NCBI GenBank assembly: GCA_946411205.1
Contig: CAMKDG010000012.1
Coordinates: 1 to 46,958, forward strand
Source: an uncultured Desulfotomaculum sp.
Lineage (GTDB): Bacteria > Bacillota > Desulfotomaculia > Desulfotomaculales > Desulfotomaculaceae
Length of the DNA: 46,958 nt
Direction: 5' to 3'
How positions within the stretch are numbered: position 1 is the stretch's first letter; every line of letters begins with the position of its first letter. Below the pieces are notes generated by a model. It searched no databases and had not been told where the DNA came from. It saw nothing but the letters and a program-made list of their open reading frames with translations. Made by a program: the position numbers and the translations under genes. Below are positions 1-46,958 of the stretch, piece after piece.

Positions 1-40
1 TTGTGGTAGTCAGTTTTTTTATTTCAACTGTCTACCACAA
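1..40. repeat. inverted repeat at left edge of window
   Basis: TTGTGGTAG at 1-9 is the exact reverse complement of CTACCACAA at 32-40, and with one mismatch the arms extend to 13 bases around a 14-base A/T-rich loop. The inner arm contains the stop codon of the truncated TetR-type ORF. It could be a transcription terminator whose T-tract lies outside the window, or the end of an inserted element that cut the regulator. The window edge prevents a decision. Confidence 0.5.
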
Positions 41-385
41 GGGGAGCATATCATTGTATACGTTGGGGTTCTTCTTTAAATAATCAAGTTTTATAGGGGT
101 GTATTTTTCAATAGCCTCAAAAAAATCTTGGTATTCCGCCAAAGGGTCAATACCCACTTCTCGCCTTGCTCTCTCAAAGCAGCGGTCTAAAACGCTGAGA
201 TACAGTTCTTTCTTGCTTTTGAAATGATGAAAGATCAGAGCCTTAGAGACACCCGCCGCCTCCGCAAGCATCACGGTGGAAGTATTTTTATATCCATGGC
301 GGGCAAAGACAGCCAAACAGTCATCCCAAATTTGATCTTTATCGTAAAGTTGTACAGGCAGAGTGCCATACCCCCTCTCCATCAT
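32..385 (-). CDS. TetR/AcrR-family regulator, apparently C-terminally truncated
   Basis: The N-terminal half is a typical TetR DNA-binding domain: a helix-turn-helix around AEAAGVSKALIFHHFKSK followed by KELYLSVLD. Family members are usually about 190-200 residues, but this frame stops after about 117, so most of the ligand-binding/dimerisation domain is missing. The stop codon falls inside the inverted repeat at 1-40. The start at 385 (or the adjacent ATG at 382) is preferred over an upstream in-frame ATG at 463, because a promoter and operator-like repeats lie between them and the HTH would otherwise start unusually late. It follows the LysR gene on the same strand but is separated from it by a terminator. 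It may be a pseudogene; its target is unknown. Confidence 0.65.
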   Translation of the reverse strand: MMERGYGTLPVQLYDKDQIWDDCLAVFARHGYKNTSTVMLAEAAGVSKALIFHHFKSKKELYLSVLDRCFERARREVGIDPLAEYQDFFEAIEKYTPIKLDYLKKNPNVYNDMLPLW

Positions 386-435
386 GCTAACCACCCGGTC
401 AGCATAAGCATAGCACTTGCTAACCGATCGGTCAA
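386..435 (-). promoter_or_regulatory. promoter with two operator-like repeats for the TetR gene
   Basis: On the minus strand TTGACC (430-435) and TATGCT (407-412) are separated by 17 bases. The -35 lies in a TetR-style palindrome ACCGATCGGT (423-432). A second, imperfect copy of the same 17-base block (TGACCGGGTGGTTAGCA) lies over the expected transcription start and ribosome site at about 386-402. Two operators bracketing the promoter suggest autorepression (inference). Confidence 0.55.
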
Positions 436-471
436 TATATTTTATGATGTTTCTAATTAGCATAATTTATA

Positions 472-517
472 CAAAAAAGTGCCAATCGTAGGGATAATGC
501 TCCTACGACCGACACTT
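472..517 (-). terminator. Rho-independent terminator after the LysR gene
   Basis: Arms TCGTAGG/CCTACGA and an outer AAGTG/CACTT pair flank a short loop. On the minus strand the stem is followed by six T residues. It separates the LysR transcript from the TetR gene. Confidence 0.75.
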
Positions 518-590
518 ATTTATTACCTAACTTGTCCTTTAACTCTCCGATAAGCTTAGAATTATCATCAAGTAAAGTCCTCTGTATCGT

Positions 591-1487
591 TTATGTAATT
601 GATACCTTCAACATCTGACGAGTTAATTCTAAAAAAGATTGCAAAGTCGGTGACATCCACTTATCTTTATGGTAAACCAATTGATTAATAAGTTTAAAAT
701 CAGGGCCTGCCCAAGGTATTTTGACCAATTGACCGGTTTCCACTTCCTGTTTAACGGCTGTCTCAGGTAACAGTGTAACGCCAAGGCCGCTTATGGTAAA
801 TTGCTTGATAGCCTGAATACTATTAACCCCCATTTTATACTTAGGCTGTACACCGGCCTCGGACAGAATGTTTTCAAGAATAATTCGATACGTGCATTCT
901 TCTTCTGTTAAAATTAAACTCTCCCCTTGCAAGTCGCCGGGACAGATCTCCTTCTTAGCCGCAAGATGATGACCCGGTGAGACTAGCACAGTAATTTGCT
1001 CAGGTGTTAGTTCCTCCACAATGAATTCCTGGGAGTTCAGTTTCCGGTCAATAATAAACGTCACATCCAAAACATTTGTCCGTAAAAGCCGCAGGTTTTT
1101 CCGGCAAACATCAAAATTTAGGACAATTTCCACATTCGGATAGCGATTGTGGTATTCTTCAAACACTTTTGGCAGGCGTGTGATAGATAGGGATTCCACC
1201 GTTCCAATGGTTAATGTACCCTTGGGTATCGATGTTCCTGATACTACATTATGGGCCTCAGAGACAAGCTTTAAAATTTGTTCAGCGTAAGGTATCAAAT
1301 TTTTAGCCTCTTGAGTTAGTATAATTCGCCTACCTAAACGTTCAAACAACTTTACTCCCAGGGATTCCTCTAACAAGCGAACTTGGGCTGTAACAGATGA
1401 TTGGGCATAGCCCAAGGCTTCAGCTGCCTGGGTAAAACTTTCTAGTTTAGCAATGGTCAAGAAGGTCCTTAATTGACGTAATTCCAT
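591..1487 (-). CDS. LysR-family transcriptional regulator
   Basis: The 298-residue length is normal for LysR regulators. The N-terminal winged HTH is clear (MELRQLRTFLTIAKLESFTQ, then AAEALGYAQSSVTAQVRLLE at about residues 21-40), followed by a periplasmic-binding-like effector domain from about residue 90. A good ribosome site (AGGAGA) precedes the ATG. It is divergent from the dapA-like gene with a 160-base shared intergenic region, the usual arrangement for a LysR regulator and its target, so control of that gene is the best guess. The effector is not predictable. A terminator at 472-517 follows. Confidence 0.9.
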   Translation of the reverse strand: MELRQLRTFLTIAKLESFTQAAEALGYAQSSVTAQVRLLEESLGVKLFERLGRRIILTQEAKNLIPYAEQILKLVSEAHNVVSGTSIPKGTLTIGTVESLSITRLPKVFEEYHNRYPNVEIVLNFDVCRKNLRLLRTNVLDVTFIIDRKLNSQEFIVEELTPEQITVLVSPGHHLAAKKEICPGDLQGESLILTEEECTYRIILENILSEAGVQPKYKMGVNSIQAIKQFTISGLGVTLLPETAVKQEVETGQLVKIPWAGPDFKLINQLVYHKDKWMSPTLQSFLELTRQMLKVSIT

Positions 1488-1543
1488 AAAGTTCTCCTAG
1501 GAAATAATCATTTTTTTCGATTAAATTCATCACATTAATTAAT

Positions 1544-1572
1544 TTTACCGATTCTTTCCCTTATGTTATAAT
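1544..1572 (+). promoter_or_regulatory. promoter of the dapA-like gene
   Basis: TTTACC at 1544-1549 and TATAAT at 1567-1572 are separated by 17 bases. They lie in the LysR/dapA divergent region, about 75 bases before the ATG, with AT-rich dyad sequence (ATTAATTAAT) just upstream where a LysR protein could bind. Confidence 0.65.
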
Positions 1573-1647
1573 TTTTCCTAATAAAAGTCCACCGACTAAA
1601 TTAATCTTTCTGGATGATGGAAAATGTTATTTTAATGGAGGGATACC

Positions 1648-2517
1648 ATGAAGATTGAAGGAGTATTAGTACCATTAGTAACACCCTTTAAAAACGATCA
1701 AATTGATTTTGTTTCCTATAAAAAAATGATTGACTATTATATAAGCCAAGGTGTTACCGGACTTATTCCATTAGGCACAACCGGGGAAAGTCCAACTGTT
1801 TCAGAGTATGAAATGGAAGAAATAATTGAAAAAACAATGGAATACAATAATAATCGTGTTCCTGTTTATGTTGGATTAGGTGGCAACAATACAAAGAAAG
1901 TTATTCACAAGCTAAAATTAGTAGAAAAAAATAAGGTTAATGGTATTCTATCTGTATGCCCCTATTACAATCGGCCTAGCCAAAGAGGCATTCTTGAACA
2001 TTTTCTTAAAATCTCAGAAGCAACAAGCTCGGATATTATTATATATAATATCCCATATAGAACTGGCAGAAATATAGAAAATGAAACTATTTTTAAGTTA
2101 GCAGAGATAAAAAATATCGTAGCAATTAAAGATTCGTGCGGGGATATAAAACAGACAACCGATTTATTATTAAACCCACCCGAAAATTTTTCTATATTAA
2201 CCGGTGAGGATGCACTTTTTTATACGACCCTAACCCTAGGTGGTAACGGAGGAATTCTGGCTTCAGCCCATCTAAAGCCGAAAGAATTTATTGAGGTTTT
2301 TAACGCAGTAAAAAATAACAATCACCTATTAGCGTTAGAAACGTGGAAGAGTCTATATAGCTTCATTCCTTTGTTATTTGAAGAACCTAATCCTGCGCCT
2401 ATCAAGTACTGTTTAAATAAATTAGCTATTATTGACTCGCCGGAACTAAGATTACCGTTAACCGAAATTACTCCCCAGTTGAAAGAAAAACTGAATAAAT
2501 TTTTATCAGATTGTTAG
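1648..2517 (+). CDS. dapA: 4-hydroxy-tetrahydrodipicolinate synthase family protein (DapA-like)
   Basis: The 289-residue TIM-barrel protein of the DapA/NAL superfamily retains all the catalytic residues of true DHDPS at the E. coli numbering: GTTGES at 43-48 (Thr44/Thr45), Tyr107, Tyr133 in YNIPYRT, Arg138, and the Schiff-base Lys161 in AIKDS. The predicted reaction is condensation of pyruvate with aspartate semialdehyde in lysine/diaminopimelate synthesis. A strong ribosome site (GGAGGG) sits 7 bases before ATG. It stands alone rather than in a lysine operon, is noticeably more A/T-rich than the surrounding housekeeping genes, and faces a LysR regulator, so it may be an extra or acquired copy. 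A related aldolase role cannot be excluded. Confidence 0.85.
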   Translation: MKIEGVLVPLVTPFKNDQIDFVSYKKMIDYYISQGVTGLIPLGTTGESPTVSEYEMEEIIEKTMEYNNNRVPVYVGLGGNNTKKVIHKLKLVEKNKVNGILSVCPYYNRPSQRGILEHFLKISEATSSDIIIYNIPYRTGRNIENETIFKLAEIKNIVAIKDSCGDIKQTTDLLLNPPENFSILTGEDALFYTTLTLGGNGGILASAHLKPKEFIEVFNAVKNNNHLLALETWKSLYSFIPLLFEEPNPAPIKYCLNKLAIIDSPELRLPLTEITPQLKEKLNKFLSDC

Positions 2518-2538
2518 GGAGACGGGGTCAGGCCTGCA

Positions 2539-2991
2539 TTATTTTTCTTTATACTTATCTTTAACTACACCGGATCCAATTCCTGCACCAATCATTAAAA
2601 TCAAAGGGCCAAGGTTCCAAAATAACGATCCCCCATATAAAGTGATTTCTACCGGAGTAAATTTATTTAGCATAAGGATTCCTAACTTAGTTATTAAAAG
2701 AGCCACGCCCATTAAAAATAAAGCATCAAATAATAATTTGAGTTTTGGATAAGCCAACTGTCTACTATCGTTAATTACTTTATCTTTCAACTCTTCATCA
2801 CTCCTTAATAATTCATCAATTGTAACGCCAAAGAGATCACTTAATTTAATAACGATTTCAATACTGGGGTAATTTTGCCCATTCTCCCATTTTGAAACGG
2901 ACTGTCTGCTTACAAAAAGTTTTTCTGCTAGTTCTTCTTGAGACCAATCTTTATCTTTTCTTTCTTTTTTCAACTTTTCCGCAAACTTCAT
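2539..2991 (-). CDS. XRE-family HTH protein with C-terminal membrane segments
   Basis: Residues about 1-65 form an XRE/Cro-type HTH (WSQEELAEKLFVSRQSVSKW, then IDELL). The rest contains two hydrophobic stretches (LFDALFLMGVALLITKLGIL and LFWNLGPLILMIGAGIGSGV) ending in lysine-rich KDKYKEK. This is the common Firmicute layout of a DNA-binding head on a small membrane anchor. The ATG at 2991 is chosen because AGGGAG lies about 10 bases upstream; a GTG at 3003 is too close to that site. It is convergent with the dapA-like gene. The target and signal are unknown. Confidence 0.75.
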   Translation of the reverse strand: MKFAEKLKKERKDKDWSQEELAEKLFVSRQSVSKWENGQNYPSIEIVIKLSDLFGVTIDELLRSDEELKDKVINDSRQLAYPKLKLLFDALFLMGVALLITKLGILMLNKFTPVEITLYGGSLFWNLGPLILMIGAGIGSGVVKDKYKEK

Positions 2992-3018
2992 TTCAGTGAT
3001 CACTCCCTGCTATTAATG

Positions 3019-3047
3019 ATTTTATTATGAGTAAAGAATTTGGTAAA
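3019..3047 (-). promoter_or_regulatory. putative promoter of the XRE/membrane gene
   Basis: On the minus strand TTTACC (3042-3047) is 17 bases from TAAAAT (3019-3024). Three TTTAC elements in the same stretch could be binding sites for the XRE protein (inference). Confidence 0.45.
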
Positions 3048-3173
3048 AGTAAAGATAGATCTAGTTGCACCAGCCAGCAAGCTTAAGTTGCATCCCCAAA
3101 AACCTTATTTTATCAGCATTTCGCAAGCTTATAAGCTCTCTTCGTACACTCTGAGAGTCAAACCTATGCCAAC

Positions 3174-3205
3174 ACCGCCCCTTCTATTCTCTTAGAAGAG
3201 GCGGT
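3174..3205 (-). terminator. GC-rich hairpin after rlmH
   Basis: An 11-base stem (3174-3184 with 3195-3205) with one G:U pair on the minus strand and a 10-base loop lies just after the rlmH stop. No T-tract follows, so it may be a weak terminator or an mRNA-stabilising hairpin. Confidence 0.45.
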
Positions 3206-3211
3206 TCGTTG

Positions 3212-3691
3212 TCACTTATGATACGGTTCACCCTTCATTATCCTAAACCACCGATAAACCTGTTCCACCAGCATCAGCCTTACTAACTGATGCGGAAAGG
3301 TTAGTTTGGAGAGTGAGAGTAGTAGGTCGGCCTGCTGAACCAGGGAGGACGATAGACCCAGGGAGCCGCCGATGATGAAGGTGATGTCGCTGCGGCCATT
3401 AAGGGCTAGGAGTTGTAGTTTATCAGCCATTTCCTCAGAGGAGTGCATTTTTCCCCTGGGGTCTAGGATTACCAGAAAAGTGCCCTGGCGGAGTTTCTTT
3501 TGGAGGCGGTCGGCCTCCTTTTGTTTAATTTGTTCTTCGATGGCTGGCGGGGCATTTTCGGGGCAGGGTTCGTCAGGGACTTCCAGGATCTCCACTTTGG
3601 CGTAGGGTCCCAGACGTTTTAGGTATTCTTTGATGCCATCAGCCAGGTATTTTTCTTTCAATTTGCCCACGGTAAGAATTGATAGCTTCAT
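3212..3691 (-). CDS. rlmH: 23S rRNA (pseudouridine1915-N3)-methyltransferase RlmH
   Basis: The 159-residue protein is the standard length for this SPOUT-fold methyltransferase, which uses S-adenosylmethionine to methylate pseudouridine 1915 in helix 69 of 23S rRNA. The knot signature is present: FIIGGSLGLS, then LSLSKLTFPHQLVRLMLVEQ, and the family-invariant C-terminus GEPYHK. AGGAG precedes the ATG. It is the last gene of the envelope-gene strand; a strong terminator at 3717-3750 separates it from murA, so it probably has its own weak promoter or relies on read-through. Confidence 0.95.
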   Translation of the reverse strand: MKLSILTVGKLKEKYLADGIKEYLKRLGPYAKVEILEVPDEPCPENAPPAIEEQIKQKEADRLQKKLRQGTFLVILDPRGKMHSSEEMADKLQLLALNGRSDITFIIGGSLGLSSSLVQQADLLLSLSKLTFPHQLVRLMLVEQVYRWFRIMKGEPYHK

Positions 3692-3716
3692 CTTAATCTC
3701 CTTACTTGTACCTATG

Positions 3717-3750
3717 AATAAAGGCGTGCCGTTGGCACGCCTTTATTATT
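3717..3750 (-). terminator. terminator between murA and rlmH
   Basis: A 14-base perfect stem (AATAAAGGCGTGCC paired with its complement) has a 3-base loop and T-rich flanks on both sides. It ends the murA transcript. Confidence 0.85.
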
Positions 3751-3771
3751 GTTTACCTTATTTATATAAAA

Positions 3772-5025
3772 CTATGCTCTGCGAATACGGGCACCCAGGC
3801 TGGTCAGTTTTTGTTCCAGGTTGGTATAGCCTCGGTCAACGTATTGAACGTCACTGATCTCTGTTTCACCTGTGGCCATTAAAGCAGCAATCACCAAAGC
3901 TGCACCTGCCCGTAGGTCGGTGGCTTTCACTTTGGCACCCTGCAAGAAGGAAACCCCTTCAATGACCGCCATGCGGCCTTCTACTTTGATGTTGGCACCC
4001 ATGCGTTTAAGTTCATCGGCTACCCGAAAGCGGTTTTCAAAGATATTTTCCACTATAATGCTAGGTCCCGGTACCGTAGACAGGAATGACATCATTTGAG
4101 ACTGCATATCAGTCGGGAAGCCGGGATAGGGCATGGTTTTTATGTCGATATTCTTAGCGGCAAAGTTGCTGGCCTTAATATAGATGGAGTCTTCTCCTAT
4201 TTCTACATCTACATTAGCCTCTCTTAGCTTGGCACTCAGTGGTTCCAGATGACGGGGAATAACATTTTCTAGAAGTACATCGCCCCTGGTGGCTGCAGCC
4301 GCCACCATAAAGGTACCTGCCTCTATCCGGTCGGGTATTACAGAATAGCGGCCACCCTTTAGCACGGGGACTCCTTCGATCTTAATTAAATCCGTGCCTG
4401 CACCGCGCACTTTAGCACCCAGGGCATTAAGGAAGTTGGCTAGGTCAACAATTTCTGGTTCCTTGGCAGCATTTTCGATGATTGTTTGACCTTCGGCCAA
4501 ACAGGCTGCCATCATGATATTCTCCGTAGCCCCCACACTGGGAAAATCCAGGTAAATCATATTGCCACACAGACGACCTGTTTTTCCTTGGATGGAACCT
4601 CTTTCGAGATTCAGTTCCGCTCCCAGAGCCACTAAGCCTTTAAAATGCAAATCCATCGGGCGCACACCAATATTACAACCGCCCGGTAAAGAGACGGATG
4701 CTTTGCCATAACGAGCTAACATCGGCCCTAGCAATAAATTGGAAGCTCGTAACTTCTTTACCAATTCATACGGAGCCTCTTCAACTAACTGATCTGGACT
4801 TTGTAAAGATATTACTTCCTCAGCCAACCGGCTTACTTTGACACCCATAGTTCCCAGAATTTCTAAGACAGTCCGAACATCACTAATATCCGGAACATTT
4901 TCTATGATTACCTCTTCCTCCGCTAATAAAGCACCACATAGAATAGCGAGGGAAGCATTTTTGGCACCACTTATTTTTATTTTTCCCTGGAGCGGTTGTC
5001 CTCCTGCAATGATGAGTTTGCTCAA
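3772..5025 (-). CDS. murA: UDP-N-acetylglucosamine 1-carboxyvinyltransferase (MurA)
   Basis: The 417-residue EPSP-synthase-fold enzyme transfers enolpyruvate from PEP to UDP-GlcNAc, the first committed step of peptidoglycan synthesis, in the cytoplasm. Lys22/Asn23 in the N-terminal KISGAKNA motif and the catalytic Cys117 in PGGCNIGVRP are present, so fosfomycin sensitivity at this residue would be expected. The start is TTG with AGGAGGT 6 bases upstream. Firmicutes often carry two paralogues (MurA and MurZ), and which one this is cannot be decided here. It lies downstream of the membrane protease gene and ends at the terminator at 3717-3750. Confidence 0.95.
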   Translation of the reverse strand: MSKLIIAGGQPLQGKIKISGAKNASLAILCGALLAEEEVIIENVPDISDVRTVLEILGTMGVKVSRLAEEVISLQSPDQLVEEAPYELVKKLRASNLLLGPMLARYGKASVSLPGGCNIGVRPMDLHFKGLVALGAELNLERGSIQGKTGRLCGNMIYLDFPSVGATENIMMAACLAEGQTIIENAAKEPEIVDLANFLNALGAKVRGAGTDLIKIEGVPVLKGGRYSVIPDRIEAGTFMVAAAATRGDVLLENVIPRHLEPLSAKLREANVDVEIGEDSIYIKASNFAAKNIDIKTMPYPGFPTDMQSQMMSFLSTVPGPSIIVENIFENRFRVADELKRMGANIKVEGRMAVIEGVSFLQGAKVKATDLRAGAALVIAALMATGETEISDVQYVDRGYTNLEQKLTSLGARIRRA

Positions 5026-5129
5026 CTGATTGACCTCCTGTAAATAGTGCGCTCCCCGTTACAACATGAATGTATTCGCTAAAATTCTAGTTAATTCCTG
5101 CTTTGTTAGTAAAATCTGGCCAAAAAAGC

Positions 5130-6029
5130 CTACAATTGGTTTCCAGCTTCTTGCTCTAAAGCCCAGCTCTGATAATTAGCTTCGAATTTGTCAAACTCCT
5201 CTCCTAAAACAACGGTGATGGCCTGCTCGGTCTTTTGATTCTTGGCCAGTTGTCGCAAGATATCTTTAAGAGCCTCTTCACCATATACGTCGGCAATATA
5301 GCGGACTGCCAGGTACGATTGACGGTAGGCCAAGGCCTGATTGGGCAAATTATCAAAATAGGCATCCATTTCTTTTAACGGATAAAGGGGTTGATTAAGT
5401 GTTGCCTCTGTTTCATCAAATTCAAAGCCCGTCAGTTTATATTCTTCATATTGGGCTAACCCTTCGGTGAACCAACGGGTGTAATTACCTTGGCTCATGT
5501 AATCCACCACTAGGTGAGTAAATTCATGGGCCATAGGTCCAGAATTGATAAAAACATCTCGGTATTCTTTAGCGTCTGTTTCAGTAACCCAAACATTAGG
5601 AGATAAAACCCGGATTACTCCGGCCCAATAAACGCCCATCGCACTTTCGTTGGCTGGCCAACCAAAATTACGGTTTAGTTCCGGCCGGGAAGGGTAGACA
5701 ATTACCGGGATTTTACCCCGTCCATCATAGCCGTATTTATCAGCAATGGGTTGATAAAATTTTTCTGCCGTATTTAAAACCAATTGGGCATCCCTTTTAT
5801 TATCTGTTGTATAACGAACCATAAAATGTTCGCCATGTAAGGTTTCCATATCACGACTTGTCCATATTGCCTTATACTTTAAACTTTCTCGAAACACCAT
5901 ATAAGCTCCCGAACGAATCGTCATAGGTAGTTTCATAAAAACAGCTGCCACAATAAGTAAGGCAGCCATAGCAATACCGATAAGTTTATAAGCTTTCGAT
6001 ATGTTTGCACTGCGAACAGTCTGCGGCAT
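5130..6029 (-). CDS. membrane-anchored gluzincin-type zinc metalloprotease (peptidase MA-like)
   Basis: The 299-residue protein has one N-terminal transmembrane segment (IGIAMAALLIVAAVFM) and an extracytoplasmic domain of the peptidase-MA type. The zinc motif HEFTH (His168, Glu169, His172) is followed by Glu189 in WFTEGLAQYEE, the third ligand pattern of gluzincins. The substrate is unknown; its position beside an M23 endopeptidase, a TPR protein and murA suggests an envelope role (inference). The ATG at 6029 is chosen because GGAGG sits 7 bases upstream; the TTG at 6044 overlaps that ribosome site. It is separated from the TPR gene by a terminator. Confidence 0.75.
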   Translation of the reverse strand: MPQTVRSANISKAYKLIGIAMAALLIVAAVFMKLPMTIRSGAYMVFRESLKYKAIWTSRDMETLHGEHFMVRYTTDNKRDAQLVLNTAEKFYQPIADKYGYDGRGKIPVIVYPSRPELNRNFGWPANESAMGVYWAGVIRVLSPNVWVTETDAKEYRDVFINSGPMAHEFTHLVVDYMSQGNYTRWFTEGLAQYEEYKLTGFEFDETEATLNQPLYPLKEMDAYFDNLPNQALAYRQSYLAVRYIADVYGEEALKDILRQLAKNQKTEQAITVVLGEEFDKFEANYQSWALEQEAGNQL

Positions 6030-6191
6030 ACTGGCACCTCCCAACTAACTAATTACTTAGTTCTATTATATTCGTTGTGAGAGTGCCAGTCCTAGTGGAA
6101 ATATTAGTGAAACTTGGCTTATGCCGACAGGCAGAAGCCTTAGTTCTTCTTATCCTTTCATCAATAGAAATTTAATACTATCTGAAAGTAC

Positions 6192-6222
6192 AAAAAAGCC
6201 GGGCCAAATTACTGCCCGACTT
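6192..6222 (-). terminator. terminator overlapping the stop of the TPR gene
   Basis: A 9-base stem (6196-6204 with 6214-6222, one G:U on the minus strand) is followed by a T-run. The 5' arm includes the last codons of the TPR gene. Confidence 0.75.
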
Positions 6223-6775
6223 CCATTTTCCAAGCTTCAATCGACTTCCTTGCTTCTTCAGCTCGCGATCCTTCTTTTTCCGCAGCAGTAACCTTTTCCA
6301 TAGCAGTTATGGCTGCCGAGTAATCCTTTTTCTCTGCTAATAATTTAGCATACTGGTAGTTTACTTCAACGTTATTGGGTTCAATTTTAAGAGCACTTTC
6401 TAATAACTGTAGAGCTTTATCCGATTTACCCTGGGTGTAATACAATAAAGACAATTCTTGATGTACAGAAATATTCTTTGGGTCTAGTTTTAAAACTTTT
6501 TCGTAGGTTTCTGTGGCCTGCTCAACCTTCCCTACCTGAGAATAATTTGCAGCCAGAGGTAACAATACCCCTTTGTCCTCGGGTTTCTTCTTGGCTTGTC
6601 CTTCTAGGAGTTTTATCCTATCCTCTACGGTTTTCGGAGGCTCTGTTTGGCTTCCGCCAGTCCAAGCGATGGAGGAGGCAATCAAACCTAAGGCCAGCAC
6701 TGCCGCCAATACCCCCATAACAATTCTTTGCAAACGTTTTTGCTTAGCTCTGGGGGATAATCTTCTAAAGATCAT
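6209..6775 (-). CDS. membrane-anchored TPR-repeat protein
   Basis: The 188-residue protein has a basic N-terminus, one transmembrane helix (VMGVLAAVLALGLIASSIAW) and an outward-facing domain of at least three tetratricopeptide repeats, seen in ATETYEKVLKLDPKN, ALQLLESALKIEPNN and AAITAMEKVTAAEKEG. TPR domains are protein-docking scaffolds, so it may organise envelope enzymes encoded beside it; no catalytic motif is visible. Terminators flank it on both sides (6836-6869 upstream, 6192-6222 downstream), so it seems to be expressed largely as its own unit. Confidence 0.75.
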   Translation of the reverse strand: MIFRRLSPRAKQKRLQRIVMGVLAAVLALGLIASSIAWTGGSQTEPPKTVEDRIKLLEGQAKKKPEDKGVLLPLAANYSQVGKVEQATETYEKVLKLDPKNISVHQELSLLYYTQGKSDKALQLLESALKIEPNNVEVNYQYAKLLAEKKDYSAAITAMEKVTAAEKEGSRAEEARKSIEAWKMEVGQ

Positions 6776-6835
6776 CTTTTCACCTCATTGATCTTCCATT
6801 AATTGCTATGGACAATCATAACAAATCTTTTTATA

Positions 6836-6869
6836 AAAGTAAACCTCCCACGAAACATATGGGAGGTTT
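6836..6869 (-). terminator. terminator after the M23 endopeptidase gene
   Basis: A 10-base stem AAACCTCCCA (6841-6850) with its complement at 6860-6869 is followed on the minus strand by ACTTTTAT. It begins only 9 bases after the M23 stop codon. Confidence 0.8.
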
Positions 6870-6877
6870 CATACGTC

Positions 6878-8224
6878 TTATATATAATTAAGGGGATTTC
6901 TGGGAGCCCCATTAACAATAACTTCAAAGTGAAGGTGTGGCCCGGTGGATCTACCAGTGGATCCAACTTTTCCAATGGCTTGTCCCTTTTCAACCGTTTG
7001 CCCAACCGAAACACTGATGCTGGATAAGTGAGCATAACGGGTAACAACACCATTACCATGATTGACATCTACACAATTTCCGTAGGCTCCATACCAGCCA
7101 GCTCGGACTACTTTACCGGAATTATAAGAACCAACTACTGAGCCATAGGCCCTGGCCAAATCCACTCCGGTGTGCATACGGCCATTTCTCGTGCCAAAGG
7201 GTGAGAGCACTGCACCACCTGGCCTGACCCCACGGGAGGCCACCATGGTCTGGGCACTTCTTTCGACAATCTGTGCTTTTGCTTCCTTAAGAACTTTGGC
7301 ATTGAGCACCTTTCTTTCGGTCTCCATGCCGTTAACAGCGATAATTTGATAAGTAACTTCTTTGAGTCCTCTTTCACCTGCTTGAATAACTTTGCTCTGG
7401 CCAAAGGGGAGTTTGGGATTCTTTTTAATCTGCTGGGGCAATACAGTTTCTTCTTTAACCGTTGTTTCAGCAGTAGCGACCACATTAACAACAGGCTCCA
7501 GAGCTCCAACCATTTTAACTTTTTGATCAATTTGCATGGTTTCTGGGGTAAATCCGGGGTTAGCTTCTTGTAGTTCTTCGGGACTCACTTTAAAGAGGTT
7601 GGCAATATCCCACAGAGTATCTCCTTCTTTAACGGTGTAATACCTGGGGACATCAGACTCGCCCTTTAATCTTTTAATAGCAGCCTCTTCGGACAAAACC
7701 TTGTTGCTAGCCAGGGAAACTTCTTCTATTTGCACAGGTTCTTTGAAACTAACCTTGTAATCGGAACCCATGGAATAGGATTGTTTCAGCTTCTCAAGTA
7801 CTTTTTCTGCAGTTGCTTTATCTTTAACCGCCAGCTTGAGACCTCCCCGCACCTTAATACCTGCGGCAGTTGCCTGGAAGGTAAGGCGGTCAGCCAGCAA
7901 TTTTTGAAGTTGTTCTTTACTAACTAACGCATTGTGAGATCTGCTGGTTTTATATGTAATCGTTTGTTCTGGCTTTACAGTAATAGCATTTTGTTGTTGT
8001 TCTTTCGTTAACTCGTTAACTACAGCTTGAGCCATCTCTTTGTTTTTAACAACAGCAACTACTTTTCCGTCTAATTCCACCGCACAGGCTGCACTAGTCT
8101 TAACCATCGAAACGATACCGCATAACAGTATCACGGCTAAAAACCCAGCCATTCCCTGTTTCAATACTTTAGGTTGTTTTTGTAACCAGTCCTTAAAGGT
8201 ACTTAACTGATTCTGAACTTGCAT
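6878..8224 (-). CDS. cell-wall endopeptidase with LysM, G5 and M23 domains
   Basis: The order over 448 residues is: a cytoplasmic tail, a signal-anchor helix at about 25-45, an unassigned linker, a LysM peptidoglycan-binding repeat at about 195-238 (YYTVKEGDTLWDIA), a G5 domain at about 250-325, and a C-terminal M23 (LytM) metallopeptidase from about 335. The M23 zinc ligands His351 and Asp355 (HTGVD) and His432 (HLHFE) are present, with catalytic His399 in YAHL, so it should be active on peptide cross-links. This architecture is common in Firmicute cell-division or spore-formation wall hydrolases. A promoter at 8320-8348 and a terminator at 6836-6869 make it monocistronic. Confidence 0.9.
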   Translation of the reverse strand: MQVQNQLSTFKDWLQKQPKVLKQGMAGFLAVILLCGIVSMVKTSAACAVELDGKVVAVVKNKEMAQAVVNELTKEQQQNAITVKPEQTITYKTSRSHNALVSKEQLQKLLADRLTFQATAAGIKVRGGLKLAVKDKATAEKVLEKLKQSYSMGSDYKVSFKEPVQIEEVSLASNKVLSEEAAIKRLKGESDVPRYYTVKEGDTLWDIANLFKVSPEELQEANPGFTPETMQIDQKVKMVGALEPVVNVVATAETTVKEETVLPQQIKKNPKLPFGQSKVIQAGERGLKEVTYQIIAVNGMETERKVLNAKVLKEAKAQIVERSAQTMVASRGVRPGGAVLSPFGTRNGRMHTGVDLARAYGSVVGSYNSGKVVRAGWYGAYGNCVDVNHGNGVVTRYAHLSSISVSVGQTVEKGQAIGKVGSTGRSTGPHLHFEVIVNGAPRNPLNYI

Positions 8225-8319
8225 GGTTCAACTCCTCTCGATAAAACTCCCCTTTATTACTAAGAAACCCCTATTTAATTGGCAAATAAGTCGTAGAAAG
8301 GGAAAATAAGGCAGTCATA

Positions 8320-8348
8320 ATTATATCATATAATGGAGGCTACGTAAA
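8320..8348 (-). promoter_or_regulatory. promoter of the M23 endopeptidase gene
   Basis: On the minus strand TTTACG (8343-8348) is 17 bases from a perfect TATAAT (8320-8325), about 90 bases before the start codon. Confidence 0.6.
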
Positions 8349-8365
8349 GTTTTGGCCGGTATGAC

Positions 8366-8400
8366 AAAACACTCCGTCTCCCCAACAAGGGAAACGGAGT
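8366..8400 (-). terminator. terminator after scfB
   Basis: ACTCCGT (8371-8377) pairs with ACGGAGT (8394-8400), with an additional CC/GG pair inside. GTTTTG follows on the minus strand. It begins 7 bases after the scfB stop. Confidence 0.8.
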
Positions 8401-8406
8401 ATTTTA

Positions 8407-9759
8407 TTATGCTAAGCCAGCCTGTTTTATTTGCAAGTAAATAGCACATTCAAAACGCTTGCGAGCTAGTTGACAGCCCAGCTGATAAGGACGTAACAAA
8501 TCCTTATTGAAGGCCCAGGCATTGGCATGACAACCGCCGCTGCAATAGAATTTCGCCCAGCAATCTATGCATTCTGGTTTATTGTAAATGTGCGCTTGGC
8601 GGAAGTTTTCAATAATTTCTTGGTTCTGGATACCCTCTTTCACGGTTCCCAATAAGAAATCTGCGTTACCCACAAACTGATGACAGGGATACAAATCTCC
8701 CTCCGGTGTAACAGCCAAGTATTCATAGCCCGCCCCACAGCCAGAGAGACGTTTCGGTAGACAGGGACCACCACTCAGATCAATATTAAAATGGAAGAAA
8801 TTTATGGGTTGACCAGCTTCTCTCCGTTCCCAAAGCTGTCTGGTTAGCTTCTCATACTGTTCCATTAGGAACGGTAAATCTGCTTCCTGAAAGGCATAAT
8901 CCGTGTCAAACCCGGCCACCACGGGTTCCACAGAAATATCTTGGAACCCCAATTCCGCCATGTGCATTACATCCTGGCTAAAATCCAGGTTATGACGGGT
9001 AAAGGTGCCCCGGATATAGTACCCTGCCGGAGGTTGCTGCTCTACATATTCCCGGAAAGCTTTGACCACCTGCTCATAGGAGCCTTTACCACGGGGTGTG
9101 GGCCGCATCGCATCATGTACTTCAGGTCTACCATCCAGGCTCAGCACCGCAGCCATTTGATTATCCAAGAGGAATTGCTGAACTTCTTGGTTTAGTAACA
9201 CACCGTTGGTTGTCAGGGTAAATTTGAGCTTTTTGCCAGCTTGCTTAGCTCTTTCGTTGCCATAGGGAACCAATTCTTTAATTACCTTAAAATTCAACAA
9301 GGGTTCCCCGCCAAAAAAGTCAATTTCTACGTTTTTTCGATTTCCTGATTGGGCAATTAAAAAATCAATGGCAGCTCGGCCTACTTCCAGGGAGAGCAGC
9401 CCACTGGGACCACCAAATTGACCTTGACCGGCAAAGCAATACTTGCAGCGCAAGTTACAATCATGGGCTGCATGTAGGCACAAGGCCTTCACCACTCCAT
9501 CGCGCCGAGGCTGGTAGCCTTCTTGCTGAGAATCTTTAGTAAATAACAAGCCTTCATCAATTAGATTCTTAATTTCACTCAGTGCCTGCTGGATCTGATC
9601 TGAGGAGTATTTACCGGACATTGCCGGGATTATTTCCTCTGGAGTTTTGTCTTCATAAATATGTAAAATTTCCCAAACTAATTCATCCACCACATGGACC
9701 GCACCACTGTGGACATCCACAACCACGTGGACACCATCAAATTTAAATTTATGCAGCAC
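8407..9759 (-). CDS. scfB: radical SAM maturase of the SCIFF peptide
   Basis: The 450-residue radical SAM/SPASM enzyme carries the radical SAM cluster motif CNLRCKYC (Cys101, Cys105, Cys108) and a cysteine-rich C-terminal SPASM/twitch region containing CIDCWAKFYCSGGCHANAW and later cysteines for auxiliary [4Fe-4S] clusters. An N-terminal RiPP-recognition-like part precedes the barrel. Known relatives form Cys-Thr thioether (sactionine/ranthipeptide-type) links in the six-cysteine SCIFF peptide. The precursor gene scfA is 121 bases upstream with a terminator between. GTG start with GAGGG 6 bases upstream. The biological role of SCIFF is not established; the family is nearly universal in Clostridia. 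Confidence 0.93.
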   Translation of the reverse strand: MLHKFKFDGVHVVVDVHSGAVHVVDELVWEILHIYEDKTPEEIIPAMSGKYSSDQIQQALSEIKNLIDEGLLFTKDSQQEGYQPRRDGVVKALCLHAAHDCNLRCKYCFAGQGQFGGPSGLLSLEVGRAAIDFLIAQSGNRKNVEIDFFGGEPLLNFKVIKELVPYGNERAKQAGKKLKFTLTTNGVLLNQEVQQFLLDNQMAAVLSLDGRPEVHDAMRPTPRGKGSYEQVVKAFREYVEQQPPAGYYIRGTFTRHNLDFSQDVMHMAELGFQDISVEPVVAGFDTDYAFQEADLPFLMEQYEKLTRQLWERREAGQPINFFHFNIDLSGGPCLPKRLSGCGAGYEYLAVTPEGDLYPCHQFVGNADFLLGTVKEGIQNQEIIENFRQAHIYNKPECIDCWAKFYCSGGCHANAWAFNKDLLRPYQLGCQLARKRFECAIYLQIKQAGLA

Positions 9760-9799
9760 AACAAACCCTCGCTTTATATCATTAATTTATATAATCACA

Positions 9800-9848
9800 A
9801 AAAAATTACCTTATCCCCAGGGGGAACGGGTCCCAAAGGAGACAAGGT
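9800..9848 (-). terminator. terminator/attenuator between scfA and scfB
   Basis: On the minus strand an 11-base stem (9838-9848 with 9808-9818, two G:U pairs) encloses a smaller GGGA/TCCC pairing and is followed by AATTTTTTTG. It should stop most scfA transcripts before scfB, giving more precursor peptide than enzyme. Confidence 0.8.
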
Positions 9849-9880
9849 TGTGGTTTTGCTGTGTATCCTACTTATACTGC

Positions 9881-10033
9881 TTAAGCCTTTTTAACACAAA
9901 CCTGGTTGCCTACGGTGCAAGAGGTTTTGCATGCGGATTGGCAGGAAGTGGCACACTCACCGCAACCACCGGTTTTCAGGGTTGCTTGTAAGGAGTTCTT
10001 ATTTAAGGTTTTGATATGTTTCACGTCTCTCAT
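9881..10033 (-). CDS. scfA: SCIFF ribosomal peptide precursor (six cysteines in forty-five residues)
   Basis: This 50-residue gene is easily missed because of its size. The leader begins MRDVKHIKTLNKNSLQATLK. The core has Cys at 24, 27, 31, 35, 39 and 46 in the pattern CX2CX3CX3CX3CX6C, with the family hallmark SCQSACKTSCTVGNQVC and Thr residues positioned to accept thioether links. It ends KKA. The adjacent radical SAM/SPASM gene scfB is its expected maturase. The ATG follows GGAAAGGGG with almost no spacing, and the predicted promoter gives a leader of only about 10 bases, so translation initiation may be atypical. Strong match to the SCIFF family by cysteine spacing. Confidence 0.95.
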   Translation of the reverse strand: MRDVKHIKTLNKNSLQATLKTGGCGECATSCQSACKTSCTVGNQVCVKKA

Positions 10034-10049
10034 CCCCTTTCCGCATTCA

Positions 10050-10079
10050 ATTATAAATCACTAGGTTTGTCCAAGGCAA
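10050..10079 (-). promoter_or_regulatory. promoter of scfA
   Basis: On the minus strand TTGCCT (10074-10079) is 18 bases from a perfect TATAAT (10050-10055). The predicted transcript would start about 10 bases before the scfA ATG. Confidence 0.6.
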
Positions 10080-10099
10080 GTAAAAATTGGGTTAACGGC

Positions 10100-10127
10100 T
10101 TGTCATTCTAGGATTACAAAATAATAA
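10100..10127 (+). promoter_or_regulatory. promoter of the CBS-domain gene
   Basis: TTGTCA (10100-10105) and TAATAA (10122-10127) are 16 bases apart, about 75 bases before the CBS gene and divergent from the scfA promoter. Confidence 0.45.
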
Positions 10128-10201
10128 CATCGTACATAAATAGAAAGGTATATTTTAATACATGTTGAACTTACCACAGTAACAAAAAAGGGGGATTGAT
10201 A

Positions 10202-10585
10202 ATGAACATCAGTGAAATTATGCATAGACGAGTTTGGGTTTTCAAAGGGGAAGACCTCGTAGAGCAAGCATTAAAAATAATGAATGAGAAGAAAATTAAC
10301 GGCGCACCGGTAGTTGACGAAGATAATCATCTAATTGGTATGGTAGTTAAGGCCGACATCTATCGTTTTTTATCAGACCCGGGGCATTATCAAAGCTACC
10401 CCTTGAATAGGGTTATATCTAAAGAAGTAATAACTGCTACTAAAGATGAAGATATCATCACCGTAGGGAAAAAACTAAGAAATAATAATATCGTGGCTCT
10501 GCCTGTGGTGGAAGATCAAAGGGTGATCGGTCTGGTATCTGTAGAAGATATCGTGGATTATTTTATCGACAAATATGAACAGTAG
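10202..10585 (+). CDS. tandem CBS-domain protein
   Basis: The 127-residue protein consists almost entirely of two CBS domains (one Bateman module): ISEIMHRRVWVFKGEDLVEQ through GAPVVDEDNHLIGMVVKADI, then VISKEVITATKDEDII through ALPVVEDQRVIGLVSVEDIV. Such modules bind adenine nucleotides and often sense energy state. No effector domain is attached, so it must act on a partner. The ATG at 10202 is preferred because GGGGG lies 7 bases upstream; the in-frame TTG at 10196 is too close. It is one of few plus-strand genes and ends at a bidirectional terminator shared with the MFS gene. Confidence 0.85.
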   Translation: MNISEIMHRRVWVFKGEDLVEQALKIMNEKKINGAPVVDEDNHLIGMVVKADIYRFLSDPGHYQSYPLNRVISKEVITATKDEDIITVGKKLRNNNIVALPVVEDQRVIGLVSVEDIVDYFIDKYEQ

Positions 10586-10591
10586 GAACGC

Positions 10592-10633
10592 ACTAAGAAA
10601 CCCTCCTTTTTATTCCTGGGAGGGTTTCTTAGT
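10592..10633. terminator. bidirectional terminator between CBS and MFS genes
   Basis: A 15-base perfect stem (10592-10606 with 10619-10633) has a T-rich loop. The MFS coding region ends inside it, so the hairpin encodes the last codons of the transporter. Confidence 0.85.
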
Positions 10634-11800
10634 ATGGTTGCCAGCAAGGTCATACTTATCGATCCTTTGTAGCGACAGGATGGCAATAAGTAGTAAAATG
10701 CTCGCCCCAGTCATATAAGGAATATTCATCTGAATCCCATAAAGGATGCCCCCTATCACCGGTCCCAAAATCCGGCCTAAACTACCAAAGGATTGCATAA
10801 GTCCGATGGAAGCACCTTGAGCACCTAAGGCGTTTTTGCTTACCAGAGTGGACGTGCTGGGACCCATTAAAGAGCCACCAATGTTAAAGATGGCCGCGGA
10901 TATCATTAAGGTTAGCATCTGGGAAGACAGCCATATGAGAGCCATCCCGATGCCGGAGATAAAAAGACCGGCTTTAATCAAATTGGCATCGCCAAAGAAC
11001 TTTACTAGCCTACCAATCATACCTCCCTGAATAATCACACTAATGATACCCATAATGGTGAATACTGTACCCATTTCCCTAGGCCCAAAGCCTGCCCTGT
11101 CGGCGGCATAAAGAGCAAAGGTGCCTTGGAAGATGGCCATGCTAAAATTAGTAATAAAATTGAGCATAAATAGGGTAAACAACGGATGCTTGATTACCTT
11201 AAAAGAAATTTTCGCAGCATCCTCAACCCGATGGCTGTCAGATCTTTTTAAGGACTCCGGTAAAAAGAAATAGGCAAAGGGCCAAGTTATGATGGCCAAA
11301 GCACCTGCAGCATAAAAAGGGATAGCAAAACCATAATGACCTAGCCAGCCGCCCAGGGCCGGCCCAAAAACCATGCCCACCCCCATGGCGGCACCCATTA
11401 GGCCCATCCCTTTCGATCTTTCCTCGCCCTCAGTAATATCCACAATATAAGCCATTGCCGTGGGTAAAGTGGCCGAAGAAATTATGCCGGATAACATCCT
11501 AATGGCAAACAACATCCATAAATGATCGGCCATACCCAATAAAATAAACGTGATGCCATAGCCGCTTAAACCAATTAATAACACTGGGCGGCGACCTATA
11601 CGGTCCGATAATCGACCCCAGAGGGGGGCAAAGAAAAATTGCATCAATGAAAAGGAGGCCATAAAGAGCCCCAATATAGTTGGCCCACCACCAAAATGGG
11701 TTACCACAAAGGGTAAGATAGGAATAATAATGCCAAAACCCACCATAACCAAAAACAGGATAAAAAACAGCACAAAAAAAGCTTTTGTTTTCTTGCCCAT
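10610..11800 (-). CDS. MFS transporter, DHA1-type (12 membrane segments)
   Basis: The 396-residue major-facilitator protein has the signature loop-2 motif GRLSDRIGRRPVLLIGL and about twelve hydrophobic segments, resembling the TetA/multidrug DHA1 exporters that use proton antiport. The substrate cannot be predicted. The ATG at 11800 is chosen because AGGAG lies about 10 bases upstream; the TTG at 11818 overlaps that site. No regulator is adjacent. Its end overlaps the terminator at 10592-10633. Confidence 0.85.
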   Translation of the reverse strand: MGKKTKAFFVLFFILFLVMVGFGIIIPILPFVVTHFGGGPTILGLFMASFSLMQFFFAPLWGRLSDRIGRRPVLLIGLSGYGITFILLGMADHLWMLFAIRMLSGIISSATLPTAMAYIVDITEGEERSKGMGLMGAAMGVGMVFGPALGGWLGHYGFAIPFYAAGALAIITWPFAYFFLPESLKRSDSHRVEDAAKISFKVIKHPLFTLFMLNFITNFSMAIFQGTFALYAADRAGFGPREMGTVFTIMGIISVIIQGGMIGRLVKFFGDANLIKAGLFISGIGMALIWLSSQMLTLMISAAIFNIGGSLMGPSTSTLVSKNALGAQGASIGLMQSFGSLGRILGPVIGGILYGIQMNIPYMTGASILLLIAILSLQRIDKYDLAGNHTKKPSQE

Positions 11801-11925
11801 AGGAAAAAATCTCCTCAAATTGGTCTATTCATCCCTAAAATCAGGTCCTATTCCAAGTAGCTGTCTCAAATAGTATGCTCCTATTTCGAAAGTCACACCC
11901 ACTAAAATAGTTTCTAGCAAAGCTA

Positions 11926-11952
11926 AAAGCCCCACCCGAAGGTAGAGGCTTT
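11926..11952 (-). terminator. terminator after the small membrane-protein gene
   Basis: AAAGCCTC pairs across a loop with GGGGCTTT on the minus strand and is followed by TAGC. It is a modest terminator about 115 bases after the membrane-protein stop; 11801-12065 otherwise holds no gene I can support. Confidence 0.45.
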
Positions 11953-12065
11953 AAGGGAAGGGTTTCTGGTATTGTCGTAACTTGATTGTATCACCCTGAA
12001 ACAGCTTGGAATATAGGAATATTGCACTAATCAAGCAGGTCTAAAGTCCTATAAAACTTCCTAGT

Positions 12066-12509
12066 TTAATACTTATTGCTTAAATGGTTGTATATAACGA
12101 GTCCAATCATGTATTGAAACACCAAAAGTCCTCCTAAATATAAGATAATCAATCTAGAATTTTTGATAATATCCAAACTGCCCAGGATAGAAAAAAGAAC
12201 TATCGAAACAGATATTACAAGCAACCCAATAATATAAGCATATCTACCAGACTTATCTCGTAATTTAGTCTTCCTTTCATCATTCAGCTCGATAGTTTCA
12301 TTTTCTGTTTTTTCTAGATACTTCGTTCTATTTTCCGGTCTTGTCCAATAATAGTACTTCCACAACATTACCGCTCCACCACAAATACTTCCACTTGCAA
12401 ATCCAAATAGCAGACTCTCCAATTTTGTTTCAAATAACCAACCAATAAGTAAACAAGCAACACCCACTAAAAAATATAATATTCCAACGAACAAGTTATT
12501 TTTTTTCAT
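12066..12509 (-). CDS. four-helix membrane protein paired with an XRE repressor
   Basis: About 147 residues with two helices near the N-terminus (LFVGILYFLVGVACLLIGWL and LLFGFASGSICGGAVMLWKY), a charged cytoplasmic loop rich in Lys/Glu, and two more helices (IIGLLVISVSIVLFSILGSL and LIILYLGGLLVFQYMIGLVI). I do not recognise a named family. The start at 12509 is set by GAGGAG 8 bases upstream and overlaps the end of the XRE gene by 14 bases, so the two are translationally coupled. Firmicutes often carry such XRE/membrane-protein pairs; the function is unknown. Confidence 0.65.
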   Translation of the reverse strand: MKKNNLFVGILYFLVGVACLLIGWLFETKLESLLFGFASGSICGGAVMLWKYYYWTRPENRTKYLEKTENETIELNDERKTKLRDKSGRYAYIIGLLVISVSIVLFSILGSLDIIKNSRLIILYLGGLLVFQYMIGLVIYNHLSNKY

Positions 12510-12711
12510 TCTTCCCACTCCTCTTGTGTATGAAGATTTCTTCGATGGACCTATCAAAAAAATCTGCAATGGAAAAAGCTAATTCCAAAGATGGGTTATA
12601 TTTCCCTGTTTCTATAGAACTTACGGTTTGTCTAGAAACCTTGATCTTTCTGGCAAATTCTTCTTGGCTTAACCCTTTGTTCTTCCTTAATTCTTCAACC
12701 TTATTTTCCAC
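12496..12711 (-). CDS. small XRE/Cro-type repressor
   Basis: The 71-residue protein is little more than an HTH: LRKNKGLSQEEFARKIKVSR, then QTVSSIETGKYNPSLELAFS, closing with FDRSIEEIF. The start is GTG with GAGGGTGG upstream. It is the first gene of a two-gene unit with a membrane protein whose start lies inside its last codons. Its own promoter is bracketed by two near-identical 18-base repeats, strongly suggesting autorepression. Membrane-protein partners of such repressors may modulate them, but that is inference. Confidence 0.85.
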   Translation of the reverse strand: MENKVEELRKNKGLSQEEFARKIKVSRQTVSSIETGKYNPSLELAFSIADFFDRSIEEIFIHKRSGKNEKK

Positions 12712-12726
12712 TCAACCACCCTCTTA

Positions 12727-12789
12727 TTGACAAGGTTGCTTTACATCTTTATTATATCACGCCAAAGTTTTTTGACAAGTTTCCTTTAC
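12727..12789 (-). promoter_or_regulatory. XRE promoter with two direct-repeat operators
   Basis: On the minus strand TTGTCA (12773-12778) and TATAAT (12751-12756) are 16 bases apart. TTGACAAGGTTGCTTTAC (12727-12744) and TTGACAAGTTTCCTTTAC (12772-12789) match at 16 of 18 positions; one covers the -35 and the other the start region. Each has an AAG-N4-CTT dyad at its centre. Confidence 0.7.
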
Positions 12790-12886
12790 ATAATTTATTA
12801 AAGAAAAAGCAAATCGTCAGATTTGCATACTATAAATACTCTTACCTGGAAAAATAAAAAGCCACCTGGCTGAGTGATCGGACACC

Positions 12887-12926
12887 AAAAAGCCCTCCAG
12901 AGGATTAAATAATCCCTGGAGGGCTT
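12887..12926 (-). terminator. terminator after the tRNA pair
   Basis: AAGCCCTCCAG (12890-12900) pairs perfectly with 12916-12926, with an extra GGATT/AATCC inside. TTTTT follows on the minus strand. Confidence 0.85.
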
Positions 12927-12934
12927 GATTTTAC

Positions 12935-13009
12935 TGGAGCGGATGACGAGATTCGAACTCGCAACCCTCAGCTTGGGAAGCTGATGCTCTACCATTGAGC
13001 CACATCCGC
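12935..13009 (-). tRNA. tRNA-Gly (anticodon CCC)
   Basis: The 75-base cloverleaf has acceptor stem GCGGATG/CATCCGC, D-arm GCTCAATGGTAGAGC, anticodon loop TTCCCAA between TCAGC and GCTGA, T-loop GTTCGAATC, and an encoded CCA end. It reads GGG codons. It is followed by a terminator and preceded by tRNA-Lys on the same transcript. Confidence 0.95.
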
Positions 13010-13066
13010 ACTACAATACTATTATATCCATTCCCAAAAAGTCTGTAAACATCCTAAATAAAAAAT

Positions 13067-13142
13067 TGGTGATCCATCCGCGACTCGAACGCGGGACACC
13101 CTGATTAAAAGTCAGGTGCTCTACCAACTGAGCTAATGGATC
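13067..13142 (-). tRNA. tRNA-Lys (anticodon TTT)
   Basis: The 76-base cloverleaf has acceptor stem GATCCAT/ATGGATC, D-arm GCTCAGTTGGTAGAGC, anticodon loop CTTTTAA, T-arm with GTTCGAGTC, and encoded CCA. It reads AAA/AAG. It is transcribed with the tRNA-Gly gene from the promoter at 13183-13211. Confidence 0.95.
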
Positions 13143-13182
13143 ATATTTAGTTTTAAATCGCCGTGAAAACCTCACAAGTGAT

Positions 13183-13211
13183 ATAATACCTTATCGTAAA
13201 TCCTGTGTCAA
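13183..13211 (-). promoter_or_regulatory. promoter of the tRNA-Lys/tRNA-Gly pair
   Basis: A consensus TTGACA (13206-13211) is 17 bases from TATTAT (13183-13188), ending about 40 bases before tRNA-Lys on the minus strand. Confidence 0.75.
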
Positions 13212-13273
13212 CAAGTTTGTCCTAAAAAATTTTCATTAGTTTAAAGCATTAGTTTTAAAACAAAAATATTTGA

Positions 13274-13303
13274 TAAAAATGCGGGGTCGTAGTGACCCCG
13301 CAT
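13274..13303 (-). terminator. terminator after purA
   Basis: ATGCGGGGTC (13279-13288) pairs perfectly with 13294-13303 around a 5-base loop, followed by TTTTT on the minus strand. Confidence 0.9.
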
Positions 13304-13307
13304 GGTT

Positions 13308-14621
<1,314 letters not shown>

Positions 14622-14698
14622 TTACCTTTTCATTTTAGAGATTTTATTCACTAATTATCACATTTAATATTGATCAATTACATTACTATTCTTCCCAT

Positions 14699-14769
14699 GG
14701 GAACAAAAATAACCCAAACAGAGCTGCGAAAAAGTAGTCTATTTGGGCCTCAAAGAACTTCTTGTTCCC
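14699..14769 (-). promoter_or_regulatory. structured purA leader with nested inverted repeats (candidate attenuator)
   Basis: An outer perfect 8-base pair (14699-14706 GGGAACAA with 14762-14769) encloses a 9-base pair (14713-14721 with 14739-14747, one G:U). On the minus strand the inner stem is followed directly by TTATTTTT, like an intrinsic terminator, and this T-rich stretch forms part of the outer arm. It lies between the purA promoter and start codon. I see no match to the guanine/adenine, PRPP or T-box leaders I know. The rest of 14595-14912 holds only the promoter and ribosome site. Confidence 0.55.
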
Positions 14770-14814
14770 TAGATAATATCCATTTCTATCACGTACTAAT
14801 TCCACAACAGAAAT

Positions 14815-14843
14815 ATATTATCCAGTTTTCTGTTTATTGTCAA
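14815..14843 (-). promoter_or_regulatory. promoter of purA
   Basis: A consensus TTGACA (14838-14843) is 17 bases from TAATAT (14815-14820) on the minus strand, about 215 bases before the purA ATG. Confidence 0.75.
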
Positions 14844-14857
14844 CTGTGATTCACAAA

Positions 14858-14935
14858 TAAAAAAAGCCCCGGAGAATCGCATTAGCTTGTTCTTCTTTGC
14901 ACATGCGTCCTTTTACTCCCGAGGAGCTAAATTCA
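14858..14935 (-). terminator. terminator overlapping the dnaB stop
   Basis: On the minus strand CCTCGGGAG at the dnaB stop can pair with CTCCGGGG (one bulge, one G:U), enclosing CGCAT/ATGCG, and is followed by CTTTTTTTATT. Long-loop terminator, moderately sure. Confidence 0.6.
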
Positions 14936-16235
14936 CAAATTTTACAAAATCTTTAAAAAAGCCTAGTTGAACGGTTCCCACTGCCCCGTTACGCTGCTTG
15001 GCTATGATGATTTCGGCGATGCCTTTCTTTTCTGATTCGGGGTTGTAGTATTCATCGCGATAGATAAACATGATCAAGTCAGCATCCTGCTCAATACTGC
15101 CGCTTTCCCGTAGGTCCGACATCATGGGATGTTTATCCGTGCGGCTTTCTACGGCACGACTTAACTGGGAGAGTGCCACCACCGGTACCCCTAATTCTTT
15201 AGCCAGTCCTTTCAACTTTCTGGAAATATCGGCAATTTCCTGTTGGCGGTTCTCAATGCGCTTACCGCCAGACATTAACTGCAGATAGTCAATGACGATT
15301 AGTCCCAGTCCCTGTTCCGACTTTAATCGCCGCACTTTAGATCTAATTTCCCGTACCGTGGCAGCTCCACTATCATCCAGATAAATGGGTGCCCGGGAAA
15401 GAAAGCGAGCTGCCTGGTGAAGCTTGGACCAGTCTTCATCTGAAATATTGCCGGTTCGTACCTTATGGGCATCCACCATCGCTTCGGAACACAACATACG
15501 CTGCACCAATTGTTCCTTGGACATTTCCAAGCTAAAAATAGCCACCGGTACCTGGTGCTTCACTGCCGCATATTGTCCAATTAAAATAGCAAAGGCCGTT
15601 TTTCCCATACTCGGGCGGGCGGCAAGAATAATCATATCTCCCTTTTGAAATCCATTGGTGATACGATCTAACTCAATAAACCCTGTGGGTACCCCGGTAA
15701 TTTTGCCACGATTGTTATAGATATGTTCTATATCATCAAAGGTTTGGACCAAAATCTCTTTAATGGGTGTAAAGGAATTGGTACTGCGCCGCTGTCCTAA
15801 TTCCAGGATAGAACGTTCGGCCTCATCCAACAACTCCTCCGGGTTTTCCACACCCTCGTAGCCCCGGGAAGAAATCCGCGTGGTTACCGAGATAACCGAC
15901 CGGGTAAGGGACTTTTCCTCCACAATACGGGCATAGTATTCTGCATTGGCTGCCGTAGGTACTAGGTTAGCCAGAGTGGCAATATAGGTAATGCCACCTA
16001 TTTTCTCCAGATCACCCCGGTCCCGGAGCAGATCGGATACCGTGATTAAATCCACAGCCCGGCCGGCTTCCGCCAGTTCCACTATGGCCTGAAAAATAAT
16101 GCGGTGGCTGTCCCGATAAAAATCCTCCGGCTTCAGGAATTCCATCACCCGGAAGATCGCTTCTCGCTCCAACAGCATGGCCCCCAGCACCGATTGCTCC
16201 GCTTCTATATTCTGGGGTGGTACACGATCTAACAT
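14913..16235 (-). CDS. dnaB: replicative DNA helicase DnaB
   Basis: The 440-residue hexameric helicase has the N-terminal DnaG-interacting domain (NIEAEQSVLGAMLLEREAIF) and a RecA-like motor with Walker A ARPSMGKTAF, Walker B LGLIVIDYLQLMSG and the arginine-finger region AKQRNGAVGT. It unwinds DNA at the fork. AGGTGATTCA precedes the ATG. It lies 41 bases downstream of lonC and in the conserved rplI-lonC-dnaB order. Confidence 0.97.
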   Translation of the reverse strand: MLDRVPPQNIEAEQSVLGAMLLEREAIFRVMEFLKPEDFYRDSHRIIFQAIVELAEAGRAVDLITVSDLLRDRGDLEKIGGITYIATLANLVPTAANAEYYARIVEEKSLTRSVISVTTRISSRGYEGVENPEELLDEAERSILELGQRRSTNSFTPIKEILVQTFDDIEHIYNNRGKITGVPTGFIELDRITNGFQKGDMIILAARPSMGKTAFAILIGQYAAVKHQVPVAIFSLEMSKEQLVQRMLCSEAMVDAHKVRTGNISDEDWSKLHQAARFLSRAPIYLDDSGAATVREIRSKVRRLKSEQGLGLIVIDYLQLMSGGKRIENRQQEIADISRKLKGLAKELGVPVVALSQLSRAVESRTDKHPMMSDLRESGSIEQDADLIMFIYRDEYYNPESEKKGIAEIIIAKQRNGAVGTVQLGFFKDFVKFVNLAPRE

Positions 16236-16276
16236 TGAATCACCTTTTTGGGCATTTATTTACTATTTTAGTTTAA

Positions 16277-18220
16277 CTATGCAATGGATTGACTAGTTAG
16301 AATGTCTGGTAAAATATGCTGTAAAATCTCTTCTACTCTTTGCACCGGAACAACCTCTATACCTTTTAAATCCACAGGTACATCCTGAATATTTTCCTTT
16401 GGTATGAATACCCTCTGAATTCCCGCTTGCTTGGCTCCATAAATCTTCTCGAAAATGCCACCCACAGCCTTTACTTTGCCCTGAATGGAAACCTCACCGG
16501 TCACCGCAATGTTTTGCGGCAGGGGCTGATCTTGTATGGCACTAAGCATGGCCAACATAATGGCCACACCGGCGGAAGGACCATCGATTCTGCCACCACC
16601 CACTACGTTTACATGAATATCATAGTTACCGATATCTTGCCCGGTGAGTTTTCGAATAACCGAAGCAGCATTAAATACTGAGTCTTTGGCCATCGTACCG
16701 GCGGTATCATTAAAGCGAATAGTACCCTGTCCTTGGCTGCGGGCGGTAAAGGCCACCGCTTCAATCTCCAGCACAGAACCCAGGTAACCCGATACACCCA
16801 AGCCAAAAATTTTCCCTACTTCATATTCGTCAGAAGCCTTCGTTAGCACGTAGGGGGTTAAGCGGCTAATCTGAACAACCTCATAAACATCCTGCACGGT
16901 AATGTGGATGGCATTATGGTTCTCTTGGTGTTGACGGAAATAAGCCAAGCCGTAGGCATCCGATAGAATATTGATAGCTTTTCTACCCTCAATGGTATAT
17001 TCAGAAATAATTTCTGGAATTTGCTCATCCAATTTAACGTTTAATTTCCTGGCAGCCTGCCGGATAATGTCCTGAATGGCTGTCGGAGTAAGCGGTTCAA
17101 AGAATACCTCGGCACAGCGGGAACGCACTGCAGGGTTAATGTCCTCCGGTTCCCGGGTAGTGGCACCAATTAAGACAAAATCTGCCGGAGCGCCCTCATC
17201 AAAAATCTTCTTGATATACTTAGGCACGTTGTTATCACTGGGATCGTAATATGCGGAATCAAAAAAGACCCGTTTATCTTCCAATACCTTTAAGAGCTTA
17301 TTTTGCAGCGCCGGATCTAATTCCCCTATTTCATCGATAAACAAAATGCCGCCGTGGGCGTCGGTTACCAGACCCAGCTTGGGCTCCGGTATGCCGGTCT
17401 CAGCTAGGTCCCGGCGAGCCCCCTGGTAAATAGGATCATGTACCGAGCCCAGTAACGGGTTCGTCACTTCCCTAGGGTCCCAACGGAGAGTCGTGCCATC
17501 CACTTCCACAAAGGAAGCATCCTTGGCAAAGGGTGCCCCTTTAATGCCCTTGGCCACTTCCAAAGCCAAGCGAGCTGCGGTTGTTTTGCCTACTCCAGGC
17601 GGCCCGTAGAGAATAATATGTTGGGGAAAGGGCGACGCCAGTTTGGCCAACAAAGCTTTTACCGCCCTTTCCTGCCCAATAACCTCCTCAAAACTCTCCG
17701 GCCGCAAGATTTGCATAGCCGAGGAGGCTAGCTTCTTGGAATCCAGCTTTTCCAAAATGGCGAACTTCTTAAGGGTTTGCGCATTCTCCGGTCCAGTGTT
17801 ATCCTTAATGATTTGCATTTTTATTTCTTTAATATAATCTTCGTGCCGTTGGTTCATTTTTTCGCCGATCTTCTTTTCCAACTCTTCTTCCACGGTACGT
17901 CGGGCAATGGTATCGGCAATTTCATCTTGCAGTGTTTCTAAGATAGCCGGGATCTCTTCAAGGGAAGGCAATGTTTCGTAAGTTGGATCTTCAAATACCA
18001 GCTTTTGTAAAGCCAGTACCCTTTCCTCAATAATTTCGGAACGAATCAATGATAAGGCTTCCAATTTTCCAGCCCTCAGCACCAGCTTATCCGACCCGTA
18101 AATATTACTCAACAGGCCATACATGGCGGTAACCTGCCGTCGAAGCTGATCGCCAGCGGCAAATTGATTGGTATCCTGTTCTACTATCTCGTTCTGGAAT
18201 CCTTCGAGGAAATCGTTCAT
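16277..18220 (-). CDS. lonC: Lon-family ATP-dependent protease, LonC type
   Basis: The 647-residue protein has an alpha-helical N-terminal region in place of the classical Lon substrate domain, an AAA+ module (Walker A GPPGVGKTTA, Walker B GGILFIDEIGE) and a C-terminal Lon protease domain. The catalytic Ser lies in DGPSAGVA and the Lys in KVKAVGG...KIYGAKQAG, the Ser/Lys dyad. This size and the rplI-dnaB neighbourhood fit the LonC subgroup rather than LonA or LonB. The ATG at 18220 is chosen because AAAGGAG lies 7 bases upstream; the TTG at 18238 lies in that site. Likely cytosolic protein quality control. Confidence 0.88.
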   Translation of the reverse strand: MNDFLEGFQNEIVEQDTNQFAAGDQLRRQVTAMYGLLSNIYGSDKLVLRAGKLEALSLIRSEIIEERVLALQKLVFEDPTYETLPSLEEIPAILETLQDEIADTIARRTVEEELEKKIGEKMNQRHEDYIKEIKMQIIKDNTGPENAQTLKKFAILEKLDSKKLASSAMQILRPESFEEVIGQERAVKALLAKLASPFPQHIILYGPPGVGKTTAARLALEVAKGIKGAPFAKDASFVEVDGTTLRWDPREVTNPLLGSVHDPIYQGARRDLAETGIPEPKLGLVTDAHGGILFIDEIGELDPALQNKLLKVLEDKRVFFDSAYYDPSDNNVPKYIKKIFDEGAPADFVLIGATTREPEDINPAVRSRCAEVFFEPLTPTAIQDIIRQAARKLNVKLDEQIPEIISEYTIEGRKAINILSDAYGLAYFRQHQENHNAIHITVQDVYEVVQISRLTPYVLTKASDEYEVGKIFGLGVSGYLGSVLEIEAVAFTARSQGQGTIRFNDTAGTMAKDSVFNAASVIRKLTGQDIGNYDIHVNVVGGGRIDGPSAGVAIMLAMLSAIQDQPLPQNIAVTGEVSIQGKVKAVGGIFEKIYGAKQAGIQRVFIPKENIQDVPVDLKGIEVVPVQRVEEILQHILPDILTSQSIA

Positions 18221-18266
18221 GTCTGTTGCTCCTTTCAAGCGCCTTGTCCTATCCCGATTCCCTGAG

Positions 18267-18716
18267 TTATTCGACAGCCGTCACTTGAACACTAATCTCA
18301 GCCTGGGCCACGGGATGAATTTTAATGGTAATTTTATGGGTGCCCAGATTCTTAATAGGCTCCTTCAGTACAATCTTTTTCTTGTCTATGTCGTAGCCAT
18401 GCTGTTTCTTTAGACCGTCGGCAACGTCTTTGTTACTGATGGCACCAAAAAGTCGGCCACCCTCTCCCACCTTAGCGTTTAATACTACTGTTAAATTGCT
18501 AATCTTAGCAGCCAGTTCCTTGGCTGCTGCCTCTTGTTTTTGTTTTTTATCAGCCTGGGCTTGCCGCTGATTGGAAATCTCTTTTAATTTCCCTTCAGAA
18601 GCTGGTGATGCCAAATTTCTCGGGTATAAAAAGTTTCTGGCATAGCCCTCGGTAACATTGACGATATCTCCCTTAACCCCTAATTTAGCAACATCCTTTA
18701 ACAATACAACTTGCAT
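18267..18716 (-). CDS. rplI: 50S ribosomal protein L9
   Basis: The 149-residue protein has the two-domain bL9 layout: an N-terminal rRNA-binding domain with the signature GDIVNVTEGYARNFLYPRNLA, a long connecting helix rich in Lys/Gln/Ala, and a C-terminal domain ending VSVQVTAVE. It binds 23S rRNA domain V near the L1 stalk. It sits 22 bases downstream of the YybS-like gene and is followed by lonC and dnaB. Confidence 0.97.
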   Translation of the reverse strand: MQVVLLKDVAKLGVKGDIVNVTEGYARNFLYPRNLASPASEGKLKEISNQRQAQADKKQKQEAAAKELAAKISNLTVVLNAKVGEGGRLFGAISNKDVADGLKKQHGYDIDKKKIVLKEPIKNLGTHKITIKIHPVAQAEISVQVTAVE

Positions 18717-18738
18717 GGTATCCTCTCCTTAAGCTATC

Positions 18739-19704
18739 TTAATTTTCCTTTTCTTTTTTAACAATGGGTCGGCGCAAATTAAAGATGGTATCCAGCAGTC
18801 CCAAGAGAACAACCGCCATATACATAAAGCTGATATAAATAATCAGCAAGAAAAGCAGCACCATCTTAAAGGGTTTGGATAACTTTATTTGTTTATAAAA
18901 ATGTACCACCACAGACAGCCCCATGATAAAGAAAATGAAGGCAAACAGGGTCAGTACATTTTGCCCGATAATCTTACTGGTATTGAAGTGGAACTGGTTA
19001 CCCGCCAAGAGAAACAGTAAGCCAAGAATCATTCCCCAAATAGCATACCAGGGCAATCTCCATTTACTAAAGGGAGGTAAAGCATTGACTTGGTAGTTTA
19101 ACCGCCGTAAAACCTTAGCCCCAACAATATAAGTGAGGGTAGTGGCAAACAGGGCAAAAATAACATAAATGGTCGGCAACACTAGCATGGTTGACTTTAT
19201 ACTATTGAGAAAGAGTTGCTGCTGATCCGCTGGTACCGGCACCCCGGCCTCTTGATACATAGCAAACACCTTGTTCATGACTTCCGTTAGGGAAGCTTGC
19301 ATGATCTCAAAATTAATCCCGCTTACCAATACAGTCAAGGTGATCACCGCAAGAGCTGCCAAGGCTGAAACAATATATGCGGTAACCATTGCGTGTCCCG
19401 CCGAGACGTAATTTTTATATAAAAGCCCTAGAACCAGCCCCAATGGCCCAAATTGAATAAACATGATGAGAACTTGCAGAGGGTTCGGGTAGAGTATTGC
19501 CATTAAAAAAATGGTTACGATCAAGGACAGAATTGCTACTTTTAAATCTCGACGTCTCACCAATACTGCCAGAGGAATCGGCAAAAGCACACTGCTTACA
19601 AATAAAAACGGCGGGATAAACATCCCCAACAGACCCAACACCGCTGTGAGGCCAGCCATAAAGGCTCCGTCAACCAATGCCCGGGTGTCTCTAAAGGAAG
19701 CCAA
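18739..19704 (-). CDS. YybS-like polytopic membrane protein (DUF2232)
   Basis: The roughly 320-residue protein has about eight hydrophobic helices, beginning ALVDGAFMAGLTAVLGLLGM and including a long C-terminal set, and matches the DUF2232/YybS family by layout and by its position just before rplI. The family resembles energy-coupling or transporter S-components but has no proven function. The TTG at 19704 is chosen because AGAGGTGATT lies 8 bases upstream; an in-frame TTG at 19728 is an alternative. In relatives it directly follows rpsR; here about 22 kb separate them, so it needs its own promoter, which I could not identify in 19705-19942. Confidence 0.75.
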   Translation of the reverse strand: MASFRDTRALVDGAFMAGLTAVLGLLGMFIPPFLFVSSVLLPIPLAVLVRRRDLKVAILSLIVTIFLMAILYPNPLQVLIMFIQFGPLGLVLGLLYKNYVSAGHAMVTAYIVSALAALAVITLTVLVSGINFEIMQASLTEVMNKVFAMYQEAGVPVPADQQQLFLNSIKSTMLVLPTIYVIFALFATTLTYIVGAKVLRRLNYQVNALPPFSKWRLPWYAIWGMILGLLFLLAGNQFHFNTSKIIGQNVLTLFAFIFFIMGLSVVVHFYKQIKLSKPFKMVLLFLLIIYISFMYMAVVLLGLLDTIFNLRRPIVKKEKEN

Positions 19705-19942
19705 AAAATAATCACCTCTTCTATACAAATAGCCCCTAAAACAACTAATGATTCGCTGATGGCTCTCGCATTTCCTGCCTTAAACCGGTGTTATTTGTTC
19801 CCGCCCTTGGTAAATAAGATGTAACTGGGTAACTTTCTCCAAATGGATGCTCACTAGCCTATAGACACGGGTTATTGTCTGTTGTAAAATTTCTACCATA
19901 ACCTATTTTGAATTCTAATTATTTCAGAGGGAGCTTTTCTAA

Positions 19943-21499
19943 ATGAGTACAACACCGCAGGAACCGTCAGAATCATTCTGGCTACCTTTATTTGTCATTG
20001 TTACCGGTGCCTTTGCAGCCATTTTAAGCAGCAGTTCTGTTAACGTAGCCATTCCCAAATTAATGGCTATTTTTGGGGTTTCGTCCAATGATGTTCAGTG
20101 GGTTTTAACAGGCTACATGTTATCCTCCGCCATTGTGATCCCCCTCTCCGGGTATTTAGGAGACAGATTTGGCAATAAAAAAGTTTTCATCTACTCCTTG
20201 GGGCTTTTTACCTTGGGTTCGGTCTTTTGTTCCTTTGCCTGGAGCAATCAGTCATTGATTGTCTTTCGGGTATTGCAAGGACTCGGGGGCGGTATTATCA
20301 TGCCGATCAGCATGGCCATTATTTACCGCATTGTCCCCCTTAACCAAATTGGCCTGGCCCTGGGTGTCTGGGGCATGGCTGCCATTATGGGACCGGCCGT
20401 TGGTCCAACTCTGGGCGGCTATATTCTTGAACATTTTAATTGGCGATTGCTTTTTTTAATTAATATTCCGGTTGGGCTGCTAGGTATCTTCCTATCTATC
20501 TTTTTATTAAAAGAAACCCCTTTAAAGGAGAAAACCAAATTTGATGGCTGGGGTTTCCTTTTATCCACTGCAGGGTGTTTTTCTTTATTACTAGCCCTAA
20601 GCCAGGGTTCTAAAGAAGGCTGGAGTTCTTACTATATTGTCATGCTTTTTCTCATTTCTTTCTTTACTCTACTGCTTTTTGTGTTGCATGAGCTATCCTG
20701 TGAAGAACCCTTATTGGACCTTCGTCTATTAAAAAATTCCACCTTTAGCATCAGTGTTCTGGTGGGTGGCTTAATCAACATTGGTCTGTTTGGCGGGGTG
20801 TTTTTAACACCGTTATTTACTCAAAATCTCATGAACATGTCCGCCTACGATACGGGCTTGCTGCTCTTGCCGGCATCCCTGGTAACTGGCCTAATGATGC
20901 CGATTAGCGGTGTTTTATTTGATAAGTTTGGTGCCAAAGTGATCAGCTTTGTTGGTCTTACCATCCTGGCCGTGGGCACCCTGGAATTGCAACATCTTGC
21001 TGCCGATACTGGAAAGCTGGAATTAATTATTATTCTATCTATTCGTTCCTTTGGTATGGGGCTGGCCATGATGCCCATCTCCACTGCGGGTATGAATGTA
21101 GTCTCTAAACAGTTAGTAGGACAAGCCTCGGCTCTTAGCAATGTAATTCGGCAAATCTTTGCCTCCTTTGGCATAGCCGTGCTGACGACGATTATGCAAA
21201 ATCGCCAAATCTTTCATACTGCCCGGCTATCGGACGGAATTTCTTCCTTTGCCCCTGGGGTAGCTTTGCATCTTAAACAAATACAAGTTGCTCTAATGAA
21301 TAGCGTAGGCAGCGAATCAGCCTCCGGCGTAGCGCTTAGTTACGTTTGGGGTGTATTACAAAAACAAGCACTGGTTTTTGCTATTGACGATACCTTTTTC
21401 ATCTCGGCACTTTTTATCTTTGTAGCAATCCCACTGGTATTTTTTATTAAGGAAAAAGGCCCTCTCGATAAAAGAAAGGCTGCTAACCAGGAAGGTTAG
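19943..21499 (+). CDS. MFS drug exporter, DHA2 (EmrB/QacA) family, 14 membrane segments
   Basis: The 518-residue length and about fourteen hydrophobic helices fit the DHA2 subfamily. Motifs include SGYLGDRFGNKKVFIYSLGL (loop 2-3) and the motif-C-like stretch WGMAAIMGPAVGPTLGGYIL near helix 5. It probably expels lipophilic or cationic drugs by proton antiport. GAGGGAG precedes the ATG. It is on the plus strand and convergent with a MarR gene, a common regulator type for such pumps. The terminator at 21474-21508 overlaps its 3' end. It marks the left end of the block separating rpsR from the YybS-like gene. Confidence 0.88.
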   Translation: MSTTPQEPSESFWLPLFVIVTGAFAAILSSSSVNVAIPKLMAIFGVSSNDVQWVLTGYMLSSAIVIPLSGYLGDRFGNKKVFIYSLGLFTLGSVFCSFAWSNQSLIVFRVLQGLGGGIIMPISMAIIYRIVPLNQIGLALGVWGMAAIMGPAVGPTLGGYILEHFNWRLLFLINIPVGLLGIFLSIFLLKETPLKEKTKFDGWGFLLSTAGCFSLLLALSQGSKEGWSSYYIVMLFLISFFTLLLFVLHELSCEEPLLDLRLLKNSTFSISVLVGGLINIGLFGGVFLTPLFTQNLMNMSAYDTGLLLLPASLVTGLMMPISGVLFDKFGAKVISFVGLTILAVGTLELQHLAADTGKLELIIILSIRSFGMGLAMMPISTAGMNVVSKQLVGQASALSNVIRQIFASFGIAVLTTIMQNRQIFHTARLSDGISSFAPGVALHLKQIQVALMNSVGSESASGVALSYVWGVLQKQALVFAIDDTFFISALFIFVAIPLVFFIKEKGPLDKRKAANQEG

Positions 21500-21508
21500 C
21501 AGCCTTTC
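21474..21508. terminator. bidirectional terminator between exporter and MarR gene
   Basis: A 15-base perfect stem GAAAGGCTGCTAACC (21474-21488) with 21494-21508 around a 5-base loop. It encodes the last codons of the exporter. Confidence 0.85.
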
Positions 21509-21509
21509 T

Positions 21510-21920
21510 TTATAAGGCAGATTCCATTTTATTGAGCAAGGTTATTAATAGTTCGGTTTCTTCTTTTGACAATTTATCCTTGGTTTTTTCAGCAATGTAT
21601 TGTTCAAAATTAGGAAATTTCCCTTGTAACTCCCTAGCTTTCTCTGTTAGATAAATACGAACTACCCGCCGGTCCTCATGATTCCTTTCCCGGCGGACTA
21701 AGCCATCTCTTTCCATACGATCTACTAAAGAAGTAATGGTACTGGCTTTTAAAAAAAGTTTCTCCCCCAGTTCAGTAATGGTCAATCCATCTTGCTGCCA
21801 TAACTTGAGCAGCGCCGAAAGGGGTGCCGAGTCCAGGCCCATTTCTTCAGCTAAGGCGGTAAAATGTATATGTACTTTTTTGAAAGCTAGATATAAGCTA
21901 GTAATCAGAACATTGTCCAT
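21510..21920 (-). CDS. MarR-family transcriptional regulator
   Basis: The 136-residue winged-HTH protein has a typical MarR core: GLTITELGEKLFLKASTITS, then LVDRMERDGLVRRERNHEDR, with the wing DRRVVRIYLTEKA and a C-terminal dimerisation helix. It is convergent with the DHA2 exporter, so it may control that gene in trans as well as itself. A 15-base palindrome lies between its -35 and -10 elements. The ligand is unknown. Confidence 0.88.
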   Translation of the reverse strand: MDNVLITSLYLAFKKVHIHFTALAEEMGLDSAPLSALLKLWQQDGLTITELGEKLFLKASTITSLVDRMERDGLVRRERNHEDRRVVRIYLTEKARELQGKFPNFEQYIAEKTKDKLSKEETELLITLLNKMESAL

Positions 21921-21955
21921 AATATTCCATTGTCCCCATATTTTGATTTGCTACT

Positions 21956-21984
21956 ATTATACTGTTTTCACAAAACAATGTCCA
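21956..21984 (-). promoter_or_regulatory. MarR promoter with an embedded palindromic operator
   Basis: TGGACA (21979-21984) and TATAAT (21956-21961) are 17 bases apart on the minus strand. The spacer contains TGTTTT-CAC-AAAACA (21963-21977), a perfect inverted repeat placed to block RNA polymerase, the usual MarR autorepression layout. Confidence 0.7.
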
Positions 21985-22073
21985 CCTTAACCCAAGATTG
22001 CTGCTAAAAACTGCAGCCGCTGCCTTTACCCCCCATTTGAACTAGAGAGTTAGAAACTCCCGTTATCTAGGCT

Positions 22074-23264
22074 TTAAAACCCAGCCTCCTTCTTGAGTAG
22101 CTCAGCCTTATCCGTTTGCTCCCAGGGTAAGTTAAGATCACTTCTGCCAAAATGCCCATAGGCTGCGGTTTGTTTATAAATAGGTCGGCGTAAATCTAAC
22201 TCCCTGATGATCGCCCCAGGGCGCAAGTCGAAGTTCTTCTTCACCAGTTGGATAAGATTTTCTTCATTAATCCGACCCGTGCCAAAGGTTTCTACCATAA
22301 TTGAAACCGGCTGGGCTACACCGATTGCATAGGACAATTGTATTTCGCATCTGGCCGCTAAACCTGCTGCCACAATATTTTTGGCAATATACCGTGCAGC
22401 ATAACTGGCAGACCGGTCAACTTTCGTGGGATCCTTTCCCGATAAGGCTCCGCCACCATTACGTGCCACGCCGCCATAGGTATCTACAATGTTCTTGCGT
22501 CCGGTAAGGCCGGTATCACCCTGAGGTCCGCCAATAACAAAGCGGCCCGAGGGATTAAACAGATAACGGGTACGATTATCTAAATACTCCGGCGGAACCA
22601 CCGGCTTAATTACCAATTCCATCAGATCCCTTTCCATGTCAAGCCTAGTTACTTCCGGATTGTGCTGGGTCGAAATGACAATGGTATCAACTCTTACCGG
22701 CTTATCTCCATCAAATTCAATGGTTACCTGAGTCTTGCCATCCGGACGAAGATACGATACCTGGCCTGTTTTTCTAATTTCAGTCAATCGTCTGGCCAGA
22801 CGATGAGCTAGTGAAATAGAAAGGGGCATATAGTCTGCCGTTTCATTCGAAGCATAGCCAAACATAATACCTTGATCGCCGGCACCAATAGCCTCAGGGT
22901 CATCTTTGCTGTCAACGCAATCCCGAATTTCCAGTGCATGTTCAACCCCCTGAGCAATATCACTGGATTGCTCATCGATAGAGGTAACGACTGCACAAGT
23001 ATCACAGTCAAAGCCGAACTTTGCTCTGGTATAACCAATTTCCCGAATGGTTTCCCGTACTACCTTCGGAATGTCTACATAACATTGCGTGGAAATTTCT
23101 CCGCTAACCAAAACAAGACCTGTTGTCACCAACGTTTCACAAGCCACCCGGGCGTGGGGATCATTTTGAAGTATCGTATCAAGAACTGCGTCCGAAATGG
23201 TATCCGCAATTTTATCCGGGTGTCCTTCAGTAACTGACTCGGAGGTAAATAGTCGTTTTATCAT
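22074..23264 (-). CDS. metK: S-adenosylmethionine synthetase
   Basis: The 396-residue enzyme makes S-adenosylmethionine from methionine and ATP. Signatures: GHPDK near residue 14, [12 protein letters not shown], and the P-loop-like [17 protein letters not shown]. The start is preceded by GGGGG 9 bases upstream. No SAM riboswitch is recognisable in the 208 bases before it. It follows gyrB on the same strand without a clear terminator, so partial co-transcription is possible. SAM supply is relevant to the radical SAM enzyme ScfB, although the genes are not linked. Confidence 0.97.
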
Positions 23265-23472
23265 CCTTTTGTTCCCCCTTACCTCATTAAATAGATATCA
23301 TCGTTAGATACAAACTACCTTCCCCATCATTTTTAAAGAAATCACAAAAAACAAGTCAATATCCATACATAGTAGCATCAACCTCCATTCTTTAAGCGAT
23401 AGGAAAATGCATATCTTCTATTCACTGGTGGATTCCTTGCAAAATAAACCTTTACTCGATAAGTAATCCCAT

Positions 23473-25401
<1,929 letters not shown>

Positions 25402-25458
25402 TTATTTACTCCAACACCATATTATAGTATTTCCGAATAAATAAGTTTATTAACATCT

Positions 25459-25470
25459 ACCCTATAGGGT
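25459..25470. promoter_or_regulatory. 12-base palindrome upstream of gyrB
   Basis: ACCCTATAGGGT is perfectly self-complementary and lies about 60-75 bases before gyrB, just upstream of the likely promoter region (a TATAAT is present near 25421-25426). It may be an operator; its protein is unknown. Confidence 0.4.
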
Positions 25471-25506
25471 GTTGTCGTACCTGTGTAAATCGGCATTTAC
25501 TATGAA

Positions 25507-25548
25507 CACGCATCGTTTTGTCGAATTATTCCGACAAAACGATGCGTG
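25507..25548. terminator. 17-base perfect hairpin between hypB and gyrB
   Basis: CACGCATCGTTTTGTCG (25507-25523) pairs with 25532-25548 around an 8-base loop. On the minus strand it follows hypB and probably ends the hyp operon, but only GTTC follows, so a canonical T-tract is missing. Confidence 0.6.
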
Positions 25549-25618
25549 GGATCCCTCTTTTAATAAACCTAACTGCCTATTCTACCCGATACGGGCCAGC
25601 TAGATTTGCCCGTTCAAT

Positions 25619-26293
25619 CTACAGTACATTTATACTTCTTCTTTTTTTCCAGATCAATCGACCAATTAACTGACACCATTCTTCAATCCCTTCATCCTTG
25701 GTAGACGTAACCGGGAATATCTTAATGTTCGGGTTCAGTTTAAATAAAGTATCAATATACGCACCTAAATTGAACTCCACATACGGTAATAAGTCAGTTT
25801 TTGTAATAACCGCAATCGCTGCTTCTTTAAAGGCTAAAGGATATTTGGTTGGCTTGTCCATCCCTTCCGTTACACTTGCCACCACTACCTTTACATCTCC
25901 ACCAAGATCAAATTCAGCTGGACAAACGAGATTACCTATGTTTTCAACAATAATCAGGTCCAATTCTTCAACCGTTAGTTGTTTAATAGCCTCTCTAATC
26001 ATAACTGCATCAAGATGACAGGCGCCTTCGGTATTAATTTGCACCACCTCAGCCCCAGCTTGAGCAATTCTTTCAGCATCTTGTGTTGTATAGATGTCTC
26101 CTTCGATGACCGCTACCTTAAATTTATCAACGAGAAGTGGTAACGTCTTTTCCAAAAGGGTTGTTTTTCCAGCACCAGGAGCACTGACTAAATTTAATAA
26201 TACAACACCCTTCTCTTCTAAGAAGCTCCTATTTTCTGCTGCAATATCCCCATTGGCCTTAATGATTTTATTTGAATAAATAACATTAACCAT
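25619..26293 (-). CDS. hypB: hydrogenase nickel-incorporation GTPase HypB
   Basis: The 224-residue SIMIBI GTPase has P-loop SAPGAGKTTL, switch and base motifs (EGDIYTTQDAERI, ITKTDLLPYV) and the metal-site motif VENIGNLVCPAEFDLG. With HypA it inserts nickel into the hydrogenase large subunit. The N-terminus lacks a His-rich stretch, so it is not a nickel-storage form. It begins 3 bases after the hypA stop and is the last gene of the hyp cluster. Confidence 0.95.
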   Translation of the reverse strand: MVNVIYSNKIIKANGDIAAENRSFLEEKGVVLLNLVSAPGAGKTTLLEKTLPLLVDKFKVAVIEGDIYTTQDAERIAQAGAEVVQINTEGACHLDAVMIREAIKQLTVEELDLIIVENIGNLVCPAEFDLGGDVKVVVASVTEGMDKPTKYPLAFKEAAIAVITKTDLLPYVEFNLGAYIDTLFKLNPNIKIFPVTSTKDEGIEEWCQLIGRLIWKKRRSINVL

Positions 26294-26296
26294 TTA

Positions 26297-26644
26297 TTAC
26301 GCCCCTTTCCCTTCTATACATTCAAGTATTAAATCTTCACCCTCCACCAATCTTACATTTCGACTCTCACAGTTCTGACAGGTATAACATAATTCATTCG
26401 TAGTAAAAGAAAAGCTACAGTCATTACAGCAATATACCGGTTTTATCTCGGAAATTATCAGATTGCAATGCTCAAGCAATGGTCCATTTTTGATAGCAGA
26501 AAAGCCAAACTCTAATGCATGCGGCACAACGCCGGAAAGCCTGCCAACCCCCAGTTTTATAACATTCACTTGGTCAATTTTATTTTTTTGGCATTCTTCA
26601 TTTACAGTTGTTATTAATTCCTCAATAATGGCTACTTCGTGCAC
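26297..26644 (-). CDS. hypA: hydrogenase nickel-insertion protein HypA
   Basis: The 115-residue protein starts MHEVAI, with the nickel-binding His2 and Glu3, and has the zinc site CCNDC...CQNC in the middle-to-C-terminal half. It delivers nickel with HypB. GTG start. It is the gene after the sigma-54 activator and is tightly followed by hypB. Confidence 0.95.
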   Translation of the reverse strand: MHEVAIIEELITTVNEECQKNKIDQVNVIKLGVGRLSGVVPHALEFGFSAIKNGPLLEHCNLIISEIKPVYCCNDCSFSFTTNELCYTCQNCESRNVRLVEGEDLILECIEGKGA

Positions 26645-26694
26645 TTACCCATTCCCTCCTCCCTTCCTTGTTAAAACCATGATCTAGCAATTTC

Positions 26695-28383
26695 TTATTT
26701 TAAATTATATTTATGGGACATCCGGACAATCGTTGGCTGTGCTACACCAAGAAACGAAGCGGCCTTTCTAGTGCTTTTAAAGTTTTCCAATGCCCAGGCG
26801 ACCATTTCCTTTTCTAATTCTTCCTTTGCCTCTTTTAAACTAGTTAATCCTTTATCTTGCATTGTTTTAAACAAATTCTTCTTCTGAATAAAACTAGGCA
26901 GATGATCTTTATCTATCACGTTTTCCGAGCATGTTAAAACCAATCTTTCAATAAGATTTTCTAATTCTCTAACATTACCGGGCCAATTATATCTCAAAAG
27001 ATAATCCAGAGCAGAGGAACTTATCTTTTTAGTTAGGTTGTATTTTTCATTATTCACCGCTAAAAAATGCATGATTAACGGTGCAATATCTTCGGATCTT
27101 TCCCTTAAAGAAGGAATAGCGATTGGGATAACATTTAATCTATAGTAAAGGTCTTTCCTAAACTTACCTTGCTCAATCATGATTTTCAAATCCTGATTTG
27201 TTGCTGCCAGGATCCTTACATTAATACTAATCTGCTTCATGCCCCCAACACGCATGATAGAATGATTTTGCAATACGTGAAGTAACTTAGCCTGCATTTG
27301 AATGGGAATTTCCCCTATCTCGTCCAGGAAAAGGGTGCCGTTTTCAGCTAATTCAAACATGCCCGGCTTACCATTCTTTTTGGCACCTGTAAAGGAGCCT
27401 TCCTCATAACCAAATAATTCTGATTCCATAAGATTTTCGGGTATTGCACCACAATTAACATTTATAAAAGGTCCCTTACTGCGACCACTGTTTCTATGGA
27501 TAAATCTTGCCAGAACATCCTTACCTACACCGGATTCGCCAAGAATTAATACGGTCGCGTCTGAGTTTGCTGTTTGTAAGGCAAGTTTAAAAACCCCTTC
27601 CATGGATCTGCTCTTTGTAATAACTTCTTTGATATTTGTTTTCTTTGCTTTGCTAAGCTCTTGGTTTTTTACTGAATTATTTTCTTCCAATTCCTTACGA
27701 TACTTGGATAATTCAGTTATATCCCTCACATTAGAGACAATTCGCCATATATTGGCCCCATCAAAAATAGGTACAGCCGAGACCAGTGCTTTTCTTCCTG
27801 TTTTGGTAGTATAAACAATGGTGACTGGTTTTCTTTGCCGTATTACATGAATAGCAGCTGAATCTGAATAAATACCTTGGGCTACTATTTCATAAACTGA
27901 TTTACCAATTAAATCTTCTCTTTTTATCCCAGAAAAATTCTCCCAGGACTTACTTACCCTCAAAGTTATACCCTTCCCATCCATAATCCAAATACCATCA
28001 TGAGAATGCTCTAAAATTGTATCTAACTCTCTCTCCTTCTGTGAAGAATCCTTAAGTTTATTTTTTGTTCTCTCCAATTCTGACACGTCTAAATACATAC
28101 TCATGGCACCAACAATTTCGCCCTGATCCACTACTAGAGTATGTTTTGAAGTTAAATACTTGCCCCCTCTACGTTCGGACCAATTAGCAATGTCTTTACC
28201 CTTCGCCAATACTTCTGTCAAAGGCGACCCCGGAACGATTGAGCCAACTTTTTTGCCAACAGCTTTAGTTGCACTAGTATTAAACAACCTTTCAGCAATT
28301 GAATTTAACTTTAAAACAATTCCCTGTGTATTAACGATAATTATCCCTTCATGCAATAAATCCCACATTTCATTATTTATCAT
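26695..28383 (-). CDS. PAS-domain sigma-54-dependent transcriptional activator
   Basis: The protein of about 562 residues has two PAS domains (about 10-100 and 130-235, the second with [12 protein letters not shown] and RDITELSKY), an AAA+ sigma-54 activation domain (Walker [22 protein letters not shown] in place of GAFTGA, Walker [21 protein letters not shown]) and a C-terminal HTH ([18 protein letters not shown]). The ATG at 28383 is preferred over a GTG at 28398 by ribosome-site spacing. It lies inside the hyp operon between hypE and hypA, recalling fhlA next to E. coli hyp genes, so it likely drives the sigma-54 promoters found in this cluster. The signal sensed by the PAS domains is unknown. 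Confidence 0.9.
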
Positions 28384-28425
28384 AATAATCTCACCCACCT
28401 ATTTGCCCTGAGTAGACTTACCAAA

Positions 28426-29448
28426 CTAACAAATTCTGGGTAAACTTATACCTGATAATAAATTTAGTTTTCTAGTGCCGCCAATCATTGTTTTTAGTAA
28501 AACATCACCCTTCCCTTCTTGTACTTCTCCTATACAGCAAGTATTCTCGCCATAAGGAAGCTCTTTCATTAAACTGATTATTTTTTCACACTCCTCCGGT
28601 GCAATGAAAGCCAGAAACTTCCCCTCATTTGCTAAATAAAGCGGATCATACCCCAATAATTGGCACACTGTATTGACTTCCTGACTTATGGGGAGGTTTT
28701 CTTCATTAATCCAAAAATCTACTTGGTGAGAGGAGATCGCTATTTCCTTCAGGGTGGATGCTACACCGCCCCTGGTTGGATCCCGCATAAACTTAACGCC
28801 CAGACTATTCTGAAGAATACTCTGGGTTATTCTATTAAGGGGTGCACAGTCGCTGCTAAGAGTAATCCTAAACCCTTCTCTGCTAGCCATAACTGCTACC
28901 CCATGCTCACCAATATTTCCATTAATTATAATTTTGTCTCCCGGTTTGATTTGCTGAAATCCTAAGTTAACCCCTACAGGTACTACCCCTATACCGGTGG
29001 TATTGATAAAGATGCCATCGATACCGCCCTTTTCTACCACCTTGGTATCTCCGGAAACGATGGTTACACCACATTCTTTGGCAGTTTGCCACATTGAATC
29101 TACGATTTGTGCCAAGTCTTCCATTTTGAACCCTTCTTCAATGATAAAGGCTGTGGTAATATACTTTGCCTCTGCACCACTTACCGCTAAATCATTGACA
29201 GTTCCACAAACCGCTAATTTACCAATATCTCCGCCGGGAAAGAAAATAGGTTTAACGATAAATGAATCGGTTGTCATAGCAATGGGGCTATCGCAGGCTG
29301 GCAGGAGAGCAGCATCTTGATCTTGGATAAGAATGTCGTTATAAAATTTTTCATAAAAAATCTCTTCTATTAATTTCCTCGTTAACGCTCCGCCATCTCC
29401 ATGCGATAACAAAATTCTTTTTCCTTTTAGGCCGTCATCTTTCACCAT
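28426..29448 (-). CDS. hypE: hydrogenase maturation protein HypE
   Basis: The roughly 340-residue AIR-synthase-family enzyme dehydrates a C-terminal thiocarboxamide to thiocyanate, making the cyanide ligand for the Fe(CN)2CO centre. Its obligatory C-terminus PRIC is intact, with the ATP-binding region FGGDIGKLAVCGTVNDLAVSG-type pattern (here PGGDIGKLAVCGTVNDLAVS). The ATG at 29448 follows GGGAGAG and overlaps the hypD stop by 14 bases, showing translational coupling. It works with HypF, HypC and HypD. Confidence 0.96.
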   Translation of the reverse strand: MVKDDGLKGKRILLSHGDGGALTRKLIEEIFYEKFYNDILIQDQDAALLPACDSPIAMTTDSFIVKPIFFPGGDIGKLAVCGTVNDLAVSGAEAKYITTAFIIEEGFKMEDLAQIVDSMWQTAKECGVTIVSGDTKVVEKGGIDGIFINTTGIGVVPVGVNLGFQQIKPGDKIIINGNIGEHGVAVMASREGFRITLSSDCAPLNRITQSILQNSLGVKFMRDPTRGGVASTLKEIAISSHQVDFWINEENLPISQEVNTVCQLLGYDPLYLANEGKFLAFIAPEECEKIISLMKELPYGENTCCIGEVQEGKGDVLLKTMIGGTRKLNLLSGISLPRIC

Positions 29449-30571
29449 AACCACTCTCCCCGTCAGAAACATCGTACCGATAATGAACAGAGCAGGCGCC
29501 TTCAGCCGATACCATACAAGGCCCGAGTGGATTATTGGGGGTACATACTTTTCTAAACAAGTTGCATTGGAAGGGCATAATTTTGCCCATTAGTAGATCT
29601 CCACAACGACATGCCGAGGCGTAAGGACTGGCTTCTGTAATTTTAATAGGAAACCTAACCAGGGTTTCAAATTCACAGTACAAAGATTTTAACAGCAGAC
29701 CACTCCCAGCAATTTCACCAAGACCCCTCCAAGTTGCATCTCCTTGCTCAAAAACTTCATTCACCGCTTTTTGCGCCGCTATATTGCCGGTTTCAGTAAC
29801 AATTCTGCTATATAAATTTTCAATGGTTGATTCACCTTTTAGCAGCATGTTCAGTAAAGAGGATATTGCTGCAATGATATCAAAGACTTCAAAACCTGCT
29901 ACAACAGCGGGTATCTTGTATTTACTGGCGATAAAGTCAAAGGCTCGATAGCCGGTTATCGCTGCCACGTGACCTGGCAGAAGGAGAGCATCAATACTAA
30001 ATTCCTTGTCCTCAAGAAGGCTTATTAGAGCCTTTGGCATGGTCTTATGCAAACTGTAAACGGAAATATTATCTACTTTTTTTCGTCTGGCTTCTTGCAA
30101 AGTAACTGCGATAGCCGGAGCTGTTGTTTCAAAACCAACCCCCAATAAGACAATTTCTCTTTTGGGATTTTCTGCTGCCATTTTAATGGCCTCGAGAGGC
30201 GAATAAATTATTCGAATGTCCGCACCCATGGCACGTTCTTTTTCTAATGAAGAACTGCTTCCGGGAACACGTAGCATATCACCAAAGGTGGCCAGAGTAA
30301 CACCCTTAATACGAGATATTTCAAGAACCCTATCAATATCTTCTTGGGAGGTCACACAAACCGGACAGCCAGGACCACTTCTTAAATCAACAATACCTTC
30401 TAATAAACCTCTTACGCCACTCCGTGAGAAGGCAACCGTATGGGTTCCACAAACTTCCATAAACACAGGGCGTTTTTGGGTCTTGTCCAATACCTTTTCG
30501 CCAAGGTCTATTGTTTTTTCTACCATTTTCTTTAGCAATAGGGGATTGTTCATTTGTTTAAGGTCAAACAT
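29435..30571 (-). CDS. hypD: hydrogenase maturation protein HypD
   Basis: The 378-residue iron-sulfur scaffold has the family motifs EVCGTHT, SGPGCPVCVTSQEDID, LLGVGFETTAPA and PGHVAAITG, and a C-terminal cysteine cluster (ACRCGDLLMG, VCTPNNPLGPC, GACSV) for its [4Fe-4S] cluster. With HypC it assembles the Fe(CN)2CO moiety. Its start overlaps the hypC stop by 8 bases and its end overlaps hypE. Confidence 0.97.
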   Translation of the reverse strand: MFDLKQMNNPLLLKKMVEKTIDLGEKVLDKTQKRPVFMEVCGTHTVAFSRSGVRGLLEGIVDLRSGPGCPVCVTSQEDIDRVLEISRIKGVTLATFGDMLRVPGSSSSLEKERAMGADIRIIYSPLEAIKMAAENPKREIVLLGVGFETTAPAIAVTLQEARRKKVDNISVYSLHKTMPKALISLLEDKEFSIDALLLPGHVAAITGYRAFDFIASKYKIPAVVAGFEVFDIIAAISSLLNMLLKGESTIENLYSRIVTETGNIAAQKAVNEVFEQGDATWRGLGEIAGSGLLLKSLYCEFETLVRFPIKITEASPYASACRCGDLLMGKIMPFQCNLFRKVCTPNNPLGPCMVSAEGACSVHYRYDVSDGESGYGER

Positions 30572-30785
30572 TTTTTATAAACTCCTGCCATACGGCAATG
30601 CTTTCCTCGGCTGCTTCCAGCGATACCTTTTCAATAGCAAAGCCTGCATGGATCATTAGAAAATCACCAATGCTAACATTTGGTACCAAAGCCGTATTAA
30701 CAACGACCTCAATATTATTAACGATTACTACAGCCCGGTCCTGTTTATTGATATGCATTACTTGTACCGGAACACCCAAGCACAT
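30564..30785 (-). CDS. hypC: hydrogenase maturation chaperone HypC
   Basis: The 73-residue protein begins MCLGVPVQV; the Cys2 ligand required in HypC is present only if translation starts at the ATG at 30785, which has GGAGGTG 4-8 bases upstream. It carries the Fe(CN)2CO unit with HypD to the large subunit. It overlaps the end of hypF by about 41 bases and the start of hypD by 8, so the three are translationally coupled. Confidence 0.95.
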   Translation of the reverse strand: MCLGVPVQVMHINKQDRAVVIVNNIEVVVNTALVPNVSIGDFLMIHAGFAIEKVSLEAAEESIAVWQEFIKNV

Positions 30786-33084
30786 TTTTGCACCTCCAAT
30801 ACCCAACCATTACCTGTCCCAAGGACAGCCCCCCATCATTGGTAGGAACCAACTTGTGGTAATAGACTTCAAAGCCTTTATCTTGGAGCTTTTTTTGGGT
30901 AAGCATTAAAAGATATCGGTTTTGCCAGCAGCCACCACTAAGGACCACCTTACGCAAGTTAGTTTCTTCACCAACTAATTGAATAGAATCTACCACCATA
31001 GCTACCACAGTATCGTGAAACTTTTTACCTATCTTATTTTGAGCACCCCTTTTTATATCTTTAATAATTCCTTTTATCATTAACCCTGGGTCAATGACTC
31101 CATTTTTTATAGAAAAAGGATATGGCGATGTAGACCTTGCAAAACTCTCCACCTCAGTATCACTCGTTAACCAAGGTACCAGCTCACCGAGTTCTATTGC
31201 CGCCTGCCCTTCATAACTAGCAGTTTGACAGATACCAAGAATTGCGGCAACGGCATCAAAAAGTCTGCCACAACTGGAGGCTAAGGTTATATTCTGGTTG
31301 GTTTTGATTAGTTTTTTAATCATTTCAACTACTTCTTCTTTCCCCGGGAGTACTTTAGAGACTAATTCCTCACCGTCCTTTCCACCGTATTTTAGTAAGT
31401 ATGAAACAGCAATTTTCCAGGGGTTCCTTACAGAACTATCCCCTCCGTGTAATGGTACATAATCTAAGTGTACCTTTCTAGCACAATTGACATAATCCCC
31501 CTGAAGAATTTCAAAACCCCATAAATTGCCATCCAAACCATATCCTGTACCGTCCAAGATTGCTCCAATAACGGGTTCATTGAGAGCATTTTCTGCCATA
31601 CAAGAAGCCATGTGAGCGTGATGATGTTGTACTGCTACTTTGTGCAACGTCTTACTATTTTCCACTAAGACAGAGGATTGATACGAGGGATGTAGATCCA
31701 CTACGACAACTGCCGGTTCAATATGAAGCAAGGATTTAAATCTAGCTAAACTCTCTAAATAAGCGCCCTCTCCTTCAATCGTATTTAAGTCGCCTATGTG
31801 GGGACTTAAATATGCTAACCCTCCTTTTAACAGGCAAAAAGTATTTTTAAGATCGCCACCAACCCCTACTATGGATATGTTAGTATTTTGATCCACGGGG
31901 ACCGGAATGGAATTAGGTACGTACCCCCTCGACCTTCTATAAAAAAACGGTCTTTCAAAAATCGTTGTTACCACTGAATCATCACAGCGATTTTCAATGG
32001 GTCGGTCATGCACAACAAAATAATCTGCTATCTGACCTAACTGTCTAAATGCATCCTGATTGGTCATGCATATTGGCATATTACTGTTATTACCGCTGGT
32101 CATAACCAAAACCGAAGGTCCATTCTCCATGATTAATAGATGGAGTGGGGTATACGGCAGCATAACACCCAAACTATTTTGACCTGGGGAGAGTTCCCTT
32201 GGCAAATCACCATCATGTCTTCTTTCTAATACGACGATGGGTGCAGCCGGAGATTTGAGCAAATCTACCTGATATTCACTTACATGACAGTATTCCCTAA
32301 CAATATCAATATCGCGGCACATAATAGCAAGGGGTTTATGGGGCCTATTTTTTAATCTTCTTAATCGCCTAATGGCTCTCTTATTTTTTGCGTCACAGGC
32401 TAGATGAAAGCCTCCTAAACTTTTTATCGCTACTATCTTGCCTTCTAATAGTAATTTTTGGCACAAATTTAACCAATCGCCTTTTCGCTTTTTGCCCTTC
32501 CTATCAATGATTTGGACCATCGGGCCACAATTGGGACATGCTACCGGTTGTGCATGAAAACGTCTGTCCAGTTGGTCATTATATTCTTTTTCACACTTCT
32601 CACACATGATAAACGTCTGCATGGATGTTTTATTACGGTCATAGGGTAATTCTTGCACGATGGTAAAGCGAGGCCCGCAATTTGTACAATTGGTAAAGGG
32701 GTATCTATAATGATGATCCGTTGGATTAATCAAGTCAGTCCTACATTCACTACAGGTTGCTATATCCGGTGGTACCATAACCTTTCCTTCAGTTTGCCCT
32801 CGACTTTTAACTATTACAAAATCCGAATACCCCAAGGGTTTTAATTCCTTTTGCTGAATATTGCTGATATTAGCCAACGCGGGTGCTTCTGTTAAAATAT
32901 TGTTCAAAAAATAATTGGTATCTTCTTCTTTCCCCTCAATTTCTATAATTACTCCCGCCCCATCATTACGGACCGTCCCGTTTAAGTGGTAGGTCTTGGC
33001 CAATCGATAGATAAAAGGCCGAAAACCAACCCCCTGCACCACACCCTCAACTTTTAGCTCCATTCTCCTATCTACAGTTTCCAT
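30745..33084 (-). CDS. hypF: carbamoyltransferase HypF
   Basis: The 779-residue protein has the full domain order: acylphosphatase (about 8-95, GVVQGVGFRPFIYRLA), two C4 zinc fingers (CSEC...CTNC and CEKC...CPNC at about 108-185), a YrdC domain (KPLAIMCRDI, MTSGNNSNMPI) and a Kae1-like domain (HHHAHMASCM, DGTGYGLDGNLWG). It turns carbamoyl phosphate into the carbamoyl adenylate used for the cyanide ligands. GGAGGG precedes the ATG. It is the first gene of the hyp operon; no canonical sigma-54 or sigma-A promoter is clear in 33085-33373, so it may be read from the promoter at 34160-34176. Confidence 0.97.
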   Translation of the reverse strand: METVDRRMELKVEGVVQGVGFRPFIYRLAKTYHLNGTVRNDGAGVIIEIEGKEEDTNYFLNNILTEAPALANISNIQQKELKPLGYSDFVIVKSRGQTEGKVMVPPDIATCSECRTDLINPTDHHYRYPFTNCTNCGPRFTIVQELPYDRNKTSMQTFIMCEKCEKEYNDQLDRRFHAQPVACPNCGPMVQIIDRKGKKRKGDWLNLCQKLLLEGKIVAIKSLGGFHLACDAKNKRAIRRLRRLKNRPHKPLAIMCRDIDIVREYCHVSEYQVDLLKSPAAPIVVLERRHDGDLPRELSPGQNSLGVMLPYTPLHLLIMENGPSVLVMTSGNNSNMPICMTNQDAFRQLGQIADYFVVHDRPIENRCDDSVVTTIFERPFFYRRSRGYVPNSIPVPVDQNTNISIVGVGGDLKNTFCLLKGGLAYLSPHIGDLNTIEGEGAYLESLARFKSLLHIEPAVVVVDLHPSYQSSVLVENSKTLHKVAVQHHHAHMASCMAENALNEPVIGAILDGTGYGLDGNLWGFEILQGDYVNCARKVHLDYVPLHGGDSSVRNPWKIAVSYLLKYGGKDGEELVSKVLPGKEEVVEMIKKLIKTNQNITLASSCGRLFDAVAAILGICQTASYEGQAAIELGELVPWLTSDTEVESFARSTSPYPFSIKNGVIDPGLMIKGIIKDIKRGAQNKIGKKFHDTVVAMVVDSIQLVGEETNLRKVVLSGGCWQNRYLLMLTQKKLQDKGFEVYYHKLVPTNDGGLSLGQVMVGYWRCKNVLGCSGTSNAYQ

Positions 33085-33227
33085 AATAACCCTCCTACAG
33101 AATTCTTGAGGTACTATACCCTAAAGGTAGTGCAGTTCAGTCTTAAAACAAGGTACCGTCGATGCTAATAAAAAATATCCTGCGTGAAATTATCTATTCT
33201 TACTACATTTAAGTGATAATGAACCTT

Positions 33228-33341
33228 TTTTGTATCGCTTTCCCGGGTAACTCAGTATTAGTGATACTAAAAGAGATCACTGTCTTAAAAACGACTAACT
33301 ACATAGATACAAAAATTGATCAGGCGAATCTATTTTGTATC
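33228..33341. repeat. three GATACAAAA motifs upstream of hypF
   Basis: GATACAAAA occurs at 33306-33314 on the plus strand and at 33228-33236 and 33333-33341 on the minus strand; the last two flank 33315-33332 as an inverted pair with the plus-strand copy. Other copies lie at 39332-39340, 41845-41853 and, with one mismatch, 41898-41906, all in non-coding DNA of this cluster. Candidate binding site for a common regulator. The 289-base gap 33085-33373 holds no other feature I can support. Confidence 0.5.
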
Positions 33342-33373
33342 AGATGGAGATTTTGATCCTAAAACCAGCTAAA

Positions 33374-33565
33374 CTACGCTTCCAATTCTTCCAATTCTTC
33401 CAATTCTTCCAATGAAATGCCATGATAATCACAAATAGTTTTTAATTTTGCAAGAAAAGCCCTTTTTTCTGAGACATCTTTTTTCTCTGCCATAACTTCT
33501 TTCATCCAGTTAACGATATATTTCCTCTGTGTTTCTTTAGAAGCTTCTTTTTGAACGGATTCCAT
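33374..33565 (-). CDS. small hypothetical protein with LEE-repeat tail
   Basis: About 63 residues, highly charged, probably helical, with no transmembrane segment or recognised domain. It ends with LEELEELEELEA encoded by a 9-base tandem repeat. The start at 33565 is supported by GGTGG 7 bases upstream; 33571 and 33598 are alternatives. It directly follows another unknown gene and precedes hypF in the hydrogenase cluster, and lies downstream of a sigma-54 promoter, so an accessory role in hydrogenase expression or assembly is possible but unproven. Confidence 0.5.
   Translation of the reverse strand: MESVQKEASKETQRKYIVNWMKEVMAEKKDVSEKRAFLAKLKTICDYHGISLEELEELEELEA
33380..33413. repeat. 9-base tandem repeat (3.8 copies of TTCCAATTC)
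   Basis: Three perfect units at 33380-33388, 33389-33397 and 33398-33406 plus a partial fourth. In the coding strand it gives Glu-Leu-Glu triplets at the end of the small hypothetical protein. Unit multiples of three keep the frame, so length could vary between strains. Confidence 0.9.
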
Positions 33566-33581
33566 GTACATTCCACCCTTT

Positions 33582-34013
33582 CTAGGATTCACTTTCATTT
33601 ATTTCCGGAATGGCTAATCTCTTCCAAAAATTACTTATTTGCTGCTGTTGCTTCCTTGGAATATCTGCAGTAAAGTTTAGCGGTAATGTTACCGAATAAT
33701 CCAAGTCGTTATTAAGTTTTAAGTTAGGGGTTTCGAAATTAATTACTTCAATTAGTTTACCAAACAATTCTCTTACCTTGTTATCACCAAGGAGTTCAAT
33801 GCTTACCTTTATTCTTTCCATTTCTAGAAAAGCAGGCTCTTTTACCGGGAGTTGTTCGATCCATGCTCTAAATTCTCTAGTATATTCATGACGAAATCTT
33901 ATATTTTTGTATAAAATCTGATCAAAATAGGGTCGGTTGCTACAGAAGACTTCCTTAATCGTTTTATCGGGATATCTCCCCATGCCCATAGCCCTTGAAA
34001 AATACTCATCCAT
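33582..34013 (-). CDS. hypothetical protein of the hydrogenase cluster
   Basis: 143 residues, soluble, charged, with a Pro/Asn-rich middle and no domain that I recognise. A near-perfect ribosome site (AAGGAGGTGAACCT) precedes the ATG, and coding character is clear, so it is a real gene. It is the first gene after the sigma-54 promoter at 34160-34176, followed by the small LEE-tailed gene and then hypF. Its single cysteine and lack of motifs argue against an iron-sulfur or nickel-chaperone role. Function unknown. Confidence 0.7.
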   Translation of the reverse strand: MDEYFSRAMGMGRYPDKTIKEVFCSNRPYFDQILYKNIRFRHEYTREFRAWIEQLPVKEPAFLEMERIKVSIELLGDNKVRELFGKLIEVINFETPNLKLNNDLDYSVTLPLNFTADIPRKQQQQISNFWKRLAIPEINESES

Positions 34014-34159
34014 AGGTTCACCTCCTTTAAAAATTTAGTTAGCGAATTATATAATTTTTGATTTATTATTTCTACATATTTCAACATAATATAGCAATTT
34101 TTTTATAAATTGTGTTTCTAAATTGTTTATCATTCTCATACTTATTATATTTTTAGTAT

Positions 34160-34176
34160 TGCAAGTTTCATGCCCC
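34160..34176 (-). promoter_or_regulatory. sigma-54 (-24/-12) promoter before the unknown genes and hypF
   Basis: The minus strand reads GGGGCATGAAACTTGCA: GG and GC are 10 bases apart, with -24 GGCATG and -12 TTGCA matching the consensus TGGCACG-N4-TTGCA closely. Transcription would start near 34150 and enter the 143-residue gene, its small neighbour and possibly hypFCDE. The sigma-54 activator gene lies in that same block. Confidence 0.7.
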
Positions 34177-34205
34177 GCCTATTTCAAAGAATACCTGCCG
34201 ACCAG

Positions 34206-34222
34206 TTGGCATTGATTTTGCT
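34206..34222 (+). promoter_or_regulatory. divergent sigma-54 promoter reading into a gene-free stretch
   Basis: The plus strand reads TTGGCATTGATTTTGCT with exact GG-N10-GC spacing, matching -24 TTGGCA and -12 TTGCT. It faces away from the minus-strand sigma-54 promoter about 30 bases to the left. No ORF lies downstream before the convergent lctP gene, so the product would be a short non-coding RNA. Confidence 0.6.
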
Positions 34223-34232
34223 TATATTATTA

Positions 34233-34385
34233 GATATAATGAAAATGCTTGAACGCTCTCCCCCAAAAGAGTGTTCAAAAGTAGTCCCGGTCTGGTTTCT
34301 CTCATCCTAACACCATAAGGGAAACCAGACTACCTGTTAGGGTAAATAGACCCCCGGAAAATTTCCGGGGGGTTAGGTATTTTAC
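34233..34385 (+). ncRNA. candidate structured small RNA (hairpin, H-type pseudoknot, terminator-like stem)
   Basis: About 150 bases from the predicted sigma-54 start. Hairpin 1: 34251-34259 with 34268-34276, loop CCCCCAAA. Hairpin 2: 10 perfect pairs, 34290-34299 with 34321-34330, whose 21-base loop contains CCTAACA (34306-34312), complementary to TGTTAGG (34335-34341) just after the stem, giving an H-type pseudoknot. Last is a 10-base GC-rich stem, 34351-34360 with 34362-34371, followed by TATTTT. The segment around 34235-34312 is similar to 36698-36780 in the maturation-protease gene, with 16 identical bases. Strand is inferred from the promoter; a decayed gene copy is the main alternative. 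The remainder of 34014-34400 is the two sigma-54 promoters and AT-rich DNA. Confidence 0.45.
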
Positions 34386-34400
34386 AGGGATTCTATACTA

Positions 34401-36368
34401 TTACATAACCTGGCCTGAACCAGAACTTTCGGATTTTTTTAGATCTATCGTAGATGTATCTCCATCACCGGCGGGACAGAAACATTCTTCTTCTGTCCAC
34501 TGTTTAACCATTTTGATTACACTAATTAAGGTAATCAGCCCAACAATTATGGGTATACCCCAAAGTATAACCGGTGAGGTAGCTCTCTCAACTTGATGAA
34601 TTGTTTCTGATATTACGGGTACCATCCAGGTAAAGACATGAGCTTGTAACATGGAAATTGTCCCAATAAGTACTGTGAATATTACTGACACCCAAACAAC
34701 CCTGCGAATGATCTCCCCTTCAGCGCCAGGCAGATTTACTGATGCGGTAACAATCGCTAAGTCTTGAGGTGCACAGGATTTACCCATAACACCACCGGAA
34801 CTAAGGGTACTGGCGGCCAGCAATCCACTGTGGCCTGATTGTTCTGCGGCAACACAAACCATTTGACCAAATAAAGCATTGGAAGCCGCGTCCGTACCCG
34901 TTAAGAAAACACCCAACAGACCTAGTATAGCGACACTCATAGGAAGCCAAAACCCAGTTTGAGCAAAGGCCATTCCCATTGTATAGGTCATTGCGGAATA
35001 GTTCATTAACTGGGCAATGCCAAGAATGCACAAAATTGTTGCATAGGCCATTGTTAATTGCTTGAGGGTTGATTTAAAACACGTAGTTGCCTTTGAAACA
35101 CCAATTCCTGTCACAAATATTGTAATAATTCCCACAAAGAAAACCAAGGTTCCTCCAATGGTTAGCAACGGCGACGTCCAAATAGCAGTGTATTCTTCTA
35201 CTTTCAATGTCGCTGGCGGTACCTTTGAAATCATTAGGTGTAAATTGGGCCAGTGAATGGTTACGGTACTGAGTTTAGCCCCAATGGTTTTAATTGTAGG
35301 GGAAGCATTCACTGCAGAGATAAAGGCGATCATCAAAAAGTAAGGAGACCAAGCCTTTAGTATTCTTAACGGGGGAATTCTTTCTCCCTCATATTTAGGA
35401 GGGGTATTGGGATCGTCCGTTGGTAATAGCCAAATCTTTTTAGGGTGCCAAAACTTAGTTATTAGTATGGTGACACCTATTGCAGCCAGCGCACCGGAGA
35501 TATCAACAACATACGGGCCAACAGTGTTTGATACGATAAACGCTGTCAATCCGTATGCACAGCCTGCGGCAAGCGGTATCCACCATATCTTTTTATATCC
35601 TTTCCAGCCGGCAAAGAAACAAATTAATACTGAGGCAAAAATGGCTGTTGTTATGGGTGTCTGTCTCCCAATCATGGTAGATAGGTGATTTATGTCAATG
35701 CCGGTAACTGCCTGTAGCACAACCAAGGGGGTTCCTTGGGTTCCGAAAGCACAGGGAGTGGTATCTGATAATAAGCATAACACTGCCGCTGTCATCGGCG
35801 GGAAGCCAATACCAACCATCATGGCTGAGGTTACGGCAATGGGTGCACCAAAGGCTGCGATACCTTCAAGCAGAGTACCAAAGCCAAATATAAGCAACAA
35901 TACTTGTATCCGGCGGTCGTTGCTCACATACCCCAAGGACTTCTTAATAACCTCAAATTCTCCACTTTCTACAAGAAGATTATAGACCCAAACAGCACAG
36001 GTTAACGTCCATAAGATGGGACAAGCTGCCAACATAAAACCAAACAAGGTTGCATTGGATGCCAACCCTATGGGCATATCCCAAACGGCTACTGATAAAA
36101 TTAGCGCAACAACTAACCCCATACTGCAGGAAAAAACAGATGATCTTCTAAAACCAGTTAGGCAGGTAAACATTACAATTAAGGGAAGTGCTGCAACTAA
36201 AGCAGATACGTTAGAACTATTTAGAACGGGAGAGTACTGCTGTGTCCAATGGATGGTTTCTCCCAAGATACCTCCAGAAAAAAAGGCAGTAATTAAAAAA
36301 AACAAAGCAAATAATGCAACCGAGAGTAAGAATGTCTTTTTCTGAGCAGGTCCATGTCCTAATTCCAT
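34401..36368 (-). CDS. L-lactate permease (LctP) family carrier
   Basis: The 655-residue membrane protein has about fourteen helices with family features GFGTLLEGIAAFGAPIAVTS and DTTPCAFGTQGTPLVVLQ in the first half and GTDAASNALFGQMVCVAAEQ plus SSGGVMGKSCAPQDLAIVTA in the second. Typical LctP proteins are about 530-560 residues and take up lactate or glycolate with protons; the extra length comes from an internal loop and a polar C-terminal tail. It is the last gene of the flavoprotein/hydrogenase operon, 34 bases after the protease gene, so it probably imports the organic acid handled by that enzyme system. The actual substrate is unknown. Confidence 0.88.
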   Translation of the reverse strand: MELGHGPAQKKTFLLSVALFALFFLITAFFSGGILGETIHWTQQYSPVLNSSNVSALVAALPLIVMFTCLTGFRRSSVFSCSMGLVVALILSVAVWDMPIGLASNATLFGFMLAACPILWTLTCAVWVYNLLVESGEFEVIKKSLGYVSNDRRIQVLLLIFGFGTLLEGIAAFGAPIAVTSAMMVGIGFPPMTAAVLCLLSDTTPCAFGTQGTPLVVLQAVTGIDINHLSTMIGRQTPITTAIFASVLICFFAGWKGYKKIWWIPLAAGCAYGLTAFIVSNTVGPYVVDISGALAAIGVTILITKFWHPKKIWLLPTDDPNTPPKYEGERIPPLRILKAWSPYFLMIAFISAVNASPTIKTIGAKLSTVTIHWPNLHLMISKVPPATLKVEEYTAIWTSPLLTIGGTLVFFVGIITIFVTGIGVSKATTCFKSTLKQLTMAYATILCILGIAQLMNYSAMTYTMGMAFAQTGFWLPMSVAILGLLGVFLTGTDAASNALFGQMVCVAAEQSGHSGLLAASTLSSGGVMGKSCAPQDLAIVTASVNLPGAEGEIIRRVVWVSVIFTVLIGTISMLQAHVFTWMVPVISETIHQVERATSPVILWGIPIIVGLITLISVIKMVKQWTEEECFCPAGDGDTSTIDLKKSESSGSGQVM

Positions 36369-36402
36369 ATCTTTTTACCCTCCTTAAGCCAATTACACGC
36401 AT

Positions 36403-36897
36403 TTAAGGTGCCTTTCTGTTAGCTACCACAGCCAGTATTTGAAAGATTAATCGGATCGTTGGTTCAATGGCAGACTCAACAGCTGGCGACAACCCCGGCT
36501 CGATTTCCTCGGGTATCGATTGTACCTGACAGCCCAAAATACGTACATCAATGCCTTTTCTGAGCTTTAACTCATTTAGAATATTAAGGTCAAGAAATTG
36601 ATGAATGGAAAAATCCCCTCTTTTGTTTTGAGGAATTTTATCGAATTCAATTTCCCTAACTGTACCGGGAACTAATCCCCAGTCCATGGCATCCACTAAT
36701 ATAATCTTTTCTAGCTTGCTCTCCCCCAAAAGAGCGTCCAGAAGTAGTTCCCCAGCACCAGTTCCTGCATCAATCACCTCAACACCCTCAGGAAGCTGGG
36801 CTTTTTTTTGCAAATGTTCTATTACTCCGGGTCCAAAGCCATCATCACCAAATAAAATATTACCGCATCCAATTATACTTACTTGACCCGGATTCAT
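36403..36897 (-). CDS. hydrogenase maturation protease (HyaD/HycI family)
   Basis: The 164-residue endopeptidase trims the C-terminal extension of the nickel-loaded large subunit. The N-terminal nickel-sensing motif IIGCGNILFGDDGFGPGVIE and the central IDAGTGAGELLLDALLGESK, then DAMDWG, are as in the family. It lies 22 bases downstream of the large-subunit gene, whose C-terminus still carries a removable 25-residue tail. A stretch of this gene (36698-36780) has a partial copy in the intergenic RNA candidate at 34235-34312. Confidence 0.92.
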   Translation of the reverse strand: MNPGQVSIIGCGNILFGDDGFGPGVIEHLQKKAQLPEGVEVIDAGTGAGELLLDALLGESKLEKIILVDAMDWGLVPGTVREIEFDKIPQNKRGDFSIHQFLDLNILNELKLRKGIDVRILGCQVQSIPEEIEPGLSPAVESAIEPTIRLIFQILAVVANRKAP

Positions 36898-36919
36898 CTA
36901 AAAGCACCCCCTTCTTACT

Positions 36920-38362
36920 TTAATTTCCCAAGGTCTGTACTACTTGACCTTTACTATCTACAACTGCAACCCTAACAGCCACCCTGCCGTCAATTTTATG
37001 GGTCGCACAACTGTAGCAAGGATCATAGGCCCGGATAGCCATTTCAATTTTATTTAGGCCATCTTCATCGCAAACGCCGTCCTTAATCACTTCACGGGCG
37101 GTACGGAAGGCGGAAATATTAATCGCAGCATTGTTATGGGTTGTACCGACAATAAGATTTACTCGGGTAAGTAGACCGTTGTCATCCGTTTGATAATCAT
37201 GTATTAATGTTCCTCTGGGTGCTTCAACAACCCCAACTCCACGACCAGCACATGGTTTTACGCTTTCTCTGACATGGGTCCCGGTAATTGCATCATCCTC
37301 AAGTAACTCTACAGCTCTTTCTGCCGCATAGACTGCCTCAATTAGACGCGCCCAATGGTAGAGGAAATTATGTTGAGCAACTCCACCTACTTCTTTACGG
37401 AAATCAATGAGTTCTTTTTGGGCTAAAGGTGTCGGTATGCTATCACATACATTCAACCTTGCCAGTGAGTTTGTACGATAAACCCCAACCGGCTGATCCG
37501 GATCCATAGAAAGTTTCCCTACAGATTTATCATAGGGGAATTTCATGTAGGTCCAATCCTCGGTATGTTCGCTAATATAATCCAGGTAATCAGCTGGTTC
37601 GAATTCTTCACATTCACCATTTAATTTGAGTAACCTGAGCCTACCATCATAAAAATTCAATTCTCCGTCTTTTGAAACCATCCCCAAAAAGCCGGTCTTT
37701 AAGGTAGGAGAATTTTTTATTTGTGGTAATAGATTCATAAATACTTTATCTTTGGCAAAGTCCAAGGAAAATTGGACAAATTCCAGGCAATCGCCAGCCA
37801 TTGAGCGAAGTTCTTTCCGTTGTTCTTCACTAATTGACTTGCTAAAACCGCCAGGAACTGCAACATCTGGATGAATAGCTTTACCTGCTATTATTTCTGT
37901 CATTTTCTGGGCTACGTGACGAATACGTGCAATTTTTTGAACCAATATGGGATGTTTATCCGCGAGACCCATAATATTTCTCACCAAATAATCCGTCCCT
38001 GGATCACACAAAAAATCTGCCCCTGCTAAAAAGAAGAAATGTAACAAATGGCTATGGACAAAGTGCGCGCTATAAGCAAGTTCTCTTATTTTTTTGGCTG
38101 TCTCTGGAATTTGCACCCCAAATACTGCGTCCGCAGCTTTAGCCGCCGCCAAATGATGTGCCCATGGACATACGCCACAAATTCTAGTAACGATTCTTGG
38201 CATTTCTTCAACTGGGCGACCTAGGCAAAATTTTTCAAAGCCCCTTATTTCAACCACCTGAACTTTAGTATCAGAGACTCTTCCTGCATCATCCAATTGA
38301 ACAGTTACTCTCGCATGCCCCTCCACTCTTGAGACTGGTTGTATTGTAATTGTTTTTCCCAC
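36920..38362 (-). CDS. [NiFe]-hydrogenase large subunit, cytoplasmic Mvh-type
   Basis: The 480-residue catalytic subunit has the N-terminal nickel ligands RICGVC (Cys62, Cys65) and C-terminal DPCYSCATH (Cys449, Cys452), followed by 25 residues that the adjacent protease should remove. It begins TITIQPVSRVEGHARV, as in group 3 F420-non-reducing (MvhA-like) hydrogenases. It catalyses reversible H2 cleavage. No Tat signal exists on its partner, so the enzyme is cytosolic. It starts 11 bases after the small-subunit gene. No mvhD or hdr gene follows, unlike the usual Mvh-Hdr arrangement. Confidence 0.93.
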   Translation of the reverse strand: MGKTITIQPVSRVEGHARVTVQLDDAGRVSDTKVQVVEIRGFEKFCLGRPVEEMPRIVTRICGVCPWAHHLAAAKAADAVFGVQIPETAKKIRELAYSAHFVHSHLLHFFFLAGADFLCDPGTDYLVRNIMGLADKHPILVQKIARIRHVAQKMTEIIAGKAIHPDVAVPGGFSKSISEEQRKELRSMAGDCLEFVQFSLDFAKDKVFMNLLPQIKNSPTLKTGFLGMVSKDGELNFYDGRLRLLKLNGECEEFEPADYLDYISEHTEDWTYMKFPYDKSVGKLSMDPDQPVGVYRTNSLARLNVCDSIPTPLAQKELIDFRKEVGGVAQHNFLYHWARLIEAVYAAERAVELLEDDAITGTHVRESVKPCAGRGVGVVEAPRGTLIHDYQTDDNGLLTRVNLIVGTTHNNAAINISAFRTAREVIKDGVCDEDGLNKIEMAIRAYDPCYSCATHKIDGRVAVRVAVVDSKGQVVQTLGN

Positions 38363-38373
38363 ATCAGACCCTC

Positions 38374-39300
38374 CTAACGAATCGGCCGCAAATTATTATG
38401 TGCCCCTGTAAACCAGTTAAACGCTGCCCGGCGATCATGAACATCCCGAAGCGTATAGCCATATACAGCCAAGGAGCCAAGTAATTCCGCACGCGGATTC
38501 TCTTCAATCCTCCGAGGACCCATACAACCACGGCAAGGCATATCCATTTTCATGCATACACCACCACAACCACTTCTGGTCGCAGCCCCCATGCAAAAAT
38601 AACCTTGTTCAAATAAACAGCGATCTTCCAGTTCAACCGGCTCTAATGGACGGATCATCTCTGGAAAAGATAGGCCTCTATCGCTAAAAACGGTTCTTTT
38701 TTCCTTTGTCTTGGGACATTCGTTGCAAACTGTGTCGTTAGGCAATTCAAAATCTCTTCCTTCAAGAACACACTTGATAGCTTCTACAAACATGCTCACC
38801 GGAGGCGGACAACCCGGCAGATAAATATCTACTTCCATCACTTCGTTGAGTGAAATTACTCTATTGGTTACCTTGGGCAGATGATATTTTTCTGCACCCG
38901 CATCAGCAGGGCAGATACCTTCCTTTACAGAATCTAGTGGCATTACATTAGCGATCGAGTGTATGCCGCCCATACAAGCACAAGTCCCATTTGCTATGAC
39001 AATGTCACAATTTTCTCTTACTGCACGGGCTACCTCTAAGTTTTCTTCTGTACGTATGGAACCCGAAAGTATGCCAATATCTGCTCTCGGTATTTTTACT
39101 TCTAAATCATTACTAAAGGGATCAAAATGTTTAGAGTCCATGATTATTGGTGCATGAATAATTTCAATTTGTTTCAAAAGAGTAAGAAGTTCTTCACCAA
39201 GATCAAGAATCGATACCTCACAACCTTCACAACCGGAAAGTGCTTCGATTACTACCTTTTTCAAAATTAACACCCCAATCTCAGAGTTGTTAACTGTCAT
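38374..39300 (-). CDS. [NiFe]-hydrogenase small subunit, cytoplasmic Mvh-type
   Basis: The 308-residue electron-transfer subunit has proximal-cluster cysteines in SGCEGCEVS (Cys24, Cys27), NGTCACMGG and PGCPPP. Its C-terminal part has the cysteines for further clusters: CNECPKTKE, FCMGAATRSGCGGVCMKMDM and PCRGCMGP. There is no twin-arginine leader, so it is cytosolic. The ATG at 39300 has GGAGGGG 5 bases upstream, but that site is buried in a 14-base hairpin; a TTG at 39264 with GGGGTG upstream would give an N-terminus more like relatives. Confidence 0.92.
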   Translation of the reverse strand: MTVNNSEIGVLILKKVVIEALSGCEGCEVSILDLGEELLTLLKQIEIIHAPIIMDSKHFDPFSNDLEVKIPRADIGILSGSIRTEENLEVARAVRENCDIVIANGTCACMGGIHSIANVMPLDSVKEGICPADAGAEKYHLPKVTNRVISLNEVMEVDIYLPGCPPPVSMFVEAIKCVLEGRDFELPNDTVCNECPKTKEKRTVFSDRGLSFPEMIRPLEPVELEDRCLFEQGYFCMGAATRSGCGGVCMKMDMPCRGCMGPRRIEENPRAELLGSLAVYGYTLRDVHDRRAAFNWFTGAHNNLRPIR

Positions 39301-39301
39301 C

Positions 39302-39330
39302 AGTACCCCTCCGTTTAACGGAGGGGTACT
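39302..39330 (-). promoter_or_regulatory. hairpin sequestering the ribosome site of the hydrogenase small subunit
   Basis: AGTACCCCTCCGTT and its complement form a 14-base stem with a single unpaired base in the loop (39302-39315 with 39317-39330). On the minus strand the 3' arm contains GGAGGGG, the ribosome site of the ATG at 39300. No T-tract follows, so it is not a terminator; translational control or mRNA processing is more likely. Confidence 0.65.
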
Positions 39331-39342
39331 TGATACAAAAAA

Positions 39343-39570
39343 TTATCTGATTAAATAAGGTACTGTCTCCAATTCAATGGCATCTAACTGGCATACAAAT
39401 TTACAAACATCACAGTACCAGCAATCATCACGATAGGCCATGTAAGGAAATCCTTGGTTGTCAAGTCTAAGTACGTCCCTTGGGCAATAGTCCACACAAG
39501 TTCCACAGCTGGCACATTTAGATTTATCTACTTTAACCCATTCATATTTTTTGCAATCAAAGCGTTCCAT
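39343..39570 (-). CDS. two-[4Fe-4S] ferredoxin partner of the flavoprotein
   Basis: The 75-residue protein has CASCGTCVDYCPRDVLRLD and CWYCDVCKFVCQLDAIELE, two CX2CX2-3CX3C-type cluster motifs, resembling a minimal AprB-like ferredoxin without its C-terminal tail. It starts 2 bases after the flavoprotein stop, so the two are surely co-translated and probably form a complex. It is the obvious electron relay between the flavin and the hydrogenase encoded next. Confidence 0.88.
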   Translation of the reverse strand: MERFDCKKYEWVKVDKSKCASCGTCVDYCPRDVLRLDNQGFPYMAYRDDCWYCDVCKFVCQLDAIELETVPYLIR

Positions 39571-39572
39571 GT

Positions 39573-41417
39573 TTAATCCTCCTTCTTGACTGTCATTCTC
39601 TTAGGAATATCCATACCTTCTCTAGAAACCTTTTCAGTGATCCAAGGATCATTGTAATCATTGTCCGGATGGACATAGCCTTTACCAATTTCTAGCTTAA
39701 GCTCCGGATATTCATATTCCAATCTAGTGGGATAATCCCATTTGTACTTGGGAACATCCTTGGAGGATACTTCCATTTCACCAGTTGCCAGGTTCTTCTT
39801 AACTACTACTTGTTTGCCATCCCATTTCGGATCTACTTTCGGGTGGGTTAAACGATAGTGGCTAAGTCCCCAACGGCTTTCAGTACGATATAAGGATGCT
39901 TTAACAGCCATCTCTGCGCAATCGATCATACTATTAATTTCAGTAACTTTGATCAGATCGTGGAAATCACAAACTTTGATATTAGGTACATCTTCACGGC
40001 GCATTCTATCAACCCACCAAAGCATCTTGTTGTACAGCGGATCGCTCTTGGGTGGAGTCATATACTGGCTGATCTTGCCACGAATCTTAATTTCCACTTG
40101 CTCAACAGGCAAACCATCTGGACGATCAAGCGCAACTCTTAATTCTTTCCACAATTTATCAACATCTATATCTAGTTTAGGAGCTTTCGCTTTTGCAGCA
40201 TACTCGGCAGCTGTTTTCCCAGCTATTCCACCGAATACAAAGGCACCTGTTAAGTATTGGTGAGGTACCGCTGCACAGTCACCAGCAGCAAATAGGCCCG
40301 GTACACTTGTTTCAGCATCCTTATTTACCCAAATACCTGACATACTATGTCCACTGCACAGAGTGATTTCTTCCATACCTTGTTCAACGGAATCCCAGCA
40401 ACGATAGTTTTCATTACGTTGCTTATGGAATTGACCGCGTACCGTACGTTCAGTACCCCAAAGAATTTTTTCCAGACCCTGAATGGTATCTTCAGGCAGG
40501 TGATCCAACTTCAGATATACAGGACCACGGCCTTCAGTAAATTCACGCCAAACAGCTAGGAACATATCACCAGACCAGTAACCATGGCTCCAATATTTTT
40601 CGCCTAATGCGTTAATACCGTAACCACCTCTAGGAATTACAACATAGCCACAGGCAGGGCCATTAAAGTCTTTCATTAGCAGGTTGGTTTGGAAACATTC
40701 CATGTTAACCATTTCGGCTCCCGCATGATAGGCCAGGGCGTATCCATCACCAGTATTGCCGGGGAATTCATAAATACCGCTTAGGTAACCGTCTCTCGGC
40801 ATCCCAAATCTACCTGCACAACCGGCAGTAAGAACAACAGCAGGGGCGCTGATTAAGAAGTGTTCACCAGTTCTAATATCGAAGGCAAATACACCAGTTA
40901 CCTTACCTTCGGCAGTAAAAAGTTTTACTGTGGCAGTTCTATCCAAAACTGTGCAACCTAATCTTCTTACTTCACGGGCCAAAGCACGCTTAATGTCCTC
41001 GCCGTCCATGGCCAGATATAAGGGCTTTTGGGTAGGATGTAAGTAGTTGCATTTATAGTTTCCGTTTTCATCCACCGGGAATAGATCACCGGGTTCACGT
41101 CCTGTAAATTCTTCAAGATCCTTTATTACTTCAATCGATTTTTCGCCTAAAACATAGGCTGCCTCCTGATCGATGATACCTTCAGATACTTTAGTAAGAG
41201 CTTCCACTACATCTTCCGGAGTACCATATCCAGGAACAGAAACAATGTTTAATGCATCCATACCACGTCCGATTGCACCAGATGTTTCAATAGGTCCCTT
41301 ATCTAGTACTACTACCCGGGCTTTAGGATTTGCAGTTTTGGCTTTGATTGCTGCAAAGGTTCCTGCGCTGCCGCCTCCAACAATAATTACATCTGCATCA
41401 ATTTTACGGTATGCCAC
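39573..41417 (-). CDS. AprA/fumarate-reductase-superfamily flavoprotein
   Basis: The 614-residue FAD protein has the dinucleotide motif VIIVGGGSAGTFAAIKAKTA at about residues 9-28, ADGED-type substructure, a middle capping domain and the C-terminal FAD motif VPGLFAAGDCAAVPHQYLTG. It resembles the alpha subunit of adenylylsulfate reductase in length and layout, and the PHQYLTGAF site matches the AprA substrate histidine region. By eye, the region where AprA has MENRFVPAR here reads MECFQTNLL, so the arginine believed to bind sulfate in AprA is missing. It is therefore probably not an APS reductase but a reductase or dehydrogenase for another substrate. GTG start with AGGAGG. It leads the hydrogenase operon behind a sigma-54 promoter. 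Confidence 0.8.
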   Translation of the reverse strand: MAYRKIDADVIIVGGGSAGTFAAIKAKTANPKARVVVLDKGPIETSGAIGRGMDALNIVSVPGYGTPEDVVEALTKVSEGIIDQEAAYVLGEKSIEVIKDLEEFTGREPGDLFPVDENGNYKCNYLHPTQKPLYLAMDGEDIKRALAREVRRLGCTVLDRTATVKLFTAEGKVTGVFAFDIRTGEHFLISAPAVVLTAGCAGRFGMPRDGYLSGIYEFPGNTGDGYALAYHAGAEMVNMECFQTNLLMKDFNGPACGYVVIPRGGYGINALGEKYWSHGYWSGDMFLAVWREFTEGRGPVYLKLDHLPEDTIQGLEKILWGTERTVRGQFHKQRNENYRCWDSVEQGMEEITLCSGHSMSGIWVNKDAETSVPGLFAAGDCAAVPHQYLTGAFVFGGIAGKTAAEYAAKAKAPKLDIDVDKLWKELRVALDRPDGLPVEQVEIKIRGKISQYMTPPKSDPLYNKMLWWVDRMRREDVPNIKVCDFHDLIKVTEINSMIDCAEMAVKASLYRTESRWGLSHYRLTHPKVDPKWDGKQVVVKKNLATGEMEVSSKDVPKYKWDYPTRLEYEYPELKLEIGKGYVHPDNDYNDPWITEKVSREGMDIPKRMTVKKED

Positions 41418-41541
41418 GATTCATCCTCCTTTATTTATTACTTTTACTAAATGTCAAGTTATAGCTTTTTTATAGCCACCTCCCCTAAAAAATAATTAAA
41501 TCACAATGTAAGATACTTATCCCTTGATGCCAAATCATAAA

Positions 41542-41558
41542 TGCAAATAAAATGCCAA
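41542..41558 (-). promoter_or_regulatory. sigma-54 promoter of the flavoprotein/hydrogenase operon
   Basis: The minus strand reads TTGGCATTTTATTTGCA with exact GG-N10-GC spacing (-24 TTGGCA, -12 TTGCA). The start would be near 41531, leaving about a 110-base leader. A 12-base perfect inverted repeat overlaps its upstream side. The gap 41418-42092 has no gene; it holds this promoter, the inverted repeats listed here and the rpsR terminator. Confidence 0.75.
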
Positions 41559-41583
41559 TTGTCTTTAAAGCGACAATTGGCAT
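41552..41583. terminator. 12-base inverted repeat overlapping the sigma-54 promoter
   Basis: ATGCCAATTGTC (41552-41563) and its exact complement (41572-41583) flank an 8-base loop. On the minus strand the stem is followed by TTTATTTG, so it can act as a terminator insulating the promoter from upstream transcription; it also contains the -24 element, so it may instead be a regulatory dyad. Confidence 0.55.
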
Positions 41584-41833
41584 AAAGAAAATATTATGTT
41601 CTTTTTAAGATTTTCGACCTAACCGATTGCAGTAATGTCCAACTTTACAATTAAAAGTAACCCTTTTTGATATTAATTTATCATTTAAACTCCATTTCTC
41701 ACGATTTAACTGTCTTCCTTTAGAGGGTACACATACTAATTTCGACAATATAAATTGTCACTAAGAATTTAACTTTTGATAAAGATACATATGTTAATCA
41801 CTTACAGCTTAAAGGTGGTATATCAGTGTTGTT

Positions 41834-41857
41834 ATTTGATAGACTTTTGTATCAAAT
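41834..41857. promoter_or_regulatory. inverted repeat, candidate upstream activator site
   Basis: ATTTGATA-N8-TATCAAAT is a perfect dyad about 280 bases upstream of the flavoprotein sigma-54 promoter. It includes a GATACAAAA motif (minus strand, 41845-41853). Distance and symmetry fit an enhancer for a sigma-54 activator. Confidence 0.5.
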
Positions 41858-42054
41858 GCTACATTACTTGATCGTGTAAGCCCTACCCTCGTCCTTCTTT
41901 TGTATTAAAGGCCTCTTCTTTGCTGTGAAATTTCTACTTATTAGCCATAATTAACGGTTTTTTTACTTTAACCTTAAACTATATAATAAATTACCTCAAA
42001 AATTTGCCATGCCTAAAACCACAGTAGCTACAAAACCAACAATAAAATAGTAGA

Positions 42055-42090
42055 AATAAAAAAAGAATGGGGAAATCCCCATTCTTTTTT
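42055..42090 (-). terminator. terminator of the rpsF-ssb-rpsR operon
   Basis: AAAGAATGGGG (42062-42072) pairs perfectly with 42077-42087 around AAAT, followed by TTTTTATTTC on the minus strand. It begins 5 bases after the rpsR stop. Confidence 0.9.
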
Positions 42091-42092
42091 TA

Positions 42093-42326
42093 TTAAGATT
42101 CAGTTGAAAAAGGCAGTAAAGCAATGTTACGAGCTCTCTTGATAGCAACTGTTAGTATGCGTTGATGGTGTGCACAGTTGCCGGAAATGCGGCGGGGTAA
42201 AATTTTACCGCGCTCGGTAACGTATTTTTTAAGCTTAGGAATTTCTTTATAATCAATAGCAGTAGCTTTGTCTACACAGAAGCTACAAACGCGTCTTTTG
42301 CCTCTGCGTCCACGCTCACGTTTCAA
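42093..42326 (-). CDS. rpsR: 30S ribosomal protein S18
   Basis: The 77-residue protein with typical bS18 sequence: [47 protein letters not shown] and [10 protein letters not shown]. The CSFC and NCAHH cysteines mark the zinc-binding form. It binds the platform of the 30S subunit with S6. TTG start with GGAGGG upstream. Normally followed by the YybS-like gene, but here a terminator and about 22 kb of other genes intervene. Confidence 0.97.
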
Positions 42327-42374
42327 AGTATTCCCTCCTTACTAGGGTACCGTTTTTAAGAAGCTTGTCTAACC

Positions 42375-42782
42375 CTAAAACGGTATGTCGTCTCCATTAA
42401 AGCTAATTTCGCTGGCAAAGCCACTGTTCGTGGAGCTACTGCTACCCTGGTTTTCCCGATCTTTGGGCCAATCAAGAAACCGAATATTTTCAGCAACCAC
42501 TTCTGCTGCTTTGCGGCGCACTCCCTGGTTATCGTCGTAAGAGCGGATTTGCAGACGGCCATCTACAGCAACTAAGCGACCTTTGCCTAAATTATTGGCA
42601 CAGGTTTCGGCTAATTTTTGCCATACTACAACATCGATAAAATCCGTCTCCTTCTCTCGCTCGCGATTCATATGAGGACGATCAACCGCCAGGTTTAACT
42701 TAGCTACGGCAATGCCGTTTGTTGTATAGCGAAGTTCAGGATCACGGGTCAGGCGCCCAATTAATATGATCTTATTGAGCAT
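42375..42782 (-). CDS. ssb: single-stranded DNA-binding protein
   Basis: The 135-residue OB-fold protein (MLNKIILIGRLTRDPELRYT, then VVVWQKLAETCANNLGKGRL) has a short Ser/Asn-rich linker and the acidic tip DDIPF that docks replication and repair partners. The ATG at 42782 has GGCGG 8 bases upstream; a GTG at 42791 is a less likely alternative. It is the middle gene of rpsF-ssb-rpsR. Confidence 0.95.
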   Translation of the reverse strand: MLNKIILIGRLTRDPELRYTTNGIAVAKLNLAVDRPHMNREREKETDFIDVVVWQKLAETCANNLGKGRLVAVDGRLQIRSYDDNQGVRRKAAEVVAENIRFLDWPKDRENQGSSSSTNSGFASEISFNGDDIPF

Positions 42783-42807
42783 TTTCAACACCGCCTATTT
42801 ACATAAT

Positions 42808-43095
42808 CTATTCTTCTTCACGAGTGATCATGTGGCGAAAGATGTCGTCGTTAATCTTCATAACCCGATCCATTTCAGCAGCAGTAGCAGCATCTGCTTT
42901 AAACTGCATTAAAACGTAAATGCCTTCTTTAATATGGTTGATTTCATAAGCCAGGCGACGCTTACCCCATTTGTCTAGCTTGGTAACCTCGGCGCCTCTT
43001 TCTTCCACTAGGCCTTTAAATCTTTCCATAATAGCAGTTACTTTTTCGTCTTCGGTTTCGGGTTTGATGATGTACATCACTTCATAATTGCGCAC
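42808..43095 (-). CDS. rpsF: 30S ribosomal protein S6
   Basis: The 95-residue bS6 protein starts MRNYEVMYIIKPE and has DKWGKRRLAYEINHIKEGIY. It pairs with S18 on 16S rRNA. GTG start with a near-perfect AGGAGGTG site. A consensus promoter and a short hairpin-bearing leader precede it, fitting autoregulation by the S6:S18 complex. Confidence 0.97.
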   Translation of the reverse strand: MRNYEVMYIIKPETEDEKVTAIMERFKGLVEERGAEVTKLDKWGKRRLAYEINHIKEGIYVLMQFKADAATAAEMDRVMKINDDIFRHMITREEE

Positions 43096-43125
43096 TACAG
43101 TTCACCTCCTCCCTCCGGACTAACG

Positions 43126-43146
43126 GCCCTACCCCTTCGGTAGAGC
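43126..43146 (-). promoter_or_regulatory. leader hairpin before rpsF, possible S6:S18 autoregulatory element
   Basis: An 8-base stem GCTCTACC/GGTAGGGC (one G:U) with a small loop lies 30-50 bases before the rpsF start, followed by TCCGGAGGGAGG. S6:S18 leaders are known in Firmicutes and sit at this place; I cannot confirm the consensus in detail. Confidence 0.45.
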
Positions 43147-43179
43147 AGGGGGAAAATCTGCCTATAAAGGCACTGTAAG

Positions 43180-43208
43180 ATTATATCATCTTTGTGTCGA
43201 AAGGGCAA
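43180..43208 (-). promoter_or_regulatory. promoter of rpsF-ssb-rpsR
   Basis: TTGCCC (43203-43208) and TATAAT (43180-43185) are 17 bases apart on the minus strand; the leader is about 78 bases. Confidence 0.7.
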
Positions 43209-43261
43209 CTTTATTTTATCGGTTGCTCTTTACATCTGCTGAAGGCTCATTTGCTATGGTG

Positions 43262-43453
43262 TTATCCTTCACAACTACTAATTACCGCCTTCACACTTTT
43301 CTCAAATTTAGGTCGGGGCAGCATCAGCACCCGACCGCATTTCTGACATTTAATACGAAAATCCACCCCTGTACGCATTACTTCCCAGGTATCGTTACCG
43401 CAGGGGTGAGGCTTACGGGTTCGTACTACATCGCCCACTTGAAATTTATGCAC
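43262..43453 (-). CDS. DUF951 family protein
   Basis: About 63 residues with the family pattern FQVGDVVRTRKPHPCGNDTW, EVMRTGVDFRIKCQKCGRVL and MLPRPKFEKSVK. The HPCG and CQKCG cysteines suggest a small zinc ribbon. No function is established; it commonly lies between mscS and rpsF in Firmicutes. The GTG at 43453 has GGAGG 8 bases upstream and overlaps the mscS stop by 8 bases; the ATG at 43468 lacks a ribosome site. Confidence 0.85.
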   Translation of the reverse strand: MHKFQVGDVVRTRKPHPCGNDTWEVMRTGVDFRIKCQKCGRVLMLPRPKFEKSVKAVISSCEG

Positions 43454-44312
43454 CCTCTGCACCTCCATTAGATAGTAGTACCCGGCGGGAGTGCGGAATT
43501 TCTATGCCTTCCCGATCAAAGGTTTCTTTAATCAACTTTCTTAACTGGCGTTCAATCTCCCATTGTCGCATGGCCTTGGTTTTACAGGTAATCCGAATTA
43601 CCACCTCAGACTCGCCAAATCTTACCACACCTAATACACCTGGGCCTTCTACTAAATCCTCTGCCCAGATTTTTGCAAACTCCTGACACATGGTCTTTAA
43701 AACCGCCGTGGCTTTATCCACGTTCTCCTCGTAAGAAATGCCTACTTCCACTTGAGCCAGCATCGCACCGCGATTATAATTGGCAACCTGGCTAATAGTG
43801 CCATTGGGGATAATATGTAACTGACCACCAAATTCCCGTAATTTAGTAACCCGCAATCCGATTTCTTCCACTATGCCAGTAACACCAGCCAACGTTACAT
43901 ATTCCCCCACTTGGTATTGATCTTCAAATAGAATAAAAAATCCTGTAATAACATCTCGCACCAGGTTTTGGGCCCCAAAACCTACAGCTAAACCAAGGAT
44001 ACCAGCACCAGCCAAAATGGTTTTGGCAGCATTGGGAACAAATATCTCAATGATGGACATACCGGCTACAAAATAGACTCCATACCGTAGTACACTTTTT
44101 AACAAACCACTCAGGGTCTGAGGACGGTTATCAGCGATAAACTTACCGGGTTTAGAGATGAACAATCTTTCAATTATTTTAGTCCCAAAGTAAATTAGCA
44201 GCTTAGCGAGTATCAGAGTAGTAATTATTCGGATGGTAGCTGTTAGTGCCAGTTGAATATCTTGGAGGGTATAAAGGCTTATAAACCAATCCTTCCATTT
44301 TGTTACATCCAT
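43446..44312 (-). CDS. small-conductance mechanosensitive channel (MscS/YkuT type)
   Basis: The 288-residue protein has three hydrophobic N-terminal helices, the third being the pore helix with the Gly/Ala-rich stretch AKTILAGAGILGLAVGFGAQ, then LVRDVITGFFILFEDQY and the beta domain VGEYVTLAGVTGIVEEIGLR. Its C-terminal half is the cytoplasmic cage. It should open under membrane tension to release solutes in hypo-osmotic shock. It is translationally coupled to the DUF951 gene. Confidence 0.92.
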   Translation of the reverse strand: MDVTKWKDWFISLYTLQDIQLALTATIRIITTLILAKLLIYFGTKIIERLFISKPGKFIADNRPQTLSGLLKSVLRYGVYFVAGMSIIEIFVPNAAKTILAGAGILGLAVGFGAQNLVRDVITGFFILFEDQYQVGEYVTLAGVTGIVEEIGLRVTKLREFGGQLHIIPNGTISQVANYNRGAMLAQVEVGISYEENVDKATAVLKTMCQEFAKIWAEDLVEGPGVLGVVRFGESEVVIRITCKTKAMRQWEIERQLRKLIKETFDREGIEIPHSRRVLLSNGGAEGA

Positions 44313-44344
44313 TAATTTCTCTTTCTCCCTTTCCTCACCAACTA

Positions 44345-45733
44345 TTACGCACCAAAGAAAGCCTTATAGGCTCTATAACATTCATAAATATCACCCTTAC
44401 TGGCTACTTCTAAGGGTGCATGCATAGATAACAGGGGGACTCCGCAATCAATTACTTCAAAACCCAACTCCGCAATGATATGGGCAATGGTACCCCCACC
44501 TCCCTGGTCCACTTTACCCAGTTCACCGGTTTGCCAAGTAATTTTATTTTCGTTCAGCAGCTTTCTTAGATAGGCTACGTATTCGGCACTGGCATCATTT
44601 GTGTGATATTTCCCTTTGGCACCGGTATACTTAGTAATCACCACACCACCGCCAATTTTGGCTGCATTATGTTTTTCCAATACCCCTTCGAAGTTGGGAT
44701 CAATTCCCGCAGTCACATCGGCAGAAAGGGCTTGGGAACGGGCAAAGGTTCGATAAAGGGCCAATTCATTATAATGAGGGTTTAGCCGGCAGCCAATTTC
44801 CGCTATAGCATTTTGCAAAAACCTTCCATTCATACCCGTGTTTCCGGTGCTTCCAATTTCTTCCTTATCAATAAACAAAGCTACAGCAGTACGCTTGGGG
44901 TTAACCGTTTCTAAAATGGCCCTTAGGGAAGTATAGACACAAACCCTGTCATCTTGTCCATAGGCCCCCACCAAACTACGATCAAAACCTATATCGTGAG
45001 CTGGCCCGGCTGGTACCGCTTCCAGTTCCGCACTAATAAAGTCCTCCTCGGTAATCCCGTAGTTTTGGTGTAGAATATGAAGAATATTCAGCTTCACCGC
45101 GTGGTCCTTTTCATCCTTAAGGGGTATTCCACCAATTAAAAGATTTAACTGCTCGCCTTCCAGAAACTCAGTTACTTTTTTAACCATTTGATCCTTAGCC
45201 AAATGAGGTAGTAAATCGGTAATGGTAAACACGGGATCTCCCGGCCGATCACCAATAGCAACCTCTACCGCCTGACCATCAGCCTTATAAACAACCCCAT
45301 GCAGAGCCAAGGGAATGGCTACCCAGTGATACTTTTTAATGCCACCGTAATAGTGGGTTTTTAAAAAGGCTAGGCCTTGTTCCTCATAGAGTGGATTTGG
45401 CTTTAAATCTAATCTTGGGACATCTGTGTGGGAGCCAATTACCGTAATACCTTTGTCTAGTCCTTCTTGACCTATCACTGCTAGGGCCACCACTTTATTA
45501 TGTCCGGTAATCAATATCTTGTCTCCAGCCCTTACCTGCTGAACTCCTTCCACAGGTCGAAAACCTTGGCTCATCGCGATGTTGACCAGATGTCTAAAAC
45601 AGCTGCGTTCCGTTTTTACATTGCTCAAAAATAATTTATACTCTTCGGCAAAAGACATAATCTTTTGTATTAACTCGCCTTCTGCTTGAGCCCAAACATT
45701 TTTACGGATATATGTAAGCTCTTGCTTCATCAT
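44345..45733 (-). CDS. M18-family aminopeptidase
   Basis: The 462-residue zinc exopeptidase has metal-ligand motifs GSHTDVPRLDLKP, DDRVCVYTSL, DKEEIGSTGNTG and the C-terminal GIPLLSMHAPLE-like stretch (here CGVPLLSMHAPLEVASKGDI). Members remove acidic or neutral N-terminal residues from peptides in the cytosol. The ATG at 45733 is 8 bases after AGGGGGG; the TTG at 45739 is an alternative. It lies between CvpA and MscS genes on the same strand, 33 bases before mscS. Confidence 0.92.
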   Translation of the reverse strand: MMKQELTYIRKNVWAQAEGELIQKIMSFAEEYKLFLSNVKTERSCFRHLVNIAMSQGFRPVEGVQQVRAGDKILITGHNKVVALAVIGQEGLDKGITVIGSHTDVPRLDLKPNPLYEEQGLAFLKTHYYGGIKKYHWVAIPLALHGVVYKADGQAVEVAIGDRPGDPVFTITDLLPHLAKDQMVKKVTEFLEGEQLNLLIGGIPLKDEKDHAVKLNILHILHQNYGITEEDFISAELEAVPAGPAHDIGFDRSLVGAYGQDDRVCVYTSLRAILETVNPKRTAVALFIDKEEIGSTGNTGMNGRFLQNAIAEIGCRLNPHYNELALYRTFARSQALSADVTAGIDPNFEGVLEKHNAAKIGGGVVITKYTGAKGKYHTNDASAEYVAYLRKLLNENKITWQTGELGKVDQGGGGTIAHIIAELGFEVIDCGVPLLSMHAPLEVASKGDIYECYRAYKAFFGA

Positions 45734-45797
45734 TAGCAAAATCCCCCCTGTTTTTATAGACTCGTTTATTATTACCTAACACACCATTATTATTAGA

Positions 45798-46577
45798 CTA
45801 TATCTCTGTGCCTGGTTTGGTATAAATATACTTAAATAAGTATTGACTGCTAAAGTCCGGTAACAGAGGAGGCAGTATCTTTAGATCAGCAACCAAGGGA
45901 CCAAACTCCGTAATGATGGACGAACCAGCGATACCTTTCTCCAAGGCTCCTAGCAAGCCATCTACCCCCAGCAGAGCCAAGGGAACCTGTAAAGGGATTA
46001 GTACCGTTATTAAGGCCAGTATAATCACCAGGCCGGTGACAAAGCCTACAGCCAAACCGATCAACTTATCCACCGGCCCCAGGGGACTAAAACGTATTAG
46101 GGTAGACACCAGGGTAGCGATGAAATTTAACAACCACTTAATAAGGAAGAAAATAAGTAAAAAAGCCAAGATATTAAGCAATCCCTGGGCTAGCATTAAA
46201 TTTACAGCCTGTCCCACTGTTTGATGGGGACCCGATTGCCCCAATTGGTTAATAATATCGGACCAGGGAGCTGGTAGCGGAATTTGAGCACTAATTTTTT
46301 GCAGCAGATTTACAGGCATTTTTATTATTTCCGGGCTGTTAAAAGGTTCTGGCAACTTCACCAACGGTTTAACAATTTGGGCTAAGCTGTCTGCCCAACC
46401 CCATTCCTGCGCCAACCATGCTGATAATTTATGGTAATAAAGAACTGCTCCGGCAAAGGAGACCAACATAATCACTAATCGAATGATCCCCATGAAAAAT
46501 CCGGAGCAAAATCCCCGCCAGGTTGTTAGGGTGCATACAAAAATAAAAAAATAGTCCAACCAGTTGAAGACTTCCAC
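45798..46577 (-). CDS. CvpA-family membrane protein
   Basis: The 259-residue protein opens with the family pattern NWLDYFFIFVCTLTTWRGFC and SGFFMGIIRLVIMLVSFAGA, and has four hydrophobic helices, including LLNILAFLLIFFLIKWLLNF and LIGLAVGFVTGLVIILALIT. CvpA proteins are linked to colicin V production in E. coli and to envelope homeostasis elsewhere; function here is unknown. It has a longer central loop than many members. Confidence 0.82.
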   Translation of the reverse strand: MEVFNWLDYFFIFVCTLTTWRGFCSGFFMGIIRLVIMLVSFAGAVLYYHKLSAWLAQEWGWADSLAQIVKPLVKLPEPFNSPEIIKMPVNLLQKISAQIPLPAPWSDIINQLGQSGPHQTVGQAVNLMLAQGLLNILAFLLIFFLIKWLLNFIATLVSTLIRFSPLGPVDKLIGLAVGFVTGLVIILALITVLIPLQVPLALLGVDGLLGALEKGIAGSSIITEFGPLVADLKILPPLLPDFSSQYLFKYIYTKPGTEI

Positions 46578-46712
46578 CTCCGGTTTAAACGTATTGATCC
46601 ATCATGCCCTGCAATATTTCCTAATGAACAATGTTGGTTGCCTATATATCGCAATGTTACACTATCTTTTTGTTCGCTGCTGGTTTTGATATTCCTTCCT
46701 TTCTTTATGCTA

Positions 46713-46958
46713 TTACCTCCGTAGGGACTTTCCTATAGGAACCACCAAAAGAGCTAGTAGCATTACCAGGCCAGCATATCCAAACAAAGGATATACACTC
46801 TTTACTAATGATGAAAAATTTAAACTGGTTAAAGGCAAAACAAAAAGACAAACTGCAATCCCGTAAATACGATACCATCTACCACTTGTCGGTGCCAATC
46901 TACTGGCAAATCCGTGGGCATTGGCCACCGCGGTAGTTAGGATCGCTAACCATATTAA
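46713..46958 (-). CDS. C-terminal part of a membrane protein, probably YkvI-like, running off the window
   Basis: The frame stays open to the last base, so the N-terminal part lies beyond 46958 and the GTG at 46928 is not the true start. The visible part has about three hydrophobic helices (LIWLAILTTAVANAHGFA, YGIAVCLFVLPLTSL and YPLFGYAGLVMLLALLVVPI) and a basic end GKSLRR. The SSLVKSVYPLFGYAGLVML pattern recalls the C-terminus of YkvI-type transporter-like proteins; moderate confidence only. Confidence 0.5.
   Translation of the reverse strand, partial: LIWLAILTTAVANAHGFASRLAPTSGRWYRIYGIAVCLFVLPLTSLNFSSLVKSVYPLFGYAGLVMLLALLVVPIGKSLRR

Follow-up and report, generated by a model that had tools for sequence, protein, structure and literature searches.

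A predicted small RNA gene (34233 to 34389, plus strand) lies beyond the 3' end of a hydrogenase operon in this Desulforamulus genome. There is good support for reading it as a structured RNA driven by sigma-54: an exact promoter with no gene downstream, a fold z score of -5.9, slower divergence than its surroundings, and the absence of an Rfam family. We lean, if only slightly, toward the further view that it is an antisense small RNA of about 150 nucleotides, duplicated from the hydrogenase maturation protease gene hycI, that lowers the output of hycI and of the downstream lctP while the hydrogenase regulon is on. If the duplicated-hycI reading is true, this is a bacterial regulator born of its own target. 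The window, meaning the whole stretch of DNA that was analyzed, is a 46,958-base contig (C12 of genome G000), and the closest relative compared was D. aeronauticus DSM 10349 (G005, NZ_FRAR01000016). A preliminary description of this DNA had already proposed the sigma-54-driven structured RNA, which stands, and had taken a pseudoknot as its hallmark, which is not supported; it mentioned neither the antisense match to hycI, nor the activator gene, nor the hydrogenase operon's own sigma-54 promoter.

The element does sit, as had been described, between the hydrogenase operon and the genes leading toward hypF, on the plus strand in the gap between lctP and two small ORFs. Read on the minus strand from 41417 to 34401, the operon encodes an FAD flavoprotein, a 4Fe-4S protein, the hydrogenase small and large subunits (these four at 36920 to 41417), a hycI/frhD-type maturation protease (36403 to 36897; PF01750, TIGR00072) and, as its last gene, the lactate permease LctP (34401 to 36368; PF02652). 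Beyond lctP come the two small ORFs, hypF, hypD, hypE, a gene for a PAS-PAS sigma-54 activator, or enhancer-binding protein (26695 to 28398, minus strand; PF00158, PrdR-like), hypA and hypB. The two small ORFs (143 and 74 amino acids; 33374 to 34013), which separate the RNA from hypF, are conserved in D. aeronauticus and gave no Pfam or NCBIfam match. The large subunit gene (36920 to 38362) has no in-frame stop here; in many order-level relatives (for example, L055 to L061) it contains a single internal TGA, the pattern expected of a selenocysteine enzyme. The first gene of the operon (39573 to 41417) encodes a fumarate-reductase/APS-reductase-like flavoprotein, and horizontal transfer is indicated because its counterpart in a Syntrophobacteraceae metagenome-assembled genome (MAG; L066) is 80% identical and lies in the same gene order. 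The transporter in the slot after hycI varies by cluster among a lactate permease, a citrate/sulfate-type symporter and an ABC transporter (34401 to 36368 in the window, 3343 to 4902 in L067, and 6947 to 10421 in L066).

The promoter had been described as a -24/-12 element at 34206 to 34222 on the plus strand that points into ORF-free DNA, and both points hold. The sequence, TTGGCATTGATTTTGCT, has GG-N10-GC within TTGGCAY-N5-TTGCW, fits the clostridial sigma-54 consensus TTGGCATNNNNNTTGCT given in PMC6615313 at every specified base, and is identical base for base in D. aeronauticus; transcription would start near 34233. Genome-wide, the pattern YTGGCAYN5TTGCW occurs at 18 sites, against 1 for a reversed control. 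Elsewhere in the genome, exact sites in intergenic DNA sit before genes; the site at 34206 sits before none, the plus strand having no ORF of at least 70 amino acids there and only a 23-codon reading frame that is frameshifted in D. aeronauticus. A leader peptide beginning at the ATG at 34239 was rejected, given the lack of an evident ribosome site and the frameshift in D. aeronauticus. A sigma-A-like TTGATT-17-TATAAT (34212 to 34240) overlaps the sigma-54 site. Its TATAAT lies within an ATATAAT that recurs at the matching place in hycI, so descent could account for it. The sigma-54 reading is preferred but not proven. The sole other exact site within the window is the promoter of the hydrogenase operon itself (41542 to 41558, minus strand), 125 bp before the operon. 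A divergent near-consensus site, GGGGCATGAAACTTGCA (34160 to 34176, minus strand), conserved in D. aeronauticus, faces the 143-amino-acid ORF and the hyp genes. The activator gene lies nearby in the hyp cluster; no shared binding motif for its product was found near 34206, and GACAATN4ATTGTC, sought near the RNA promoter, was absent.

The plus strand from 34232 to 34390 folds at -64.5 kcal/mol, compared with -41.3 ± 3.9 kcal/mol for shuffled sequences (z = -5.9), and the minus strand of the same stretch gives a z score of -4.0. Hairpin 1 (34251 to 34276) was found as described, with nine pairs, including one G.U, and the loop CCCCCAAA. Hairpin 2 (34289 to 34331), which had been given 10 pairs, can form up to 14 including G.U pairs, and its loop holds CCUAACACC. 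The GC stem that had been placed before a T run is indeed present (34351 to 34371), but on the plus strand T residues follow only after about 8 nucleotides. On the minus strand TCTATTT directly adjoins the stem, which lies 30 nucleotides beyond the lctP stop, and for these reasons the stem is primarily the terminator of the lctP/hydrogenase operon; for the RNA it may be a weak terminator.

Identity with D. aeronauticus is 95.6% over the RNA, compared with 87% for the flanking intergenic DNA and 94% for lctP, and 59 bases (34225 to 34283) are invariant between the two genomes. Two species differences in hairpin 2, G/A at 34289 and G/A at 34320, convert G.U to A-U pairs on the plus strand and would leave A.C mismatches on the minus strand, which is suggestive of pairing in the plus-strand RNA, the events being few. 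The element had been reported as unlike any known RNA family, and Rfam at gathering and relaxed thresholds likewise returned no family (best score, E of 0.32 and 18.5 bits against a threshold of 80). Of the conservation among relatives that the preliminary description had called for, one part was seen: promoter and RNA are kept in D. aeronauticus and in no other searched genome. A covariance model (R1) run against 60 relatives, 113 genomes of the class and 398 of the phylum gave no true matches beyond the window genome and D. aeronauticus; of three weak matches (G045, G069 and G192), those in G045 and G069 are due chiefly to the generic GC terminator stem. With the stems confined to two close species, covariation among relatives cannot confirm them, and a covariation count from a four-row alignment (A4) was set aside because that alignment misplaces hairpin 2.

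These hairpins could also be read as DNA, that is, as palindromes bound by the activator that serves the divergent minus-strand promoter (34176 to 34160). They lie about 115 to 160 bp upstream of the start of that promoter, a usual distance for activator sites, and the divergent site is conserved. Yet their sequence does not recur ahead of the hydrogenase promoter, where different palindromes are present (GACAATTTATATTGTC and ATGCCAATTGTC-N8-GACAATTGGCAT), the arms of the two hairpins are unlike, and mismatches are tolerated as G.U on the plus RNA strand only. We regard this reading as highly improbable.

The relation to hycI emerged from a DNA search of the element against the genome, which gave a single other match, at 36718 to 36751 within hycI, with 30 of 34 bases identical (88%; E of about 3e-5); the same was true in D. 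aeronauticus. Within the window the match has an E value of 6.7e-7, and the best of the other intergenic regions reached 0.008 (20 intergenic regions). hycI lies 2.4 kb from the RNA gene in the adjacent operon, and since it is encoded on the minus strand, a plus-strand RNA would be antisense to its mRNA through the segment 34255 to 34288. hycI carries a matching hairpin, GCTCT-CCCCCAAA-AGAGC, and its mRNA folds the complementary local hairpin around UUUGGGGG. Compared with the hycI hairpin, that of the RNA has gained four bases and undergone two C-to-T changes, which bring it to nine pairs; two of the four seed differences from hycI thus keep a G.U pair with hycI mRNA while lengthening hairpin 1. 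Weak similarity probably continues beyond the 34 nucleotides, through the hairpin-2 loop (CCT-AACACC versus CCTCAACACC) to about 34325, and hycI also has a hairpin where the hairpin-2 similarity falls. Under one scoring, this extension has a P of 0.0007 in D. aeronauticus and 0.01 in the window; that range holds against a genomic control for two of the three scorings used, and strict scoring gives a P of 0.09 for the window copy.

The predicted duplex between RNA and hycI reaches -82 kcal/mol, whereas duplexes with the remainder of the operon mRNA come to -29.7 ± 6.8 kcal/mol. Taken by itself, the loop of hairpin 2 has a pairing energy of -15.3 kcal/mol with the loop in hycI (P = 0.002). In these models both loops of the RNA can kiss hycI mRNA. 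The complementarity to this specific mRNA is thus extended and exceeds chance, which would place the RNA in the broad base-pairing antisense kind. The complementarity falls in the middle of hycI rather than at its start codon, and stable predicted hairpins in both the RNA and the hycI mRNA sequester much of it. Between the two species hycI has 0 changes in 71 nucleotides, which is not significant; the gene is slow to evolve between them, so maintenance of the complementarity is not proven.

The segment 34255 to 34288 surely derives from the interior of hycI, and the larger stretch from about 34234 to 34325 probably does. hycI is the likely source and the RNA the copy, because the HycI relative of a Clostridia MAG (L067) encodes the same peptide region. 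At 27 other hycI loci, no comparable internal hycI copy was found elsewhere in the locus (best E of 0.001, versus 8e-9 here). A functionless, decayed duplicate of hycI, with a promoter that drives nothing useful, would display the match equally well; the copy keeps the strand orientation of hycI and is a fragment only. We think this very unlikely in the face of an evolution slower than that of the flanking intergenic DNA, the 59 invariant bases, the strength of the fold and the exact promoter that has been kept.

The hycI relation also bears on the pseudoknot. The loop of hairpin 2 (34306 to 34312; CCUAACA in the RNA, CCTAACA in the DNA) is, as described, exactly complementary to 34335 to 34341 (TGTTAGG); it is also complementary to hycI mRNA. 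The pairing with TGTTAGG had been called unlikely by chance, which is only modestly true, the chance being about 1% given the composition of loop and tail. As the defining feature of the element, an H-type pseudoknot is not supported: in pseudoknot geometry only 3 nucleotides would span the 10- to 14-bp hairpin-2 stem, and a nested fold with an outer stem that rivals TGTTAGG is more stable (-64.5 kcal/mol versus -56.0 kcal/mol with the pseudoknot bases kept free plus -7.3 kcal/mol for the pairing). A pseudoknot is possible in these models, but the loop is better explained by its pairing with hycI mRNA, at the energy and P value given above.

We propose the following course of events for an antisense RNA derived from hycI. 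A piece of hycI would have been copied to a site beyond the operon, keeping its strand, and transcription would have come to run from the other strand. The plus strand would be transcribed by sigma-54 RNA polymerase, probably with the PAS-type activator from the hyp cluster. The exposed loop CCCCCAAA would meet the complementary UUUGGGGG hairpin of hycI mRNA, with a second contact possible via the loop of hairpin 2, and the contact would extend to a duplex of at least 30 pairs within the coding region. That duplex may block ribosomes or attract RNase III, leaving less maturation protease and less lactate permease. Because the two promoters are of the same kind, the RNA would be a brake turned on together with the hydrogenase operon.

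A functional sigma-54-dependent small RNA might instead have a protein partner or different targets; its similarity to hycI would then show no more than where the sequence came from. Fold and promoter are conserved, as this would predict. C-rich RNA loops can bind ribosome-binding sites, and the C-rich loop CUCCCCCA resembles such loops by analogy; in its 5' leader the hydrogenase operon carries UUUUAGGGGAG, which differs from the complement of the loop at a single position. We nevertheless judge it unlikely, as the sole strong DNA match genome-wide is to hycI, whose operon is the neighboring one and has a promoter of the same type.

Backward-pointing sigma-54 sites occur in other hydrogenase clusters as well. 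In the related cluster of the Clostridia MAG (L067), an exact site points back from between the last transporter gene and hypF, with a weaker divergent site toward hypF (4991 on the minus strand and 5013 on the plus strand, region 4975 to 5029), the same arrangement as 34206 plus and 34176 minus in the window. In a different hydrogenase cluster (L200), an exact site at 12389 to 12405 lies just past hycI and points back. This recurrence is notable because exact sites are rare, at about 18 per genome, but it was seen among about 100 scanned loci; we treat such sites at the 3' ends of hydrogenase operons as a lead toward a wider pattern. Convergent sigma-54 transcription might itself be the functional event, the transcript entering the 3' end of the operon and the RNA structure and hycI copy being secondary. 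The weak plus-strand terminator and the sites at L067 and L200 agree with this, but the window RNA folds well and shows selective conservation, and neither the L067 nor the L200 transcript shows unusual structure, so we hold it to be quite unlikely. A more speculative thought, and a rather doubtful one, is that several Clostridia direct 3'-end sigma-54 antisense transcription against the maturation protease or last genes, and that Desulforamulus, in which a permease gene intervenes, kept this control by way of a duplicated hycI piece that became a stand-alone small RNA.

Among known systems, the plasmid antisense RNAs CopA/CopT and RNAI/RNAII act through kissing loops and likewise have complementary hairpins with loops able to start a long duplex. 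They belong to plasmid copy-control regions, whereas the present RNA lies 2.4 kb from its putative target, in a hydrogenase cluster, and is a diverged partial copy. Qrr1-5, CrcZ and GlmY/GlmZ share the -24/-12 promoter ahead of a short structured RNA gene, but these proteobacterial sigma-54-dependent RNAs work via Hfq or by titrating a protein, and none is a copy of its target. Some plant microRNAs arose by inverted duplication of target genes and so resemble a regulator seemingly made from a duplicated target piece; the present case is bacterial, without Dicer or Argonaute, and the duplicate would be read from the opposite strand. The sigma-54 regulons of clostridia share the consensus and commonly have PAS-type activators, and a word search of the main text describing them (PMC6615313) found neither a small RNA nor a [NiFe] hydrogenase regulon. 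The origins of bacterial small RNAs are usually hard to trace. Here, source gene, target and two diverged copies can be aligned, which makes it possible to trace how a gene fragment would have become a structured antisense RNA, and such an origin would be unusual; the literature searched, with incomplete coverage, described no comparable target-derived antisense RNA. Nor did it report RNA-level control of hydrogenase maturation in sulfate-reducing Firmicutes, a layer that the proposed RNA would add, if true.

The DNA around the hydrogenase promoter has features of its own. A perfect 12-bp inverted repeat, ATGCCAATTGTC-N8-GACAATTGGCAT, overlaps its -24 box (41538 to 41570), and the palindrome GACAATTTATATTGTC lies about 200 bp upstream (41744 to 41759). 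D. aeronauticus keeps the repeat arms and the palindrome while adjacent DNA varies, and a similar repeat overlaps a sigma-54 site elsewhere in the window genome (G000:C8:7829-7845), before a gene resembling a membrane sensor.

Follow-up and report, generated by a model that had tools for sequence, protein, structure and literature searches.

In cis-antisense and kissing-loop systems of the plasmid RNAI/RNAII type, the partners have complementary hairpin loops and long complementarity. The origins of small RNAs are mostly too old to read. Trans-encoded small RNAs usually pair partially with their mRNAs, near the ribosome-binding site, as outlined in the relevant section of PMC3510493, where sRNA162 of Methanosarcina mazei is presented as one RNA acting antisense on nearby genes, both in cis and in trans. 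The sibling small RNAs OmrA/OmrB and PrrF are said, in the part of PMC4211561 that treats them, to have arisen by duplication of a small RNA gene. The locus described here contains a real repeat and a conserved structured element, the latter plausibly an antisense RNA, and we advance the hypothesis that it has an antisense function.

The window, i.e. the whole stretch of 46,958 nucleotides that was analysed, is contig 12 of the 3.6-Mb genome of an uncultured Desulfotomaculum sp. (Table 1). On its minus strand, the hydrogenase side carries, in this order, genes for a flavoprotein, a ferredoxin, the small and large subunits of a [NiFe] hydrogenase, the maturation protease and lctP; after lctP come the element, two genes for small proteins, hypF, hypC and hypD (the last two named from their sequences, without a database search). 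The nearest NCBIfam models of the hydrogenase subunits are VhuG and VhuA, both under the cut-off. In the large subunit (36920-38362, minus strand) the C-terminal part matches the VhuU model on the same chain as the VhuA-like part; VhuU is presumably a separate small selenoprotein subunit, judging by the model name. The two small genes (33374-34013, minus strand) overlap, encode 74 and 143 residues and have no Pfam or NCBIfam match. The 143-residue protein occurs in 3 of the 113 genomes of the class that were searched. The third of these (G075) has a homologue with 48% identity, followed by a 70-residue partner and adjoined by a CRP-like regulator and a sigma-54 activator-like gene, both named from sequence. 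The two small genes are a conserved two-gene unit. The strongest self-matches of the window are near-perfect inverted repeats of 29 to 42 bases, at 42055-42094, 25507-25548, 21471-21511 and 39302-39330, which are probably terminators.

Table 1. Features of the lctP-protease locus (positions in the window)
Feature	Position	Strand	Evidence or remarks
Putative sigma-70-like promoter, TTGATT-17 nt-TATAAT	34212..34240	+	10/12 consensus matches; 1/29 positions differs in second species (spacer, 34224)
Candidate small RNA; 5' end predicted at about 34246-34247, 3' end at about 34372-34385	34246..34373	+	fold z, conservation
Hairpin 1: predicted 11-pair stem 34249-34259/34268-34278, 8-nt C-rich loop CCCCCAAA	34247..34281	+	z -6.66 for 34247-34282; 0/35 positions differ
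Antisense-strand copy of protease gene, 34 nt	34255..34288	+	30/34 identical to 36718-36751
Hairpin 2: 14-pair stem, 15-nt loop	34289..34331	+	predicted fold; two stem differences between species
G+C-rich inverted repeat, terminator-like	34351..34371	either	tails T-poor: minus strand TCTATTTACC, plus strand GTTAGGTATTTT
lctP-family lactate permease gene, opposite-strand neighbour of element	34401..36368	-	Pfam PF02652 E 4.8e-117; TIGR00795 over its cut-off
[NiFe] hydrogenase maturation protease gene (HycI/FrhD-like)	36403..36897	-	Pfam PF01750 E 3.2e-25; TIGR00072 E 4.7e-39, over its cut-off
Matching stretch in protease gene (about codons 49-60), predicted mRNA target	36718..36751	-	34-nt duplex -55.5 kcal/mol; unchanged between species

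The same locus is present in a second species of the genus (G005), on a contig of 131,665 bases. These two carriers are also the only genomes, among nine of the genus, with an lctP of this type (at least 98% identical), the best lctP match in each of the seven others being at most 39% identical. Protease matches were found in three of the nine, both matches in G004 being distant (33-34%), and the protease also matched NZ_FRAR01000016.1 of Desulforamulus aeronauticus DSM 10349. Between the two carriers the protease proteins are identical across 158 shared residues. The protease of the window has six C-terminal residues more than that of the second species, and its gene carries an indel at the end (36403-36423).

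The spacer and the protease gene share an ungapped direct repeat, whose four differences between copies are all transitions. Its Smith-Waterman score is 48, the maximum among 2000 dinucleotide shuffles of both regions being 33, and a BLASTN search of the genome with a 221-nt query gives it E = 3e-5. One might think of a chance resemblance, given that the self-complementarity of the hairpin lowers the information in the match and that the whole window had been scanned for resemblances. Yet none of the shuffles reaches the score, and even in the window-against-window search the match is the best direct repeat, with E = 8e-5 (the higher-scoring rows are self-complementary hairpins), which makes chance very improbable. 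A first-pass annotation of this DNA had pointed to an identical CTCTCCCCCAAAAGAG at 34256-34271 and 36719-36734, which we recover inside the repeat, and had aligned 34235-34312 with 36698-36780. The core of that alignment stands far above shuffles; its wider flanks are not significant. The leftward gapped extension, which carries a 4-base gap, has a score reached by 404 and 379 of 1000 shuffles under two scoring schemes. To the right, 62 to 118 of 1000 shuffles reach the score (two genomes, two schemes), or 2 to 9 of 150 with longer flanks, so that this extension is only suggestive. The annotation had further held that a 4-base insertion extends the hairpin from 4 or 5 to 9 pairs. The intergenic hairpin is indeed longer, with 11 pairs against 5 on the plus strand of the protease copy, but the insertion lies in the part of the alignment that is at chance level.

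Copying of about 35 bases of the protease gene into the spacer is the most economical account of the repeat. One extra T is present in the intergenic copy of the second species, whose match with the protease gene reaches 32 of 35 bases (score 55). Since the protease gene has this extra T, the common ancestor of both species probably had a longer match. The intergenic core was also compared with the protease gene in the two next-best relatives (2 of 79 other loci tried), where likeness extends across at most 8 bases although the protein segment is conserved; the copy thus probably came from this lineage's own protease gene. The pattern differs from that of a dispersed repeat (MITE, REP): at E <= 0.001 the query has two places in its own genome, one of which is the protease gene. 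The spacer could also be the relic of a decayed second protease gene, and the 34-nt match does keep one minus-strand reading frame (LLLNTLLGES against LLLDALLGES), to which the weak rightward extension may be added. However, significant similarity is confined to 34-35 nt and absent from the remaining 460 bases of the gene, all three minus-strand frames contain stop codons, and the element is conserved rather than decaying. A second protease gene near lctP, which the first-pass annotation had proposed to look for in relatives, was found in neither of the two genomes that bear the locus. We thus regard its alternative of a whole decayed gene as unsupported, and a relic of this kind as improbable.

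A discrete transcript of the plus strand would need a promoter and a terminator of its own. A promoter-like match lies directly upstream of the element, the predicted 5' end falling 6-7 nt after its -10 box, and a terminator-like hairpin with a T-poor tail is predicted at the other end. The strength of the promoter match is as expected by chance in AT-rich DNA (10 such matches found, 7.4 expected); this and the T-poor tail count against the reading preferred below. The plus-strand fold of 34230-34385 has a z of -6.15, with 0 of 200 shuffles as stable, and the minus strand of the same stretch a z of -3.64. All 34 predicted pairs are standard on the plus strand, against 31 on the minus strand, where three plus-strand G.U pairs of this genome become mismatches. 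Hairpin 1 holds the copy of the protease gene. In hairpin 2, the loop TCCTAACA is complementary to TGTTAGGG downstream (34305-34312 with 34335-34342); a pseudoknot of 8 pairs is possible in both species, but the 3-nt linker over the 14-pair stem looks too short for it. The G+C-rich inverted repeat may end both lctP on the minus strand and the RNA on the plus strand. A small peptide starting from the ATG at 34245 (21 codons, by eye) is disfavoured, as a one-base insertion at 34284 breaks the frame in the second species.

The element is also unusually similar between the two species. Within 34212-34372, bounds chosen after the alignment had been seen, there are 5 substitutions in 161 bases and one inserted base, against 65 changes at 328 four-fold sites of lctP (Fisher p 8e-8; the two genomes make one comparison). 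The adjacent intergenic stretch 34014-34211 has 20 of 197 positions changed, plus indels (p 0.011 against the element), and the absence of change from hairpin 1 gives p 9e-4 against the lctP sites. Both stem differences, at 34289 and 34320, turn a G.U into an A-U pair on the plus strand, which is weak support for the structure because four random substitutions keep all pairs in 22% of simulations. A stable fold and conservation are found together, in a comparison of two genomes where changes are too few to put the structure to much of a test and covariation is almost absent. With the promoter match, these values make the RNA gene proposed by the first-pass annotation plausible, its conservation lying well above neutral.

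The same hairpins could serve lctP instead of an RNA of their own. They might end transcription of the lctP operon on the minus strand, protect its 3' end or act as a site at the DNA level, the 34 nt then being a neutral duplication of a fragment. This would fit the position of the cluster, which begins with the G+C-rich hairpin about 30 bases past the lctP stop codon, the terminator-like character of this inverted repeat on the minus strand, and the minus-strand fold, which is better than that of shuffles. Still, the fold of the plus strand is the stronger, the three G.U pairs are lost on the minus strand, and a terminator has no need of the 100 further conserved bases. We consider a locus without small RNA unlikely.

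Searches by DNA similarity covered 113 genomes of the class and 398 sampled from the phylum; in each set the element turned up in the same two genomes, and no homologue was found beyond these two species among the genomes searched. With the 221-nt query at E 0.01, 11 of 100 relatives were matched, and the nine non-carriers among them by pieces of 19-35 nt that do not represent the element. A covariance model of the element gave 7 genomes at E <= 0.1 in 100 relatives; five were non-carriers at 21.5-28.5 bits, none of which we counted as homologous, and the three non-carrier alignments inspected rest chiefly on the terminator-like hairpin. There was no match among 72,556 plasmid or 50,697 phage records. 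At the gathering scores of Rfam the window yields two tRNAs only, leaving the element without a family, and at E values up to 5 its best hit is GP_knot2 (E 0.45), which is at chance level.

A plus-strand RNA from the spacer had been claimed to be antisense to the protease mRNA over tens of bases, and the complementary stretch indeed amounts to 34 nt. Of the four differences between copies, two are retained in the pairing as G.U and two are lost (A.C and C.A). The hairpin-1 stretch forms a predicted duplex of -65.6 kcal/mol with the protease mRNA, the next best of the 11 genes of the cluster giving -35.1. Opening the partners of the 34-nt core costs about 14.8 (RNA) and 16.3 kcal/mol (mRNA), for a net of about -24. 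In the second species, the duplex is predicted at -62.7 kcal/mol and one position fails to pair. All eight bases of the loop find their complement in UUUGGGGG of the mRNA, and the loop octamers tested cost about 2 kcal/mol each side to open, so that in these models a kissing start between loop and mRNA is feasible. Exact copies of the loop complement TTTTGGGGGAGAG are confined to two sites in this genome, one in the element and one in the protease gene. With one mismatch it occurs at 7 sites, which is chance level, since the backward control pattern has 6 matches of any kind.

The reading that we tentatively prefer is that of a stand-alone structured small RNA of the plus strand whose hairpin 1 stems from a duplicated piece of the protease gene and which targets the protease mRNA in trans by antisense pairing. 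A piece of about 34-35 nt would have been copied from the neighbouring protease gene, in antisense orientation, into the spacer after lctP, where it became the 5' hairpin of an RNA encoded by 34246-34373 and limited to this species pair. Its C-rich loop would kiss the mRNA at about codons 49-60, the contact would spread to a duplex of about 34 pairs, with cleavage or destabilisation of the hydrogenase-protease-lctP cluster mRNA as the outcome. The repeat with its conservation and complementarity, the fold predicted for the element and the uniqueness of the site are what the sequences show, whereas we infer the transcription of the element, its strand and its origin by duplication, and likewise the regulation with its sign. 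Under our hypothesis, use of the pairing is favoured by the uniqueness of the target and by the shared stretch, which is unchanged at both places in both species except for the one-base insertion in the intergenic copy. Several observations speak against such a role. Ribosomes would compete for a target placed mid-gene, within coding sequence, and unfolding of the two partners costs about 31 kcal/mol. Moreover, this genome seems to have lost one pairing base (30 of 34, compared with 32 of 35 in the second species), contrary to what one would expect under strong selection for pairing. On the protease side, four-fold sites changed less than in lctP (4 of 68 against 65 of 328, p 0.0045) and not clearly less than in the two hydrogenase genes (46 of 333, p 0.10); conservation there may reflect plain protein constraint, which could suffice because the proteins are identical over their shared residues.

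It is also conceivable that the small RNA is real and the protease fragment merely its raw material. The RNA would then act on other targets, for instance on G-rich ribosome-binding sites reached by the C-rich loop, or by means of hairpin 2, or it would bind a protein. In line with this, conservation spans the whole element, beyond the shared 34 nt, and the loop CUCUCCCCC resembles the C-rich seeds of known Gram-positive small RNAs. The candidate sites are less encouraging: a start-like codon lies at most 16 bases downstream in three of the 7 one-mismatch sites, always TTG and never ATG or GTG. The constancy of the shared stretch at both places also argues for the protease mRNA as partner. We find other targets a doubtful but appreciable possibility.

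The plus strand of the protease gene has a layout of its own between 36700 and 36809: a TATAAT (36700-36705) 8 bases before a GCTTG, a hairpin from 36718, a second hairpin and eight T (36802-36809). This mirrors the -10 box, CCCCCAAA-loop hairpin, second hairpin and T-run of the intergenic element. One might imagine that the protease gene first had a cis-antisense RNA, a duplicate of which arrived at the intergenic site, acquired a proper promoter along with a longer stem, and came to regulate its source gene in trans. If so, we would see a small RNA soon after its birth, its own target having supplied the antisense strand from which it arose; we consider this scenario improbable.

An antisense RNA made within the protease gene itself is considered here only as part of that scenario, because the plus-strand fold is unremarkable: in 1000 synonymous-codon shuffles, 101 were as stable, and so were 18% of 948 antisense windows.

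Our literature search, with most subscription journals outside it, found no hydrogenase-linked small RNA in Desulfotomaculum and no antisense RNA to a hydrogenase maturation protease. Like trans-encoded base-pairing small RNAs of bacteria, the candidate would have a stand-alone intergenic gene, hairpins, an unpaired loop seed and a predicted mRNA target; unlike them, it offers 34 nearly perfect pairs inside coding sequence, which it seems to owe to descent from its target gene. It shares the loop and the long complementarity with the RNAI/RNAII type, but would be made from a copied fragment 2.4 kb from its target, not opposite to it. The pairing of sRNA162, which was tested, concerns 5' untranslated or translation-initiation regions, whereas that of the candidate is predicted, and the pages of PMC3510493 on sRNA162 describe no copied gene fragment. 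With OmrA/OmrB and PrrF, as treated in that part of PMC4211561, the candidate has an origin by duplication in common, but in its case a stretch of a protein-coding gene seems to have been copied. The candidate would be of a kind already known, the bacterial base-pairing small RNA, and it is its origin that is unusual and readable, since source, copy and one sister species are all available here. Should the RNA be transcribed and pair as predicted, it would be a recent and traceable case in which a fragment of a gene gave rise to the RNA that regulates this gene, and it would place [NiFe] hydrogenase maturation under post-transcriptional control in sulfate-reducing Firmicutes.
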